Shown here one piece after another: positions 1 to 64,000 of a stretch of 64,000 nt of DNA (position 1 is the stretch's first letter; each line of letters begins with the position of its first letter). The notes beneath the pieces were generated by a model. That model worked only from the letters and a program-made list of their open reading frames with translations, had not been told where the DNA came from and did not search any database. The position numbers and the translations under genes were made by a program. Origin of the DNA: Collinsella tanakaei (lineage in GTDB: Bacteria > Actinomycetota > Coriobacteriia > Coriobacteriales > Coriobacteriaceae); assembly GCF_016900375.1 (NCBI RefSeq), contig NZ_JACJKB010000003.1, forward strand, positions 1-64,000, read 5' to 3'.

Positions 1-36
1 CCCTCAGGCGGCAGCCAGCCCGGGTGAAGATAGGTA

Positions 37-80
37 GGCCCGACCGGTCGCGGTAGCTCCGCGGGCGGTCGGGCCGGTTT
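37..80 (+). terminator. Rho-independent terminator of a gene left of the window
   Basis: A perfect 10-bp stem pairs 37-46 with 66-75 and is followed by GGTTTT. This is a plus-strand intrinsic terminator. Frame 1 is open from base 1 to a TGA at 25-27, so the last codons of an upstream plus-strand gene may lie just before it, but too little is visible to identify that gene. Confidence 0.7.
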
Positions 81-177
81 TGCCTCTTGACAATGTTCAG
101 CTCATATTAAAAAAGGCGCTTGTCTGGACCCGGAGCTTAAAACCCATCCAATGTCCCCACTTTTTGCGACAGGATGG

Positions 178-219
178 CGACAAGATTGGAGCTGGCACCG
201 TCCTGCCGCCATCTTGTCG
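178..219. repeat. REP-like palindrome, copy A
   Basis: The arms CGACAAGAT (178-186) and ATCTTGTCG (211-219) enclose a diverged core containing CTGGCACC. It lies directly beside the stop codon of the PH-domain gene at 221. It belongs to the same family as the copies at 9027, 13439, 14003 and 52118. The preceding 81-177 is AT-richer sequence without a recognisable gene. Confidence 0.7.
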
Positions 220-220
220 G

Positions 221-1909
221 CTACCTGCGCGGGCGGTACCAGGCCAGAAGCTCATCCGCCGCATCGGCCGGCAGGTCGCGAAGAGAGAGGCCGCCGGCAT
301 CGCTCGCCGCAGTACGGACGGAAAACGTAGCCACACCGGCACGGCGCTGGAAGGGGTTGGCGCGCACCTCCGCGCGCTGCAGGCGGGAGCGCACCGCGAT
401 CACGGTGAGCCGCGTAAGGCCACCGGTAACGAGCACCAGCTCGCGGACGGTATGCCCGTAACGCGCCGCGCCCCAGGCTCGAAGAGCATCCGCCACGAGC
501 CCCACGAGCAGCACCGCGCTCAGCAACATCCCCGCCACAAGCATCGGCTCCAGCAACCAGCCGACATTCGCAAGCAGGTCGGAGAGACCGAACAGCCAAT
601 GCACGCCGAAAAAGATCGCCGTCGCGAACGGCCACCAGATCACCGCGCGTACCACGGCGCGTCTGCGCGCAACGCACCCCAGACGCCCCAGCTCGGCACT
701 GGCAAGAACGCCCGCGTAATCCGGAAGCACCTGGGCAAGAAACGCATCGATCTCGCTCACGCGAATAAACGGATGCATAAGCACACTGCCCGAGGGCTCC
801 CCGTCGGTCTCCCCCGGAGCGGAAACCACCTGCGCCGAAACCTCGGCATACCCGATGAGCTGGCGGATGATACCCTGGCGCACCACCACGTACTGCACGC
901 GGCCCATCGCAAGCGCATGCGACGACCGAGAGAGCAAGCCATGTTCGACTACGACGCGGTCCGCATAGCGCTCGACGCGATACCCCGCGTAGCGCACGAG
1001 ATTGGCTGCAAACGAAACGACCGCACCCAAGAGAAACGCGGTGGCAAGAAACGCCAGGACCACGGGCACGATCATCGGGGCGATGCCGGCCACGAGCTCC
1101 GAGCCCTTCCCAACGACATCGAGAAGTTCCCACTCGATCAGCTGATTGACCCCGTTGACGAGGAGGACCACGAGCGCGATTGCCTGGCCACCGGCGCTCA
1201 TCTGCGACGCCGCGGCAAGCACGAGCTCGCGGCCTGCAAGCGAGAAGGTGGCAAGCGGTTGCTCTTCGAGCCGTCTGTCGGCCGCAGCCGAACCCTCTTC
1301 ACCCACCATAGCCCGTCCGTCGGCAGCGCGCCTGCGGCGAAAGAGTTCCTCGCGAAGATCTCCAGCCTCTCCTGCACGAAGGCCGGAAATCTTGGATGTC
1401 TCTCCCTCCGAAGCAGCAGCGCCCGTGTCGAGGTCAAGGGATATGAGGCCGAAGACGCGGTCGAGCAGCGAGGAGCTCATCGTAACCGTGTGGATGTGCT
1501 CGTAGGGAATCGTGAGGCTGCGTCGGTTGAACAGACCCCGGCACAGGCGAACTCCCTCCGCCGTGAGCTCCCAAGTCCTGAAACGCCAGACGGCAAGGCT
1601 CAAAAGCAGGCAGACCGCGAAGATGGCCGCAGCAGCCAGGATCAGCTTGGGAAGCGTTCCCAGATCCCCGGCAAAGAAGTCAGGCGCCAGGAAAAACGCG
1701 GCAAACACCACCAAGCCGGACGACATCTTGAATGCCTCGACGACCACCGAGAGCGGGTTGGCGCGGTGCGCACCAAGAAGCGCCGCCGGGGTGGCATCCG
1801 CGTCCTCGAAAAGCGAGTGCTCCGGGACGGCCAGCCGCTCGAGATCTTTCTCCAGGCCATTGACGTCAACGCCCGGCGTGCCAAGCGCATCTTTCTCGCC
1901 CGCGCTCAC
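221..1909 (-). CDS. Membrane PH-domain protein (YdbT/DUF304 type)
   Basis: The protein has 562 residues. Six hydrophobic segments lie in three pairs, at about 62-82/86-108, 232-255/275-300 and 425-445/455-475. Each pair is followed by a bacterial PH (bPH2) module at about 110-185, 300-400 and 480-555; the middle one carries the typical run GYRVERYADRVVVEHGL. This matches the B. subtilis YdbT architecture, a membrane protein of unknown biochemical role. Residues about 165-225, between the first PH module and the next membrane pair, are polar, charged linker. The start is GTG at 1909, overlapping the TGA of the upstream PH gene as GTGA, so the two are translationally coupled and presumably form a complex. 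Confidence 0.85.
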   Translation of the reverse strand: MSAGEKDALGTPGVDVNGLEKDLERLAVPEHSLFEDADATPAALLGAHRANPLSVVVEAFKMSSGLVVFAAFFLAPDFFAGDLGTLPKLILAAAAIFAVCLLLSLAVWRFRTWELTAEGVRLCRGLFNRRSLTIPYEHIHTVTMSSSLLDRVFGLISLDLDTGAAASEGETSKISGLRAGEAGDLREELFRRRRAADGRAMVGEEGSAAADRRLEEQPLATFSLAGRELVLAAASQMSAGGQAIALVVLLVNGVNQLIEWELLDVVGKGSELVAGIAPMIVPVVLAFLATAFLLGAVVSFAANLVRYAGYRVERYADRVVVEHGLLSRSSHALAMGRVQYVVVRQGIIRQLIGYAEVSAQVVSAPGETDGEPSGSVLMHPFIRVSEIDAFLAQVLPDYAGVLASAELGRLGCVARRRAVVRAVIWWPFATAIFFGVHWLFGLSDLLANVGWLLEPMLVAGMLLSAVLLVGLVADALRAWGAARYGHTVRELVLVTGGLTRLTVIAVRSRLQRAEVRANPFQRRAGVATFSVRTAASDAGGLSLRDLPADAADELLAWYRPRR

Positions 1910-2385
1910 ACGTCCTCCTTAGCGAGGCGCGCGAGCTCGGCCACGCGGTCGCGCAGCTCGTTGGCATCGTCCTCGGCAAGGCCGGGAATCTCGAAGCTCT
2001 CGCCCGCCGTGGAGACGGTGACCGTCGCCAGGCCGTGCGCCCGAAGGATAGGCCCTTGCTTGGTCTGCACATGCTGGACGCGCACAAGGGGCACGAGCAC
2101 GCGCTTCTTGGTGAAAACGCCGTGGTAGAGGTCGACGTCGGTGGGCGTGACATCGTAGCGCCATGTTGCGTACTCAACACGCGGGGAGATGAGAAGGTCG
2201 CCCACGCAGATGGCCTCGATCACACCGGCCACCAGGTAGACCCAGAAGACGTCACCGCCCAGATGGCGAACAACAAACCAAGCAACAACTGCCAACACGG
2301 CAACCACCGCTATGCCGATGACGTCCGAGATGCACCACACGCGCAGCATGCGCGGATCGAGACGGTGCGAGGGCAAATTACTCAC
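1906..2385 (-). CDS. Small membrane PH-domain protein (YdbS type)
   Basis: The protein has 159 residues: a short N-terminus, two adjacent hydrophobic segments (about 18-58) and one bPH2 domain with the family signature motif around RVQHVQTKQGPILRAHGL. The frame is open further upstream to an ATG at 2436, but AAGGAG sits five bases before a GTG at 2385, and I take that as the start. The stop overlaps the start of the downstream YdbT-like gene. YdbS/YdbT pairs are common in Gram-positive bacteria; their molecular role is not established. It is divergent from the ECF sigma gene across a 224-bp gap in which no promoter is clear. Confidence 0.85.
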   Translation of the reverse strand: MSNLPSHRLDPRMLRVWCISDVIGIAVVAVLAVVAWFVVRHLGGDVFWVYLVAGVIEAICVGDLLISPRVEYATWRYDVTPTDVDLYHGVFTKKRVLVPLVRVQHVQTKQGPILRAHGLATVTVSTAGESFEIPGLAEDDANELRDRVAELARLAKEDV

Positions 2386-2609
2386 GGGGCTCCTTCGGTC
2401 GCGAGAACAGAACCATTCTCGCATGCGCCGCCGCACACGGCAACGCCGACGAAACGCGGTAAAGCGAGTTGCCCGCTCGCCTCCATTGATGACAAGAACA
2501 TTTCTCTCACAAGCCCCATCACATTCCCTCCTCTCCCGTGTGTAATAGGCGAAGGGGAAAGACAGCTGCGACCCCGAGACGCCTGACGAATCACGAGAGG
2601 AGGCTGCCG

Positions 2610-3137
2610 ATGACGGGACCGAACCGCACGCCCGACCGCGACCCCGAGCGGCTCGTGCGCGATTACGCCGACCTCGTCCTGCGCGTGTGCTACACCTACC
2701 TGCGCTCGACGGCCGACGCCGAGGACGTCTGCCAGGACACGCTCGTGAAGCTCATCTGCCGCGACGAGCCGTTCCGCGACCCCGGCCACGAGCGCGCCTG
2801 GATCATACGCGTGGCGGCCAACGCCTGCAAGAACCTGCTGCGCGACCGCGGCGCTCACCCGGCGGTGGAACTCGACGCCGTGCCGGAACCGGCGGCGTCA
2901 CAAGCGCCCGGCGAAGACGCGCTCCGGAGACGCGACGAGCGTGTGCTCGGCGCCGTCATGGCGCTCCCGCTGCCGCAGCGCGAGGCGGTCTACCTGCACT
3001 ACTACGAGGGCTACCCCACGCGCGAGGTCGCGCGGATCGTCGGCGCCACCGACGACGCCGTGCGCCAGCGCCTGAGCCGCGCCCGGGCAAGGCTGAGAGA
3101 CGACCTGGAGGGAGACTACGATGACTTCTCCGCTTGA
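2610..3137 (+). CDS. ECF-type RNA polymerase sigma factor
   Basis: The protein has 175 residues, the usual size for group 4 (ECF) sigma-70 factors. Region 2 (about 18-80) contains ADAEDVCQDTLVKLI, the core-binding/-10 recognition helix. Region 4 (about 118-165) contains the helix-turn-helix REVARIVGATDDAVRQRLSR, which would read the -35 element. The ATG at 2610 follows GAGAGGAGG with good spacing; an earlier in-frame ATG lacks a ribosome site. Its last 17 bases overlap the next gene, a single-pass membrane protein that is probably its anti-sigma factor or membrane partner. It should direct transcription in response to an envelope or extracellular signal. Confidence 0.9.
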   Translation: MTGPNRTPDRDPERLVRDYADLVLRVCYTYLRSTADAEDVCQDTLVKLICRDEPFRDPGHERAWIIRVAANACKNLLRDRGAHPAVELDAVPEPAASQAPGEDALRRRDERVLGAVMALPLPQREAVYLHYYEGYPTREVARIVGATDDAVRQRLSRARARLRDDLEGDYDDFSA

Positions 3138-4242
3138 TTCCTACACCCGCTCTATGAACGACCTGCACTTCTCCGATGAGGCCAAGGCTCGCATGACCGC
3201 ACGTCTGCGCGACGTCGCAGCAAAGAAGGACGCGCGGCCCGAGGCCGCGGCCGACATCCTGACCATGCCCGCACGGCGCCCCGCCCGTCGACCGCGCCGC
3301 TGGGCGCGCGTCGCCGCCGGGCTCGCGCTGGCACTCGCGCTGGGCGGGGGCGGCACCGTCGCCGTGGCGGCGGGCGTGCTGCCCAACCCGGCCGACGTGC
3401 TCTCCGACGTCTTCGGCGGCGCGCCGGCCCAGACCGAGCTCCTGAACGAGGTCGGCCGCCCGATCGGCGCGAGCGCGAGCTCGAACGGTGTCACCGTGAC
3501 GGCCGAGGCCGTGGTGGGCGATCGGTCGAACTTCACCGTCGTGTACGACGTCGAGTTCGACGACCCCTCCGCGCTCGAGGGGGTCGAGCCCAACGAGAAC
3601 GGCGTGCTGCCGCTCGTGGCCGACGCCGCCTGCCACGTCGACGGCACCGTGGCCGGGGGTGGCACGGCGTGGTTCTACGACGCCGACCCGAATGACAACA
3701 CGATCCAGTACGCCGAGTCCATGGGCTTCACCACCTGGAACGACGCGGGCATCATCGGGCGCACCATGCGCTTCTCGATGGACGGCATCCGCACCTTGGA
3801 GGGAGAGGACTCGCGCGCCATAGCCATGGGCGACTGGGACCTCAAGTTCGAGATGAACTACGTGGACACGACCGTCGACCTTCCTGCCGGCCAGGAGACC
3901 ACCTGGCAGGGCACGGGCGTCACGATTGACGCCGTGGCGGTGTCCTCCGTCGGCGTCACGGTCGACTACACGATCGACCGCCAGATCGGCGACCTCGGCC
4001 CCTCGGGCAGGCTGAGCGACGAGGCGCGGGCCAAGCAGGACGCGGTACTGGGCCTCCCCGTCACCGTGACCTTCGCGGACGGCACCACGTTCGACGCGAC
4101 CAACGCCAACACCACCGCCGTGAAGCGGGACGACGGCACGAGCGCCGTCACCAAGACGGTGACCTACGACCGCATCGTGGCCGCGGGCGACATCGTCAGC
4201 GTGACCGTGGGCGACGTGGAGATCCCCGTGAGCGCCGCATAG
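3121..4242 (+). CDS. Single-pass membrane protein, DUF4179-like, probable anti-sigma factor
   Basis: The protein has 373 residues. A cytoplasmic N-terminus of about 57 residues is followed by an Arg-rich patch (RRPARRPRRW), one transmembrane helix (about 60-85, Ala/Leu/Gly-rich), and an extracytoplasmic beta-rich domain of about 285 residues. This is the layout of DUF4179-type anti-sigma proteins encoded directly after ECF sigma genes. It starts inside the sigma gene (17-bp overlap), behind GGAGGGAG, so stoichiometric expression by coupling is likely. The assignment to anti-sigma function rests on context and topology; no canonical zinc (HxxxCxxC) anti-sigma motif is visible in the N-terminus. 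Confidence 0.7.
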   Translation: MTSPLDSYTRSMNDLHFSDEAKARMTARLRDVAAKKDARPEAAADILTMPARRPARRPRRWARVAAGLALALALGGGGTVAVAAGVLPNPADVLSDVFGGAPAQTELLNEVGRPIGASASSNGVTVTAEAVVGDRSNFTVVYDVEFDDPSALEGVEPNENGVLPLVADAACHVDGTVAGGGTAWFYDADPNDNTIQYAESMGFTTWNDAGIIGRTMRFSMDGIRTLEGEDSRAIAMGDWDLKFEMNYVDTTVDLPAGQETTWQGTGVTIDAVAVSSVGVTVDYTIDRQIGDLGPSGRLSDEARAKQDAVLGLPVTVTFADGTTFDATNANTTAVKRDDGTSAVTKTVTYDRIVAAGDIVSVTVGDVEIPVSAA

Positions 4243-4262
4243 AATCGAGACAGCCTACGAGA

Positions 4263-4294
4263 AGGGGCGAGCCGCTGCGGCTCGCCCCTCTCTT
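4263..4294 (+). terminator. Terminator after the sigma/anti-sigma pair
   Basis: A 12-bp perfect stem (4263-4274 with 4278-4289) with a 3-base loop is followed by CTCTT. The U-tract is weak but the hairpin is strong and lies 20 bases after the stop codon. Confidence 0.6.
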
Positions 4295-4346
4295 GCGGTC
4301 ATTCTCATTCCGCTCTCCGCAGCCCCATCCGGGGCCGCTCCTATTC

Positions 4347-5462
4347 CTACTCCCCGTGCGCCACGCACTCGACGCGCATGGCCCCGTAGGCGGCGGCAAC
4401 GCGGGCGTAGCGCGCGGGGTCGTAGCCGATGCGGTCGATCTCGGCGACGTCGTGCGCGTCCTTCTCGCGTCCGCTCGCGACCTTGGCGGCGCGGACGGAC
4501 TCGAGCGTGGCGCAGCCGATGACGGCGCCGCCCGGCAGTGTGCGCCCCTCAAAGAGGTCGCGCTCCTCGACGCCAGGGACGACCGCCTCGAGCAGGGCGT
4601 CGAAGCCGTCGGTCGCCGCGAGCGCGGCGTTGCGCTGGCGGAGGTCATTTCCCTCGAAGCGGAACGGGCAGAAGCTCACGAGCACGCCGTCGACGAGCGC
4701 GTGGACCCCGAAGTCGTCGCGACCCCCGTTGCATCCCAGGTTGAGCGAGTCGAGCGCGGGGTCGTACAGGCCCTCGGCGGCGAGCCATGCGCGCACGGCC
4801 GGCATGTCGCCCAGGCGCACCGAGACGTCAACGTCGCCGTGGGGCCTCCCGGAGTCGCGCCCGGAGGCGACCCAGGGGACGAGGCCTCCCTGGAGCCAGG
4901 CCCTCACGGCGAGGCCGGGAGCGGTCAGCACCCGCAGGGCCACCGCACGCGCCTCCTCGAAGGGGGCACCCCCTCGGGTGCTCTCGTCACGCCTGCCGAG
5001 CGGGAGCGTCATCACGGCCTCCCTGTCGTCGCCGGAGACCTCCCGGAAGCCGAGCCGCTCGTAGAGGCACGCTGCGGGGTTGGAGCACTGCACCGAGAGC
5101 GACAGCGCGGGGTAGCCGAGCTCGGAGCACCGCTCGATGAGGGCGGAGAGCAAAGCAGTCCCCAACCCGCGGCCGCGATGGCCCGGCAGGACGGAGACGG
5201 CGAGCTCCGACGCGCCGTCCCCCGCGAAGCCGTAGCCGCGCATGAGGCGCGCCCAGGCGGCCCCCACGACCTCGCCGCCCTCCTCGGCGCAGACGGCGAC
5301 GTCGCCGGCGCGGCCGAAGCCCTCGACGTAGGCGCGCAGCAACGGGTCCGTAAGCACGGCGCGTGGTGGGCGCGGCTCGCCCGGCTCGGTGTGGATTGCC
5401 TGGTATAGAAACTCGTCCAGCAGCCCGTACTCACCGGGCAGCATCTCCCTGATTTTCGACAT
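4347..5462 (-). CDS. GNAT acetyltransferase fused to a nucleotidyltransferase-like domain
   Basis: The protein has 371 residues and two domains. Residues about 1-155 are a GNAT N-acetyltransferase: the acetyl-CoA loop reads LPGHRGRGLGTALL and the C-terminal part has CSNPAACLYERLGF. Residues about 165-371 resemble the nucleotidyltransferase fold of aminoglycoside/lincosamide adenylyltransferases, with GRPHGDVDVSVR (acidic DVD metal ligands preceded by R-x-H) and a later KDAHDV. Start: ATG at 5462 with GGAGGG upstream. Bifunctional proteins of this kind may modify a small molecule or antibiotic, but the substrate cannot be inferred. It stands alone on its strand; an 18-bp micro-ORF precedes it. 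Confidence 0.75.
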   Translation of the reverse strand: MSKIREMLPGEYGLLDEFLYQAIHTEPGEPRPPRAVLTDPLLRAYVEGFGRAGDVAVCAEEGGEVVGAAWARLMRGYGFAGDGASELAVSVLPGHRGRGLGTALLSALIERCSELGYPALSLSVQCSNPAACLYERLGFREVSGDDREAVMTLPLGRRDESTRGGAPFEEARAVALRVLTAPGLAVRAWLQGGLVPWVASGRDSGRPHGDVDVSVRLGDMPAVRAWLAAEGLYDPALDSLNLGCNGGRDDFGVHALVDGVLVSFCPFRFEGNDLRQRNAALAATDGFDALLEAVVPGVEERDLFEGRTLPGGAVIGCATLESVRAAKVASGREKDAHDVAEIDRIGYDPARYARVAAAYGAMRVECVAHGE

Positions 5463-5505
5463 AACTGTCCCTCCATCCGATAGCGAAAGCGTAAGGCGTC
5501 ATCGG

Positions 5506-5523
5506 CTAGAGGTTTGTCGTCAT
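5506..5523 (-). other. Possible five-codon leader ORF
   Basis: GAGGAGG lies at ideal distance before ATG at 5523, which opens a five-codon frame (M-T-T-N-L) ending in TAG at 5506, 43 bases before the GNAT-nucleotidyltransferase start. It may be a regulatory micro-ORF or the relic of a lost gene. The rest of 5463-5755 holds nothing I recognise. Confidence 0.3.
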
Positions 5524-5755
5524 GCGTGCCTCCTCGGGAGGGAACATCTGGGGTAATTCTACCCGCAGGGGGCATATGGATGCACGGAGACGCGGAGGCG
5601 CCGCGCGGAAGGCTCCCGCCATCTGAGGGCGCAACGACTCCATTACACCTTGAAATGGCTCCGACCGTCTTTTGCGCCGCTGCATGCAGCAGCGAAACGA
5701 ATGCACATGAAACTACACCTGACGTTATTTCACGAAATGCGTCGCATCCGCTTCT

Positions 5756-6130
5756 CTACTGCTCCAGCCGTTCATCTCGATAACTCTTGAGCGCCTCCGC
5801 AAGAACGGGAATGTCGTCGCTGATGATCAGCCAAGCAGCATCACGGTCGATCTCCCAATAACCATGGGCCACGATGTTGCGAAATCCCCGTATGTTATGC
5901 CAAGGTATCTCCGGCATGCTTTCGGTGACTTCGTCTGAAAAATGACGGGCGTCTTCGACGATGCGATACAAAGGATTCATGGTAGCGTCGAACGCAATCT
6001 CCCCTTCAAACGACCGATCATCTGCGAACGACTGCGCCGTGAGGTTGAAATGGGCGACGCGCTCTTGCAGCGTTTCGATATCCTCAAGCATGCGTGTGAT
6101 GATTCTCGAATCGCGCTCAACCTGCTTCAT
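5756..6130 (-). CDS. hepT: HEPN toxin, HepT family (DUF86)
   Basis: The protein has 124 residues, all-alpha, with the HEPN RNase signature R-x4-H-x-Y in RNIVAHGYWEID at about 86-97. HepT proteins are RNases/toxins of type VII-like HEPN/MNT modules; the partner MntA neutralises them by AMPylating the tyrosine of this motif (established for the Shewanella pair). The start ATG lies 14 bases inside the end of the mntA gene, so the two are translationally coupled. The motif is complete, suggesting an active toxin. The local sequence is noticeably less GC-rich than neighbouring genes, consistent with acquisition. Confidence 0.88.
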   Translation of the reverse strand: MKQVERDSRIITRMLEDIETLQERVAHFNLTAQSFADDRSFEGEIAFDATMNPLYRIVEDARHFSDEVTESMPEIPWHNIRGFRNIVAHGYWEIDRDAAWLIISDDIPVLAEALKSYRDERLEQ

Positions 6131-6416
6131 ACAAGAGCACCTCCTCGTCCTTGATAGAGTCGTAGAAGCTCGACCGCATCTGATGCGGCTTTGCGCTCAC
6201 GATGTCGACATCACATCCGAGCTGCCGCTGCAAGGCCAACTGGATATCGTACAGCGCCCCATAGGTCATCCCGCTCCCGCAGAGGAGGCGCACGTCGACA
6301 TCGCTATCAGGAGTCTGATCCCCGCGCGCATAGGAACCGAAAACATACGCTTCTTTAACGTCATAGTCTTTCAGGATGTTCGAAAAAGCCGCCTGAATGG
6401 CATCGCGAGTCGTCAT
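6117..6416 (-). CDS. mntA: MNT antitoxin, minimal nucleotidyltransferase MntA
   Basis: The protein has 99 residues with the minimal nucleotidyltransferase signature GSYARG followed nine residues later by DVD (FGSYARGDQTPDSDVDV), i.e. GS-x10-D-x-D, so the catalytic carboxylates are present. It would AMPylate and silence the HEPN toxin encoded immediately downstream. A longer frame begins at 6464, but GGGGGAGG precedes the ATG at 6416, which I prefer. The antitoxin-first order and 14-bp overlap are typical of these modules. Confidence 0.87.
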   Translation of the reverse strand: MTTRDAIQAAFSNILKDYDVKEAYVFGSYARGDQTPDSDVDVRLLCGSGMTYGALYDIQLALQRQLGCDVDIVSAKPHQMRSSFYDSIKDEEVLLYEAG

Positions 6417-6548
6417 TAGCCTCCCCCTTCCTAGCAGCATTGTACCCGCGTACGCCCAACTCACTACCCAGTAAACGGCTATATAGAAACGTCGTCTAGA
6501 CGGGCAGACAGCAGCGCGGTATCGACGCTCATGGGGACGCCCCCAACG

Positions 6549-7391
6549 TCATCCTTGTCGGAACTCCCGCCCGCGGCGGCTCCGCCCGATCGCCCAGAAC
6601 GCGAGGAGCACGACCGCTCCGCCCGCAACGACGAACCAGTCGCGGGGAGCGTCGAGTCCGCCTGTCGCCGCGCCGAGGGCGACGGAGCCCGCGGCCCAGA
6701 GCGCCGGTAGGACGGCAGCCGTCCACGCCCGCCTCGCAAGCCGCCCCAGGGCGAACGACGCCGCAAGTGCCACAGTGACGGCGAGGATTACCGCCAGTCC
6801 GCGGAACAACGCGGGGTCGAGGAGGATATCGCCCACCACGAGCACGCCGACGCCGACCGCGAGGCCCGCGAAGACCTGCAGGACGAGCCGCATCCCCAGG
6901 GAGGCGCCGCTCGCGCGGGCGACCTCAGCGGGCTCGCCCGTCGCCGCGCCCAGGAGCTCGGCGGCACTTTTGACGTCCTCGGGGTCTCGTCGGTGGCGCG
7001 CCGCGGTCATGACGAGCGAGAACGCCACCGCGAGCACCGCGAGCAGCAGGCGCAGCACCGGCTCCAGGTACTCGCGCCCCGCGACCGCCGTCACGGCGAG
7101 CGCCGTCAGCACGACCACCTCTACCGTCGCAAGCACCACCGCGAACGTCCTCGTCCTCCGCTCGTTCTTCTCGATCATCTCGCGCATCTCGTCCACATCC
7201 CCTCTCACCATCTCGTCGATCGTGGTGCCGAAGAGGTTCGCGAGAAGCAGCATGCTCTGGACGTCGGGAAGGGTCTTGCCCGTCTCCCAGTGGCTGACCG
7301 TGACGCGGCTCACGTAGAGCTTTTGCGCGAGCTCCTCTTGGGAGATGCCGAGCCGCGTGCGACGCTCCCTGATCTGGTTGCCGACGTCCAT
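6549..7391 (-). CDS. XRE-family regulator with membrane domain
   Basis: The protein has 280 residues. Residues about 3-58 are an XRE/Cro helix-turn-helix (ISQEELAQKLYVSRVTVSHW). About 75-90 is a charged linker (EMREMIEKNERRTR). The rest holds about six hydrophobic segments in pairs, ending in RRGREFRQG. Such membrane-anchored HTH proteins are frequent in Firmicutes and Coriobacteria; the signal they sense is unknown. ATG at 7391 is used because the helix-turn-helix begins right after it; AAGGA lies about 12 bases upstream. It is transcribed away from the padR gene. Confidence 0.78.
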   Translation of the reverse strand: MDVGNQIRERRTRLGISQEELAQKLYVSRVTVSHWETGKTLPDVQSMLLLANLFGTTIDEMVRGDVDEMREMIEKNERRTRTFAVVLATVEVVVLTALAVTAVAGREYLEPVLRLLLAVLAVAFSLVMTAARHRRDPEDVKSAAELLGAATGEPAEVARASGASLGMRLVLQVFAGLAVGVGVLVVGDILLDPALFRGLAVILAVTVALAASFALGRLARRAWTAAVLPALWAAGSVALGAATGGLDAPRDWFVVAGGAVVLLAFWAIGRSRRGREFRQG

Positions 7392-7582
7392 ACACCCATC
7401 CGATCCTTCGCAACCCATTCGACGCCTCAAACGTAGACGAGTGGCGCCCAAATTGCAGTATAAAGTGCTTTACAGGCACTCTGACCTGCTATTACTCAAA
7501 TTGGCAAGAAGCCATTTCCGTCGTGGCCGGCGAGGCAGATTGCAGCTCCTACCCCCCTCTCCGAATTGCTCCACAAAACCTG

Positions 7583-7633
7583 TTGACGTCTTATACCTTG
7601 TGCCGTATAGTATGTGTCGTACAGTATAAGACG
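7583..7633 (+). promoter_or_regulatory. padR promoter with overlapping PadR-type operator
   Basis: TTGACG (7583-7588) and TATAGT (7606-7611) are separated by exactly 17 bases. A perfect 10-bp inverted repeat CGTCTTATAC (7587-7596) / GTATAAGACG (7624-7633) brackets the -10 region, and the middle holds further GTATA/GTAC half-sites. PadR proteins bind such dyads, so this promoter is probably autoregulated by the next gene. Confidence 0.75.
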
Positions 7634-7648
7634 AAAGGAGGTGTGCGG

Positions 7649-7960
7649 ATGGAAGCCCAGATGAAGCGCGGCTTTCTGGAGGCATGCGTGCTCGCTGCCG
7701 TCTCCGGTGAGGAGTCCTACGGCTACCAGATCGTGAAAGACGTGCCCGCATCCATGGGGCTCACGGAGTCGACGCTCTACCCGCTGCTGAAAAGGCTCGA
7801 GAAGGCCGGGTGCATCACGGCGCGAACCGCCGAGCACAACGGGCGGCTGCGCAAGTACTACCGCATCACCGATACCGGCCGAGCGCGCATCGGCGAGTTC
7901 CTCGCCGAATGGCCGTCCGTACAGGAGATCTACGCGTACGTGGAGGGAGCGCAATCATGA
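7649..7960 (+). CDS. PadR-family transcriptional regulator
   Basis: The protein has 103 residues and a PadR winged helix: the N-terminal helix MKRGFLEACVLAAV, YGYQIVKDV, the recognition helix LTESTLYPLLKRLEKAG and the wing GRLRKYYRIT. It is the short PadR-s1/s2-like form lacking a long C-terminal dimer domain. AAAGGAGG lies nine bases before ATG 7649. Its stop overlaps the start of the next, truncated gene (ATGA). PadR regulators of this kind usually control a DUF1700/DUF4097 membrane operon. Here that partner is broken, leaving the regulator with an operator over its own promoter. Confidence 0.9.
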   Translation: MEAQMKRGFLEACVLAAVSGEESYGYQIVKDVPASMGLTESTLYPLLKRLEKAGCITARTAEHNGRLRKYYRITDTGRARIGEFLAEWPSVQEIYAYVEGAQS

Positions 7961-8106
7961 CGAAAGATGAGTTCCTGAGCCGGCTCAGCGACCTGCTCGC
8001 CTGCCTGCCCACCGATCAGATTGAAGAGACCAAGCAGTTCTATGTTCATTTATATTTCTTATCAAAAATACCTATTTCTTTTAGTGATGATGACAAGACC
8101 GGGTGA
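7957..8106 (+). pseudogene. Truncated DUF1700 (HAAS) gene
   Basis: The first 28 or so codons (MTKDEFLSRLSDLLACLP, then a helix ending in EETKQFY) match the start of DUF1700/HAAS membrane proteins, the usual second gene of padR operons. The family helix EYYEEY-like then breaks off into about 70 bases of strikingly AT-rich sequence (from about 8042) encoding a nonsense tail, with a stop at 8106, where about 180 residues would be expected. I read this as a deletion or insertion junction that destroyed the gene. GC-rich sequence resumes at about 8097. Confidence 0.75.
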
Positions 8107-8194
8107 CTAAGGCACCCGCAGCATGCCGCGGCGTAACGGCTTCGTCCGGCAAAGCACGCATGCAGCTGCCCTGTGCCTGGATATCGTACAGAGC

Positions 8195-8941
8195 TCAACG
8201 CTTTCGAACGGGATGACGAATCACCGTGCGCAGCTTCTCAGGTTTGGTGCGACGCGGGTCTCCGAGGTAGATCTCGTGGTGCAGGCGCACGACCGGCACG
8301 GCACCATCCGCATCGAGCGCTGCAAGCAAGGCCCCGGCATCGAACGTCGCCGTCGCCCGATGCCCCTCGGGCGACTCCCCGCCCGCAACGATATCCGTCG
8401 CAAACCCCTGCTTCGCGATGAACGCGGTAAGTGCGGCGACGGTTGCCGGTTCGTCATCGTAGGGGCCCCGGTGCATCACCTGCGCACACGGTCCCTCGGC
8501 AAAACGGACGAGCCGGAGCTTCCCAGATGCAAGCTCGTCGGCAAGCGCGGGCTTCTTCGCGGCGACCATCTCGAGAAGTCTCGGGGACGACTCGGGCGTC
8601 ACGAAATCCGGCTGACGGATAAGCGAGATCCATGAGAGCGCGCTCTTATCCGCAATCGACGCACCGTCGAAAGCGCCTGCACCGCCCCACCACAGACCCT
8701 CGAGCGGCGGCACGACGTAGTCGAAGTAGCCTTCTGGCTGCCAGTCGCCCATCTTGGACATCTTCACGGCGTAGGAGAACGCGTACAGCAGCTCCAGCGC
8801 ACGGCTATAAGCGCCGCCTTCCTCGTTGGGATCGCCCGTTCCTGCCACGGCGGCGAAGGTCATCGCCGGCACATCGACGAACGACGGCTTGGCCTTGGGC
8901 TGATACAGGTCGCGAAACTCTTTCTTGAAGTCGTAAGCCAT
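8195..8941 (-). CDS. GyrI-like small-molecule-binding domain protein
   Basis: The protein has 248 residues. The region of about 95-245 has the features of GyrI-like/AraC effector-binding domains, including LRLVRFAEGPCAQVMHRGPY, HRATATFDAG and a terminal VVRLHHEIYLGDPRRTKPEK; the N-terminal part (AYDFKKEFRDLYQPKAKPS) is typical of the longer YdhN-like subgroup. Start: ATG at 8941 behind AGGGAGG. A LexA-type palindrome GAACATGTGTTC lies 44 bases upstream, so the gene is probably part of the SOS regulon, as E. coli gyrI (sbmC) is. Its ligand or target is unknown; gyrase binding is only an analogy. Confidence 0.8.
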   Translation of the reverse strand: MAYDFKKEFRDLYQPKAKPSFVDVPAMTFAAVAGTGDPNEEGGAYSRALELLYAFSYAVKMSKMGDWQPEGYFDYVVPPLEGLWWGGAGAFDGASIADKSALSWISLIRQPDFVTPESSPRLLEMVAAKKPALADELASGKLRLVRFAEGPCAQVMHRGPYDDEPATVAALTAFIAKQGFATDIVAGGESPEGHRATATFDAGALLAALDADGAVPVVRLHHEIYLGDPRRTKPEKLRTVIRHPVRKR

Positions 8942-8984
8942 CTCGACCTCCCTGTTCGGGGCCTATTGTCTCCTCACGATAACA

Positions 8985-8996
8985 GAACATGTGTTC
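8985..8996 (-). promoter_or_regulatory. Predicted LexA (SOS) box before the GyrI-like gene
   Basis: GAACATGTGTTC fits GAAC-N4-GTTC, the Gram-positive/actinobacterial LexA site, and matches the sequence before ruvC (32298) in 11 of 12 positions. Confidence 0.6.
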
Positions 8997-9026
8997 GTTT
9001 TCAAGAAGGGATGCCGTACCTTCAGT

Positions 9027-9059
9027 GCGACAAGTTTGAACCTGGCACCATCTTGTCGC
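9027..9059. repeat. REP-like palindrome, copy B
   Basis: GCGACAAG (9027-9034) and CTTGTCGC (9052-9059) enclose TTTGAACCTGGCACCAT. The right arm ends in the first base of the stop codon of the permease gene (TAG, 9061-9059 on the minus strand). Confidence 0.8.
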
Positions 9060-10726
9060 TACCAGCCGAGACCCGGAAGGCCGCGGTGAGCAACCAAGCG
9101 AAGGGCAGTGAGGCCGACGAGCGCGCAGGCGGCAGGAGCGATGAGGTTGATTGCAGCCGACACCGCAGGCCCGAAGACGTCGGCGGCCGTCACCGAGAGG
9201 AATCCGAGACCGAACGACACAAGCACCCCGCCGAGCGACCCCGCCATCACCGGCAGGCCGCGCTTGATGATCTCGGAGGGAGACGTCCAGGCGAAATTGG
9301 GGCGCGCGGCATCGATGGAAAGCGCGACCGAGGCGAAACCGACGAGCATACCCATCGCGCAGACAGCGCTTTGCAGGACGATCAGGGGAGCGATTCCTCC
9401 GACGAGGAGCGCCACGGCCGAAGCCGCCACCGCGGCCCCACCGAGCACGATGTTGGCGAGCAGCTTCGATGCCAGCACGGTTCCGGCTCCCACCGGCGCC
9501 GTGAGCATAAGCCAGTTCGCGCGCGCCTCGAGCGAGACCGAGGGGCCCGCTGTGAGCGACATAGCGCCGCAGAACCCGAATACCCATGGCAGCGCCGCAT
9601 CTATCTGAGCGCGCATTGCCTCTACCGCTTGGGCGTCGAGACGCACGCCGTCGACAACCCCGGAGGAAAGCAGGGCATCCACCCCGAACACGGATGCCGC
9701 GACCGACGCCATCACCATGAGGAGCAGACCCGCGCAGCCGTTCATAGCATAGAAGGGCATGGATCCGATACGGCGCAGCTCCTTACGCGTGAGGGCGAAA
9801 AGCGGGCTTGTCGCCGCCGAAACCTTTACTCTCTTACGACGGCTGCGGGGACCCGATGCGGCCAAGGCGTTCACCGCGGAATAACGGGCGGCAAGGCCCA
9901 GCGTCACCAAAGCCGGGCACGCGAGCGACAGCGCGCAGAAGGCGGCAAGGCCCGTCGCAGACCCGCCAACGACAGCGGCGCCCGCCCATGCCGCAGGCGG
10001 GTACACCGACGAGACCGCCGCGGAGAGCGCGCCCGCCATATCGCCCATCGCCGCGAGAACAGCGACGTCGTCGGCACCGGAAAACGATTCACTGAACGCA
10101 AACGATCCGGCAACCACGCCCACAACAAGCAACGTCGACAGGACAAGCTGGACCACGCCTGCATGACGGAACCTCACGGCGACCGATGTGAGCGCAAGCG
10201 AGACGATCGTGGCCACCGCCGCGGGCGCAAGCGGTGCCAGCACGGACACGACAACCGCCATCGCAACCGCTCCCGGAGCCGGAGATGCCACCAGAAAGTA
10301 CGCCGTGTACAACGGAACCGACAGCAGCACGGAAAGCGCGATACCGAAGCCGTAGAGCGGAGCCGTCCGCACGAGCACCACCGTGCGCACAGGCACCGGC
10401 AGCGCCGTCACGAGATCGTAGTCGCGGCAACCGAAAACCGTACCCGGCGCCTTCACGAACACGAGCGCCACCGCGGCAAGCGAACCCGCGAGCGCGGCGA
10501 GTGCGGGAATTGCCTCCCCCGCTCGCGCGGCGACCATACCGGACCCGAGCGCCCACATATAGGCGGCCGCCATGGCAGCGAGAAGGACAGCGAGCACGCA
10601 GGCGCCGGCGACACGCAGGCGCCCGGACCCGCGCCGTACGCCGAGGCTGTAGAGAAACGCCCCCGCCTGAAGCCGCAGCAGCGTGAGGAGCCCCTGACCT
10701 CCGGAAACGGCAATCACCGCACTCAC
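9059..10726 (-). CDS. ABC-2 type multispan permease
   Basis: The protein has 555 residues and about 12 hydrophobic helices, with a charged cytoplasmic loop near the middle (SGPRSRRKRVKVSAATSP) before a second set. The domain order looks like a tandem ABC-2-type permease, as in bacterial drug or bacteriocin exporters. No catalytic motif is visible. It starts with GTG at 10726, overlapping the TGA of the DUF1648 gene as GTGA, and so belongs to the operon ATPase (11063) - DUF1648 (10723) - permease. It should form the membrane channel for the ATPase; the substrate is unknown. Confidence 0.78.
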   Translation of the reverse strand: MSAVIAVSGGQGLLTLLRLQAGAFLYSLGVRRGSGRLRVAGACVLAVLLAAMAAAYMWALGSGMVAARAGEAIPALAALAGSLAAVALVFVKAPGTVFGCRDYDLVTALPVPVRTVVLVRTAPLYGFGIALSVLLSVPLYTAYFLVASPAPGAVAMAVVVSVLAPLAPAAVATIVSLALTSVAVRFRHAGVVQLVLSTLLVVGVVAGSFAFSESFSGADDVAVLAAMGDMAGALSAAVSSVYPPAAWAGAAVVGGSATGLAAFCALSLACPALVTLGLAARYSAVNALAASGPRSRRKRVKVSAATSPLFALTRKELRRIGSMPFYAMNGCAGLLLMVMASVAASVFGVDALLSSGVVDGVRLDAQAVEAMRAQIDAALPWVFGFCGAMSLTAGPSVSLEARANWLMLTAPVGAGTVLASKLLANIVLGGAAVAASAVALLVGGIAPLIVLQSAVCAMGMLVGFASVALSIDAARPNFAWTSPSEIIKRGLPVMAGSLGGVLVSFGLGFLSVTAADVFGPAVSAAINLIAPAACALVGLTALRLVAHRGLPGLGW

Positions 10727-11031
10727 CTCGTCCCCAACAAGACGATGATGACAACCGCTATGAGCGCAATGGCAGGCGTGATGTAGTACATGGCGATGCG
10801 GCCCTCTCCCCTGCCCGCGAGCCTCGCCGACACGAGGAGGTTAATCGCCACGCAGGCGACGGGTACGCCGAACACCACGGCGTCGCGTGGCCAGTAGGAG
10901 CTCACCTCGCCCGTGAGGCTCCACTGCATGGGAACCTGGTCGGGCAGGAATCCGCGGGCTGCGAGGAGCACGGCGAGGGTGAGCGCACACAGGGCGGTAC
11001 TCGCAACGATATGAGTTTTGGCCGACTTCAT
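10723..11031 (-). CDS. DUF1648-domain membrane protein
   Basis: The protein has 102 residues with three hydrophobic helices. The DUF1648 signature lies after the first helix: LPDQVPMQWSLTGEVSSYW, equivalent to the SdpI/YhdP-like motif PxxxPxHWxxxGxxD. ATG 11031 has AAGGAG upstream. The gene sits between the ABC ATPase and the permease and overlaps the latter by 4 bp. In sporulation-delay systems SdpI-type proteins give immunity; here the small size and position suggest an accessory subunit of the exporter. Confidence 0.75.
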   Translation of the reverse strand: MKSAKTHIVASTALCALTLAVLLAARGFLPDQVPMQWSLTGEVSSYWPRDAVVFGVPVACVAINLLVSARLAGRGEGRIAMYYITPAIALIAVVIIVLLGTR

Positions 11032-11062
11032 GATGACTTCTCCTTATCTTGATCGCAGGTAA

Positions 11063-11812
11063 CTAAACGCGAGGTGCGTCCGCGACATCGGAGCCATTCT
11101 CGACAAGCTCCAAGAACACGTCCTCGAGTGACGCCGAGCCGCGTACCTCATCGGTGGGACCGAAGGCGACAAGCTCGCCGTGTCGAATCACGGCCACGGT
11201 GTCGCAGAGCTTCTCCACGACCTCGAGCACATGGGACGAGAAGAACACCGCGCCGCCGGCGTCTGCGCGCTCGCGCAGGATGACCTTGAGCTCGTGGGAT
11301 GCCGCCGGATCGAGGCCGACGAACGGCTCGTCCAGCACGAGAAGCGTCGGGTCGTGCACCAACGCGCCCACAAGCACGAGTTTCTGACGCATACCGTGAG
11401 AGTAGGCGGACACCGGATCCCCAAGGACGCCGGCAAGCTCCAGGCGCGTCGCGAGTTCGCTTATGCGCTGGCGGCGCATGGCAACGCCCACACCGAAGAT
11501 GTCCGCGATGAGGTCCAGGTACTGCATGCCGGTAAGGAAGTCGTAGACGTCAGGGTTATCCGGCACGTAGGCCATGAGGCGCTTGGCAGCGATCGCGTCG
11601 CGCCACACGTCGTGACCGCAAACCCGCACCGTACCCGATGTGGGAGGCTGCGCACCCACCACCGAACGGATGAGCGTGGTCTTGCCGGCACCGTTATGGC
11701 CGATAAAGCCGCAGATCTCGCCGGGCGCCACCGAAAGTGAAAGGTCGCGTACGGCGATATGACCACCGTACTCCTTCCGATAATGGCTCACTTCAAGGAC
11801 AGATCGTTCCAT
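11063..11812 (-). CDS. ABC transporter ATP-binding protein
   Basis: The protein has 249 residues and a complete nucleotide-binding domain: Walker A GHNGAGKTT (about 38-46), Q-loop region, signature YSHGMRQK (about 137-144; SHG rather than the usual SGG), Walker B LLVLDEP, D-loop GLDP and switch His in SSHVLE. It is most like CcmA/YtrB-type exporters of the drug-2 subfamily. ATG 11812 follows AGGAGG. It is the first gene of the ATPase-DUF1648-permease operon, divergent from a YtrA-type GntR regulator that probably represses it. Confidence 0.88.
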   Translation of the reverse strand: MERSVLEVSHYRKEYGGHIAVRDLSLSVAPGEICGFIGHNGAGKTTLIRSVVGAQPPTSGTVRVCGHDVWRDAIAAKRLMAYVPDNPDVYDFLTGMQYLDLIADIFGVGVAMRRQRISELATRLELAGVLGDPVSAYSHGMRQKLVLVGALVHDPTLLVLDEPFVGLDPAASHELKVILRERADAGGAVFFSSHVLEVVEKLCDTVAVIRHGELVAFGPTDEVRGSASLEDVFLELVENGSDVADAPRV

Positions 11813-11834
11813 GGATGCCTCCTGCCTGCCATTG

Positions 11835-11864
11835 TGTTATCTCTGCTATAGGTCAGATATAACA
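11835..11864. promoter_or_regulatory. Candidate GntR operator between divergent operons
   Basis: TGTTAT (11835-11840) and ATAACA (11859-11864) form an imperfect dyad in an AT-rich 127-bp spacer; GCTATAG recurs at 11845 and again at 11899 beside GTTC-ATATA-GAAC. YtrA-type GntR repressors bind dyads of this kind. No confident -35/-10 pair was found. Confidence 0.45.
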
Positions 11865-11939
11865 GTTGGCGGCATACTACCACTCCTCTGATCTGTTTGC
11901 TATAGTTCATATAGAACAATTTTACGAATCGAGAGCACC

Positions 11940-12317
11940 ATGGTCATAACCGTCGACAAACTCTCGGAGACGCCGCTCTACCTGCAGCTGCGCAACTCCG
12001 TCATAGCCGGCATCGCCGCCGGCGAGCTGCACCCCGGCGACGCCCTGCCCTCCGTGCGCTCGCTCGCCGAGGACCTGGGTATCAACCTGCATACCGTCAA
12101 TAAGGCATACGCAACGCTGCGCGACGAGGGCTACGTCATCATGCTCGGCCGACGCGGCGCCTATGTGGCAGACGTCCCCGCCGATCCGGCCGCTGGTATG
12201 GGTGAGGCGGACCTCACGGAAGCGCTCACTAAACTCGCTACCGAATTCAAGGCGAGTGGCGGCACGCAGGATGCGTTCATCGCCGCCGCAAAGCGTGCAG
12301 CAGCGAACCTGGACTAG
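11940..12317 (+). CDS. GntR-family repressor, YtrA type
   Basis: The protein has 125 residues: a winged helix-turn-helix (about 1-75; YLQLRNSVIAGIAAGEL, LPSVRSLAEDLGINLHTVNK, LRDEGYVIMLGRRGAYV) followed by a short helical tail of about 45 residues, not a large effector domain. That length defines the YtrA subfamily, whose members sit next to the ABC transporters they regulate. ATG 11940 is preceded only by a weak GAGAG. It is followed after 8 bases by the DUF1648/DUF5808 gene, and divergent from the ABC operon, so it likely controls both. Confidence 0.88.
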   Translation: MVITVDKLSETPLYLQLRNSVIAGIAAGELHPGDALPSVRSLAEDLGINLHTVNKAYATLRDEGYVIMLGRRGAYVADVPADPAAGMGEADLTEALTKLATEFKASGGTQDAFIAAAKRAAANLD

Positions 12318-12325
12318 GAGCATAC

Positions 12326-13438
12326 ATGTCACCCCACCTTATCGCGCTGATCACAAACGTGTCGATGGCGCTCATCACCTTCCTCTCCGGCCTGCTCATC
12401 GCCGCGACACCCTGGCTTACCCGCGGGCGCGAGGCCTTCGCGGTGAGCGTGCCCGAGGCCGCGCAGAAAGATCCCCGCATCCATCGGATGCGGCTGGTCT
12501 ACCTCGCCTGCGTCCTCGTGGTCTCGGCCGCGTCCGCCGTCGCAACCCTCGTGCTCTCCTCCACATACCCGATTGCGATGGCGACGGTCGTGTGCGTACC
12601 GGTAGCCGTGGGCTTCGTGCTCATGCTCGTCTTTCGCACGCGCGTGCAGGCGATCAAGCGCGCGGAGGGCTGGCAAACGCGCACGGCACGGCTCGCCGCC
12701 GTCGCCGGCACGGCAGAGGCGAATGCGCCCCGACCGCTTCCGCTGTCCTGGAACCTCCTGTACCTGCCCGTGATTCTGGCGACGCTTGGCCTCACGCTCG
12801 CGCTCTACCCCGCAATGCCCGACCCCGTGCCTGTGCACTTCGACGCCGCGGGCGCGGTCGACGACTACATGGCGAAGGGGTGGCAGGTCGTCGCCATGCC
12901 AATCGCCGTCCAGGCGTTCATGGCGCTCTGTCTCACCGCGTCGCACTGGCAGATACTCAGGAGCCGCAGGCCGACTTCGCCCGAGCACCCCGTCGCCTCC
13001 GCCATCGCCTATGGCATGTTCGCCCGCGCGCAAAGCGCGGCGCTGCTCGTCACGGGCCTCGTGATAACCGCGTCGATCGCGCTTATGCCGCTCGCTTTCG
13101 CCGGCGTCGTCACCTCCGAGCAATCCATCGTCGCGCTCGTCGTCATCATCATCGGCGCCATCATCCCCAATCTCGCCGTCTCACTGTATTACGGACAGGC
13201 TGGATCGAGGCTCCTGCGCCGCATGACCGCCTCGAGTTCGCTCGACTTCGATGACGATGAGCGCTGGAAGCTCGGCGTCTTCTACGTCAACCGCAATGAC
13301 CCCTCCGTCGTGGTGCCCCGGCGTTTCGGCATCGGCTGGGCCATGAACTGGGGCAACCCCAAGGCATGGGGGCTTGCCGCACTGCTCGTCGCGGTAATCG
13401 CGGCCTTCGTCGTGGTGATCGAGGTTCTACTCAAGTAG
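12326..13438 (+). CDS. DUF1648/DUF5808 multispan membrane protein
   Basis: The protein has 370 residues with about eight hydrophobic helices. The DUF1648 motif (MPDPVPVHFDAAGAVDDYM) lies mid-protein at about 168-187. Near the C-terminus a soluble stretch of about 40 residues (DERWKLGVFYVNRNDPSV, ending in WGNPKAW) matches DUF5808, followed by a last helix. TAGGAG of the preceding stop region serves as ribosome site for ATG 12326. Co-transcribed with the GntR repressor. Related proteins are linked to antimicrobial peptide immunity or signal-sensing ABC loci; the role here is unproven. Confidence 0.78.
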   Translation: MSPHLIALITNVSMALITFLSGLLIAATPWLTRGREAFAVSVPEAAQKDPRIHRMRLVYLACVLVVSAASAVATLVLSSTYPIAMATVVCVPVAVGFVLMLVFRTRVQAIKRAEGWQTRTARLAAVAGTAEANAPRPLPLSWNLLYLPVILATLGLTLALYPAMPDPVPVHFDAAGAVDDYMAKGWQVVAMPIAVQAFMALCLTASHWQILRSRRPTSPEHPVASAIAYGMFARAQSAALLVTGLVITASIALMPLAFAGVVTSEQSIVALVVIIIGAIIPNLAVSLYYGQAGSRLLRRMTASSSLDFDDDERWKLGVFYVNRNDPSVVVPRRFGIGWAMNWGNPKAWGLAALLVAVIAAFVVVIEVLLK

Positions 13439-13471
13439 GCGACAAGTTTGTACCTGGCACCATCTTGTCGC
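13439..13471. repeat. REP-like palindrome, copy C
   Basis: GCGACAAG (13439-13446) and CTTGTCGC (13464-13471) flank TTTGTACCTGGCACCAT. It begins on the base after the stop codon of the DUF1648/DUF5808 gene and differs from copy B at one base. Confidence 0.85.
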
Positions 13472-13582
13472 TCAACCGGGACTCTACTGGCGGTCGAGTA
13501 AACTAAACCAGCCGTCGGTTGAGTGCGTGGCCCTCCCGTGAAACGATGGGTCCACCGCACACGTACCCGGAAAGGACCGATC

Positions 13583-14005
13583 ATGACCGCACAGAGCTTC
13601 GGTGCCACCATCGCCGCGCTTCGCAAACAGAAGGGCTTGACGCAGCTCGAACTCGCCCGCCAGATGGGCGTGACCGACAAGGCTGTCTCCAAGTGGGAAC
13701 GAGACCTCTCGTTTCCGGATGTCGCCTCGCTGCCCAAACTGGCGGAACTCCTTGATACCTCTGTCGACGAATTGCTCAAGGTGAAAGGCGCCGCGCAGGA
13801 GGAAGTCCAGGAGGCCCCGGGCACGAAGGTTCCCGTCCTTGTCGAGCTCGTGCTCAAGGCGGTCGCCCTCGCCATGGGCGTCGGCGTCACCGCCCTCACC
13901 ATCATGGACGAGGTCGAGCCGCGCCACGCGCTCTGCCTGCTCGGCATCGGCCTCGCCTGCCTGGCTCTCGTCCAGCTATCCCACACCGACGAGGCACACG
14001 GGTGA
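13583..14005 (+). CDS. XRE-family helix-turn-helix protein with hydrophobic tail
   Basis: The protein has 140 residues. Residues about 5-62 form an XRE helix-turn-helix (LTQLELARQMGVTDKAVSKW). A short acidic linker follows, then two hydrophobic stretches (about 92-110 and 118-132), so it is probably membrane-associated. ATG 13583 has AAAGGA upstream; the longer frame starting at 13523 lacks one. Its TGA stop forms the first bases of REP-like copy D. The same TDKAVSKWE recognition-helix sequence occurs in the HTH-desulfoferrodoxin protein at 14877, but the two differ outside the HTH. Confidence 0.78.
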   Translation: MTAQSFGATIAALRKQKGLTQLELARQMGVTDKAVSKWERDLSFPDVASLPKLAELLDTSVDELLKVKGAAQEEVQEAPGTKVPVLVELVLKAVALAMGVGVTALTIMDEVEPRHALCLLGIGLACLALVQLSHTDEAHG

Positions 14006-14033
14006 CAAGTTTGTACCTGGCACCATCTTGTCA
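14003..14033. repeat. REP-like palindrome, copy D
   Basis: TGACAAG (14003-14009) and CTTGTCA (14027-14033) flank TTTGTACCTGGCACCAT. The left arm contains the TGA stop codon of the XRE gene. Confidence 0.85.
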
Positions 14034-14099
14034 AAACGTTGACGGATTGTAGATTTCCGCCCCCTAGTCTCTTGAAGTGAAGAGAAAGGGAGCGAATCC

Positions 14100-14834
14100 A
14101 TGTTCAACCCGAGCGACTGCACTGCCCCTGCTGGCAACGCGATACCCGACAAGGCCGAACCCAGCGCTGCCACCGGCAAGATGCTTATGGTCGCTATCAC
14201 GCTCGCGGTTATAGCCGCCATCGCAGCGACCATCGCGCTCGGGCCCGCCCTCTGGTCGTTTTTCTCCGACGGAGCATCGCTTCGCACTTGGGTCGACGCG
14301 CAGGGGCCCCTCGCCCCCGCCGCCATGGCAGCGCTCGTTGTAGCGCAGATCGTAATCGCCGTTCTGCCCGGAGAGCCGGTCGAGCTCGCTGCGGGCTACC
14401 TGTTCGGCTTCATCGAGGGCACAGCCATATGCCTTGTCGGAGGCCTCATCGGCACGCTTGCCGTGACCGCGCTCGTCAGAACCTTCGGTATGCGCGTCGT
14501 GCGGACATTCTTCTCGGAAGAAAAGCTCGCAAGCATCTCCTGGCTGCGCGACTCGAAGCGCTTCGAGCTCATCATGTTCATCGTGTTTTTGATTCCCGGC
14601 ACGCCCAAAGACGTGCTTGCCTACGCCGCAGGCCTCAGCACCTGCCCATGGTGGCGTATCGCGGCCATCACCACCGTGGGCAGAATTCCCTCGATCGCGA
14701 CCTCGACGCTTGCCGCCGGCTTCGCATCCGAAGGGTCATGGGTCGCCGCGGGCGTCACGCTGATCGTGACCGGCGTCATCGTCGCCGGCGGCGCGGTCGC
14801 GTACCGCGCCATCAGCCGGTGCGCATCCTGCTGA
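14100..14834 (+). CDS. TVP38/TMEM64 (DedA-like) membrane protein
   Basis: The protein has 244 residues with about six hydrophobic segments. The VTT/SNARE-associated signatures are present: LPGEPVELAAGYLFG (about 90-104) and FLIPGTPKDVLAYAAGL (about 163-179), the two re-entrant loops typical of TVP38 proteins. Members of this superfamily are implicated in lipid flipping/scrambling and membrane homeostasis. ATG 14100 has AAGGGAG eight bases upstream. Stands alone, convergent with the HTH-desulfoferrodoxin gene. Confidence 0.85.
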   Translation: MFNPSDCTAPAGNAIPDKAEPSAATGKMLMVAITLAVIAAIAATIALGPALWSFFSDGASLRTWVDAQGPLAPAAMAALVVAQIVIAVLPGEPVELAAGYLFGFIEGTAICLVGGLIGTLAVTALVRTFGMRVVRTFFSEEKLASISWLRDSKRFELIMFIVFLIPGTPKDVLAYAAGLSTCPWWRIAAITTVGRIPSIATSTLAAGFASEGSWVAAGVTLIVTGVIVAGGAVAYRAISRCASC

Positions 14835-14876
14835 CCTCAGGCGCTCCTCACACCCAAAGCGCCCGGCGCAAAGGCG

Positions 14877-15512
14877 CTACTGCGCGCGCTCCCCCGGGAT
14901 GCTCCCGCGCACGGGTCGCTCGCGCTTCGGCGTGCGCACACGCATCAGACCGTGGCGGTTGCAGTAGGCGTAGATGATGCCGGATGCCCCCATGCGGAAG
15001 CGCGCGGCCGCCTCCTGCTCCGGGTAGAGCTTCTTGAGCATGACGCCATCCATCGTGACGTAGGCGATAAAGCTGATGTAGTGGTCCTTCTGCATGGGAT
15101 GGTCGAGCGTGACGTACCACTCGTCCTCGATGCGCTCCACCGCGATGGCATGGTCGCCGTCCGCATCCTCCGCCTCGCAGGGAACAAGCTGCACGCCGCA
15201 GCACGAAAACGATCCCTCGCCCAGCGCGTGGACCACGTTGCCGCAGATCGGGCACACGTAGAACTTGCAGCGCATGAGGTTTCCCGCCCGGTTGGCGTTC
15301 TGGCGCACATCGCCGGTAAGCAGCTCTGCCACCGAGACACCCAGCGCCGCGGACAGCGGCTCCACGAGCGAGATATCGGGAAGGCCGCGCCCCGACTCCC
15401 ATTTCGATACCGCCTTGTCGGTCACGCCGACGGCCTCGGCAAGCGCGCGCTGCGTAAGGCCGCGCTGCTCGCGCAGGCCCTTGATGGTATCGGCAGTCAG
15501 ATAGGTTGCCAT
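14877..15512 (-). CDS. XRE regulator fused to a desulfoferrodoxin
   Basis: The protein has 211 residues. Residues 10-65 are an XRE helix-turn-helix. Residues 82-112 form a desulforedoxin-type centre I (Cys87-x2-Cys90 ... Cys104-Cys105). Residues 115-190 are a superoxide-reductase centre II with all five iron ligands in place (His121, His138, His144, Cys184, His187). The Glu-Lys pair that normally precedes the first His (EKH) is Gly-Asp here, so catalytic superoxide reduction may be weak. A redox- or superoxide-sensing repressor is the natural inference. ATG 15512 follows AAGGAGG. A separate, HTH-free superoxide reductase lies at 34517. Confidence 0.85.
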   Translation of the reverse strand: MATYLTADTIKGLREQRGLTQRALAEAVGVTDKAVSKWESGRGLPDISLVEPLSAALGVSVAELLTGDVRQNANRAGNLMRCKFYVCPICGNVVHALGEGSFSCCGVQLVPCEAEDADGDHAIAVERIEDEWYVTLDHPMQKDHYISFIAYVTMDGVMLKKLYPEQEAAARFRMGASGIIYAYCNRHGLMRVRTPKRERPVRGSIPGERAQ

Positions 15513-15768
15513 ACAGGTGCCCCTCCTTCGGTTGGCGCCTTGCGCGCCGCATTTCGTTCGTGCCCCAGTATGCCGCCCGCGCAGGCCACGCGCCACCTAC
15601 GGACCGTAGAGTCCGATCGCGCCCCTCGCCCGCCTCCGCACGGCGTCCGCCCGCCGAACATCCATGGCAGATTCCGGGCGCCGCCGCTGCCCTCCGCCGC
15701 GTCGGGTACACTGAGCCTCGAAACCAGCCAAGACCCCCTTCCATCCGCGCACTTCGAAAGGCACCCCT

Positions 15769-16284
15769 ATGAGAATCCGCACCACCCTTGCAATCGGCAT
15801 GCTCGCCACGGCGCTCGCCCTCCCCCTGTCGGGATGCTTCGGCCTCGGCAGCGACGAGGCGGACGACCTTGCCAACGCGATCACCAACGTCGTCGAGAAC
15901 GCGACGCAAGCTGCGGAGCAGCTGCAGGATGTCGAATGGGATAAGCTCAGCCGCGCCGTGGTACGCGACGCCGCCACGGGCGATGTGATCGCCGAGGTCA
16001 CGGACCAACCGACGGTCGAGGCTGCGTTTGCGCCGTTCAGCTCGGAAAACGGGCTGACCCGCAAGCCGAAGGAGCCCGAGGAGTACCTGATCGAGGTCTG
16101 GCAGCCGACGACCGTGAAGCTGGGCCAAGATGCCTCCGACACCGAGGAGATCCAGGTCCTCGAAGTCATCACCTATGAGAATTCAGACGTGGTGACCCTC
16201 ACGGTGACGCCCATCGAGCTCACGCTGCACCTCGATACCGCCGCAGGCTCGGCGGACGCGCTGCGAGCGCTCGCCCAGCAGTAA
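15769..16284 (+). CDS. Predicted lipoprotein of unknown function
   Basis: The protein has 171 residues with a type II signal peptide: MRIRTT, hydrophobic core and lipobox LSGC (Cys23). The mature part begins acidic (SDEADDLANAITNVVENA) and continues as a mixed domain with no recognised family. GAAAGG lies before ATG 15769. Followed after 19 bases by a DUF2200 gene, with which it may be co-transcribed. Confidence 0.75.
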   Translation: MRIRTTLAIGMLATALALPLSGCFGLGSDEADDLANAITNVVENATQAAEQLQDVEWDKLSRAVVRDAATGDVIAEVTDQPTVEAAFAPFSSENGLTRKPKEPEEYLIEVWQPTTVKLGQDASDTEEIQVLEVITYENSDVVTLTVTPIELTLHLDTAAGSADALRALAQQ

Positions 16285-16303
16285 AGCCACGACAGGAGGC
16301 CCC

Positions 16304-16654
16304 ATGCCCCGTAAACCCATCTCCCAGCTTTCGTTTACCCAGATCTACCCCCTGCTCGTGCAGAAAGCCGAGCGCAAGGGCCGCACGCGCGAGGAGGTCG
16401 ACACCGTCACCTGCTGGCTTACCGGGTACGACCGAGAGGGCCTCGAGCGCCAGCTTGCGCGAAACGTGACCTACGAGACCTTCTTCACCGAGGCGCCCAG
16501 CTTGAACCCAAACCGCTCGCTCATCACCGGCAAGATCTGCGGCATCGACGTCGCCGCCATCGAGGACCCTATCGAGCAGAACGCCCGCTACCTCGACAAG
16601 CTTGTGGATGAGCTCGCCCGAGGCAAGGCACTCGAGAAGGTTCTGCGCTCGTAG
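16304..16654 (+). CDS. DUF2200 family protein
   Basis: The protein has 116 residues and matches the whole length of DUF2200: SFTQIYPLLVQKAERKGRT, WLTGYDREGLERQL, LNPNRSLITGKICG and a C-terminal YLDKLVDELARGKALEKVLR. The family is cytosolic and uncharacterised. AGGAGG lies 4 bases before ATG 16304. It is convergent with the esterase gene, the two stop codons being only 3 bases apart. Confidence 0.88.
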   Translation: MPRKPISQLSFTQIYPLLVQKAERKGRTREEVDTVTCWLTGYDREGLERQLARNVTYETFFTEAPSLNPNRSLITGKICGIDVAAIEDPIEQNARYLDKLVDELARGKALEKVLRS

Positions 16655-16657
16655 GCG

Positions 16658-17338
16658 TTATCGCACGCCGGCCAGATGCGCCTCGAGCGCGTTGAGGCCT
16701 TCGTCGAAGCGCTCGCGATGATGCTGCATGTGGTTTCCCGGACCGAGCGAGCAATCGACTTCGCAGCCGCGCTCGCGCAGGATGCGTGCGCAGGCGTCCA
16801 TATCGTCCTGAACGCTCCGCATAATGGGCGCCCCCGCCTTGGGCTCCTTCTTGCCCAGCGAGAAGAAGGCGTAGCGCCCCGCCCCGTCGAACGGCGCCTC
16901 GCCAAGATAGTCGACCCAGCCCTGGTACCACAGCGATCCGGAAAGACATGCGCAGGCGGAGAAGATCCGATCGCCCGTGAAGGCGAACAGTGAGAACAGG
17001 CCGCCGAGCGAATAGCCGCAGATCGCGCGATGCGCCGGGCGGCGTGCGCCTGTCTGCGCCTCGACAAGGGGGACGACCGTCTCGCGCAGCTCAGCGAGCG
17101 TCGACACCGCATCGCCGCCAAAGCGCGGCGCACCGCGGCGCAAGCCCGGGGCCTTCCACGGCGTCAGGCTGTCGTTCCAGTCGCGAACCGGCACGCTCAC
17201 CACCGTGGAGGCGCGCCCCTCGGCGACCGCGCACACGCCGACCGGATGGTCCGGAGAGTCGATCACGTAGATCACCGGCGACGAATCGCCGCCCGTACCT
17301 CGGAATACCTCCACCTTGCCGATATCGACATATCCCAT
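16658..17338 (-). CDS. Putative esterase, alpha/beta hydrolase (esterase D/Fes-like)
   Basis: The protein has 226 residues with an alpha/beta-hydrolase nucleophile elbow GYSLGG (Ser at about 108) and a late catalytic His in GPGNHMQHH; the acid residue is probably the Asp of QDDMDAC. The overall form resembles the putative esterase family (PF00756), which includes S-formylglutathione hydrolase and siderophore esterases, but it is shorter and has no secretion signal. The substrate is unknown. ATG 17338 lacks a strong ribosome site. The 119-bp stretch upstream of it holds nothing recognised. Confidence 0.75.
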   Translation of the reverse strand: MGYVDIGKVEVFRGTGGDSSPVIYVIDSPDHPVGVCAVAEGRASTVVSVPVRDWNDSLTPWKAPGLRRGAPRFGGDAVSTLAELRETVVPLVEAQTGARRPAHRAICGYSLGGLFSLFAFTGDRIFSACACLSGSLWYQGWVDYLGEAPFDGAGRYAFFSLGKKEPKAGAPIMRSVQDDMDACARILRERGCEVDCSLGPGNHMQHHRERFDEGLNALEAHLAGVR

Positions 17339-17457
17339 GAGGTCATCACCTCGCTGTTATCGTCGCAGCGCACCTCCGTGCTTGGCGCGTCCGCGAAAAC
17401 GAGCGGGAGCATCGGCGCGCATGCGCCCATCCGGCCCGCTCGATGGGACACATTGAA

Positions 17458-17902
17458 TCACTTCTTCATGCGATTTCGTACAGCTTTGGCACCTTTTACC
17501 GTAAACGTAGCCGCCGCCTTGGTGACCGTAACGATACCGCGCCCCGTCGCCGAGCACGCCTTGCGCGCAATGGCCGGAGCTTCGCGCGCAGCGGCACGGG
17601 CGGCACGGGCCGCCTGTTCCTTCGCGACAGCGCCCGCCTTCTCCGCTGCGGCATCCAAGCGCTCTTCGATGCGCGAGGGCTCGCGCCCCGAGAAATTGCG
17701 CTGCCCACGGCTTGCCAAAGCGGCTCCACCGACGATAGCGGCAACCCCCCGGACCAGGCAGGATGCACATGGGCACGCCTGCGGCTGCAAGCGCTGTGCC
17801 CACCGCCATCTGCGCGGCTCCCTTGGCCTTTTGGGTTGCCGGAACGGAGCCGTCCTTACGCGGCGCGTCCGGGCCGTTGCGGTGCTTCTTGCGGCCTGCC
17901 AT
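17458..17902 (-). pseudogene. Basic helical protein gene with a one-base frameshift
   Basis: A gene starts at ATG 17902 (MAGRKKHRNGPDAPRKDG...) behind GAGAGGA and runs in frame to about 17750. The continuation, an Ala-rich helix with a basic end (AKAVRNRMKK, TGA at 17458), is in another frame. The switch falls in a run of six C (17745-17750; six G on the coding strand). Removing one G gives a smooth join ILPGPG-VAAIVGGAALASRG and a product of about 148 residues with one hydrophobic segment. Options are a real frameshift mutation, slippage-based phase variation or a sequencing error. The family is not recognised. Confidence 0.65.
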
Positions 17903-17988
17903 GGCGAAATCCTCTCGTCCTGCGTGGCAATGCGTTTGAAACCCGTATACCCAGCCTGCCCACTCGTGCGGACCGGCCGCCCCACGTT

Positions 17989-18083
17989 CCGAGAATATAT
18001 ATATTCTCGGTAAGCTCATCGGCATTTGCCCAGGATTCGGCAGGTCGCCCTTCCGAGAATATATTAATTCTCGGAAGGGCGAC
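17989..18083. repeat. Two CCGAGAATAT palindromes
   Basis: 17989-18010 is a perfect 22-bp palindrome (CCGAGAATAT-AT-ATATTCTCGG). At 18044-18060/18067-18083 a 17-bp perfect stem contains the same CCGAGAAT core, with a 6-base loop. Both lie in the 217-bp gap between queH and the frameshifted gene. They could be a repeated operator or a small palindromic element. Confidence 0.7.
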
Positions 18084-18119
18084 TGCGATTTCGAAATCAG
18101 AAACTCGCGTGCGGGGTGC

Positions 18120-18707
18120 CTACCGCCCAGCCTGCTTGGCCGCGCGGCGCTCGTCGCGCAGGCGGATGCGGTCGAGGGCCGCCTCGGCGGCAGAAAAGCG
18201 ACAGCCGCAATAGTTCTGCCGGTACATCCCCAGCTCGCGCGAGCGGCGCGTGGCCTCGGGGTACCAAGGGCGAAAATCGCGGATAACCGGCGTGAGCCCA
18301 TGCGCCGCGGCAAGGCGCTCCAGCACGTCGTTGCAGGTCTCGAACAGCTGATAGGGCGAGACGGCAAGCGTCGTGGCGATGTGGTCGAACCCCTCGGCCT
18401 TAGCCACGCGCACCGCCTCGGCAAGCCGCAGCCCGTAGCAGGCGCGGCAGCGGCGCTCACGCTCGTGCGCGCCGATGGGCGCCACGCCGCGCTCCCAGGC
18501 GGCATAGTCCTCATGGGCCTCGATGAGAGGGATGTCCATCGCCGCGGTCCAACGGCGCAGCTCCTCCAGACGCCGGTCGTGCTCGTCGATCGGCTGGATA
18601 TTGGGGTTCGTCCAGCAGATGGTGGGCTCGAACCCCTCTTCGACCAGCAGGCGCACGGGCTCCAGCGAGCACGGTGCGCAGCAGGCGTGCAACAGCAATC
18701 TGATCAT
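18120..18707 (-). CDS. queH: Epoxyqueuosine reductase QueH
   Basis: The protein has 195 residues and matches DUF208/QueH throughout: LLLHACCAPCS at the N-terminus (Cys pair and Cys13), RCRACYGLRL in the middle and YRQNYCGCRFS near the end. These cysteines bind the [4Fe-4S] cluster and iron that reduce epoxyqueuosine to queuosine in tRNA, the last step of the queuosine pathway. It replaces the unrelated QueG enzyme in many anaerobes. Its ATG overlaps the TGA of the upstream membrane protein (ATGA). Confidence 0.93.
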   Translation of the reverse strand: MIRLLLHACCAPCSLEPVRLLVEEGFEPTICWTNPNIQPIDEHDRRLEELRRWTAAMDIPLIEAHEDYAAWERGVAPIGAHERERRCRACYGLRLAEAVRVAKAEGFDHIATTLAVSPYQLFETCNDVLERLAAAHGLTPVIRDFRPWYPEATRRSRELGMYRQNYCGCRFSAAEAALDRIRLRDERRAAKQAGR

Positions 18708-19375
18708 CGACGTCCATCCCCCTCAGCGGTGGAATCCGGAATCGGGCCCTCTTCGCCCTCACCGTAGAACTGAACTCCCCAGGTGCAATCCTCGCAGTGC
18801 GTGATGCGCGCGTCGCCGACGATGGCCGCCGCGTAGCACCAGTCGCCCGTGCATCCGGACAGGTGCACCACGGCCACGACATATCCCAGAAGCGGCCACC
18901 CGCTGGCAAGGCCCACCGCAAGCGCCAGGGCCGTCACGGCGACCGTCGGCGCGAGCGCGACCACCAGGTACTGCCGGCGCGTGTACACGATGCCCTCGGC
19001 GCAGGCGTAGAGCATGCCCACCTTCCAGTTGGCGCCAAAGGTCACGCGCGCCCCCGCAGGCGCGAACAGCTTGAAGAACAGGCCGTGTACGAGCTCGTGC
19101 ACGCCGAGCGACACGAACATGGCCACAGCCCCCAGCGCGAACCACAGGGTGCTGGGTCCAAGAAATCCTAGGTGAGGGCCCTTGCCCTCGAGCAACACGG
19201 CAGCGAGCTCGGATCCGGGCAGACCAAGCCGCTCGGGCACGCCCAGGGCGAACCACAGCACGCCCAGCACGGCGCCGACCGCGATCGCCACGACCGACAG
19301 CCGCACCATGCGATGCAGAAACGCCTCGTCCTCAAACGTATGGATGTCAGATATCTTTCTCATGGCACCCATCAT
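18704..19375 (-). CDS. DUF3267-type membrane metalloprotease-like protein
   Basis: The protein has 223 residues from ATG 19375 (GAGGG nine bases upstream; ATGs at 19372 and 19363 are alternatives). Four or five hydrophobic helices. The second carries HELVHG, a zinc-protease-like HExxH motif within LGVHELVHGLFFKLF, and a later helix ends in HLSGCTGDWCYAAAI. DUF3267 proteins are integral-membrane, site-2-protease-like; few have known substrates. It is coupled to queH by a 4-bp overlap, although no functional link is evident. Cys pairs in the C-terminus (HCEDC) could bind metal. Confidence 0.8.
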   Translation of the reverse strand: MMGAMRKISDIHTFEDEAFLHRMVRLSVVAIAVGAVLGVLWFALGVPERLGLPGSELAAVLLEGKGPHLGFLGPSTLWFALGAVAMFVSLGVHELVHGLFFKLFAPAGARVTFGANWKVGMLYACAEGIVYTRRQYLVVALAPTVAVTALALAVGLASGWPLLGYVVAVVHLSGCTGDWCYAAAIVGDARITHCEDCTWGVQFYGEGEEGPIPDSTAEGDGRR

Positions 19376-19521
19376 ACTCGATGCCCTCGGATGCATGGCG
19401 AACCCTGTCCGAATTGTCGTGAATCCACTGCTCAGCAGCAATGCGGCCGTCATGTGCGATAATGGATGGCTGCCGCGCACACCGCGGCGATACGACCGAT
19501 CAAGACCACAGGAGGAGCGCC

Positions 19522-21585
19522 ATGGCCGCTCATCTCAGCAAAGATTCCCGCCCCGCATGGCCGCGCCGCGCCGTCGTCACCGCCGGCATGCCGTACGGCA
19601 ACAAGAACCTGCACTTCGGGCACGTGGGCGGCGTGTTCGTCCCCGCGGACTTCTTCGCGCGCTTTCTGCGCGACCGCCTGGGCAAGCAGAACGTGATCTT
19701 CGTCTCGGGCACCGACTGCTACGGCTCCCCCATCATGGAGGGCCACCGCAAGCTCGTCGAGTCGTGCGGCTCGGACTGCACCCTGACCGACTACGTGCAG
19801 GCCAACCACGACCTCCAGCAGGCCACCATCGACGGCTTCGAGATGCAGCTCGACCTGTTCGGCGGCTCGGCGCTGCCGCCCGCGGCGCCCATCCACAACC
19901 AGATGACTGCCGAGGTCATCGAGCGCCTGAACGAGCAGGGCGTGCTCCACAAGCGCGCGACCAAGCAGTTCTTCGACGTCAAGGCCGGCCAGTTCCTGAA
20001 CGGCCGCCAGGTCATCGGCCGCTGCCCCATCCAGGGCTGCAAGTCCGAGAAGGCCTATGCCGACGAGTGCAACCTCGGCCACCAGTACGAGCCCGAGGAG
20101 CTCATCGCGCCCAAGTCCGCCCTCACTGGCGAGACGCCCGAGCTGCGCCCCGTGGACAACATCTACTTCGACCTGCCGGCCTACCTCGACTTCTTGAAGG
20201 ACTACACCGCCAAGCTTATGGCCGACGAAACCGTGCGCCCCGTGGTCTCCAAGACCATGGAGGAGTGGCTGCTGCCCGCGCAGATCTACATCCAGAACAA
20301 GTTCCGCGAGGCCTTCGACGCCATCGAGGATAAGCTTCCCGCCCACACCGTCACCGAGGCCGAGGGCAACAAGAGCTCCTTTACCGTGACCTTCCCCAGC
20401 TGGGAGGAGCGCGACGCGGCTCACGAGGTGCTGGCGGCAGGCGGCGTGCGCTTCCGTTCCGGCAAGGCGCTCGTGCCCTTCCGCATCACCGGCAACATCG
20501 AGTGGGGTGTTCCCGTGCCCGACGAGTGCGGCTGCCATGGCCTCACCTGCTGGGTGTGGCCCGAGAGCCTGTGGGCGCCCATTAGCTTCACGCGCACGGT
20601 GCTCGCCGAGGCCGAGGCCGCGGGCACGCCCGATCGCTACGCCAGCGCCGACTGGCACGACTGGTGGTGCAGCCCCGATGCGCACGCATACCAGTTCATC
20701 GGCCAAGACAACATCTACTTCTACGGCATCGCGCAGACGGCGCTGTGGGAGGCCCTCGGCTGCCATATGGAGCAGTCGACACTCGTGGCCAACTACCACG
20801 TGCTCTATATGGGCAAGAAGGCGAGCTCCAGCTCGCAGACCCCGCCGCCACCCGCCTCGGAGCTCCTCGAGCACTACACCGCCGAGCAGCTGCGCGCGCA
20901 CTTCCTGTCGCTCGGCCTGGGCGAAAAGCCGGTGAGCTTCTCGCCGAAGGCCTACGACACGCGCGAGACCGGCAAGAACCCGGACGGCACACCGCTGCTC
21001 GCCCGCGACGACAAGCGCGTGATCGACCCGGTGCTGAAGGAGGGCGCGCTGCTCACCGGCGTGTTCAACCGCCTGGCGCGCTCCTGCTTCTACGGCGTGG
21101 CGCCCAAGGAGGGCGACGAGGCCGCCTACCGCAGCGGCTGCATCCCCGCAGGCACGCCCGATGCTGACGTTCTCGACGCTGCCGAGCAGGCCATCCTCGC
21201 GTTCGAGCAGGCCATGCACACCTTCGAGTTCCACCATGCACTCGGCGTGTGCGACGAGTTCCTGCGCGCCGCCAACAAGCGCTGGAGCGATGCGAGCAAG
21301 GCTGCCAAGAACGCCGAGGACGATGCCGCAATGACCCAGGCCCTCGTCAACGCCTTTCACGAGCTGCGCGTGGCGACCGTCCTCATGCACGGCATCGTGC
21401 CGGTGGGCTGCGAGCTCATCTGCGAGCACTTCGCCATCGATCCGGATGTCTTCTTCTCGTGGGAGCACATCTTCGACACCTGCGACGCGCTGGTGGAGGG
21501 CCTGGGCGAGCAGCCCGGCACGCACGCCGTGGTCCCGCTGCCGCCGCGCTTCGACTTCTTCGAGAAACACCCGACCCAGCAGTAA
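19522..21585 (+). CDS. metG: Methionyl-tRNA synthetase-like class I ligase
   Basis: The protein has 687 residues. The catalytic domain of MetRS is clear: TAGMPYGNKNLHFGH (HIGH equivalent HFGH at 31-34), SGTDCYGSPI, a zinc-knuckle region CPIQGCKSEKAYADEC and HAYQFIGQDN in the second half. The C-terminal anticodon domain follows. The KMSKS loop is atypical: GKKASSSS at about 430-437, followed by a Pro-rich insert. It should charge tRNA with methionine, but the altered loop could mean a specialised paralogue. ATG 19522 follows AGGAGGA; the frame is open upstream without another good start. Divergent from the metalloprotease gene. Confidence 0.82.
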   Translation: MAAHLSKDSRPAWPRRAVVTAGMPYGNKNLHFGHVGGVFVPADFFARFLRDRLGKQNVIFVSGTDCYGSPIMEGHRKLVESCGSDCTLTDYVQANHDLQQATIDGFEMQLDLFGGSALPPAAPIHNQMTAEVIERLNEQGVLHKRATKQFFDVKAGQFLNGRQVIGRCPIQGCKSEKAYADECNLGHQYEPEELIAPKSALTGETPELRPVDNIYFDLPAYLDFLKDYTAKLMADETVRPVVSKTMEEWLLPAQIYIQNKFREAFDAIEDKLPAHTVTEAEGNKSSFTVTFPSWEERDAAHEVLAAGGVRFRSGKALVPFRITGNIEWGVPVPDECGCHGLTCWVWPESLWAPISFTRTVLAEAEAAGTPDRYASADWHDWWCSPDAHAYQFIGQDNIYFYGIAQTALWEALGCHMEQSTLVANYHVLYMGKKASSSSQTPPPPASELLEHYTAEQLRAHFLSLGLGEKPVSFSPKAYDTRETGKNPDGTPLLARDDKRVIDPVLKEGALLTGVFNRLARSCFYGVAPKEGDEAAYRSGCIPAGTPDADVLDAAEQAILAFEQAMHTFEFHHALGVCDEFLRAANKRWSDASKAAKNAEDDAAMTQALVNAFHELRVATVLMHGIVPVGCELICEHFAIDPDVFFSWEHIFDTCDALVEGLGEQPGTHAVVPLPPRFDFFEKHPTQQ

Positions 21586-21616
21586 ACGGCGCGCCACAGC
21601 GCGTATCCGACTGAGC

Positions 21617-21730
21617 TGAGCGCTTTCGGAACATCTGCACGTCTTTGCTGTGCGCTTTGGGAACATGATCCTGGCGATTTTGTTCCCAAAGCGCACAGGC
21701 ATATGGGGCAGGACGTTCCGGAAGCGCTCA
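21617..21730. repeat. Nested double hairpin
   Basis: An inner 17-bp perfect stem (21649-21665/21681-21697, arms TGTGCGCTTTGGGAACA) sits inside an outer 16-bp stem with one G.U-type mismatch (21617-21632/21715-21730). The inner loop ATGATCCTGGCGATTT resembles the CCTGGCACC core of the REP-like family. It lies 32 bases after the MetRS-like stop and may serve as a terminator, but has no U-tract. Confidence 0.75.
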
Positions 21731-21818
21731 TCTTCGTTCGAGCAACCTGCACGCACATAGGTCGAGGGCGCCCCAAACAGATCCAACCGTGTTTTTCCGG
21801 CAATCGCCCCGCCCGGAA

Positions 21819-21847
21819 TTGAACCGTCCCGGCCGTTGGCGCATAAT
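21819..21847 (+). promoter_or_regulatory. Promoter of the GNAT gene at 21880
   Basis: TTGAAC (21819-21824) and CATAAT (21842-21847) are separated by 17 bases and lie 32 bases before the ATG. Confidence 0.6.
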
Positions 21848-21879
21848 CTGATGGCTTTGACCGGACGGAAGGGGATTCG

Positions 21880-22437
21880 ATGGATAGCCAGCTGAGCATG
21901 CGTCTTGCGCAGCCCGATGAGGCGGCGCGCGTGATGGAGATTCTCGAGGACGGCAAGCGCTCCATCGCCCGGTTCGGCATCGAGCAGTGGCAGCACGGCT
22001 ACCCCAACCTCGAGGCAGTCGAGAAGGATATCGCCGCCGGGGCCTGCTACGTGGCCGAAGACGCCAGCGGAGCGCTCGTGGGATCGCTCGCGCTGCTCGG
22101 CGGCATCGACGCCGAGTACTGCCGTGCGCAGGTGGGCTGGCTTACAGCCAATCCCTTCGAGGGAGAAGGCACGGCGCCCTACCTTGCCATCCACCGTTGC
22201 GCCACCGCCTCCGAGGCGCTTGAGCGCGGCGTCATGGGTTTCATGTTCGCCGAGTCCGAGGCCATCGCCCGCAGCCGCGGCCTGGAGAGCATCCGCATCG
22301 ATACGCACCCGGGCAACATCGCCATGCGCCGCTTCCTCGCCAAGCAGGGCTTCACCGAGCTCTCCCCCTTCGAACTCACCCAGAAGGGCGACGAGGAAAC
22401 CGACCTCACCCGCATCGCCTACGAGAAACTCGTCTAA
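21880..22437 (+). CDS. GNAT-family N-acetyltransferase
   Basis: The protein has 185 residues with a GNAT fold: MRLAQPDEAARVMEILEDGK at the start, a short ID..HPGNIAMRRFLAKQGF motif near the end. The acetyl-CoA P-loop is atypical, lying in the region where ALERGVMGFMFAESEAIARS replaces the usual QxxGxG, as in several GNATs that acetylate peptides or small amines. AAGGGG precedes ATG 21880. Single-gene unit with its own promoter; substrate unknown. Confidence 0.82.
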   Translation: MDSQLSMRLAQPDEAARVMEILEDGKRSIARFGIEQWQHGYPNLEAVEKDIAAGACYVAEDASGALVGSLALLGGIDAEYCRAQVGWLTANPFEGEGTAPYLAIHRCATASEALERGVMGFMFAESEAIARSRGLESIRIDTHPGNIAMRRFLAKQGFTELSPFELTQKGDEETDLTRIAYEKLV

Positions 22438-22487
22438 TAATCCGAGCGGATAATCGGCAAACACCGCCCCTCTTGCACCTCTTTGCA

Positions 22488-22619
22488 AAAAGTCGGGACT
22501 TTGGACGGCTTTTTAGCACCGGGTCGAGACAAGCACCTTTCTGACCTAGATGTTTTCGCAGGTTCAGAGGCTGCTTATACGGATCCGGGGTTAGAATTCC
22601 GTCCAAAGTCCCGACTTTT
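22488..22619. repeat. Long-range inverted repeat between convergent genes
   Basis: A 21-bp perfect inverted repeat (22488-22508 and 22599-22619, AAAAGTCGGGACTTTGGACGG) encloses 90 bases. It fills the space between the GNAT and UbiB-like genes, which converge here. The right arm ends in TTTT for plus-strand and the left in TTTT for minus-strand transcripts, so a bidirectional terminator is possible. Confidence 0.75.
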
Positions 22620-22697
22620 CCACCAACAGCACTTTTCGCCCAGCGAGCGGCCGCACGAAGCTGCGCCAATTTTGACGAGGCGGCCCATAGGGCAGGT

Positions 22698-24479
22698 CTA
22701 GCCACGTTTACCGTGGGAGTTCTTCCAGATCTCGCGACCGAGCATGAGGGCGAGCACGAGGGCCGAGAGGTAGCCCAAAAAGCCGATGACCGGGATGCCG
22801 AAGATGACCGGCTCGATCTTGGCGTAGTAGACCACCGACGAGCCGATGAACAGGCCGGCGATCACGATGGCCATCGACATACGGTCCACGATGCCGCCCA
22901 CGTGGCGTAAGACCTTCTCGCTGCCCAGCACCTGCGTGTTAATCTTCAGCTGACCGCGCGTCAGCATGCGCGAAGCCAGGCCCAGCTGATCGGCCGCCTC
23001 GAGCATGCCGCGCGTCGCGCGCACCGAGGCGTGCGCCATCTCCTCGGCCATCTCGGCGGCACGCGTGAAGCTGCTCTTCTCGTTTCTGATATGCGTCGAG
23101 ATGATCTCGATCATGTTGACGTCGGGCATGTACTCGGAAAGCAGGCCCTCGAGCGTCACCATCCCGCGCGCGAACATGGTGACGACGCTCGGCAGCTCGA
23201 CGTCGTTTTTACGCGCCAAGCTCACGAGCGAGGTCAAAAACTCACCGATATCGAGGTCCTTCAGGTTGAGGCCCGCAAAATCGGCAACGATGAAGTCGAG
23301 GTCCGACAGGAAGGTCGAATGGTCGAGCTCCGCTGAATCACCGCGCGTCACGGCAAAGCGCATGAGCGAATCCTTGAGCTTGGGGACGTCGTTTTCGGCA
23401 ACCGAGAAGATGATGTCCTTCACGATGGAGCGGTCGTGGCTCGACATGCGGCCAACCATGCCCAGGTCGATGAAGTACACGACGTCGTCTTTCAGGATGA
23501 TGTTGCCGGCATGCGGGTCCGCATGGAAGAAGCCATCGTCGAGCACCTGCGTCGAGTAGTCCTCGACGATGCGCGCACCGATCTTCTCAAGGCTATAGCC
23601 CGCCTGAACGAGCGCCTCGGGATCGGCGATCGAGATGCCATCAACGTAATCCATGACCACGACGTGCTCGGTGCAGTACTGCAGGTACGAACGCGGACAC
23701 GAGATGCCGCGCGTGTTCTCGTGAAACGTATGGAAGTCGTCGAGGTTGCGCGCCTCCATGAGGAAGTTCGTCTCCTCGCGGAAAGACTGCCACAGCTCCT
23801 CGACCACGCCCTGCAGGTCGACGAACTGGTCGGTCTTCACGAAGTGCGACGCAGTGCGCACGATAGAGCGCATGATGTCGATGTCCTGCGCCATGACCTG
23901 CTGGGCGCCGGGGCGCTGGACCTTGACGGCCACGTCCTCGCCGGACAGCAGCTTCGCGCGGTGCACCTGGGCGAGCGACGCGCTGCCGAGCGGTTTGCGG
24001 TCGATCCACTCGAACACCTCGGAGACCTTGCGGCCGTACTCGGCCTCAAGGCAGTCGCGCACCACCCAGAACGGAACGGGCTCGACATCGGTGCGCAGGC
24101 GCCGCAGCTCGTCGCAGAACGCCTGCGGCAGGATCTCGGAGCGGTTGGCGAGGATCTGCCCCATCTTGACGAACATGGGGCCGAGTTCCTCGAGCAGGCA
24201 GCGCAGGCGCTTGGGCGTGATATCGTGCCACACCTCGTACTTGCGCACCAGGCCGAAGATCTCGGCGATGCGGCGGCGGCGTCCCTTGGCCGTGAGCTGG
24301 AACTCCTCGGTGGGAGCCATGACCTCCGGCTCATCGGGGATCTCGTCCACCGCGCGGGGGCGACGATGCAGCCCGCGTGCGATGAGCTCCTCCTCGGTCG
24401 CAAAGACCAAGGTGTCCTCGGGGTCCAGGGGATCCCAGCGCGAGCCGTTCTGTCCGCTATCGGTACCTGCTGCTGCCAT
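22698..24479 (-). CDS. ABC1/UbiB-family atypical kinase
   Basis: The protein has 593 residues. The UbiB-kinase signatures are all present: KxGQ motif in MFVKMGQILANR (about 103-114), GSASLAQVHRA (nucleotide loop), the catalytic FFHADPHAGNI and the metal motif IDLGMVG (DFG equivalent). Two hydrophobic helices close the protein (about 540-560 and 568-586), anchoring it to the membrane. UbiB proteins support quinone or lipid metabolism, though anaerobes such as this keep them without ubiquinone. The gene follows a phasin-like gene by 7 bases, a combination common in Actinobacteria and Firmicutes. Confidence 0.9.
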   Translation of the reverse strand: MAAAGTDSGQNGSRWDPLDPEDTLVFATEEELIARGLHRRPRAVDEIPDEPEVMAPTEEFQLTAKGRRRRIAEIFGLVRKYEVWHDITPKRLRCLLEELGPMFVKMGQILANRSEILPQAFCDELRRLRTDVEPVPFWVVRDCLEAEYGRKVSEVFEWIDRKPLGSASLAQVHRAKLLSGEDVAVKVQRPGAQQVMAQDIDIMRSIVRTASHFVKTDQFVDLQGVVEELWQSFREETNFLMEARNLDDFHTFHENTRGISCPRSYLQYCTEHVVVMDYVDGISIADPEALVQAGYSLEKIGARIVEDYSTQVLDDGFFHADPHAGNIILKDDVVYFIDLGMVGRMSSHDRSIVKDIIFSVAENDVPKLKDSLMRFAVTRGDSAELDHSTFLSDLDFIVADFAGLNLKDLDIGEFLTSLVSLARKNDVELPSVVTMFARGMVTLEGLLSEYMPDVNMIEIISTHIRNEKSSFTRAAEMAEEMAHASVRATRGMLEAADQLGLASRMLTRGQLKINTQVLGSEKVLRHVGGIVDRMSMAIVIAGLFIGSSVVYYAKIEPVIFGIPVIGFLGYLSALVLALMLGREIWKNSHGKRG

Positions 24480-24486
24480 GGATTAT

Positions 24487-24930
24487 CTACTCGTCTTCCG
24501 CCTTGGGAGCCTCGGGCTCGGCCTCGGCGGCCGCGGCATCCTGCTCGACCTCAACCGACTCGACCTTCACCGAAACGGTCGCGTCGTCGACGGAATCCAC
24601 CAGGTCGCGCACGTGGGCCATGAAACCGACGCGCTCGGCCTTGGTCATGGAGCGCACGCGCGCGATAATCAGCTCGTCCAGGATGCGCTCGGCCACGCTC
24701 TCGCCCTGATTGCTCAGGCGGTCGGTCACGTCGGAGAACATACCGCCCGCGCGCTCGAACACATCGGACATGGAGCGGGCGAAGTCCGGGGTCTCGGAGT
24801 CGCGACGCACCTCCTCGCCCTTGGCGGAAAGGCTGTCGAGCACCTCCTTGCCTTTCTCGGCCGTCAGCGCCGCGGCACCGAAGCCGATGTTCACCATGTT
24901 GTTGACCAGGTCTTCGAATTTCGTAGCCAT
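24487..24930 (-). CDS. Phasin-like protein, partner of the UbiB kinase
   Basis: The protein has 147 residues. The N-terminus MATKFEDLVNNMVNIGFGAA, a long amphipathic helix (KGKEVLDSLSAKGEEV) and a very acidic Glu/Ala/Pro tail resemble phasin-like proteins found upstream of ABC1 kinases. ATG 24930 is preceded by GAGGAGG; the frame is open further upstream without a start signal. It probably binds a membrane or granule surface and may be a substrate or regulator of the kinase. Confidence 0.75.
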   Translation of the reverse strand: MATKFEDLVNNMVNIGFGAAALTAEKGKEVLDSLSAKGEEVRRDSETPDFARSMSDVFERAGGMFSDVTDRLSNQGESVAERILDELIIARVRSMTKAERVGFMAHVRDLVDSVDDATVSVKVESVEVEQDAAAAEAEPEAPKAEDE

Positions 24931-25024
24931 ATGCGGCCTCCTCGTATCGAATTCACGTGCTGGTTTCTTATACCCACAATGATACGACAGCCGACTTGCA
25001 GCCGGCAGGTCGCCCTGGCGCATA

Positions 25025-25062
25025 CGGCCCGCCCCGTCCTTGCGGGAGGACGGGGCGGGCCG
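25025..25062. terminator. Strong hairpin after the C69 peptidase gene
   Basis: A 16-bp perfect GC-rich stem (25025-25040/25047-25062) with a 6-base loop separates the C69 dipeptidase (ends 25112) from the phasin gene. There is no U-tract on either side, so intrinsic termination is uncertain. Confidence 0.5.
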
Positions 25063-25111
25063 ATCAGTTGCAATCCGGTTCGCTGCGGGCCGTTTTGCCG
25101 CAAGCCGAATT

Positions 25112-26752
25112 CTAGTTATCCGACATCGCGAAGGCGTTCTTCATGGCGAGGCTCGTGGTATAGAGCACCTTGCCCAGCAGGTCTTCGGTCTCGCGTTTGA
25201 GGTCGTCGGCCATCCGCTGGTTCGCCGCCGCAAGCGCCGCGGGGACCTCGTCTGCAGGAAGCTTCGCCACCGCCGCGTCGGTCTCGCGCAGCAGGCGATG
25301 CGCCATGCCGCCGATCTTCTCCTGGTAGCGCTCGACGTTCGCTGCATTCTCATGGAAGCGAGCATCGGCCAGCGCCGCGATCAGGCGGTTCGCCCAATAG
25401 AAGCTCTCAGAGGTCACGCGTGCCGTGGTGTTCTCCAGGTACTCCGGCATGGCCTCGACGTTGGCGTAGAGCGGCACGAGCGCGTTGAACACGTTGCAGC
25501 CGAAGGCCATCCACTGCACGCAGGCGTACTCAGGTGCCACAGAGGGACGGATCTGCAGCACGGCGAGCTGCCCGTTGCGGTTGATGCCGATGGGACGGTA
25601 CGCCCCGCGCGAGGCATCGGTGCCGCGGCGACCATAGGGATCGTAGGGCGTGCCCTGGTAGTGGGCCGAAAGCACGTACTTGACATCCTCGATGGTGATC
25701 TTGCGCTCGGGCACGCGGCTCCAGGGGATATCGTCCGCCTCGGGGCCAAAGGCCGCATGCGGGCCATCCCAGCCGTCATGCGGATTCAGGCAGCGCTGCA
25801 TGTACCAGGCGCGCGGCGTGTTGTACACGTGGTCGGAATCGGAGTGCGAACCGAACGCCTCGCGCGGGTTGAAGATGTCGCCCGCGAGCATCCCCTCGCG
25901 AACGTCGGCGATCAGCTCCTCGAACTCGCTCAGGTATACCTGATCGGCCTCGTCGTCATCGTAGAAGCCCTCGTCCACGCCCGCATACATGTCGTCCAGC
26001 ATGTTGTCGAGCACCTGCGGGCGCATCATGGTGAGATTCAGGTGATTGTCCTCCATCCACGTGCGCAGGTCACCGCTCGCCATGTGCTCCACCTGCTCGC
26101 CCTCGGCGTCGGCGAGGTCGAAGTAGTCGATACCCAGCTGGTTGGGCATGGTCACATACGCATCGTCCGGCACGCGCTTGGCGATCCAGTGATGGCCACC
26201 GATGGTCTCGAGCCACCAGATCTCGTCGGCATCGGAAAACGCGATGCCGTTCATCTCATAGGTGCCGTACTGCTCGAGCAGGGCGCCCAGGCGCTCGACG
26301 CCCTCGCGGGCGGAGCGGATATACGGGAGCACGAGGGTGACCATGTCCTCCTCGCCGATGCCGCCGGGCACCGCGGGCACATAGCCCTCCTCCCCCTCCT
26401 TGCCCTGAGCGGGCTGGTACACGACGAGCGGATCTGCGCCGAGCACGCGCTCGTTGCTGGTGATGGTCTCCGTTGCGGACATGCCGACGTTGGCGGTATT
26501 GAAGCCGGCAGCTGCCCAGATGCCGTGGCCGGGCAGCGCATCCGGCACGCTGGAATAGCGCAGGGGGTCATCGGGCAGCTCGATGGTCAGACGGCTCTCG
26601 ACGCTCGTGTAGGTGCGCGGCTGGTCCTCGGGCTTGACCACGGCCATGCGCTTGGGCTCAAACTGCCCGCCGGGCGAATCCTCGTTGCGCGCCACGATCG
26701 TCGAACCGTCGTAGCTCGCGAGCTTTCCAACCAGAATGGTCGTGCACGCCAT
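25112..26752 (-). CDS. C69-family dipeptidase
   Basis: The protein has 546 residues. Cys3 in MACTTILVGKLASYDGSTI is the nucleophile of family C69 (PepD/DipA-type Ntn hydrolases), next to ARNEDSPGG, which positions the N-terminal active site. Later motifs include WLETIGGHHWIAKRVPDD and the HSDSDHVYNTPRAWYMQRC region. It should cleave dipeptides in the cytoplasm after peptide uptake. ATG 26752 follows AAGGAGGAG; the frame continues upstream but only this start places the Cys near the N-terminus. No protease prosequence is seen. Confidence 0.9.
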   Translation of the reverse strand: MACTTILVGKLASYDGSTIVARNEDSPGGQFEPKRMAVVKPEDQPRTYTSVESRLTIELPDDPLRYSSVPDALPGHGIWAAAGFNTANVGMSATETITSNERVLGADPLVVYQPAQGKEGEEGYVPAVPGGIGEEDMVTLVLPYIRSAREGVERLGALLEQYGTYEMNGIAFSDADEIWWLETIGGHHWIAKRVPDDAYVTMPNQLGIDYFDLADAEGEQVEHMASGDLRTWMEDNHLNLTMMRPQVLDNMLDDMYAGVDEGFYDDDEADQVYLSEFEELIADVREGMLAGDIFNPREAFGSHSDSDHVYNTPRAWYMQRCLNPHDGWDGPHAAFGPEADDIPWSRVPERKITIEDVKYVLSAHYQGTPYDPYGRRGTDASRGAYRPIGINRNGQLAVLQIRPSVAPEYACVQWMAFGCNVFNALVPLYANVEAMPEYLENTTARVTSESFYWANRLIAALADARFHENAANVERYQEKIGGMAHRLLRETDAAVAKLPADEVPAALAAANQRMADDLKRETEDLLGKVLYTTSLAMKNAFAMSDN

Positions 26753-26904
26753 GGCTCCTCCTTCGCGCCGACCGCAGCCGGCATCGACATTATGCGTTCC
26801 GCCCCACAGTGTACCCGTTTGCCACCTACCGTACGCACCAAACGACTCCCAACCAGAACCCCAGCCAGAGCACCCCACGTGGCCCTGTCGGCCATCGAGC
26901 CGCG

Positions 26905-27038
26905 CACGGTCTGTAAGCTCCCGGCCCCCGGAAAACGGAAGGCCCTCACCTTCCCGAGCGAATCCGCAGCGAAGCGAGGACCAGCGAGGGAGGGTGAGGG
27001 CCTTCCGTTTTCCGGGGGCCGGGAGCTTACAGACCGTG
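26905..27038. repeat. 46-bp perfect inverted repeat at the folD 3' end
   Basis: 26905-26950 is the exact reverse complement of 26993-27038, with a 42-base loop. The right arm includes the last codons and stop of folD (H-G-L-stop), so the left arm is an inverted copy of the gene end. The hairpin probably stabilises or terminates the folD message, but there is no U-tract. Confidence 0.85.
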
Positions 27039-27884
27039 CTGCAGCTTCGCGGCCAGGACCACGTTGCTCATCAACATGGCGCGCGTCATGGGGCCGACAC
27101 CGCCGGGAACCGGGGTGATGGCGCCGGCGACGGGTTCAGCCGAATCGAAGTCGACATCGCCGCAGAGCTTGCCGTTCTCGTCGCGGTCCATACCCACATC
27201 GATCACCGTGGCGCCCGGCTTCAGCCACGTGCCCTTGATCATCTTCGGCACGCCGCAGGCAGCCACCAGGATGTCGGCGCTCTGGCAGATGCGCGCAAGC
27301 TCATGCGGATCGGTGTGGGAGTGCGCCACCGAGATCGTCGCATGGCGTGCAAGGAGCATGAGGCTCATCGGCTTGCCCACGATCGACGAGCGCCCCACGA
27401 TAACGGCGTTCTTACCCGCCGGATCGATGCCGTACTCGTCGATCATCTCCATGATGCCCGCCGGTGTGCAGGGGCGAAGACCGGGCAGACCGCGAACGAG
27501 GCGGCCCATGTTCATCGGATGGAAGCCGTCGACGTCCTTATCCGGATTGATGGCCGCCACGACCTCCTCGGTATCGAGGTGCGCCGGCAGCGGCATCTGC
27601 ACGAGGATGCCCGCGACCTCAGGATCGTCGTTCAGACGGCGGACGAGCTCCATAAGCTCTTCCTGCGTGGTCTCGGCAGGAAGCTTGTAGTCGAAGGAGC
27701 GGATACCGCACTGCTCGCAATCGCGCAGCTTAGAGCGCACGTAGGTTGCCGACGCCTGGTCGTCTCCCACGAGCACCACCGCAAGCCCGCACGCGATGCC
27801 GCGCTCGGCAAGCTCCGCCACGTCGGCCGCCGCACGCTCGCGAACCTTAGCCGCCAGCGCCTTGCCATCGATGATCGTCGCCAT
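27027..27884 (-). CDS. folD: Methylenetetrahydrofolate dehydrogenase/cyclohydrolase
   Basis: The protein has 285 residues. The catalytic Tyr-Lys lie in ATYVRSKLRDCEQCGI (Lys at about 57), followed by GILVQMPLPAHL, the NADP-binding GRSSIVGKPMSLMLL and the FolD signature PVPGGVGPMTRAML. It interconverts 5,10-methylene- and 10-formyl-tetrahydrofolate. AAAGGA lies upstream of ATG 27884. Fhs, the next enzyme of the pathway, is encoded just upstream on the same strand, separated by a terminator, so it is not strictly one operon. Confidence 0.97.
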   Translation of the reverse strand: MATIIDGKALAAKVRERAAADVAELAERGIACGLAVVLVGDDQASATYVRSKLRDCEQCGIRSFDYKLPAETTQEELMELVRRLNDDPEVAGILVQMPLPAHLDTEEVVAAINPDKDVDGFHPMNMGRLVRGLPGLRPCTPAGIMEMIDEYGIDPAGKNAVIVGRSSIVGKPMSLMLLARHATISVAHSHTDPHELARICQSADILVAACGVPKMIKGTWLKPGATVIDVGMDRDENGKLCGDVDFDSAEPVAGAITPVPGGVGPMTRAMLMSNVVLAAKLQHGL

Positions 27885-28253
27885 GCCGTTCCTTTCCACA
27901 AGCCCGATCGGTTCGTACAGGCTACTACAAATCTTCCGGTGAGAAACAAATCGTAACACGAAAGGACATGGGCCGCCGCAGCCTGCCGACAACGGTCGGG
28001 AGCGGGGCCGCATTTTTGCCCCGTTCATCTGGATAAAAGATTTACCCGGCCGGTAGTGACAGGATGCACCCGAAATCTGTCACAGCCGACCGGGTGAATC
28101 TTTTAGCAGCGCATGTAGACAGGCGGGCGGGGCGCGCCGCTCCCCTATGCGTCCGGCAGAGCGCGACGCCAGCCGTCACGGTCGCAAAAAAGCCCGCGCC
28201 CTCCCATAGAGGACACGGGCTGCAAAGCATACCGATCGGAATAACCCGAAGGC
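27885..28253. other. folD-fhs intergenic region with several hairpins
   Basis: This 369-bp stretch has no gene. It holds the fhs terminator at 28186-28221, a small GC hairpin around 28002-28023 (CGGGGC...GCCCCG) and an imperfect long hairpin at 28035-28104. In the last, AAAAGATTTACCCGG pairs with a one-mismatch partner at 28090-28104, and inside it GTGACAG pairs with CTGTCAC. The promoter of folD must lie here, but I cannot place it confidently. Confidence 0.6.
28186..28221 (-). terminator. Rho-independent terminator of fhs
   Basis: On the minus strand AGCCCGTG pairs with CGCGGGCT and is followed by TTTTTT, about 35 bases after the fhs stop codon. Confidence 0.8.
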
Positions 28254-29921
28254 TTAGAACAGGCCGGAGATCACACCGTTCTCGTCGACGTCGATGTTCT
28301 CGGCCGCAGGAACCTTGGGCAGGCCGGGCATCGTGAGCACCTGGCCGGTGAGCGCGACCACGAAGTGCGCACCGGCGGACACCTTGACCTCGCGCACCGT
28401 GATGCGGAAGCCCTCGGGCGCGCCGAGCAGCTTGTCCTGGTCAGTGAAGGAGTACTGGGTCTTGGCGATACACACCGGCAGGTTGCCGAAGCCGTTCTCA
28501 CGCAGCTGGGCGATCTGCTTTTTGGCTGCCGGCGTGAAGTCGACGCCGTCGGCGTGGTAGATCTTGGTAGCCACGGCCTCGATGGCCTCGGCGATGTCGG
28601 TGCCGTCCTCATAGGAGAAGCGGAAATCGTTGGGCTCGTTCACGAGACGCATGACCTCGTCGGCGAGCTCGAGCGCGCCCTCGCCGCCCTTGGCCCAGAC
28701 CTCGGACAGCTTGACGTTTACGCCAAGCTTCTTGCACTCGTCCTCGATAAGCGCGAGCTCGGCTTCGGTGTCGGACGGGAAGCGGTTGATGGCCACGACG
28801 CACGGCAGGCCGTAGACATCCTGGATGTTGCCCACGTGGCGCAGCAGGTTGGGCAGGCCGGCGCGCAGCGCGTCGAGGTTCTCCTCGTTGAGGTCGGCCT
28901 TGGCCACGCCGCCGTTGTACTTGAGCGCGCGAGCGGTGGCAACGATGACCACGGCATCGGGCTTGAGACCGGTCATGCGGCACTTGATGTCGAGGAACTT
29001 CTCGGCGCCCAGGTCGGCGCCGAAGCCAGCCTCGGTGATGGCGATGTCGCCGAAGCGCATGGCCATGCGGGTCGCCATGATGGAGTTGCAGCCGTGCGCG
29101 ATGTTGGCGAACGGGCCGCCGTGAACGAAAGCGGGCGTGTGCTCGAGCGTCTGCACCAGATTGGGCATGAGCGCGTCCTTGAGCAGCGCAGCCATGGCGC
29201 CCTGAGCCTTGAGCTCGGAAGCGCGCACGGGACGGCCGTCGTAGGTGTAGCCGACGACGATCTCGCCCAGGCGGTTCTTGAGGTCGGTGATGGAGGTGGA
29301 CAGGCAGAAGATGGCCATGATCTCGGAAGCGACGGTGATGTCGAAGCCGTCCTCGCGCGGCACGCCCTGAGCGCGGCCGCCCAGACCGTCCACGATATGG
29401 CGCAGCTGGCGGTCGTTCATGTCCACGGCACGCTTCCAGGTGATGCGCTTGGGGTCGATACCGAGCTTGTTGCCCTGCTGGATATGGTTGTCGAGCATGG
29501 CGGCAAGCAGGTTGTTCGCCGCGCCGATGGCATGGAAGTCACCGGTGAAGTGCAGATTGATGTCCTCCATGGGGATGACCTGCGCCCAGCCGCCGCCCGC
29601 AGCGCCGCCCTTGACGCCGAACACCGGGCCGAGCGAGGGCTCGCGCAGCGCCACGGTGCTGTTGATGCCGCGACGACGCAGGCCGTCGGCCAAGCCGATG
29701 GTGGTCGTGGTCTTGCCCTCGCCCGCAGGCGTGGGGTTGATGGCCGTCACCAGGACGAGCTTGGCGGTGTGGTCGGTCGGTTCGTTCAGCAGCGAGTAGT
29801 CGACCTTCGCCTTGTCGAAGCCGTACGGGATGATGTATTTCTCGTCGACGCCGGCGTTCCGTGCGACCTCGGTGATGGGCAGGGGCTTGACGGAATGTGC
29901 GATCTCGATGTCTGACAGCAT
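28254..29921 (-). CDS. fhs: Formate-tetrahydrofolate ligase
   Basis: The protein has 555 residues, the standard length. The nucleotide-binding loop [10 protein letters not shown] is at 64-73; further family motifs include [20 protein letters not shown] and the [13 protein letters not shown] segment. It makes 10-formyl-tetrahydrofolate from formate, ATP and THF, feeding purine synthesis and, in anaerobes, one-carbon energy metabolism. GGGAGG lies before ATG 29921; an in-frame ATG at 29948 lacks a site. Own terminator downstream. Confidence 0.98.
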
Positions 29922-29973
29922 GGCGAACCTCCCAAACGCGCCTGACAAAACAGATTTCTAGCATACATCGAAA

Positions 29974-30014
29974 ACGGCCGGTTGCGGACATATCCTCCGC
30001 AACCGGCCGTCATT
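29974..30014 (-). terminator. Terminator of the ruvCAB operon
   Basis: A 14-bp perfect stem (29974-29987/29997-30010) is followed on the minus strand by TTTTCG. It lies 45 bases past the ruvB stop codon. Confidence 0.8.
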
Positions 30015-30054
30015 CACGGTCCCGTATGCGCATGCACACCAAGTGCGCACATAC

Positions 30055-31137
30055 CTATGCGTTTGCCGGCGGCTCCAGCCCCAGATGGTCGAAGGCCACC
30101 GACGTGGCAACGCGGCCCTGCGGCGTACGGACGATCAGACCTCGCTGCAGCAGGTAAGGCTCGTAGACATCCTCGAGCGTGTTGGGGTCCTCGCCCACTG
30201 CGCTCGCCAGCGTGGTCAGGCCGACGGGGCGGCCGCGGAACGTCTTGACGAGCGTCTCGAGGATGCGGATGTCCATCCAGTCCAGTCCGAGCTCGTCGAT
30301 CTCGAAGAACTCGAGCGCCTCGCGCGCGATGGGGTAATCGATATGCCCCTCGCCGCGCACCTGCGCGTAATCGCGCACGCGCTTGAGCAGACGGTTCGCC
30401 AGGCGCGGCGTACCGCGCGAGCGCGAGGCGATCTCGCAGGCGGAATCGTGATCGATCTGCACGCCGAGGATCGTCGCCGAGCGGGTCACGATCTCAGCAA
30501 GGTCGGCGATGGAGTAGTAATCGAGCCTGAACGAGATGCCGAAGCGGTCGCGCAGCGGCCCGGTGAGCATGCCCGATCGGGTCGTGGCGCCCACGAGCGT
30601 GAACCGCGGGATGTCCAGACGGATCGAGCGCGCGGCGGGACCCTTGCCGATCACGATATCGAGCGCGAAATCCTCCATCGCGGGATAGAGGATCTCTTCA
30701 ACCGAGCGGTTGAGGCGGTGGATCTCGTCGATGAACAGCACGTCGCCCGGCTGGAGGTTCGTCAGGATGGCAGCGAGGTCGCCGGTGCGGGCGATGGCCG
30801 GACCGGAGGTCGTGCGGACCTGGGCGCCCATCTCGTTGGCCACGACCGTCGCGAGCGTCGTCTTGCCGAGGCCGGGCGGGCCGGAAAAGATCACGTGGTC
30901 CAGGCACTCCCCGCGCGACTTGGCCGCCTCGATAAGAATGCGCAGGCTCTGCTTGATGTGGTCCTGACCGCAGTAGTCGTCCAGGCGCTGCGGGCGCAGC
31001 GTCCGCTCGACGTCGAGGTCCTCGGAGGTGAGGTCGCCGGTCACGAAGCGCCCGGTCTCATGGGCGGGAGCTGCAGGCGTGCGGCGCGGTGCGGCGTCGG
31101 CCCACAGGTCTACGGAGCCGTCGGCTTCCCACATCAT
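30055..31137 (-). CDS. ruvB: Holliday junction helicase RuvB
   Basis: The protein has 360 residues: Walker [10 protein letters not shown], Walker B FIDEIHR, the RuvB signature [16 protein letters not shown] and the C-terminal winged helix near [16 protein letters not shown]. It forms the hexameric AAA+ motor of branch migration with RuvA. The start (M-M-W-E-A-D) overlaps the ruvA stop by 4 bp. An N-terminal extension of about 40 residues precedes the conserved core, as in actinobacterial RuvB. Confidence 0.98.
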
Positions 31138-31751
31138 GCATCCATCCCCAACCGCTTGAGCGCACTGGCGAGCAGCTCCTCGACGCGGGCCGCGCCATCG
31201 AGACCATCGAGCGCCAGATCGGCCTCCTGTGGCGTGAAGCCCATCGAGAGCAGGGCGGCACGGGCGTCATCGAGTGCGGTGGATGCCGGCGCGCTGCCGA
31301 GCGGCAGCTGGCCGGCCGCGGGCACGTCGGCGGCAAGCAGCCCGTGGTCCTTGGCGAACACGCTCTTGAGCTCCAAGATCAGACGTTGGGCGGTTTTCTT
31401 GCCCACGCCGGGAACCGTCGCCATGCCCTTGGCATCCTCTGCCATGACCACGGTGTAGAGCTGGCCGACTGTGAACTTGGACAGCACGGCGAGCGCCAGG
31501 CGCGGACCCACGCCCGACACGGCCACAAGCCGATCGAACATGGTCCGCTCCTCCTTGGAGGCGAAGCCGAACAGCGTCATGGCATCCTCGCGAACCTGCA
31601 GGCGCGTGAACAGGCGGCATGTCTGCCCCAGCGGAGGCAGCGAGGCTGCAGTCGTTCCCGAGATGCCGACCTCGAACCCGACGCCGCCCACATCAAGCAC
31701 GGCGACGCTGGGCGAGGCCTCGACGAGGACGCCGGTAAGCAGGGTGATCAT
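31134..31751 (-). CDS. ruvA: Holliday junction DNA-binding subunit RuvA
   Basis: The protein has 205 residues: an OB-fold start ([25 protein letters not shown], shown in part), two helix-hairpin-helix motifs ([17 protein letters not shown] and [20 protein letters not shown]) and a C-terminal RuvB-binding domain of about 45 residues after an Ala/Pro linker. It overlaps ruvC at its start and ruvB at its end by ATGA, giving strict coupling of the three resolvasome subunits. Confidence 0.97.
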
Positions 31752-32272
31752 GAGTAGCCGTTTCCCCTTTCCTCCACATAGGACCAGCCGGAGAGCGCGC
31801 CGGTGCGGCGCAGGTTGGCATGGCAGATGGCGCAGGCAAGCGCGTCGGCCGCATGGTCGGGCCGTGGATCGTGATCGAGGTGCAAAAGATTGCGGACCAT
31901 ATACATCACTTGGGCCTTATCGGCCGAACCGGTGCCCACCACCGCCTGCTTGATCTGCATGGGCGTGTACTCGCCCACCTCGACACCGCACAGCGAGACC
32001 GCCACGAGCGCGGCCCCGCGGGCATGCGCGGTCGGGATGGCCGAGCGCACGTTGGCACCGAAGTAGATGCCCTCGCACGCCGCCTCGAGTGGGCGGTAGC
32101 GCTCCACGACGGCCGTCAGGTCGTCGGCGATATGCCGTAACCGGACCGCAAGGTCGCTGCCCGCAGACGTCTGGATGCACCCGTAGGCGCGGCACCGAAC
32201 CTCGCCGCGGCGCTCCTCGACGATCCCCCAGCCCGTGTTGGCGAGCCCGGGGTCGATACCCAAGATGACCAC
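31748..32272 (-). CDS. ruvC: Crossover junction endonuclease RuvC
   Basis: The protein has 174 residues: catalytic Asp in LGIDPGLANTG (about residue 7), Glu in CEGIYFGANVRSA and the C-terminal DHAADALACAI acid pair. It resolves Holliday junctions. The GTG at 32278 cannot be used because it overlaps the GGGAGG ribosome site; the GTG at 32272 is correctly spaced. A LexA box lies 26 bases upstream of this start, so the whole ruvCAB operon is probably SOS-induced. Confidence 0.96.
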   Translation of the reverse strand: MVILGIDPGLANTGWGIVEERRGEVRCRAYGCIQTSAGSDLAVRLRHIADDLTAVVERYRPLEAACEGIYFGANVRSAIPTAHARGAALVAVSLCGVEVGEYTPMQIKQAVVGTGSADKAQVMYMVRNLLHLDHDPRPDHAADALACAICHANLRRTGALSGWSYVEERGNGYS

Positions 32273-32297
32273 GAGCACCTCCCGAGCCTCGTATCTC

Positions 32298-32309
32298 GAA
32301 CATCTGTTC
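32298..32309 (-). promoter_or_regulatory. Predicted LexA (SOS) box of ruvCAB
   Basis: GAACATCTGTTC fits GAAC-N4-GTTC, embedded as CGAACATCTGTTCT. ruv operons are known LexA targets in many bacteria, which supports the reading. Confidence 0.7.
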
Positions 32310-32362
32310 TACTGTACCATGCGGTCCCGGGGCGTGCAAGCGCCCACCCGCGCAGCTCAAAC

Positions 32363-34357
32363 CTAGTTCTGCGAGAAGAAGGGGTAGTGCTGGGCGATCC
32401 CTTGGGGCATCTGCCCCGGCATCATATGCCGGGCATCGCCGGGAATCTCCGGCTCGCCTGAGGACTCCATCATCTTTCTCAGCTGGCTCTCGAAGCGCAT
32501 CGCGCTCTCCCGCATGCGCCGCTGGCCCTCCTCGCTCGCAAGCTCCTGCTGCTGCTCGGGGCTCAGCCCCAACAGCTCGCCGAGAAGCCCCAGGATCTCG
32601 CCGCGCACGCGCTCGCCATGCTCCTCGCCGAGCGACGCCAGGCGCTCCTGCTCGCTTTGGACCACGTCCATCATCTGCAGCGGCTCTGCGCCCTGCCGAC
32701 CCAGATCGGACCAGCCGAGAGACGAGGGCCAGACGCGCTCGATAAACGAGCGCGCCGACACGAAGGGCGCAGGCGGCAGCATGCGGCGCCAGTGCTCGAA
32801 CCGCCGCGTGAGCAGGATGATCAGCGATGCGGCCTCGGGTGCCGTCGCGAACAGCGGCAGGTCCTCGAGCACCTGGTTTCGGTCGACATGCGCCTCGAGG
32901 ACCCCGTCGACCTGCGAGGGCTCAAGGCAGGCAAGCAGCTGGGAGATGCGCTCGCGCAGCATCGGGTCCGTGCCGCTCGCCTCGACGGCATCCAGAAGGA
33001 TGCGGTTCAAGGTGGCGTGCACCGCATCGAGCGACACGAGCGCCGGCGGGATCGCCGCCGAGGAACGGCCGCGGTAGCGGGCGAGAAACTCCAGGTAGGT
33101 CAGGTACACGTCGCCGAACGGCGCGCAGACGGCGAGCGACGCTCCCGCCCGCAGGCAGGCAGCGGGTGCCAGGGCGGCATCCGTCTTCGTGAGCGGCGAC
33201 ATGATGCTCGCATCCATCTCGTGCGCGACATCGGCCAGGTACAGCGCGTCGATGCCCGCGCGCAGGCGGCCGGCATCGCGGGCGGGCACGTCGCGGTCCA
33301 TCCAGCGCGAAACGTCGCCCTGGGCGCGCTCGACGAGACGGATCCCGAGGTTGGCCGCCAGCTGACGCACGTGCTCCATGCGCTCGCGCTCCAGCGCCTC
33401 CTGCCGCGGGGTGTACACCTCCGAGCGCTCGAAGGCCACGCCGATGACGTTGCGCGAACCGAGCGCATCGACCGCGAGCACCGCCAAAAGCGACGAGGGC
33501 AGATCCCCCTCGAGCGGCACGATGACGCGGTTGCGGCCGTCGGCCGCCAGGGTGTCGCGCACATAGAGCCGCAGCGCCTCCCAGACCCACTCCTCGCGCT
33601 GGTAGGTCGGCAGCTCGTGCTCGTCCACCGCAGGCACCACGGTGCCGCGGACGATCTCCTGCACAAGAAGGCTCTCTTCGAAGCAGGGCGCCATCGCGAC
33701 CACGCGACCGCTCTCGTCCATGACGAACGAGCCGCCGGTGTACACCACGTCATCGTACGCGCCGATCGGCGCCATGTAGGCGAGCCACACGCCCGCGCGG
33801 GCGACCGCATCGACGAAATGCCCGTCGGCCACGGCGGCAACGGCGCTCGACTGCTCGCTTTGCGCGTTGAACCCGCCCATGGGCAGGTAGACGGCAACGT
33901 CGCACCCCTTGGGCAGCTGCGGCAGATCGCGCTCGAGGTCGAGCACGACCGCCACGCGCTCCCCGGCGACATCGAACACGGGCGACTCCCAGATGCCCGG
34001 GTCGATCCGCCCGCTGCGCAGTGCCGCCAACGAGCGCAAGGGCACGACGCGACCCTCGCGCAGCAGGAACGTCTCGAGAAACGGGGTCTGCTCGACGGGC
34101 ACGACGGCGGGCACCAAGCAGGAGATGCCCGAATCCTCGAGGCGCACGGCGAGCTCGCCCAGGCAGCGCAGCATGTCGTGCATGAAGTTGGCGTACTCGA
34201 TGAGGGCCGTGGGCTGCATACCCGTGAACATCGGGGTGGGCGCGCACAGCAGCTGGGCACCCTGCTCGGCTGCCATCATCGCCTGATCGCCGATGCGCGA
34301 GCAGATGCCCTCGATATCTCCCAAGCGCACGTCGATCTGCGCAAGCGCAAGTTTCAT
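32363..34357 (-). CDS. Degenerate NAD+ synthetase-like protein (pseudoenzyme)
   Basis: The protein has 664 residues with the order of glutamine-dependent NadE: a nitrilase/CN-hydrolase-like domain (about 1-255) and a NAD-synthase-like domain (about 270-545). The active sites are lost. Where CN-hydrolases have the FPE glutamate the protein reads LCAPTPMFTG. The Cys region reads VYLPMGGFN. The PP-loop SGGxDS is replaced by PLEGDLPSS, although the flanking SLLAVLAVDALGSRNVIGVAF is preserved. A glutamine-rich C-terminal extension of about 100 residues ends in AQHYPFFSQN. It is probably a regulatory or scaffold relative of NadE. GAGGAG lies before ATG 34357. Confidence 0.75.
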   Translation of the reverse strand: MKLALAQIDVRLGDIEGICSRIGDQAMMAAEQGAQLLCAPTPMFTGMQPTALIEYANFMHDMLRCLGELAVRLEDSGISCLVPAVVPVEQTPFLETFLLREGRVVPLRSLAALRSGRIDPGIWESPVFDVAGERVAVVLDLERDLPQLPKGCDVAVYLPMGGFNAQSEQSSAVAAVADGHFVDAVARAGVWLAYMAPIGAYDDVVYTGGSFVMDESGRVVAMAPCFEESLLVQEIVRGTVVPAVDEHELPTYQREEWVWEALRLYVRDTLAADGRNRVIVPLEGDLPSSLLAVLAVDALGSRNVIGVAFERSEVYTPRQEALERERMEHVRQLAANLGIRLVERAQGDVSRWMDRDVPARDAGRLRAGIDALYLADVAHEMDASIMSPLTKTDAALAPAACLRAGASLAVCAPFGDVYLTYLEFLARYRGRSSAAIPPALVSLDAVHATLNRILLDAVEASGTDPMLRERISQLLACLEPSQVDGVLEAHVDRNQVLEDLPLFATAPEAASLIILLTRRFEHWRRMLPPAPFVSARSFIERVWPSSLGWSDLGRQGAEPLQMMDVVQSEQERLASLGEEHGERVRGEILGLLGELLGLSPEQQQELASEEGQRRMRESAMRFESQLRKMMESSGEPEIPGDARHMMPGQMPQGIAQHYPFFSQN

Positions 34358-34457
34358 CACGAGTCTCCTCGGTTCGTCGTTTCTCCCCATGATACCCGCA
34401 AAGCGTGCGGGCGCCCCAAAACTTGACGGGTCCGCCGCTGCAGGCGGCCCGACAGCA

Positions 34458-34497
34458 GAGCGCCCCGCCGCACCTCGTACGGTGCGGCGGGGCGCTC
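34458..34497. terminator. GC-rich hairpin after the superoxide reductase gene
   Basis: A 17-bp perfect stem (34458-34474/34481-34497) with a 6-base loop lies 20 bases past the stop at 34517. No U-tract is present, so it may stabilise RNA ends rather than terminate. Confidence 0.5.
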
Positions 34498-34516
34498 AAA
34501 CCGATCGGAAGCGATT

Positions 34517-34876
34517 CTAGAACGAGGCGCTCCATAGGCCATGAAGGTTGCAGTAGGCGTACACGGTGCCGGTCTTGACGCCGCCGGCAAAGAACGTCGC
34601 GGGCGTCTGACCGGGCTTGAGGTAGTGGATCTCAAGGCGACCGTCGGCCTCGAGCGCGATCCACTCGATGTAGTGCTCCTCGGTCATGGGATGCTCGGTG
34701 GAACCGACCCTGGCGAACACGATGTGGCCGTCGCGCTGAAGCTCAACGGCAGGCACGTGCTTCTCGACCGCCGCGTCCACGGTGTTGGGCTCGAGCGTCT
34801 TGAAGCCCTCGGGGACCTTGCCGCCCTTCACGTCAGCCAGAAACGCGCCGTTGCCGTCGGTGTAAAACGTAGCCAT
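34517..34876 (-). CDS. Superoxide reductase (neelaredoxin type)
   Basis: The protein has 119 residues. The SOR iron site is complete: His40 in VEKHVP (with Glu38-Lys39), His62 and His68 in EHPMTEEHYI, Cys109 and His112 in YAYCNLHGLW. No desulforedoxin centre is present, so it is a one-iron enzyme with a 32-residue N-terminal lead. It reduces superoxide to peroxide without producing oxygen, as anaerobes prefer. AAGGAGA precedes ATG 34876. Monocistronic; the HTH-fused relative at 14877 might respond to the same stress. Confidence 0.93.
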   Translation of the reverse strand: MATFYTDGNGAFLADVKGGKVPEGFKTLEPNTVDAAVEKHVPAVELQRDGHIVFARVGSTEHPMTEEHYIEWIALEADGRLEIHYLKPGQTPATFFAGGVKTGTVYAYCNLHGLWSASF

Positions 34877-34968
34877 GATGTTCTCTCCTTACGTCCATGC
34901 CTCATAAACGTGACCTATTATGCCCAGCGCCGTGCCGGGCATACACAGACACCGGAAGCCCACAAGAC

Positions 34969-34992
34969 GGGGCGCGGCCGACGCCGCGCCCC
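34969..34992 (-). terminator. Hairpin after the universal stress protein gene
   Basis: GGGGCGCGGC pairs with GCCGCGCCCC (34969-34978/34983-34992), followed on the minus strand by GTCTTG. It lies 45 bases past the stop at 35037. Confidence 0.5.
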
Positions 34993-35036
34993 GCACCCGA
35001 TTGCACTTGCTGTTGAGCCATGCCGTTGGGACCACG

Positions 35037-35510
35037 CTATTTCACGGTCAGCACCGGCACGTCAACGGAACGCAGCACACCGAAGCTCACGCTGCCGAGC
35101 ATGCCCCGCAGCGCGCCCAGGCCGCGGCGACCCATGACCACCAGGTCGACGGAGTTGTCCGCGACGTACTCGGCGATGCCCTCCACCGGAGAGGTCGCCA
35201 GACGCGCGGTGACGGTGATCTTGCACTGGGCTCCGTCGCGCGCGTCCTCAACGACGCGCTCCATGTCGCTGCGCATGCGCTGGATGACCGCGCCCATCAT
35301 GTTGTCGTAATCCATCATCGTGCCGTTGTCGAAGGGATCTTCGAACGCCCCGCCCATGAGCGACGGGGTGGGTATCGCCCCTGCGGCCACGATCATCACC
35401 ACATGCACCTCGGCGGCGGGGTCGTCCCCCACCATCCCGAGCGCGATATGAAGCGCGCTCATCGCATGCTCGGACTCGTCGTAGGGGACCATGACGTTCT
35501 TGAAGAACAT
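35037..35510 (-). CDS. Universal stress protein (UspA family)
   Basis: The protein has 157 residues: start MFFKNVMVPYDESEHAMSAL, and the ATP-binding loop MGRRGLGALRGMLGSVSFGVL near the C-terminus, in the form G-x2-G-x9-G-S usual for ATP-binding USPs. A Met/Asp-rich insert (about 66-90) is distinctive. AAAGGAG lies before ATG 35510. Downstream of ilvA on the same strand, but a terminator-like element separates them. Confidence 0.9.
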   Translation of the reverse strand: MFFKNVMVPYDESEHAMSALHIALGMVGDDPAAEVHVVMIVAAGAIPTPSLMGGAFEDPFDNGTMMDYDNMMGAVIQRMRSDMERVVEDARDGAQCKITVTARLATSPVEGIAEYVADNSVDLVVMGRRGLGALRGMLGSVSFGVLRSVDVPVLTVK

Positions 35511-35596
35511 GACCGCTCCTTTCCCTCGAGCTCCATCGTTGTGGGATGTATACCCGGGATGCGAGCGAAACGGCAAAAGCGCGACGGTAGCGGTGC

Positions 35597-35632
35597 AAAA
35601 AACCCGCCCACCGGCGCGCTCGAGGTCGGGGT
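35597..35632 (-). terminator. Probable terminator of ilvA
   Basis: On the minus strand a bulged GC-rich stem (acc/ggt and ccc/ggg segments of 35602-35612 with 35624-35632) is followed by TTTTTT (complement of 35597-35602), about 25 bases past the ilvA stop. Confidence 0.5.
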
Positions 35633-35657
35633 CCGCCCCGGCCGTGTGCATGCACGT

Positions 35658-36878
35658 TTACAGCATGGTCTGCGAGAGCTGCGGCTTGAAACCCGCCTGC
35701 TCGAGGGCATCGATGATCTGGCGCTTGTGATCGGTGCCGTAGGCCTCGATGGTCACGCGCAGCTCGACCGCGGCGTTGCGGTTCGTGCTCACGAACTGGT
35801 TGTGCTCGAGCTTGATGACGTTGCCGTTCTGCTCGGCGATGGCGGATGCCACGCGCACGAGCATGCCGGGGCGGTCGGGCAGAAGCACGCTCACGGTAAA
35901 GATGCGGTCGCGCTGGATGAGACCGTGCTGCACCACGGAGCTCATGGTGATGACGTCCATGTTGCCGCCCGAGAGAATCGAGGCGACGCGGCGGTTCTCG
36001 GCAGGCAGATGCTTGAGCGCCGCCACGGTGAGCAGACCCGAGTTCTCGACGATCATCTTATGGCTCTCCACCATGTCGAGGAACGACACGATGAGCTCGT
36101 CGTCGGGCACGGTTATGACGTCGTCGAGGTTCTGCTGCAGGTACGGGAAGACCTTATCGCCCACCTCGAGGACCGCGGTGCCGTCGGCGATCGTGTTGGC
36201 CTGCGGAATCTTGACCGGATGCCCCGCCTCAAGCGCCGCCGTGAGCGACGGAGCGCCCGCGGGCTCGACGCCGATCACGCGGATCTTGGGGTTGTACAGC
36301 TTGGCGAACGTCGAGACGCCGCACGCCAGGCCGCCGCCGCCCACGGGCACGAGAATCGTGTCGACAAGCGGGAGCTCCTGCACGATCTCCATAGCGATGG
36401 TGCCCTGGCCCGTGGCCACCGTGGGATCGTTGAACGGGTGGATGAATGTGTAGCCATGCTCCTCGGCAAGCTGCAGGGCGTAGTCGCACGACTCGTCGTA
36501 TACGTCGCCGTACAGCACGACCTCGGCACCGTAGCTCTTCGTGCGCTCGACCTTGATGAGCGGCGTCGTGGTGGGCATGACCACGATGGAGCGCGCCCCC
36601 GCACGGGAGGCCGCGAACGCGACGCCCTGCGCATGGTTGCCGGCGCTCGCCGTGATGATGCCGTGGTCCAGCTCCTCGGGCGTGAGCGTGCTGATCTTGT
36701 AGTACGCGCCGCGCACCTTGTAGGCGCCGGTGCGCTGCATGTTCTCGGGCTTGAGGTAGACGCGGTTGCCGGTCAGCTGGCTGAAGTGCGGGCTCTCCAC
36801 GAGCTCGGTCTTCTGCGTGACCTCCTTGACCTTCTCGGACGCCTCCTCGAACGCATCGAGCGTGAGCATTTCGGCCAT
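35658..36878 (-). CDS. ilvA: Threonine ammonia-lyase (threonine deaminase)
   Basis: The protein has 406 residues: PLP lysine in RTGAYKVRGAYYKI (Lys54), the phosphate-binding SAGNHAQG and GGGGLACG loops, and a C-terminal ACT domain (about 330-406). It converts threonine to 2-oxobutanoate, the first step of isoleucine synthesis. The single ACT domain and length fit the TIGR01127-type enzyme, which can be biosynthetic or catabolic; with ilvDBNC 2-7 kb away a biosynthetic role is likely. AAGAAGG is nine bases before ATG 36878; an ATG at 36887 is too close to it. Confidence 0.95.
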   Translation of the reverse strand: MAEMLTLDAFEEASEKVKEVTQKTELVESPHFSQLTGNRVYLKPENMQRTGAYKVRGAYYKISTLTPEELDHGIITASAGNHAQGVAFAASRAGARSIVVMPTTTPLIKVERTKSYGAEVVLYGDVYDESCDYALQLAEEHGYTFIHPFNDPTVATGQGTIAMEIVQELPLVDTILVPVGGGGLACGVSTFAKLYNPKIRVIGVEPAGAPSLTAALEAGHPVKIPQANTIADGTAVLEVGDKVFPYLQQNLDDVITVPDDELIVSFLDMVESHKMIVENSGLLTVAALKHLPAENRRVASILSGGNMDVITMSSVVQHGLIQRDRIFTVSVLLPDRPGMLVRVASAIAEQNGNVIKLEHNQFVSTNRNAAVELRVTIEAYGTDHKRQIIDALEQAGFKPQLSQTML

Positions 36879-37393
36879 GGCGCTCATCCTTCTTTCGTGC
36901 ACGGGGTACTTTCGCATGGTAAAGCAGGATAGCAGATTTGGCAGAGCCGACATAGGAGACGGACGTCGTCGGATCACGGGCAGCGCACGGCGCACCGCCT
37001 TCGTTGCTCCTCTTGCGCCCCGCTCCCCTGCCGCACGTGAACTTGAAAAGGTGCCCGGTACCAAATTCGCGACTTTTGAGATACCTCATTAAATCAGTGG
37101 GTTTCCGATTCTGGAATTGCGTCCGTTTTTATGCACGCTTGGCTTCATTTCCGCAGGTAAAATCGCATGTATATCCAATCGCTTAAGCAACGCTGCGTCA
37201 CTTAGTCTCTTACCCTCTCAAAAGTCGCGAATTTGGTACCGGACCCCTCATAACGCACCCCCTCAGGCGTCATTTCGGCTCAGCGGCCCGGAGCGGGCGA
37301 TGCTAAATCGCGGTTTCGCCCTTTGCGCGGCGGGGACGTTGGCGTAGCATGACGCAAACACCTTTCGCATCGACGCCAGAATTCGAGGACCCC
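36879..37393. other. ilvA-ABC ATPase intergenic region
   Basis: This 515-bp gap between divergent genes holds the ilvA promoter region (not placed) and a 188-bp AT-rich inverted-repeat element at 37055-37242. After it, 37243-37393 shows no recognised signal. A short open frame from an ATG at 37349 to the chosen start at 37394 may add 15 residues to the ABC protein. Confidence 0.6.
37055..37242. repeat. Inverted-repeat element with diverged REP-like ends (copy F)
   Basis: A 27-bp perfect inverted repeat (37055-37081/37216-37242) encloses 134 bases that are clearly more AT-rich than the genome. The outer end reads GTGCCCGGTACCAAATT, which on the other strand corresponds to the TTTGTACCTGGCACC core of copies B-D. 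It might be a small non-autonomous mobile element. Confidence 0.7.
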
Positions 37394-38203
37394 ATGGACA
37401 AACCGCTTGAAACACCCGCAGCGCCCCTGTTTCAGCTGCGCGACGCCCAGGTCGTGCGCGCCGGCAGGACGATCCTCTCGGTAGACCACTTCGATCTAGC
37501 CGAAGGCGAGCATGTTGCCCTTCTTGGTCCCAACGGTGCCGGTAAGTCGACGTTCATCCAGCTGCTCACCCGCGAGGTCTTCCCCATGCATCGCGACGAG
37601 CCTCCCGTGCGCTTCCGCGGCCAGGCGCGCCCGCTGCTCACCGACATCAAGCAGGCCCTGGGCATCGTGTCGGCAACCATGCACGACCAGGTGCGCGTCC
37701 ACCTGCCTGTCATCGAGATCGTGTGCGGCGGGCTGTTCGGTACCCTCGGCCTGCCCCGCCACGTAGAGGTCGACGATGCAGCACGCGCGAAGGCCGAAGA
37801 CGCGCTGGGGCGTCTGGGTATCGCCGAGCTTGCCGACCGCGACGTCATGACGCTCTCCACCGGCCAGGTGCGCCGCGCGCTCGTTGCGCGCGAGCTCATG
37901 AGCGACCCCAAGATCCTCATCTTCGACGAGCCCTGCACGGGTCTCGACCCCGAGGGCATGTACCACGTGCGCAACACCATGCGGCTGCTCGCCGACGAGG
38001 GTCGCTCCATCGTGCTCGTCACGCACTACCCCGAGGACATCATCCCCGCCATCGATCGCGTGCTGCTCATCAAGGACGCCGTGGTGTTCGCCGACGGCTC
38101 CAAGAGCGAGCTTTTGACCGGCGACGAGATGACCCGGCTGTTCGGCGTGCCTCTGGAGGTCGACGAGCACGACGGCTGGTACGCCATGCGCGGCCGCTAC
38201 TAG
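37394..38203 (+). CDS. ABC transporter ATP-binding protein (YlmA-like)
   Basis: The protein has 269 residues: Walker A GPNGAGKST (about 44-52), signature LSTGQVRRALVARELM, Walker B ILIFDEP, GLDPEG and switch His in VTHYPEDI. No permease gene is nearby, as in B. subtilis YlmA and the ModF-like subfamily, which act as soluble or orphan ATPases. GAGGACC is five bases before ATG 37394; an upstream ATG at 37349 lacks a good site. It stands between ilvA and ilvD without an obvious link to them. Confidence 0.85.
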   Translation: MDKPLETPAAPLFQLRDAQVVRAGRTILSVDHFDLAEGEHVALLGPNGAGKSTFIQLLTREVFPMHRDEPPVRFRGQARPLLTDIKQALGIVSATMHDQVRVHLPVIEIVCGGLFGTLGLPRHVEVDDAARAKAEDALGRLGIAELADRDVMTLSTGQVRRALVARELMSDPKILIFDEPCTGLDPEGMYHVRNTMRLLADEGRSIVLVTHYPEDIIPAIDRVLLIKDAVVFADGSKSELLTGDEMTRLFGVPLEVDEHDGWYAMRGRY

Positions 38204-38565
38204 ACCTGCCTGCCGTCCACCGGAAGTTTACGCACTCCTACCGACTAAAGTGTTTCATGCAGATTTCGCCCTTGCCACGCCCCTGCACGCGCGCGATACT
38301 CGAACAACTTAGGAAATGCGACGACAGGGCGAGTACCGGACGGGCGCACCACAGCGAGCGGGCAGCGTGAGAACCCGCGGCGCGCGGTCGGGAACACACC
38401 CTCGAGCAGCCAAGCCGAACGCGAGCTCGGCGCGCGGGCGATCCCCGCGACGCGAGCGCGCAAGTACGCCGCGCCGGACAGCCGCCGTCACAGGCATCCT
38501 CGCAGGGACGCTCCCTTGCCTTCGCATCCTGGTATCCATAACCGCGAAACGCAAGGGGGGAACGG
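38204..38565 (+). other. Leader region of ilvD
   Basis: 362 bp without a credible gene. I looked for a T-box (AGGGTGGNACCGCG) and for a leader peptide rich in Leu/Val/Ile codons and found neither. A small AGGGA-CGC-TCCCT hairpin lies about 55 bases before the ilvD start. Transcription of the ilvDBN operon must begin here or run through from the ABC gene; no promoter is certain. Confidence 0.5.
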
Positions 38566-40226
38566 ATGCAGCTGCGAAGCGATGCCATCAAGAAGGGGCT
38601 GGCGCGAGCGCCCCACCGGAGTCTTCTGAAAGCCGACGGCCTTACCGACGAGGAGCTTGAACGCCCGCTCGTCGCCGTCGTCTCGGCGCAAAACGAGGTC
38701 ATCCCCGGCCATATCCACCTGCAGCAGATCGCCGACGCCGTCAAGGCCGGCGTGCGCATGGCCGGCGGCACCCCGCTGCAGGTCAACACTATCGGCGTGT
38801 GCGACGGCATCGCCATGAACCACGAGGGCATGCGCTACAGCCTCACGAGCCGCGAGGTCATTGCCGACTCCGTCGAGTGCGCCATCCAGGGCCACCAGTT
38901 CGACGCCATGGTCCTCATCCCCAGCTGCGACAAGATCGTGCCCGGCATGCTCATCGCCGCCGCGCGCCTGAACATCCCCACCATACTCGTCTCCGGCGGC
39001 CCCATGCTCGCCGGTCGCGACAAGTGCGGGCACCAGACCGACCTGAACACCCTGTTCGACGCCGTGGGCCAGGTGACCGCCGGCACCATGACGCCCGAGG
39101 AGTGCGCGTGGCTCGAGAACACCGCCTGCCCCACCTGCGGCAGCTGCTCGGGCATGTTCACCGCCAACTCCATCTGCTGCCTGTCCGAGGCGCTCGGCCT
39201 GGCGCTGCCCGGAAACGGCACCGTTCCCGCCGTGTACTCCGAGCGCATCCGCCTGGCCAAGCTCACCGGCATGAAGGTGATGGATCTCGTGCGCGACAAC
39301 ATCTGCGCGCTCGACATCCTGAACGAGAAATCCATCCATAACGGCATGGTGCTCGACATGGCCTTCGGCGGCTCCACCAACACGATGCTGCACCTCACGG
39401 CCATCGCCCACGCAGCGGGCTGCCCCGTGACCATGGACGACTGGGATCGCGTCTCGGATGCCACCCCCAACATCGTGCGCATCGCCCCGGCGGGCCCGCT
39501 GCACATCGAGGACCTGAACGCCGTAGGCGGTATCTCGGCCATCATGGGCGTGCTCGGCCGCGCCGGCCTGCTCGAAGGCGATGCCCTCACCTGCCACGGC
39601 ACCGTGGACGAGTGGGTCGCCGCCTGCCCCGAGCCCGATGGCGAGATCGTCCGCACCGTCGAGAACGCCTACTCCCCCATCGGCGGCCTCAAGGTCGTGC
39701 GCGGCAACCTCGCGCCCGACTGCGGCGTGGTCAAGCGCAGCGCCTGCGCGCCCGAGATGTACAGGCACTCCGGCCCCGCCCGCGTGTTCAATAGCGAGGA
39801 GGAAGCCTGCGAGGCCATCTTTGGCGGCAAGATCAACCCCGGCGACGTCGTGGTCATCCGCTACGAGGGACCCGCCGGCGGCCCGGGCATGCGCGAGATG
39901 CTCACGCCCACCTCTGCCATCTGCGGCATGGGTCTCGACAAGTCCGTGGCGCTCATCACCGATGGCCGCTTCTCCGGCGCGAGCAAGGGCCCGTGCATCG
40001 GCCACGTGAGCCCCGAGGCCGCAGCCGGCGGCCCCATCGCCCTTATCCAGGAGGGCGACATCATCGATATCGACATCGAGGCGGGCAAGCTCGAGGTTCG
40101 CCTGTCCGATGACGAGCTGGCCGAGCGCCGTGCCGCCTGGCAGGCGCCCGCGCCCAAGTACACCACCGGCGTGCTCTCGCGCTACGCGAAGCTCGTCACC
40201 AGCGCAGACAAGGGGGCGTATCTCTC

Positions 40227-40230
<4 letters not shown>
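38566..40230 (+). CDS. ilvD: Dihydroxy-acid dehydratase
   Basis: The protein has 554 residues. The Fe-S/Mg site motifs [10 protein letters not shown] and [15 protein letters not shown] are intact, and the C-terminal [15 protein letters not shown] completes the active site. It converts dihydroxy acids to the 2-oxo acids of valine and isoleucine. AAGGGGG precedes ATG 38566. The TGA overlaps the ilvB ATG by 4 bp. Confidence 0.97.
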
Positions 40231-42305
<2,075 letters not shown>

Positions 42306-42307
42306 GG

Positions 42308-42793
42308 ATGAAGCACATCCTGTCCGTTCTCGTTGAGAACAAGCCCGGCGTCCTGTCCCGCGTGACCGGCCTCGTGTCGCGCCGCGGCTTCAACATCGAC
42401 TCGCTCACCGTGGCGCCCACCGAGGACGTCACCATGAGCCGCATGACCATCATCGTCGACGCCGACGAGGTCGGCTACGAGCAGATTACCAAGCAGCTGC
42501 ACAAGCTCGTCAGCGTGTACAAGATCTCGGACCTCACCGATACCGACGCCATCGAGCGCGAGCTCGTCCTGTTCAAGGTCATCGCCCAGCCCGAGAAGCG
42601 CCACGAGATCATCGAGATCGCCAACATCTTCCGCGCCAACGTCGTGGACGTGGGCAAAAACTCGCTCACGGTCGAGGCGACGGGCACGGCGAGCAAGCTC
42701 GACGCGATGGAGGACCTCTTCCGCAGCTACGGCATCCGCCAGCTCACCCGCACCGGCAAGATAGCGATGTCGCGCGGGTCGAGCGACCGGTAG
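42308..42793 (+). CDS. ilvN: Acetolactate synthase small (regulatory) subunit
   Basis: The protein has 161 residues. The N-terminal ACT domain (VLVENKPGVLSRVTGLVSRR, GFNIDSLTV) binds valine for feedback control; the C-terminal half (ANIFRANVVDVG, SKLDAMEDLF) contacts IlvB. GGGAGG is nine bases before ATG 42308; a GTG at 42302 is too close to it. Two bases separate it from the ilvB stop. Confidence 0.97.
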   Translation: MKHILSVLVENKPGVLSRVTGLVSRRGFNIDSLTVAPTEDVTMSRMTIIVDADEVGYEQITKQLHKLVSVYKISDLTDTDAIERELVLFKVIAQPEKRHEIIEIANIFRANVVDVGKNSLTVEATGTASKLDAMEDLFRSYGIRQLTRTGKIAMSRGSSDR

Positions 42794-42810
42794 GGCGGGT
42801 AGCGGGGCGA

Positions 42811-42920
42811 GGGCTCTCGAACCTGTTGGTCCGGGCTCGGGCAGTCCTCTTCGCGACGGAGGCGCCACTGGCGCCTCCTGCTCATGCGGAACTCGCCCTG
42901 ACCAACAGGTTCGAGAGCCC
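42811..42920. repeat. Long hairpin between ilvN and ilvC
   Basis: A 20-bp perfect inverted repeat (42811-42830/42901-42920, arms GGGCTCTCGAACCTGTTGGT) encloses 70 bases that carry their own 9-bp hairpin with a 3-base loop (42858-42866/42870-42878). There is no U-tract. GGTTCGAG in the right arm resembles a tRNA T-arm but no tRNA is present. Confidence 0.8.
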
Positions 42921-43024
42921 CGCATAGCGTTTCCGTTCTTGCCGGTCGCGCGCCCCGAACCGCGGGGGCGGGACTGGCGTGGTCCAAGCGGCCACGCTGC
43001 AGGTAGGGTAATCCCCTCTTAGCT

Positions 43025-43060
43025 CTGCCGGGTTTTGTCTCGCTGCCGGGTTTTGTTTCG
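43025..43060. repeat. 18-bp tandem duplication before ilvC
   Basis: CTGCCGGGTTTTGT-x-TCG occurs twice in direct succession (43025-43042, 43043-43060) with one mismatch, about 90 bases before the ilvC start. Confidence 0.8.
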
Positions 43061-43150
43061 ACATCGTGTCGTGGGGGTTTGAGAGGACCCCGGGCACGGT
43101 TCACATTTACTTTGGTTACACAAGCCACGATCTGTTAAGGAGAAACAACA

Positions 43151-44146
43151 ATGGCTGTGACGATCTACTACGAGTCCGACTGCAATCCTCAGGTCATCCA
43201 GGACAAGAAGATTGCCATCATCGGTTACGGCTCCCAGGGCCATGCCCACGCGCTGAACCTGCTCGACTCCGGCTGCGACGTGCGCGTCGGCCTGCGCGAG
43301 GGCTCCAGCTCCTGGGCGAAGGCCGAGGAGGCCGGTCTCAAGGTGTGCGACATGGACACCGCCGCCGAGGAAGCTGACATCATCATGATGCTCGTTCCCG
43401 ACGAGACGCAGCCCAAGGTCTACGAGGAGCACATCAAAGATCACCTCAAGGCCGGCGACACCCTCGCCTTCGCCCACGGCTTCAACATTCACTTCGGCTA
43501 CATCAAGGCCCCCGAGGACGTGAACGTCATCATGTGCGCGCCCAAGGGTCCCGGCCACATCGTTCGCCGTCAGTTCACCGAGGGCTCCGGCGTGCCCGAC
43601 CTGGCCTGCGTGGCCCAGGACGCCACCGGCAACGCCTGGGACATCGCGCTCGCCTACTGCTGGGGCGTCGGCGGTGCCCGCTCCGGCATCATCAAGGCCA
43701 CCTTCAAGGAGGAGACCGAGGAGGATCTCTTCGGTGAGCAGGCCGTGCTCTGCGGCGGCCTCGTCGAGCTGGTCAAGGCGGGCTTCGAGACCCTGACCGA
43801 GGCTGGCTATCCGCCCGAGCTCGCTTACTTCGAGTGCTACCACGAGATGAAGATGATCGTCGACCTCATGTACGAGAGCGGCATCCACTTCATGAACTAC
43901 TCCATCTCCAACACGGCCGAGTACGGCGAGTACTACGCCGGCCCCAAGGTCATCAACGAGGAGAGCCGCGCGGCCATGAAGCAGATCCTGGCCCGCATCC
44001 AGGACGGCTCCTTCGCGCAGGAGTTCGTGGACGACTGCAACAACGGCCACAAGTGGCTGCTCGAGCAGCGCGAGAAGATCAACGAGCACGAGATCGAGAA
44101 GACCGGCGAGAAGATTCGCTCCATGTTCAGCTGGATCAAGAAGTAG
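43151..44146 (+). CDS. ilvC: Ketol-acid reductoisomerase (class I)
   Basis: The protein has 331 residues, the class I length. The dinucleotide motif [13 protein letters not shown] is near the N-terminus, the cofactor loop [12 protein letters not shown] predicts NADPH use (serines contact the phosphate), and the knotted C-terminal domain holds the metal ligands in [15 protein letters not shown]. It makes the dihydroxy acids used by IlvD. AAGGAG precedes ATG 43151. It is separated by 357 bp from ilvN and followed by its own terminator. Confidence 0.98.
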
Positions 44147-44175
44147 CCTTACGGCTCATCTGCCCTGAGCGCATG

Positions 44176-44213
44176 AACGCCCGGCTCCCCTTTCGGGAAG
44201 CCGGGCGTTTTCG
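44176..44213 (+). terminator. Terminator of ilvC
   Basis: An 11-bp stem AACGCCCGGCT/AGCCGGGCGTT (44176-44186/44199-44209) is followed by TTTTC, 30 bases past the ilvC stop. Confidence 0.8.
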
Positions 44214-44250
44214 CAACAGAGGGGCGAGACGAGCCCATTCGGTCACGCTC

Positions 44251-45690
44251 CTATGCAGCATCCTGCTCGTCCACGCCGAATGTCGCACGGCGCCGCCGCT
44301 GCTGTACCGCGCGGATCGACAGACCGCCGTAACGCCAGTTGGGCAGCGCGCATTCCAGGTCGACCAGCAGATCGAGAAGCTCCTTGGGGTCAAACGTATG
44401 CGAGAACAGGCCCCAGCTGCGCGCCAGCTCGATCATATAGAACGGATCGGGCGAGCGGTTCCTGAGCAGGATAAGCTTGTCGATCTTGTCATCTGCATAT
44501 CGATACTCATCCACGAAGTAGTAATCCCCGCGGCCGGGAATGTGTTCATCGAGCCAGGCGCGCAACGCCAGCGCCTCGGGACGCGTGCGCTCCCACTCGA
44601 GCGGGCTGCAATGGGCGAGCTGCTTGTCGATGGCGTCGACGCAGCTCACGCTCATCTCCTGGCGCTCCCTAATAATCCTGCACACCAGCCGGTCACGGCC
44701 ATCGCGCTCGACCGCACGGATATAGCGCCCCGCGCCGCCGTATCCGGTGTCGCGCTCCCATGGGATGCCTCCCTGGTAGGAATAGCGGTTCAGCAGCTGT
44801 TCGCGCCTGCCATCAGCCACAACGTCCACGCGATCCTCATTCAGCCAGCTTCCCAGCAGGTACTCGTCCCGTGAGCGCTCGCTGGGCTTCCACGTGGTCC
44901 AAGACGATGCGCGGACCCCATACCGATTGCGCTCGTCAAGGCGCAAGGCGGCTCTGACCTCCTCCATGGTCGGTTCGAAACCGAAAAGCTTCTTGCAGCA
45001 GGGGGCCACCTCCGCAAGCGGCGCCACGCCGCAGAACGTCCGCAGGGCATCGGCGGCGCGCGGGATCTGCCACCTGCGGTTGCGCAGCATTCCAATGTGC
45101 TCCAAATCGATCTTCTCCGCAGCGGAGCGTATCTCATGCGGCATCACGCCGTACGACTCTTTTCCGGTGCTGAACAACCAGGTGAGCGGCTCGAGCGAAT
45201 AGAACGCCTCGTCATCTTCCCGTCTCAAGACAAGCACTGGTCCATCATGCTCGAGCATGCGCAGAAAACCTGCGAATTCCCCATCCGAGCAGGCAAGAAG
45301 CTCATCCTCCATCGCCTCCGGGAGCTTGTCGACATGCTGCACTATCGCGTCAATCAACGTCAGCTTGCGCTTGTTCGGAAGGCGTCCGATCCCCATGCCC
45401 CGAATGAATTCGCTGAGCTGCGCCACCGTGCACCGACGCAGGCAGTCGGCGAAGTCACCGGTGGGAACTGCCTGCGTCCCCCTGAAACCCGATCTCGCAT
45501 ACCTGTCGTAATCGAATAGCCCCTCGCTCATCGTGTCGTATCGACGTTCCGAACACCCCGCGGCGCGCAACGCCTGCTCGCGCTCCTCGCCGGAAAGACC
45601 CGCGAGCTTGCCGCGATGGACCCCGCGGGGCATGCCTCCGTCCTGCCCGCCCTGCTCGACCGTCTTGCGTCCCGTTACCTTCGTGTTCAT
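44251..45690 (-). CDS. SEC-C protein paralogue without the SEC-C motif
   Basis: The protein has 479 residues and is a shortened relative of the protein encoded just upstream (45715-47844). Both share GVHRGxLAGLSxxER (here about 23-37), a middle region with FCGV-PL..V...C..(L)FG(F), and a C-terminal LPNW(R/A)..G...RAV(Q/R)..... RRR block. The C-terminal zinc-binding SEC-C motif of the longer protein is missing. No catalytic motif is recognised. AAAGGGG lies before ATG 45690, 24 bases after the previous stop, so the two form an operon. Function unknown. Confidence 0.65.
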   Translation of the reverse strand: MNTKVTGRKTVEQGGQDGGMPRGVHRGKLAGLSGEEREQALRAAGCSERRYDTMSEGLFDYDRYARSGFRGTQAVPTGDFADCLRRCTVAQLSEFIRGMGIGRLPNKRKLTLIDAIVQHVDKLPEAMEDELLACSDGEFAGFLRMLEHDGPVLVLRREDDEAFYSLEPLTWLFSTGKESYGVMPHEIRSAAEKIDLEHIGMLRNRRWQIPRAADALRTFCGVAPLAEVAPCCKKLFGFEPTMEEVRAALRLDERNRYGVRASSWTTWKPSERSRDEYLLGSWLNEDRVDVVADGRREQLLNRYSYQGGIPWERDTGYGGAGRYIRAVERDGRDRLVCRIIRERQEMSVSCVDAIDKQLAHCSPLEWERTRPEALALRAWLDEHIPGRGDYYFVDEYRYADDKIDKLILLRNRSPDPFYMIELARSWGLFSHTFDPKELLDLLVDLECALPNWRYGGLSIRAVQQRRRRATFGVDEQDAA

Positions 45691-45714
45691 GATCAGCCCC
45701 TTTCGTCGAGCCTG

Positions 45715-47844
45715 TTACCTGCCGCAGCACTTCTTGTATTTCTTACCGCTGCCACATGGACAGGGGTCGTTACGGCCGACCTTCGCCTCGCTGCCGTCGG
45801 GATTGAGGAAGATGCGACGCCTCTCGTTGTGCTCGCGCACAGCCAGCGGCGTCCACCCGTTGAGAGCCCAGTTGGGCAGCGTGTTCGCCAGCGCGGCGAT
45901 GCGGCCGCCAAGCGCATGGCGATCGCTCGTGAGCTCAAAGAGGCCCATATCCGTGGCGACATCCAGCATCAGGTTCACGTTCGGCGAGGCGCGACGCAGG
46001 CAGAGCAGGTGCTGCAGGGCCTCGTCGGCAAAGGTAAAATCGTCGGCATCATCCGGTACATGGGCATCAAGCCATGCGCGCAGGTTCAGCGCCCGCGGGC
46101 TCGCTGCCTCCCAGATGCCGACATCGATCGTTGCGAGCTGCGGGTCGATCGGACACGGACCGAGATCCTTGTATGTCTCGTGCAGATCGATCAGGGCGCG
46201 GATGTTTCCATCGCATTGGATGAGAGCGCGCTTGAACAGCTTGTTGTTCTTCTTGATGTCGATCTTGTCGAAGTCGATCTTGCTGAAGTCGATCGCGTCG
46301 TCGGATTCGCCATACAGCGCGTCTGCGGGGTCCGCGCCCGAGTCCTCGAGGGATTGGATCATGACCTCAAGCGATGCGCGCCTGTCGCTCAGCAGGAAAT
46401 GGACCACGTACCGGGGCTCGTCATCATCGCCCTCCCAAAGTTCGAGCTGCGATGCCTCGCTCGGCGAGCGCTCCGACCGCTCGAGCACGTCGCGCACCTC
46501 GTCGACCGAACTTGCGTATCCGTAGAACTCCTCGACGCGCGCGCAGACGTCTTCGAGGGGCACGACACCGCAGAATTCACAGAGCACCCGAGCGACATGG
46601 GCGATATCGCGCGCCCGCCGGCGCCGCTGCGCGATATCCGCCATATCGAATGCGGCATACGCTTCGCGCAGCTCATCGGGAACAAGAGCGGTATAGGTCC
46701 CCTTATGGAGAAAAACCTGCGTATAGGGGTACCAAAACTCCAAGTCGCGATGCTCGTCCAGCTCCTCGGCAGAAAACGTATACGAAGCCTGCGGCGCTTC
46801 GAGCAGCTGCTGGAATGTCGCGAAGCACGCATCGCTGCATACGAGGGCAAACTCCTCGAGGCCCTGCTTGTCCTTGACCATGGCGCGGGCCACCTTGCGC
46901 GCGAGCTTGGATTTCTTCATGTCCTCCGGATGATCGATGTCCCACATGAAGGCCTCGCGCTCAAGAACATCCCGACTGCTCAGCGCCATCGAGTCCTCGA
47001 GCGAGGTGACGGGAGCGCACGCCTCAACATGCCAGATGTCCTGCAGCGCATCGACGGCAGACGAGGGTCCTTCAGCCCCGCTGAGCGCCCTTGCGGCAGC
47101 CTCGGCGTCGGCAGCCTGCTCGATCATCCGCGAACGCTCCTGCTCCGAAAGCCCGGCGAGCACGCCGCGATGCACACCTTCGGGCAGGTCCTCGGCGCCA
47201 CCGAGCTCGATACGCTCGTGCTCGACCTCGCGCTCCATCTCCTCGATCTCGATCTGGCGCAGGTGGGAGCGCTCCTCCTCCGCCACCGCGATGAACTCCT
47301 TCGCTGTGCCGATAACCGGCTTTCCCGACATCGCCGCCACCTCGGCCTCGCACGCCCGGCTCACGACGCCGGTGTTTGTCACCTCCTCGTAGACACCGAT
47401 GGTGGTATCAAAGGTCACGACGCCCTCGAACGGCAAGAGCGTGATGTAGACGGCCTTGGGTACGTCGTCGTCGATCAGCTCCCGCCATGTCGGACCCGGC
47501 CCGCACACGGCGATGATCGCCTCATCGAGCGAGATGAGCGCGCGGCCCTGTTCGTCGAAGCCGACCAGAATTTGCGGGCCGGACAAGCGGTGCTTCCAGC
47601 TGCGCACCTCTTTGAGATCCGTCTGCTTCAAGTCGAACGGATTGGCCTCGATGAAATCGTCGATGATCTCGGGCACATCCCAGATAACCTGAAGAATCTG
47701 CTGGTTCGCCTCCGGTGAGATAAACCCCTCTTCGAGGTCGAACAGGTTCTTATCGGTCACGATGTGGCGCGTCTCGTTCGCATAGACGACCAGTGCGGCA
47801 AGGATGGCGCCGAACCGATCGGACTGCTCTTTCGTCAGGTGCAT
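45715..47844 (-). CDS. SEC-C motif-containing protein, unknown function
   Basis: The protein has 709 residues. The last 20 ([18 protein letters not shown]) are a perfect SEC-C zinc motif, as in SecA tails and many uncharacterised proteins. The N-terminal region of about 210 residues is Glu/Asp-rich and helical ([20 protein letters not shown]). From about 220 it aligns with the shorter downstream paralogue. A Glu/Ser-rich helical linker lies at 190-260. AAGGGA precedes ATG 47844; the ATG at 47865 is an alternative. A TTACCT-N17-TATATA promoter lies 57 bases upstream in strongly AT-rich DNA. Confidence 0.7.
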
Positions 47845-47900
47845 GGCGGTTCCCTTCGTCGACATGTTTTACACCAAATGCACCATACCATACGCTGTGT

Positions 47901-47929
47901 TATATATTCAGTTTATTTTTCTTAGGTAA
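47901..47929 (-). promoter_or_regulatory. Promoter of the SEC-C operon
   Basis: On the minus strand TTACCT (47929-47924) and TATATA (47906-47901) are 17 bases apart in an AT-rich stretch (47882-47930), unusual for this genome. Confidence 0.5.
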
Positions 47930-48014
47930 GATGTCGGTTAGATAGCGCGACGTATGTTGTCAGTGCGAATCGCACGGCGGCATCCCGTCGAACGGAGTCG
48001 CCATCCTTCGCGTG

Positions 48015-48193
48015 GACAATCTGCCCAGATATGTACTTTTCTGACGGTCACCAGAACGCTCGGCTGCCGAAATCCACCCTTCGGAAAGGCTTGAGTACGA
48101 CAAAACGAGGCCTTTTCTGCCTCGAAACATAGCAAAGCCCCGGCTGGACAACCTGCTCAGAGTACATATCTGGTCAGATTGTCCAGCCGGGGC
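48015..48193. repeat. Composite inverted-repeat element after dnaE
   Basis: A 15-bp perfect stem (48137-48151/48179-48193, GCCCCGGCTGGACAA) closes a 27-base loop 35 bases past the dnaE stop. Overlapping it, 48015-48037 is an inverted copy (one mismatch) of 48161-48183, so two alternative pairings exist. Confidence 0.7.
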
Positions 48194-48227
48194 ATTTCCA
48201 GGTAGATAAAGAACACCCTACGACGCG

Positions 48228-51200
48228 CTATACGACGGTCACGCGCCCGCGATTGCCCACGATTCCCTTCACCTCGGCGAGCAGCGGGATGCTGCGCGCG
48301 TTCACCCTCGTGGGAATCTCGGCGCGCATGGTCTGGCCGTCGCCCTGCTCGATGAAAAGCTCCACGCGGTCGCCGCCGGGATTCGTCGCCAGCACGGTTG
48401 CCAGGCGCGCCATGTTGCCCTGAGAGAAGCGCGAACTCGGCACCATGATCTCGAACACCTTCGGGCGGTTGTTTTCCTCCGAAAGCTCGAGCGGCAAGAT
48501 CTCCTGCGCGATGATCTGGTCGCCGCGGTCGCTTCGCTCCAGCTTGCCGCGCACGCGGATGAACGCATCGGACAGCACCGCGCCCGTCTCGGGGTCGGTC
48601 TCGCCGTACAGGTAGCCCTCGCACTCCTTGTACGTCTTGGGGAACACCACAACCGTGGCCTCCCCTTCCATGTCCTCCAGGCGCACGATGGCCATGGGGT
48701 CGCCGTTCTTGGTCACGCGCTTGGACACCTCGGCAACCATGCCGGCAAACCAGAACGGCTTGCCCTCGGGGATCTCCTGGTTGATCGTGCCCTCGCCCGC
48801 CGGGTTGGCGATCTCGAAGCCCGTGTCGATCTGCGACAGCGAGTACTCGCGCGCCTTGGCGAGCGCGTACTCGAACGGGCGCAGCGGGTGGTCGGACACG
48901 TAGATGCCCAGAACGTCGCGCTCGGCGGAAAGCTTCATGTGGCGGTCCCACTCCTGGCCGTCAGGCTCGGGCACCACGACCTCGAAGCCGGAGCCCTCGA
49001 CATCGCCGAACACGTCGAACAGCGACGTCTGACCGGCGGCGCGATCCTTCTGGCGCTTAGCGGCGGCATCGATGATGTTCTCCGGGTTGTTCTTGTCCAC
49101 GAAGTGCATGAGCTGGCGGCGCGGGTAGCCGGTGGAGTCGAAGGCGCCTGCCTTGATGAGAGCCTCGATCACGCGACGGTTGGCCTGACTGCCGTCCACG
49201 CGGTCCACGAAATCGTGCAGGTTCTTGAAGGTGCCGCCGCGCTCTCGCTCGGCGATGATCGCGTCGGCCACGCCCTCGCCCACGCCGCGGATACCGGCCA
49301 GACCGAAGCGCACGCCCTCGGCCGTCGCCGTGAACTCGCGACCCGACTCGTTCACATCAGGCGGCAGCACGGGGATGCCGTCGTGGCGGCACGCCGAGAC
49401 GTAGTGCACGATCTTCTCGGTCTTGCCGGTATACGAGGTCAGAACGGCCGCCATGTACTCGTGCGGGTAGTGCGCCTTCAGCCATGCGGTCTGCATGACG
49501 AGGATGGCATAGCCCGCGGAGTGCGATTTGTTGAACGCGTAGGACGCGAACTCCAGAACATCGTCCCAGATCTTCTGCGCCGTCTCGCGCTTGTAGCCGT
49601 TTTTCTCCGCGCCGTTCATCCAGTGGTCGTAGATGGTCTCGTCCTCGCCGTCCGACCAGTTGAAGACCTGCTCGGTCAGCATCTTGATCTTCTTCTTGGC
49701 CACGGGCTTACGGATGCGCGAGTCGGATTCGCCCTTGGAGAAGCCGCACATCTCGACCGAGATGAGCATAACCTGCTCCTGGTAGACCATGGTGCCGTAG
49801 GTCTCGCCCAGGATGTCATCCAGGCGCGGGTCGTAGGAGACAGCAGGCTCCTTGCCGTTCATGCGGTTGATGTAGCTGGACACCATGCCCGCGCCCAGAG
49901 GGCCCGGGCGATACAGAGCGATCAGAGCGACCACGTGCTTGTACTCGGTGGGCTTCATGTTCTTGATGGTCGCCGTCATGCCGGCGGACTCGATCTGGAA
50001 CACGCCCGCCGTATGGCCGGCCTGCATCAGCTTGAAGATCTCGGGATCGTCGAACGGGATGGCGTCCACGTCGATGTCGATGCCGAAGTTCTTCTTGATG
50101 TTGGCCTTGGCCTTCGAGATAACCGTGAGCGTGCGCAGGCCCAAAAAGTCCATCTTGAGCAGACCCATGTCCGCTACGGTATGGCCTTCGTACTGGGTGA
50201 TCTCCACGCCGCCCTTGGTGTCGAGCTTCGTGGGCACATGCTCGTTCACCGGGTCGCGGCAGATGAGGACGGCGCAGGCGTGCACACCCTCGCCGCGCGT
50301 GAGACCTTCGATGGCGAGCGCCGAATCGATGATGCGGCGGGCGTCGTCGTCCTTCTGGTAGGCCTCAGCGAAATCCGGGTTGTACAGGTCCTCCTTGCCC
50401 TCGACGCGCGTGAGCACCTGCTTGAGCTTGACGGAGGGGTCGGACGAGATCATCTTCGACAGGCGCTGGCCGATGTAGACCGGGTAGTCCAGCACGCGCG
50501 CAGCGTCGTTGATGGCCTGCTTGGCCTTGATGGTCGAGTACGTGATGACGTGGGTAACCTTCTCGGGGCCGTAGAGCTGGCGAACGTGCTCCACGACCTC
50601 GAGGCGCCGCTCATCGTCGAAGTCCATGTCGATATCGGGCATCTCCGAGCGTTCCGGGGATAGGAACCTCTCGAACATGAGACCGTTCGACAACGGGTCA
50701 AAGGTGGTGATGTCCATGGCGTAGGCGACGAGTGCGCCCGCGGCCGAACCACGGCCCGGGCCGACGCCGATGCCGTGCTGCTTGGCCCAGCGCACGTACT
50801 CGGCCACGATGAGGAAGTACGCGGCGAAGCCCTTGTCGCAGATGACCTTGTACTCGAACTCGAAGCGCTCGCGGATGGAGTTGCCGTCGATCTCGCGCGT
50901 ACGCCAATCGGGGCCGTAGCGCTTGGCGAGGCCCTCCTCGCACTCGCGGCGGAACTGGCTCTCGTGCGTCTCGCCGGGGTCGAGCAACGGGTAGCGGGGC
51001 AGGATGATCTTTCCCCACTCGAGCTCGACATCGCACTTATCGGCGATCTCGACCGTGTTGTCGCAGGCCTCCGGACAGTACGGGAACAGCGCACGCATCT
51101 CGTCCTCGGTCTTCATGTAGAACTCCGAGCCCTGCATGCGCATGCGGTTCGGGTCGTCGACCTTGGAGTTCATGCCGATGCACATCATGATGTCCTGCAC

Positions 51201-52034
51201 CGGCGCGTCGTCGCGCGTGAGGTAGTGGAAGTCGTTCGTGGCGATGACCTTGACGCCCACCTGATGGGCGATGTCGATAAGTTGACGATCGAGCTGCTCG
51301 TCGGTGAGACCGGAGTCGGTCGTGATGCCGTGCTCCTGAATCTCGATGTAGAAATTGCCGGGCTCGAACAGGTCGCGGAACGTCTCGGCCCACTGGATGG
51401 CGGTGTCGATCTCTCCGCGGTCGATGCACTTGGGAATGATACCGGCGATGCACGCCGAGCTGGCGATCAGGCCCTCGCGGTGACGGCGCAGGTTATCGAG
51501 GGTCACGCGCGGCTTGTAGTAGAAGCCCTGCACGGCGGCCTCGGAGACCGTCTGCATGAGGTTGATGTAGCCCGTCTCGTTGCGAGCGAAGAGCACCATG
51601 TGGTAGAGCTCGGGCTTGCGGTCGCGCGCGAGGGTATCGTCCGGGGTGAAGTAGACCTCGCAGCCGAAGATCGGCTTGATGACGAGCGGCGGCTTGGTGG
51701 CGTCGAGGTTGCCGGAGCGCTCCCACTCCTCCATATCCTTCTGGAACTGCGCGTAGCCGCGCGGGTTCTTCTCGGGATCGGGCTGCTCGAGCTCGTCGCG
51801 GCGGCCCTTGGAAAGGAACGACTTGTCGTGACTCCACACCTTGTACTCGGGCGTGCCGTGGTTCACGGCGTCGCAGGCCAGACCCAGCTCGGGGACGCCG
51901 TACATGTAGCCGTGGTCGGTAATGGCAACAGCGGGCATGCCCAGTTCGACTGCGCGGTTGACCATATCGGAGATACGGGTCGCGCCGTCGAGCATGGAGT
52001 ACTCGGTATGGTTGTGCAGGTGGACGAACGCCAT
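48228..52034 (-). CDS. dnaE: DNA polymerase III alpha subunit
   Basis: The protein has 1268 residues: N-terminal PHP domain (MAFVHLHNHTEYSMLDG, ITDHGYMYG), the polymerase active site PDIDMDFDDERR (about 463-474), a helix-hairpin-helix/FAGIRGVGEG region and a C-terminal OB fold (about 1080-1200; FAGMVAEVSKRVTKNGDPM). It replicates the chromosome. GAGGAG precedes ATG 52034; the longer frame to 52115 has no start signal. No intein is present. It lies downstream of addBA on the same strand, separated by inverted-repeat element E. Confidence 0.97.
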   Translation of the reverse strand: MAFVHLHNHTEYSMLDGATRISDMVNRAVELGMPAVAITDHGYMYGVPELGLACDAVNHGTPEYKVWSHDKSFLSKGRRDELEQPDPEKNPRGYAQFQKDMEEWERSGNLDATKPPLVIKPIFGCEVYFTPDDTLARDRKPELYHMVLFARNETGYINLMQTVSEAAVQGFYYKPRVTLDNLRRHREGLIASSACIAGIIPKCIDRGEIDTAIQWAETFRDLFEPGNFYIEIQEHGITTDSGLTDEQLDRQLIDIAHQVGVKVIATNDFHYLTRDDAPVQDIMMCIGMNSKVDDPNRMRMQGSEFYMKTEDEMRALFPYCPEACDNTVEIADKCDVELEWGKIILPRYPLLDPGETHESQFRRECEEGLAKRYGPDWRTREIDGNSIRERFEFEYKVICDKGFAAYFLIVAEYVRWAKQHGIGVGPGRGSAAGALVAYAMDITTFDPLSNGLMFERFLSPERSEMPDIDMDFDDERRLEVVEHVRQLYGPEKVTHVITYSTIKAKQAINDAARVLDYPVYIGQRLSKMISSDPSVKLKQVLTRVEGKEDLYNPDFAEAYQKDDDARRIIDSALAIEGLTRGEGVHACAVLICRDPVNEHVPTKLDTKGGVEITQYEGHTVADMGLLKMDFLGLRTLTVISKAKANIKKNFGIDIDVDAIPFDDPEIFKLMQAGHTAGVFQIESAGMTATIKNMKPTEYKHVVALIALYRPGPLGAGMVSSYINRMNGKEPAVSYDPRLDDILGETYGTMVYQEQVMLISVEMCGFSKGESDSRIRKPVAKKKIKMLTEQVFNWSDGEDETIYDHWMNGAEKNGYKRETAQKIWDDVLEFASYAFNKSHSAGYAILVMQTAWLKAHYPHEYMAAVLTSYTGKTEKIVHYVSACRHDGIPVLPPDVNESGREFTATAEGVRFGLAGIRGVGEGVADAIIAERERGGTFKNLHDFVDRVDGSQANRRVIEALIKAGAFDSTGYPRRQLMHFVDKNNPENIIDAAAKRQKDRAAGQTSLFDVFGDVEGSGFEVVVPEPDGQEWDRHMKLSAERDVLGIYVSDHPLRPFEYALAKAREYSLSQIDTGFEIANPAGEGTINQEIPEGKPFWFAGMVAEVSKRVTKNGDPMAIVRLEDMEGEATVVVFPKTYKECEGYLYGETDPETGAVLSDAFIRVRGKLERSDRGDQIIAQEILPLELSEENNRPKVFEIMVPSSRFSQGNMARLATVLATNPGGDRVELFIEQGDGQTMRAEIPTRVNARSIPLLAEVKGIVGNRGRVTVV

Positions 52035-52117
52035 AGCTGATGTGCTCCTCATATGCGTGTTGTTAGCCAGCAAGCATTGTACCGCAGGGCGCAGACACGC
52101 CCCGGCACCCCACACAA

Positions 52118-52226
52118 GCGACAGGTTGGGGCCAGGTCCAATCTTGTCGGCGCGGCATAGTTCGATGAAGCTTCCAGATCTAGTCTCGCTGCGCCGACAA
52201 GATTGGACCTGGCCCCAACCTGTCGC
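52118..52226. repeat. REP-like pair as a 36-bp inverted repeat (copy E)
   Basis: 52118-52153 (GCGACAGGTTGGGGCCAGGT...) is the exact reverse complement of 52191-52226, with a 37-base loop. Each arm is itself a diverged copy of the GACAAG/CTTGTC palindrome family. The element lies 14 bases past the addA stop at 52241. Confidence 0.85.
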
Positions 52227-52240
52227 AACCTGTCGGAACC

Positions 52241-55200
52241 TTAGAGGCTGTAGGAGACCACCTGCGGCTCGCTGGGGCTGGCCGGGTCGGGAATCTCGAC
52301 GCGCACAAAGCGCAGCTCGACGTGCGAGAATCCAGCGCGGTGGAGAACATCCGCGTACACGCGCGCCTGCAGCTCATGCTTGCGCTGCAGGTCGTCGGCG
52401 CTCTCAGCCGGGCTGCCGCCCGTCTTGTAGTCGATGACAAGCGCCTCGCCCGGGCGAGCCGGATCGGTCGCGAGGGCGTCGATCGCGCCCTCGACGTAGG
52501 CGCCGGACGCGGCGCGGATCTGTTCGTCATCCGCCGCCGGTGCGAAGAACGGCACCTCGGCGCGCACGTCGCCCCAATCCATGAGCTCCGCGCGAGCGGC
52601 CGAGCCCTCCCAGCGCGCGAGCGCCTCGTCGAGCCGCGCGCGCTGCGCGGGCGTCACGCCCCACTGACGCGCCAGGGCGTCGACGCGCGCAGCGGGGACC
52701 GCGGCGGCACCCGTCTCGATCAGCCACTGACCCGCGGCATGAAAAGCGGAGCCGAGGGCGGTCGGATCGCCGGATGCGACCTCGCCGTCTCCCTCGCCCG
52801 CACGCACGCCACCGGCATCGTCATCGGCGCGCTCGGCAACCTCGTCTTCCGTCGCGGCATCGCGCGCGGCCATGACCTCGAGCACCACGGGGGCAGCCGA
52901 TGCCGACTCAACCGCGGGACCGCCTTCGAGCTCGGCTGCGCCCAACCCCTCCTGCGCGGCATCGATCGCATCTTGGGGCGCTGCCCCACCTGAGGCGGCG
53001 CGGTCCTCCACCTCGGCATGGCGCTCGGCGGAAAGCGAGGTGTAGCTGTACGACGATCGGGGCGCCCGCGCGTCGGGGACGATCCGGCACGACGCATCGG
53101 CCGGATACACGAGCGTGAAACTGTCGGGAGCCTCCTCCGCAGGCTCGGCATCAGCGTCCGGCGAATCCTCCATTGCGGCGTCATCCTCCTCGACCTCGAC
53201 ATTCGCCGTGTACGGAAGCTCGCGGTACATGAAGTCCCTCAGCGCGATGAGCTCGAAATCCCCCGCCCGCGCGTTATCGAACGCAAGGCGGTCGACATCG
53301 AGTCTCGCGCCCTCATCGGGCAAGATCCGCTCGAGCACCGCGCGCGTGAGGTCGTGCTCCTCATCGAAGCCGAGCTCGGGAACCTTGCCGGTGCCCACGC
53401 GGCCGTCCATGGCGAGGATCAGCACCTCGCGCGCACGCGTCATGGCCACATACAACAGGCGCGCCCGCTCCTCGAGCTCGCGCTGCTCGGACTCCTGCTT
53501 CATGGACACGAAGGCCTCCGCAGCGGAACCCGTCGCGCAGACCTCGTCGAACGCCTCGGGCGTAAGCCATTTCGTATAGAGGTAGCGGAAGCGCTTCTCC
53601 ACATCGGCCTCGGAGACGGGCGTGCCGTCGACGCGCACCGTACCGGCGAAACGCGCAGGCAGCACCGCGGCCTCCACCGCGCTGGGCACGCGGCGGGTCT
53701 GCATGCGGTCGCTGTTGCGCTTGATGGCAAAGCACTCCGCCACCGCCACCACGGGGAATTCAAGGCCCTTCGATGCGTGAACCGTCATGATGCGAACGGC
53801 CTTGCCGCCCTCTTCGTTCAGGGCTCCCGGCGCCTGCTTGGCGGCAAGGGCCGCGTCGAAGGCAAGCGCGCAGGCGCGCGGCGCGCGACCGCAATCGGCT
53901 TCGGCCTCCGCAAGGATATCGAGCGCCTTGAGCACGTTGGCAGCCACGGCGCGTCCCTCGGGGCCGCGCTCTGCCAGACGCACGAGCCAGCCCGATGCGC
54001 GCACCGCCTCGCGCGCGATATCGGCCACGCCGTCGCGGCCCACGCGCGCGAAGGCGCGCCGCAGCACCTGGCGGGCGCGCGCAAGCAGAGGCAGGTCCTC
54101 GAGGTCCGGAGCGTCGTCGTCGGCCATGATGCCGGCATCGGCGTTGCGGCGGCGCGTCTCGCCCGTCTGGGCGTCGAAGGCCGTGCAGAGCGCCAGAAAC
54201 TCCTGGGCACCGAAGGCGAACATGGGTGATGCGAGCAACGGTACGAGGCCCTGGGCGGTGTCGGCGGGGTTGGCAAGCGCGCACACGAGGGCGCGCACCG
54301 TTGCCACCTCGGGCGTGGACGAGAACACCGAACCACCCGAGATCACACAGTCGAGGCCCTCGGCACGCATGGCCTCGGCGTAGATGCCCGAAAACGTCAT
54401 GGCGCCGAGCAGCACCACCATGTCGCCCACCGGTTGACCGGCATCGGCGAGTTCGCGGAACCGACGCGCCACGGCGGCAGCCTTGGCGCGGGCGCGCTCC
54501 TCGGAGGTGCCGCCCGCCACGAGCAGCGCCTGACGACGCGACGCCGGTGCCACAAGGGCATCCTTCCGCTCGTCGTGGGGCACGAGATCGAGAAAGCCCC
54601 GCATGAGACCGCCCTGCTCGCCATCGAAGATGCGCGCCACGTACTGCAGGATCTCCGCATGGCTGCGGAAGTTCTTCACCAGGCGCACGATGCGGCCGCC
54701 ATCGGTCGCATCGCCAGCGGCGTCGGTCTCCTGCCCGCCCGCGGCGATGCTCTCCTCCTGTCGACGAAACACCTCCACCTCCGCGCCTCGGAAGCGGTAG
54801 ATGGACTGCTGCGCATCGCCCACCGTGCACAGGCGCCGTCCGCCATCGGTCAGAAAGCCGATGAGGTCGACCTGCTGCTGGTCGGTGTCCTGGAACTCGT
54901 CGATCATCACCAGGCGGAAGCGGTCGGCGTACGCCGCGCGAATGCCCTCGTGGTCGCGCAGGGCCTCATGCGCCAGGCGCAAGAGATCGTTGTTATCGAG
55001 CAGCGACGCCTCTCGCTTGAGCGCGCGGTATTCGTCCTCCACGGCGCGCGCGAGGCCCATGAGGGCCTCGAGCACCGGGGCGCCTGCGGCAAGGTAGGCG
55101 TTCACGAAGGTGTCGGCAACATCGGCGCGCAGAAGCGCGATTTGCTCCTTGGGCAACGCCTTGCTCGGCCGAGGAATCTCACACGACATCATGCAGGCCG

Positions 55201-55942
55201 TGAGGTCGGCCACGGTGCGCTCGCTCGCCAGGTACGCATCGATGGCCTCGAGCGCCGCGCGGCCGATCTCAACCGCGCGGCCGCTCGCGTCCAGGCAGGC
55301 GCGATAGGCGTCGGCCAGGCTCTCCACATGGTCGTCGCCCCGCGCGAGGTCCACGCCGTCCATACCGTCGGGCAGGCTGCAAGCGAGCTCGAGCAGGCGG
55401 CGCACGAGCCCCTGGGCGCTCGTGCCGGCCTCGCGCCCCGAGGGGCTTATCTCGCCGCGCAGCGGAAACCACGCCATGAGCGCCCCAAGCGCACGGGCGC
55501 CTGCGGACGATTCGTCGGCTTCCGCGCAGGCGACCACGCGATCGACGGCCAGGCCGATGAGCTCCTCGGTGTCCTCGGCTATGCCGAACTCGGGATCGAG
55601 GCCGAGCTCGAGCGCATGCGCCCGCAGGATGCGCGCGCACATGCCGTGGATCGTGGAGATCCACGCGTCATCGACGGCAAGCGCCTCGTCGTCCATCCCC
55701 TCGGCGATGAGCGCCGCACGGACGCGCTCGCGGATCTCGGCCGCGGCATCCTTGGTGAACGTGATGGCGAGCACCTGGTCCAGGTGGTCCATGAACGGAC
55801 CCGACTCGGGCGAAAGCGCCCAGAGGATACGCCGCGTCAGCGTGAAGGTCTTGCCCGAGCCGGCGCCCGCCGACACGAAGAGCGGCCGGTCGAGCGTCGT
55901 CACGATCTCGCGCTGCTGGGGCATGAGCGTTGACAGGTCCAT
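52241..55942 (-). CDS. addA: AddA helicase-nuclease subunit
   Basis: The protein has 1233 residues: Walker A SAGAGSGKT (24-32), helicase motifs VLAITFTKDAAAEIRERV, MIDEFQDTDQQQ (motif II), GDAQQSIYRFRGAE, LVKNFRSHAEIL and VHASKGLEFPVV, and a C-terminal PD-(D/E)xK nuclease with VIDYKTGG. An acidic, Ala-rich region (about 950-1100), longer than in Firmicutes, lies before the nuclease. With AddB it repairs double-strand breaks. It starts 5 bases after the addB stop. Confidence 0.93.
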   Translation of the reverse strand: MDLSTLMPQQREIVTTLDRPLFVSAGAGSGKTFTLTRRILWALSPESGPFMDHLDQVLAITFTKDAAAEIRERVRAALIAEGMDDEALAVDDAWISTIHGMCARILRAHALELGLDPEFGIAEDTEELIGLAVDRVVACAEADESSAGARALGALMAWFPLRGEISPSGREAGTSAQGLVRRLLELACSLPDGMDGVDLARGDDHVESLADAYRACLDASGRAVEIGRAALEAIDAYLASERTVADLTACMMSCEIPRPSKALPKEQIALLRADVADTFVNAYLAAGAPVLEALMGLARAVEDEYRALKREASLLDNNDLLRLAHEALRDHEGIRAAYADRFRLVMIDEFQDTDQQQVDLIGFLTDGGRRLCTVGDAQQSIYRFRGAEVEVFRRQEESIAAGGQETDAAGDATDGGRIVRLVKNFRSHAEILQYVARIFDGEQGGLMRGFLDLVPHDERKDALVAPASRRQALLVAGGTSEERARAKAAAVARRFRELADAGQPVGDMVVLLGAMTFSGIYAEAMRAEGLDCVISGGSVFSSTPEVATVRALVCALANPADTAQGLVPLLASPMFAFGAQEFLALCTAFDAQTGETRRRNADAGIMADDDAPDLEDLPLLARARQVLRRAFARVGRDGVADIAREAVRASGWLVRLAERGPEGRAVAANVLKALDILAEAEADCGRAPRACALAFDAALAAKQAPGALNEEGGKAVRIMTVHASKGLEFPVVAVAECFAIKRNSDRMQTRRVPSAVEAAVLPARFAGTVRVDGTPVSEADVEKRFRYLYTKWLTPEAFDEVCATGSAAEAFVSMKQESEQRELEERARLLYVAMTRAREVLILAMDGRVGTGKVPELGFDEEHDLTRAVLERILPDEGARLDVDRLAFDNARAGDFELIALRDFMYRELPYTANVEVEEDDAAMEDSPDADAEPAEEAPDSFTLVYPADASCRIVPDARAPRSSYSYTSLSAERHAEVEDRAASGGAAPQDAIDAAQEGLGAAELEGGPAVESASAAPVVLEVMAARDAATEDEVAERADDDAGGVRAGEGDGEVASGDPTALGSAFHAAGQWLIETGAAAVPAARVDALARQWGVTPAQRARLDEALARWEGSAARAELMDWGDVRAEVPFFAPAADDEQIRAASGAYVEGAIDALATDPARPGEALVIDYKTGGSPAESADDLQRKHELQARVYADVLHRAGFSHVELRFVRVEIPDPASPSEPQVVSYSL

Positions 55943-55947
55943 GTCGT

Positions 55948-58941
55948 TTACGCATCCCTTCTGGTGAATCCGAGCGGATGGTTGTGCACGCAGCTCGTGC
56001 GGGGTGTCTCCGCGGCGGCGATGCACCCCGCCGAAAGCTCGTCCAGGCGCTCGGCGATACCCGCCTCCACGCGGTCGAGCAGGCCCTCGAAGTCCATCGT
56101 GCCGCCTGCCTCGGCAGCCGGAAAGCCATCGCGCAGGCCCGGCACGCGGCCGTCGCCCGGCTCGACCTCGGCGAGTTCGGCCGAGACGGCGCCGCGCATG
56201 GCAACCCTGCCCTTCGTGGAGAAATACAGCGCGCCGCGCACGTCGAGCCTGAGCGTGCGCCGCAGCGCCTGAGCATAGATGAGCGACTGGGTGTGCTCAG
56301 GAAGCCAGCGGGGGTCATCGGCCGGCACCTCACCCGTCTTCGCATTGGGTACGGTGGGATCCTTCAGGCGATAGGGCGCGGCATCGGAGCGGTGTTTGTA
56401 GTCGATCACGACGGCGCGGCCCTCGGCGTCCACGTCGACGCGGTCGATGCGCCCGCCAAGCGGCCAGCCCGCATAGCACGCGCCCAGACCGTTGAACGAG
56501 TACTCGAGATACGCCGGGGCGAACGGCGCGAGCGCAGCCGCCTCGTAGCGCACGACCTTCTCGAGCTGCGGCAGGATATCGTCCACCTGGCGCCGCTCGG
56601 TTGCCGACAGCGGCACGAGCGCAGCCGAGCTCGCGGTCTTGCCGCGCTCGTGCTCGGCGCGCACCTCTTCGAAGACCAGCCGCAGCTCGGCGAGCGAACG
56701 CGAAAGGTTCTCGGACGTCACGCGGCGCATGTCGAGCTCGATAAGCCGCTCGTGAAAACGATCCATGACGTCGTGGACGAAATTGCCCTTCTCCATGTTG
56801 GAGAAGCCCGCATCGATGGTGTTCGGGCGCACGCGATACGACATGAACCAGCACAGCGGGCAGTCCGCATAGCTCTCGATCTGCGAGGCGGAAAGCTGGC
56901 GGGGCACGAGCGCCCCGCTCTCGTCCAGGGCGCGCGGCACCAAGTAAGCGGTCGCCTTGTCGCCAAGGCTTTGCGGAGGCAGGCACGCCACGCGCTCGCA
57001 ACGTGCGGCGCCCGGGCCCGCCGGGTCGAAATCGCCCTCGATATCGCCCTCGCCGACCTGACGGGGCTCGGGCGCATCCTCACCGGCGGCGGCGCGCAGC
57101 TCGGTCCAGATTGCCGCAGGATAGCGGTCCTTTGCCTGGCGATCGTGCGTCACGCGAGCAAGCGTCGCCGCCCGGGGCGCGGCGAGCGCGCGCACAGCGA
57201 GGTCGCGCAGGCGCGCCGCGGGCTCCAGCTCGCAGGCAGGGCAGCCGAGCGCGTCGGCGAGCGCGGGCACCGGCCCCTCCTCGTGCGAGAGCGGATAGCC
57301 CGCCACGTCGACATCGGCCATGAGCAGCACGTCGATCTCGCCCGGCTCGAGCAGGGCGGCGTCCGCGAGCGTCATGAACGCGGCAGCAGGAGCCGACCCG
57401 TCCGCCTCCTCCCCAGCAGCGCGCGAGCGACAGCGCACGGTGGCGCAAAGCCCCTCGAGCGCCGAGACCGCCACGGCCTGGCTCACGCCCAGGCGGCGCG
57501 CGTCGTCCATGAGCATCTCGATGGCGCGCTCGGCGATTGTGCGCTCGGCAGCCTGGCGCACCTCGCCATCAGCCGATCCGAAGGCGGACGCGGGCAGCGC
57601 GACCACGGCAGCGAGCATCGATTTCAGCGCGGACACAGGGCGGTCCTGCATGAGGAACTGCACGACGTCGCTGCACACGACGGGAACCCGCTTGAAGGGG
57701 GCGTCCGCAGCGGCCTTGCGGCGCTGCGCGGCGGCACGCGACTGCACGCTTTGCACCTCGCGCAGCACGCCCTCGACGCCGAGGGCACGGCCGGAGCGGA
57801 CCTTCTTGTCGAAAGCCCGCGCATAGCCGGCATCCACCCCCGATATGGGGGCATACAGCCAATCGGTGAGCTCAGGGGCAGGCCACCACTCGGTATCGTT
57901 CACCGTGCCCTCCTGAGCGGCGCGCATGCGGCGCACGAGGTCGGAAAGCGCCAGAAACTGCCTGCCCACAAGGGTGTCCTCGAAGCGCACATACCGTGTC
58001 GCACGACAGCGGACGCCGCGGGCGGAAAGATACGGGGCAAGCCCGTCGAACAGCTCGGCGGGACGGGGTGTCGCCACCACCGCGCGGACGGGCCCGCCGC
58101 CCTCGGAGCAGACATCCCCCATCAGGCGAACGAGCTCATCGGCATAGGCGCGCAACCGGGCATGCGGCCCACCCACCTCCAAAAACGACGGAGCGCAGGC
58201 GGCGAAGGCGGGTGCCGCCTCCTCCAGAACTTCGCTTGTGCAGGCGCACCCTTCGTCGGCGAACACCTTCGCAAGCGCATCCGCCTGAGCGCCCTGGTGG
58301 GCGCGGAGCAGCACGGCGACGTCGCCCGCCTTGGCCACGAAGGCAAGAAGCTGCACGAGATAGCGCGGCAGGGTCGTCACATCGCGCACGATCACGCAGC
58401 GCGCGCAGGCGACCGGCCCACGTTCCAGCTCGGCGGCCACCAGCTCGGCAGCGGCGCTCGCCTCGACGAGGCCGCGGTCCTCGAGAGCACGTCCGTAAGC
58501 GGCAAGAAGCGCTGCCACGACGGACCACGAATCCCCCTCGGGATAGGGCGCCCCATCCGCCACGGCATAGGGAAGCAGGTCGCGCGCCATGCGCGACAGC
58601 ATGCGCACCGTGCCGGGGTTGTCGCGCAGCGGCGCGAGCTCATCGGCAGACCTGTCCGCCACGACCGACGCCATGATGAGCTGCCGCTCGAGCGCGCTGC
58701 ATATCGCCCGGCCATCCCCGAGCAGCTGCGCGAGCCCCTCGATCCACGCGGCGGGCGTGGCCACGTCGACCCCCACCGGCATCCCGGCATCAGCCAGATG
58801 CGCACGGCAGCGATCGCGCTCGGCGAGGTTCGGCACAAGCAGCGTGCAGCGCCCGAAGCGGGCAATGCCCTCCGCGATAAGCCGGACCTCCCCCGCCGTG
58901 AGGCTCGCACCCGATTGCGTGTTCACGATTCGAAGCGCCAT
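55948..58941 (-). CDS. addB: AddB-like exonuclease subunit
   Basis: The protein has 997 residues. The C-terminal third is a RecB-like nuclease with VIDYKHRSD at about 845; conserved cysteines DCPLCWFMSYRV (about 693) and CIAAAETPRTSC (about 970) could hold the Fe-S staple of AddB. The N-terminus (MALRIVNTQSGASLT) lacks a Walker A motif, unlike B. subtilis AddB, which is typical of the diverged AddB/RexB forms. ATG 58941 has AGGGAGGG about 11 bases upstream. Partner of AddA in one transcription unit. Confidence 0.88.
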   Translation of the reverse strand: MALRIVNTQSGASLTAGEVRLIAEGIARFGRCTLLVPNLAERDRCRAHLADAGMPVGVDVATPAAWIEGLAQLLGDGRAICSALERQLIMASVVADRSADELAPLRDNPGTVRMLSRMARDLLPYAVADGAPYPEGDSWSVVAALLAAYGRALEDRGLVEASAAAELVAAELERGPVACARCVIVRDVTTLPRYLVQLLAFVAKAGDVAVLLRAHQGAQADALAKVFADEGCACTSEVLEEAAPAFAACAPSFLEVGGPHARLRAYADELVRLMGDVCSEGGGPVRAVVATPRPAELFDGLAPYLSARGVRCRATRYVRFEDTLVGRQFLALSDLVRRMRAAQEGTVNDTEWWPAPELTDWLYAPISGVDAGYARAFDKKVRSGRALGVEGVLREVQSVQSRAAAQRRKAAADAPFKRVPVVCSDVVQFLMQDRPVSALKSMLAAVVALPASAFGSADGEVRQAAERTIAERAIEMLMDDARRLGVSQAVAVSALEGLCATVRCRSRAAGEEADGSAPAAAFMTLADAALLEPGEIDVLLMADVDVAGYPLSHEEGPVPALADALGCPACELEPAARLRDLAVRALAAPRAATLARVTHDRQAKDRYPAAIWTELRAAAGEDAPEPRQVGEGDIEGDFDPAGPGAARCERVACLPPQSLGDKATAYLVPRALDESGALVPRQLSASQIESYADCPLCWFMSYRVRPNTIDAGFSNMEKGNFVHDVMDRFHERLIELDMRRVTSENLSRSLAELRLVFEEVRAEHERGKTASSAALVPLSATERRQVDDILPQLEKVVRYEAAALAPFAPAYLEYSFNGLGACYAGWPLGGRIDRVDVDAEGRAVVIDYKHRSDAAPYRLKDPTVPNAKTGEVPADDPRWLPEHTQSLIYAQALRRTLRLDVRGALYFSTKGRVAMRGAVSAELAEVEPGDGRVPGLRDGFPAAEAGGTMDFEGLLDRVEAGIAERLDELSAGCIAAAETPRTSCVHNHPLGFTRRDA

Positions 58942-59060
58942 GTTCGCACTCGCCCTCCCTCGTCCGGACGCTTTACATCCTACACGCCCGCGCGGACATA
59001 GAAACACCGGGGCACCGCGCAAAGGACAACCGCGGGCGCCCGAAGCCCTGACAGCAGAAA

Positions 59061-59124
59061 GGGGCGGACCCGTCGCCGTGGGGCCGTGCCCGCGCACGAC
59101 CCCACGGCGGACATGGCCCGCCCC
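59061..59124 (-). terminator. Terminator of the yerC-like gene
   Basis: A long, slightly bulged GC-rich stem (59061-59083 with 59100-59124, including GCCGTGGGG/CCCCACGGC) is followed on the minus strand by CCTTTCTG. It lies 20 bases past the stop at 59144. Confidence 0.65.
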
Positions 59125-59143
59125 GGTCGCATGATAGACGCGC

Positions 59144-59455
59144 CTACGCGCGCCCGTTCTCCTGATCTTCGAGCTTGATGAGCACATGGCGATAGCCGCC
59201 GTGCTCGCCGTTCAGCGCCTTAGACACGCGGCTCACCGTAGTGGACGATGCTCCCGTGCGCGCCTGGACCTCAACATAGGGCTCGCCCTCGTCCAGATAG
59301 CGCGCGACCTGCAGGCGCTGCGCGAAATCACAGATCTCGCGCGGGGTGCACAGGTCGGTCAAAAAGGCGCGAACGTCATCCGCGTTCTCCAGCAGCAAGA
59401 AGGAGCGCACGAGCTGGTCGACGTCTCCGCGCTCGAACATCCTCTCGATATTCAC
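59144..59455 (-). CDS. TrpR-like regulator, YerC/YecD family
   Basis: The protein has 103 residues and matches the YerC/YecD family of TrpR-superfamily proteins: LVRSFLLLENADDVRAFL, LCTPREICDFAQRLQVARYL and the helix-turn-helix EVQARTGASSTTVSRVSKAL. Start: GTG at 59455. YerC is found near DNA-repair genes in Firmicutes; here it precedes addBA, so control of that operon is possible but unproven. Confidence 0.85.
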   Translation of the reverse strand: MNIERMFERGDVDQLVRSFLLLENADDVRAFLTDLCTPREICDFAQRLQVARYLDEGEPYVEVQARTGASSTTVSRVSKALNGEHGGYRHVLIKLEDQENGRA

Positions 59456-59581
59456 CAGGCACCACCAAATCCGCTCTATAGCTCAACCTTTGATACCGAA
59501 TTAACCGGCGCACTGCCACGTATTATTCAACACGCCGGCAATGTGCGCGACGGGAGCAGTGTATCACACCATCTCGCTAAA

Positions 59582-59606
59582 GTGCCGCGGCTCCCCTCAG
59601 CGGCAC
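59582..59606 (-). terminator. Weak terminator-like hairpin after apbE
   Basis: GTGCCGC/GCGGCAC (59582-59588/59600-59606) closes an 11-base loop, followed on the minus strand by TTTAGC. It lies 38 bases after the apbE stop. Confidence 0.45.
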
Positions 59607-59643
59607 GGCATCTTCGCGAGTGGGACACGTCCCGCGCAATCGC

Positions 59644-60708
59644 CTACCAGCGCGGCAGGGTCGGCACGAGCGACAGGCGGTCTTCGAGCCCCGAGGTCCA
59701 GCTGACGTTGTCGTCGCGATCTATGATAATCGCCTCCACGCCGTCGATGCCCTCGATAAAGGAGGTGCCGCGCTCGGCGCCCAGCATGAGCGCCGTCGTG
59801 GAATAGCCGTCGCAATCGATCGAACGCGGTGCCACGATGGTCGCCGAGACGGCATCCGTTTTGGCCGGCATGCCCGTCGATGGGTCTAAGATGTGATGGT
59901 AGGTCACGCCCCCACGCGTGAAGCAGCGCTCATGCAGGCCGCTCGTAACCACCGATCCGTCCGCGAGCGCAACGATGGCACGGCTGTGCTCCGGATCGCG
60001 CGGATTCACCACGCCGATGCTCCATGGGGTGCCGGCGTGCGGCCTGCCGTGCGCCGGGTCCGCCGGCCTGCCGCCGCGCACGAGCACGTTGCCACCCAGG
60101 TTGATGACGAACCGCTCGATGCCGCGTTCCCCAAAAAGCCGCGCGAGGTCATCGGCGATATAGCCCTTGGCCACACCGCCGAGGTCGAGGATGGCCTCGG
60201 GGTCCGCGATGGCGAGCGTCGGCTCGCCCGAGGCGTCGCACCCCAGGCAGACGTTCCGGTACCCGACGTGCGGCAGCGCGCGTGCAAGCGCGAGGGCGCT
60301 CGGCACCGTGCCCGTATGAAAATCCCACAGCGACGTCACCGTGCCCATGGTGATGTCAAACAGCCCGCCGCTGCGCTCGCAGTAGCCAAACGCAAGCTCG
60401 ACGAGCTCCGCGGTCCGGGGGTCCACCGGCACGGGGTCGGGCGAGGCCGCATGCGCACGCGCGATGTCGGAATCGGGCCGGGTGCGCGAGAAGGCGTACT
60501 CGAACTCCAGGCAGCGGACACGGCAGGCATCGAGCGCCGCGTCGAGCGCGCCCGCGCATGCCAGATCCGTTATGTCCTGCCCGTCCGCAGGGTAAGCATG
60601 CATATGGACGTCGGTGTTGAAGATGAAAAACGAGATGACGCGCGAGCCGTCGACCCCCGCATGCGGAGTCGCGGTGTGCGGATCGCCATACCGGTAGTTC
60701 TGCTGCAA
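59644..60708 (-). CDS. apbE: FAD:protein FMN transferase
   Basis: The protein has 354 residues. ApbE motifs: YAFSRTRPDSDIAR, DLGGVAKGYIADDLA, FVINLGGNVLVRGG, HHILDPSTGMPA and STTALMLGAE. It attaches FMN to threonine of partner flavoproteins, such as subunits of ion-pumping NQR/RNF complexes. No signal peptide or lipobox is seen, so it would be cytoplasmic, unlike most ApbE lipoproteins. TTG at 60708, behind GAAAGG, is the best start. No target flavoprotein is encoded in this window. Confidence 0.92.
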   Translation of the reverse strand: MQQNYRYGDPHTATPHAGVDGSRVISFFIFNTDVHMHAYPADGQDITDLACAGALDAALDACRVRCLEFEYAFSRTRPDSDIARAHAASPDPVPVDPRTAELVELAFGYCERSGGLFDITMGTVTSLWDFHTGTVPSALALARALPHVGYRNVCLGCDASGEPTLAIADPEAILDLGGVAKGYIADDLARLFGERGIERFVINLGGNVLVRGGRPADPAHGRPHAGTPWSIGVVNPRDPEHSRAIVALADGSVVTSGLHERCFTRGGVTYHHILDPSTGMPAKTDAVSATIVAPRSIDCDGYSTTALMLGAERGTSFIEGIDGVEAIIIDRDDNVSWTSGLEDRLSLVPTLPRW

Positions 60709-60822
60709 CGGATCGCCTTTCTGTGGAAGAATCTCAACACAGCATCATACCGCCGCCGGACGCTCGCCCGCGCCGCGCGGCGGGCCGACAGGACCCTCCC
60801 CCGCACGAAAGGCGGTCAACCC

Positions 60823-61194
60823 ATGCAATTCATCCTCAAATGGCTGCTCACGTCCATCGCCATCTCCATCGCGGCGTTCCTCGTGCCCGGCATCGAGCCG
60901 TACGGGCCCGCCGACCCGTGGGTCTGCTTCGCGTTCGCCGGGCTGTTCCTCGGCCTCGTGAACGCGCTCCTCAAGCCGTTTCTCACCATCATCTCGCTGC
61001 CGGTCACGCTGCTCACGCTGGGCGTCTTCCAGCTGGTGATCAACAGCTTCATGCTCACGCTTGCAAGCTGGCTGTCGGTGAACCTGCTGGGCGTGGGCAT
61101 CGCCATCTCGGGCTTCGGGCCGGCGTTTTTCGGCGCAATCGTGGTGAGCATCATGTGCACGATCCTGAACGGCGTGACGGCAGACGCCCAGTAA
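60823..61194 (+). CDS. Four-helix membrane protein, YvlD/phage-holin family 4 type
   Basis: The protein has 123 residues with four hydrophobic helices and the PF04020 hallmarks: N-terminal MQFILKWLLTSIAISIAAFL, LFLGLVNALLKPFLTIISLP (a conserved N-A-x-x-K-P motif) and LPVTLLTLGVFQLVINSF. The family includes B. subtilis YvlD and is uncharacterised. AAAGG is eleven bases before ATG 60823. Single-gene unit. Confidence 0.88.
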   Translation: MQFILKWLLTSIAISIAAFLVPGIEPYGPADPWVCFAFAGLFLGLVNALLKPFLTIISLPVTLLTLGVFQLVINSFMLTLASWLSVNLLGVGIAISGFGPAFFGAIVVSIMCTILNGVTADAQ

Positions 61195-61276
61195 CGCAAA
61201 GCGCCGCGCGTCGCTTCTGCGGCGCGCGGCTGCATTCCAGCCCCGCTGACAGGGCGTGCGCATCTGATCGTTGCGG

Positions 61277-61717
61277 CTATTCCGCTGACCGCTCGATGTC
61301 TTTCAGACCATGGGGCGCGCTGGCGAGGTCCGCCACGCTCACGCCATCGAGGTAGGTCGAGATCATCTCGTCAAGCTTCATCCACATGCGGATGGTCGAG
61401 CAACCGTCGACGTGTTCGCAACCGACGCGGTCGCCGTCGAGACACGATACCGGCGATAGGCTTCCCTCGGTGAGGCGCAGGATCTCGCCGACGGAGTATT
61501 CCTCCGCCGGGCGCGTGAGACGGTAGCCGCCGCCCTTGCCGCGCATGCCGGACAGCATGTTGTTCCTCACGAGAGTGGACAGAATGTTCTCGAGATACTT
61601 CTCGGAAACATGCTGGCGCTCAGCGATCTCCTTCAGCGGAATGCGACCATCCGCCTGATGCTCAGCAAGATCGACCATGACGCGAAGCGCATAGCGCCCC
61701 TTTGTAGAAACCAGCAT
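61277..61717 (-). CDS. Rrf2-family regulator with a cysteine triad
   Basis: The protein has 146 residues: winged helix-turn-helix MLVSTKGRYALRVMVDLAEH, IPLKEIAERQHVSEKYLENI and GMRGKGGGYRLTRP, then Cys92, Cys100 and Cys106 in a loop. IscR-type Rrf2 proteins bind a [2Fe-2S] cluster with three such cysteines, although the spacing (x7, x5) differs slightly from IscR. It is divergent from cysK, so it may regulate cysteine or Fe-S supply. Start: ATG 61717 (spaced from GGGGGAG) is preferred over ATG 61723, which abuts that site. Confidence 0.9.
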   Translation of the reverse strand: MLVSTKGRYALRVMVDLAEHQADGRIPLKEIAERQHVSEKYLENILSTLVRNNMLSGMRGKGGGYRLTRPAEEYSVGEILRLTEGSLSPVSCLDGDRVGCEHVDGCSTIRMWMKLDEMISTYLDGVSVADLASAPHGLKDIERSAE

Positions 61718-61964
61718 GGCCATCTCCCCCTTCCAGACGTCCGCGGATTCAGAATACCAAAAGAATCTCGCAGGATGCGGCTCATATCCCTTGGAAATAC
61801 CGAGGGGTGGATAAATCATACATTTCATAGCGGGATGTGATATATCCGGCACCCTTTGGAGCCGGCTGCGATGTTAATTCACGTGCACGCGACGATCGGG
61901 CGCGCGCACGCTCCCTACAATGGGTAGCAAAAGCATCAAGACGCATACCGCCAAGGAGGTACCC

Positions 61965-62900
61965 ATGGGCACCGTGTACACATCCGTCGACCAGCTTATC
62001 GGCCGCACGCCGCTGCTGGAGCTCACCGGCATCGAACGCAAGCTCGGCCTCACGGCGCGCGTCGTCGCCAAGCTGGAGCTGTTCAACCCCGCCGGCTCGG
62101 TTAAGGACCGCGTCGCCCGCCAGATGCTCGACGACGCGGAGGCCGCGGGTACCATCCGTCCGCACGCGGGCTGCACCATTATCGAGCCCACGAGCGGCAA
62201 CACCGGCGTGGGCCTCGCCGCGCTTGCGGCGGCCCGCGGCTATCGGCTGATCATCACCATGCCGGATTCCATGAGTCCCGAGCGCCGCAAGCTCATGGAG
62301 GGCTACGGAGCCGAGGTCGTGCTCACGCCGGGCGCCGAGGGCATGGCGGGCGCCATCGCGCGTGCGGAGCAGATTGCCGAGGAGATCCCCGGCAGCATCA
62401 TCGCGGGGCAGTTCACCAACCCCTCGAACCCCGCCGCGCACGTGGCGACGACCGGCCCGGAGATCTGGGAGGATACCGACGGCAAGGTGGACATCTTCGT
62501 CGCAGGCGCCGGCACGGGCGGCACTGTGACGGGCGTCGGTCGGTTCCTCAAGGACAAGAAGCCCGAGGTGCGCGTCGTGGCCGTCGAGCCCGCCAGCTCG
62601 CCCGTGCTCTCCGAGGGACGCGCCGGCGCCCACGGCATCCAGGGCATCGGCGCGGGATTCGTACCTGAAGTGCTCGACACCACCGTGTACGACGAGGTCC
62701 TGCCCATCGCCGACGAGGACGCGCTCGCATGCGCCCGCATGATAGCGCGCACCGAGGGGGTACTCGTGGGCATCTCGTCGGGCGCTGCCGCCTGGGCTGC
62801 CATCGAGCTGGCACGCAAGGCGGAAAACGCAGGCAAGACCATCGTCGTGCTGCTTCCCGATACCGGCGAGCGCTATCTGTCGACGGCGCTGTTCGCATAA
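61965..62900 (+). CDS. cysK: Cysteine synthase A
   Basis: The protein has 311 residues: PLP lysine in [11 protein letters not shown] (Lys47), substrate loop [11 protein letters not shown], and the glycine-rich [16 protein letters not shown]. The C-terminus ends in [12 protein letters not shown], as in O-acetylserine sulfhydrylases. It makes cysteine from O-acetylserine and sulfide. AAGGAGG lies before ATG 61965. Divergent from the Rrf2 regulator; a TACAAT -10 candidate lies at 61916-61921 with no clear -35. Confidence 0.95.
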
Positions 62901-62971
62901 GGGCGGTCGGGCCGACACCACGCGTTTTTCGCGGCACCTCGGGCGGCGGCTTCGGGCGGTGCGCCTCGCGC

Positions 62972-62977
62972 TACAAT
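62972..62977 (+). promoter_or_regulatory. Candidate -10 element for mnmA
   Basis: TACAAT lies 46 bases before the mnmA ATG. No convincing -35 is present. The similar CTCCCTACAAT before cysK makes it plausible. Confidence 0.4.
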
Positions 62978-63023
62978 AGCGAGCTGCACCGCGTTTCGAG
63001 CAAGCGAGCAGGAAAGGAGCCTC

Positions 63024-64000
63024 ATGCCGAGCAAAGGCCGCGTACTTGTTGCCATGAGCGGCGGCGTCGACTCAAGCGTCACCGCGTTTCTGCTCAAGCA
63101 GCAGGGCTATGAGTGCGTCGGCGCCACGATGCTTCTGCACGACGGCGGCGCATGCGCCGACGGCCCCGGCGCATGCGGCTCGTCCCGCGATGCCGACGAC
63201 GCCGCGAGCGTTGCCCGGAGCCTGGGATTCCCCCACCGCGTGATCGACCTGCGCGAGGTGTTTGCGCGTGAGGTTATCGACAAATTCGTGCGCACCTACG
63301 AGGACGGCCGAACCCCCAACCCGTGCATCGACTGCAACCGCTACCTCAAGTTCGGCTCGCTGCTCGCCTATGCGCTCGAACAGGACTGCGATTACGTGGC
63401 GACGGGCCACTACGCGCGCATCGGCAGGAAAGTCGTAGCGGATGGCTCGCCGGACGCCTGGACCCTCGGAAAGGGTGTCGACTCCGCCAAGGACCAAAGC
63501 TATGTGCTCTACTCGCTCACCCAAAAGCGACTGGCGCACGTGCTGCTGCCCCTAGGCGGCCTGACCAAGGACCGTGACGTTCGCCGCATCGCCGCCGAGC
63601 AGGGCTTCTCGAGCGCGAACAAGCCCGACAGCCAGGGCATATGCTTCGTGCCGAACAACGACTTCGCCACCTACATCGAGCGCCGCGAGGGGCGGGCGCT
63701 GCCTGCGGGGGACATCCTCAACACGGGGGGAGAGGTCATCGGGCGCCATACGGGAGCGCTTCGCTACACCATCGGCCAGCGCAAGGGACTGGGCGTCGCC
63801 GCGGCGCACCCGCTCTACGTCTGCAGCATCGACGTGCGCGAGAACACCGTGACGCTCGGCGACGTGGACGACCTCATGGCATCTGCCCTTGTGGCCGATG
63901 ATTGGATCTGGAGCGCACCCGCAGCCGAGATGGAGGGCGCCGTGCGCGCCGCCGGCCCGGATGGCCTGCCCGTGGCCGCCAAGATCCGCTACCACCAGCC
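63024..64000 (+). CDS. mnmA: tRNA 2-thiouridylase MnmA (5' part)
   Basis: The first 325 codons are visible; the gene runs off the right edge. The PP-loop SGGVDSS, the catalytic cysteine region TPNPCIDCNRYLKFG, ATGHYAR, KDQSYVLYSL and GQRKGLGVAAAHPLYV are all present. MnmA adds the 2-thio group to U34 of Lys, Glu and Gln tRNAs, using sulfur relayed from a cysteine desulfurase. GGAAAGGAG precedes ATG 63024. It lies 123 bases after cysK on the same strand, with its own -10 candidate between. Confidence 0.97.
   Translation, partial: MPSKGRVLVAMSGGVDSSVTAFLLKQQGYECVGATMLLHDGGACADGPGACGSSRDADDAASVARSLGFPHRVIDLREVFAREVIDKFVRTYEDGRTPNPCIDCNRYLKFGSLLAYALEQDCDYVATGHYARIGRKVVADGSPDAWTLGKGVDSAKDQSYVLYSLTQKRLAHVLLPLGGLTKDRDVRRIAAEQGFSSANKPDSQGICFVPNNDFATYIERREGRALPAGDILNTGGEVIGRHTGALRYTIGQRKGLGVAAAHPLYVCSIDVRENTVTLGDVDDLMASALVADDWIWSAPAAEMEGAVRAAGPDGLPVAAKIRYHQ

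Follow-up and report, generated by a model that had tools for sequence, protein, structure and literature searches.

A conserved NadE pseudoenzyme with a C-terminal F-S-x-N peptide beside ruvCAB in Coriobacteriaceae and Atopobiaceae

Introduction

Why would a relative of NAD synthetase (NadE) that lacks the residues of both of its active sites be kept next to the genes encoding RuvC, RuvA and RuvB, and what could such a protein still do? The gene that raises this question (32363..34357, minus strand; 664 residues plus a stop codon) lies in a window of 64,000 nucleotides from Collinsella tanakaei, i.e., the whole stretch of DNA that was analysed. The available text of two papers (PMC7196632, PMC3376133) distinguishes single-domain ammonia-dependent NadE enzymes from the dimeric type-2 and octameric type-1 glutamine-dependent ones, while the available text of another (PMC4403557) says nothing about the gene studied here. 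Moreover, no NadE pseudoenzyme was found in our literature search, outside of which most subscription papers fell.

Gene and Predicted Fold

The frame starts at the ATG at 34357 (N-terminus MKLALAQ). A longer ATG start is present at 34390; orthologs begin at the same place as MKLALAQ, and a GAGGAG stands ahead of the ATG at 34357. Two Pfam domains are recognized above their cut-offs, CN_hydrolase with 33.5 bits (cut-off 23.2) and NAD_synthase with 25.9 bits (cut-off 21), and the PRK13981 NAD synthase model matches with 116 bits, its curated cut-off of 479 not being reached. An AlphaFold2 model, computed from an alignment of 38 sequences (without near-identical rows and L165), has a mean pLDDT of 83, and a Foldseek search with this predicted fold places two-domain NAD synthetases on top (3n05, 4f4h and 5kha; 3n05 best, with an E of 2.1e-30). 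Pfam, model and Foldseek all point to a two-domain fold, nitrilase plus synthetase, and the original prediction of a 664-residue two-domain NadE relative agrees with the frame as well as with the modelled structure. Opposite this gene runs a 602-aa antisense open frame (32618-34426, plus strand), which is probably no gene, long shadow frames being frequent in this G+C-rich window.

Loss of Both Active Sites

The Glu, Lys and Cys residues of the glutaminase, as well as the SGGxDS, NKSE and YGD motifs, are catalytic or binding motifs of NadE. To locate them, pseudoenzymes (13 rows) were aligned with eight intact NadE from other orders of the class. On the glutaminase side (all positions on the minus strand), the alignment puts Thr41 (34235..34237) in the place of the Glu, Leu110 (34028..34030) where HKxxLPNYG has its Lys, and Asp140 (33938..33940) in the place of the Cys of the CED motif, so that nothing is left of the Glu-Lys-Cys set of PRK13981. 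On the synthetase side, LEGDLPSS (residues 282-289; 33491..33514) takes the place of the PP-loop LSGGIDSA, i.e., SGGIDS has become EGDLPS, NKSE has become TKTD and YGD is absent; neither the SGGxDS PP-loop nor the NKSE/YGD motifs of PRK13981 are retained. No shifted catalytic motif was seen in any of the 13 pseudoenzyme rows. Both losses had been claimed from the sequence of this one protein, and the alignment does not restore the catalytic residues. The glutaminase, PP-loop and YGD places are variable among the 13 pseudoenzymes and thus do not have the look of an active site newly conserved. In the old synthetase site, on the other hand, 35/35 rows share Lys391, Thr392 and Asp416.

Purifying selection and the conserved fold would also suit a protein that has kept an enzymatic activity, either through altered residues or through a new chemistry. 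We regard this as very improbable, since no new, conserved catalytic-looking motif stands out among the invariant columns, apart from Lys391 and Asp416. The kept fold and the three invariant residues could likewise be those of a protein sensing or regulating NAD metabolism, which would still bind NAD, NaAD, ATP or glutamine, or pair with the intact NadE. Against this speaks the same variability of the PP-loop, YGD and glutaminase places; moreover, the intact NadE of the genome is of another type, so that mixed oligomers look unlikely. No retained NAD chemistry was found in the pseudoenzyme, and such a role in NAD metabolism is, in our opinion, rather improbable; the NAD- or stress-related regulatory role first proposed for it finds no support here.

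That intact enzyme had to be looked for elsewhere in the genome, and it is present: contig 87 carries a frame of 776 aa that contains ICEDLW, SGGLDST and GTGDLSE. It belongs to PRK02628, the Mycobacterium tuberculosis type (840.8 bits, cut-off 473), and has 3dla as its best PDB match. The pseudoenzyme is therefore not the sole NadE of its genome. Further Pfam matches above cut-off are a GMP synthase and a fourth one lying on contig 45. A PRK02628 NadE was found in all 28 genomes tested (9 Coriobacteriaceae and 19 Atopobiaceae). This type-1 enzyme is only a distant relative of the pseudoenzyme: in contrast to it, its catalytic motifs are intact, and it forms a separate branch in the tree. The type-2 dimeric PRK13981 enzymes (3n05, 4f4h, 5kha) are alike in descent, domain order and predicted fold, but differ from the pseudoenzyme by their two active sites, by the score and by the lack of the extension with F-S-x-N described below.

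Conservation and Selection

The gene is present without inner stops in 43/43 genomes of the same genus. Single-sequence searches in our class sample (296 genomes) matched it in 52/52 Coriobacteriaceae and 77/79 Atopobiaceae, according to a hand tally in which the weak Atopobiaceae matches were only partly inspected; among the carriers are common bacteria of the gut, e.g., Collinsella aerofaciens. Regarding the remaining two Atopobiaceae, G249 was matched by profile and G092 gave no match even by profile. In the latter, a complete single-contig genome, the pseudoenzyme gene is lost, which implies that it is not indispensable. Outside the class, in a set of 149 genomes of the phylum, more than 400 bits were reached only by the seven Coriobacteriaceae/Atopobiaceae genomes, the best out-of-class genome scoring 240 bits, near the 250-251 bits of two intact enzymes of the class.

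The median dN/dS is 0.068 (249 close, non-independent pairs), compared with 0.015 for RuvC, 0.036 for RuvA and 0.099 for Dfx in the same comparison. Hence, at the sequence level, the pseudoenzyme is constrained, yet evolves faster than its ruv neighbours (dN/dS 4 times that of RuvC). The low similarity to NadE, far under the PRK13981 cut-off, might have suggested a pseudogene in decay or a diverged NadE that has been misread, but the open frame in every same-genus genome, the low dN/dS, the invariant tail and the clear alignment of the SGGIDS and CED places allow this reading to be practically dismissed. With fold and purifying selection kept and catalytic residues gone, the gene is, as judged from these alignments, a NadE pseudoenzyme devoid of both active sites. 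It thereby resembles pseudoenzymes in general, in which the fold is conserved, the catalytic residues are lost and a binding function is presumed; what sets it apart from them is that half-dead relatives and another NadE are both visible.

C-Terminal Peptide

The C-terminal extension that had been noticed from the sequence is real: it spans approximately residues 552-664 (32366..32704, minus strand), is absent from the eight intact relatives, is modelled as helices at 562-633 followed by a low-confidence tail, and ends with FSQN (32366..32377, minus strand), for which the family motif is F-S-x-N. Among orthologs, the extension varies in length and sequence, while its F-S-x-N end is constant. 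The same F, S and N are found in 35/35 pseudoenzyme rows (a count made without L010, L044 and L045, without intact rows and without half-dead ones, i.e., those with a dead glutaminase but synthetase motifs kept; see below). In an overlapping 56-row set, 55 rows end with FSxN and one with FAQN (L145). This set corresponds to 57 loci, fetched with a ten-row Coriobacteriaceae alignment and mostly from that family (50/57), minus L142 (contig end) and L165 (N-run), plus the gene of the window, and the two sets partly contain the same species. All six codons are in use for the tail Ser in the 56-row set, which argues for selection on the residue. In L165 (Olsenella phocaeensis), the N-run breaks the gene, and FSDN is visible in another frame. 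Packing of the tail on the body of its own protein was considered as a candidate and rejected, confidence there being low in two monomer models.

The motif was also searched for at the end of other genes, in its TCN-Ser form, in six genomes, for which 20 regions covering part of the matches were fetched. All the FSxN-ending open stretches of these regions but one of 163 were shorter than 70 residues, and none was gene-like. Within the genome of the window, the two other stop-ending TCN-Ser matches belong to stretches of 45 and 68 residues, and the one match to the AGY-Ser form ends with TGG, without a stop; elsewhere, an AGY-Ser match (G002:C1:1003791) falls at the pseudoenzyme of G002 itself. 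No other plausible gene end with F-S-x-N is thus left in the genome of the window.

A docking peptide is expected to be short and conserved and to follow a linker that is variable and disordered, as is the case here. The disorder of the tail in two monomer models (pLDDT 30-36) fits such a role, even though it also fits a tail docking within a dimer, or a weak alignment depth in that part of the protein. In particular, the tail might dock on its own protein or on its dimer partner, e.g., with the C-terminal Asn latching the former glutamine pocket. With its carboxylate and side-chain amide, a C-terminal Asn resembles glutamine, which that pocket binds in the intact enzyme, and the tail appears only in relatives with a dead glutaminase. 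Nonetheless, the two monomer models display no docking and the pocket motifs are variable among pseudoenzymes; we consider self-docking as distinctly unlikely.

Stepwise Descent from NadE

The PRK13981 cut-off is passed in 61/296 genomes of the class, the rows listed all being from other orders, and the eight aligned intact NadE of the class end without a C-terminal extension. Half-dead relatives were found in four basal Coriobacteriales genomes (G236, G170, G299, G294), in which the glutaminase no longer has its Glu, Lys and Cys, while SGGIDS, NKSE and YGD are kept. Similarly, G263 has a two-domain frame (660 aa) with SGGLDS and NKSE but no CED motif. A DeoC/LacD-type aldolase gene near NadE is common to G294 and to one intact locus, a single case that supports the common descent of the G294 locus. 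In G236, G299, G294 and G263 (assemblies 90-97% complete), no second NadE was found by the search that returned one in the 28 genomes mentioned above, so their half-dead copies should be working ammonia-dependent synthetases. Judging from the intact SGGIDS, NKSE and YGD, they should work like single-domain ammonia-dependent enzymes, except that they retain a dead glutaminase domain. In G170, a second NadE is present (L168).

The half-dead protein of G236 is of special interest because it has an extension, ending with IFSKN, while its synthetase site is intact, an indication that the tail preceded the loss of that site. Its gene has dfx about 0.1 kb upstream. In contrast, the tail is absent from the half-dead relatives of G170 and G299. 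G236 groups with the dead clade in the full-length tree (support 100/98), where long branches were flagged, whereas in the synthetase-domain tree the dead clade holds together (100/100) and G236 stands apart, beside long-branched PRK02628 rows (94/75); the latter placement speaks against the tail having come first. The half-dead NadE of family f6 end with FLDN (L167, in G294) and FLEN (L208, in G263), endings that may represent a variant of F-S-x-N. Finally, the f3 genomes (L199-L205, L209, L210) have NadE frames in which SGGxDS and NKSE are present and CED is absent; these frames, mostly of about 275-350 aa and limited to the synthetase part, may be trimmed forms of a half-dead ancestor.

Altogether, according to its relatives' sequences, the pseudoenzyme descends in steps from the PRK13981-type NadE of the class: intact in other orders, then with a dead glutaminase, and finally with both sites lost in Coriobacteriaceae and Atopobiaceae. 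This order of decay is based on the motifs and on the full-length tree, and the timing of the arrival of the second NadE relative to the failure of the synthetase cannot be read directly from them.

Linkage to the ruv Genes

Downstream of the pseudoenzyme gene and on the same (minus) strand lie ruvC (31748..32278), at a distance of 84 bp, ruvA (31134..31751) and ruvB (30055..31137). Upstream, at 159 bp, is dfx (34517..34876, minus strand), which encodes a desulfoferrodoxin and is a frequent neighbour (30/36 loci). The 159-nt spacer between dfx and the pseudoenzyme gene has a folding z of -4.8 and includes a 17-bp perfect G+C-rich hairpin without a U-run (34458-34497, minus strand). Our scan returned neither a promoter nor a terminator ahead of the gene, the terminator-like matches lying only within it (2 seen vs. 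1.4 expected).

The ruvCAB neighbourhood is usual in Coriobacteriaceae and Atopobiaceae. In 33/36 loci of these families, the downstream ruvC is no more than about 1 kb away from the pseudoenzyme gene; in the other three, it is either about 2.2 kb off (G221) or not found within about 5 kb (G130, G283). In a second set of loci, ruvC is directly downstream in 55/55 cases (median gap 126 bp, range 43-307). The linkage does not extend to the half-dead G236; in this genome, as in G299, G294, G170, G263, G045, G118 and G159, whose NadE is either half-dead or intact, ruvC is on another contig than NadE or at a great distance from it. Since G236 has the tail and the dfx neighbour but its ruvC on another contig, the ruv linkage is younger than the tail. 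In the f3 genome G182, RuvC has no match and RuvB only weak ones.

On gene linkage alone, the Ruv proteins are a candidate partner. The pseudoenzyme would then be a RuvABC accessory factor, which would bind RuvC, RuvA or RuvB by its tail or by its body and thereby modulate the processing of Holliday junctions. Beyond the linkage, G092 (Atopobiaceae), which lacks the pseudoenzyme gene, also lacks RuvC and RuvB; these losses are compatible with a dependence, but dfx was not found either and one deletion would explain them all. Furthermore, G236 has a tail without the linkage, the gene persists in G130 and G283, where ruvC is not nearby, and the two proteins RuvC and RuvA are evolving at a far slower pace. 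Weighing both sides, we hold an accessory role in RuvABC to be unlikely, although worth serious consideration. A related scenario, marginally less credible still, combines both histories: a second job would have been gained while the enzyme was active, another NadE would have taken over, and the protein would then have become a dedicated Holliday-junction adaptor, with F-S-x-N as a new recognition tail.

Meaning of a Probably Retired Enzyme

In our view, the pseudoenzyme is probably an NAD synthetase that has been retired from catalysis and persists as a non-catalytic binding protein, docking a partner through its tail. Under this hypothesis, the PRK13981-type NadE would have taken on a second, non-catalytic job before its catalysis was lost, i.e., showing the F-S-x-N peptide to a partner protein on a flexible linker, with the two-domain body as a scaffold, and the other NadE (PRK02628) would have freed it from NAD synthesis. 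Several observations weigh against docking: the tail is missing from G170 and G299, the f6 proteins have another ending, as does the one ortholog with FAQN, G092 does without the gene, the synthetase-domain tree separates G236 from the dead clade, and dN/dS is higher than for RuvC by a factor of 4. Of the original prediction, the conserved NadE pseudoenzyme beside ruvCAB and the intact NadE elsewhere stand, whereas the NAD- or stress-related regulatory role finds no support; the near-invariant F-S-x-N peptide and the stepwise decay had been missed.

Pseudoenzymes as such are already known, and what would be new here is one that comes from the NadE family and carries a conserved peptide at its C-terminus. 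For annotation, it serves as a warning: as it passes two Pfam cut-offs, it may be listed among the NAD synthetases. For the evolution of the family, living relatives make the order of decay readable, first the glutaminase, then a tail beside an intact synthetase site (G236), then the synthetase site itself. That a hidden second function would keep a superseded enzyme alive is a directly testable idea, in common gut bacteria.
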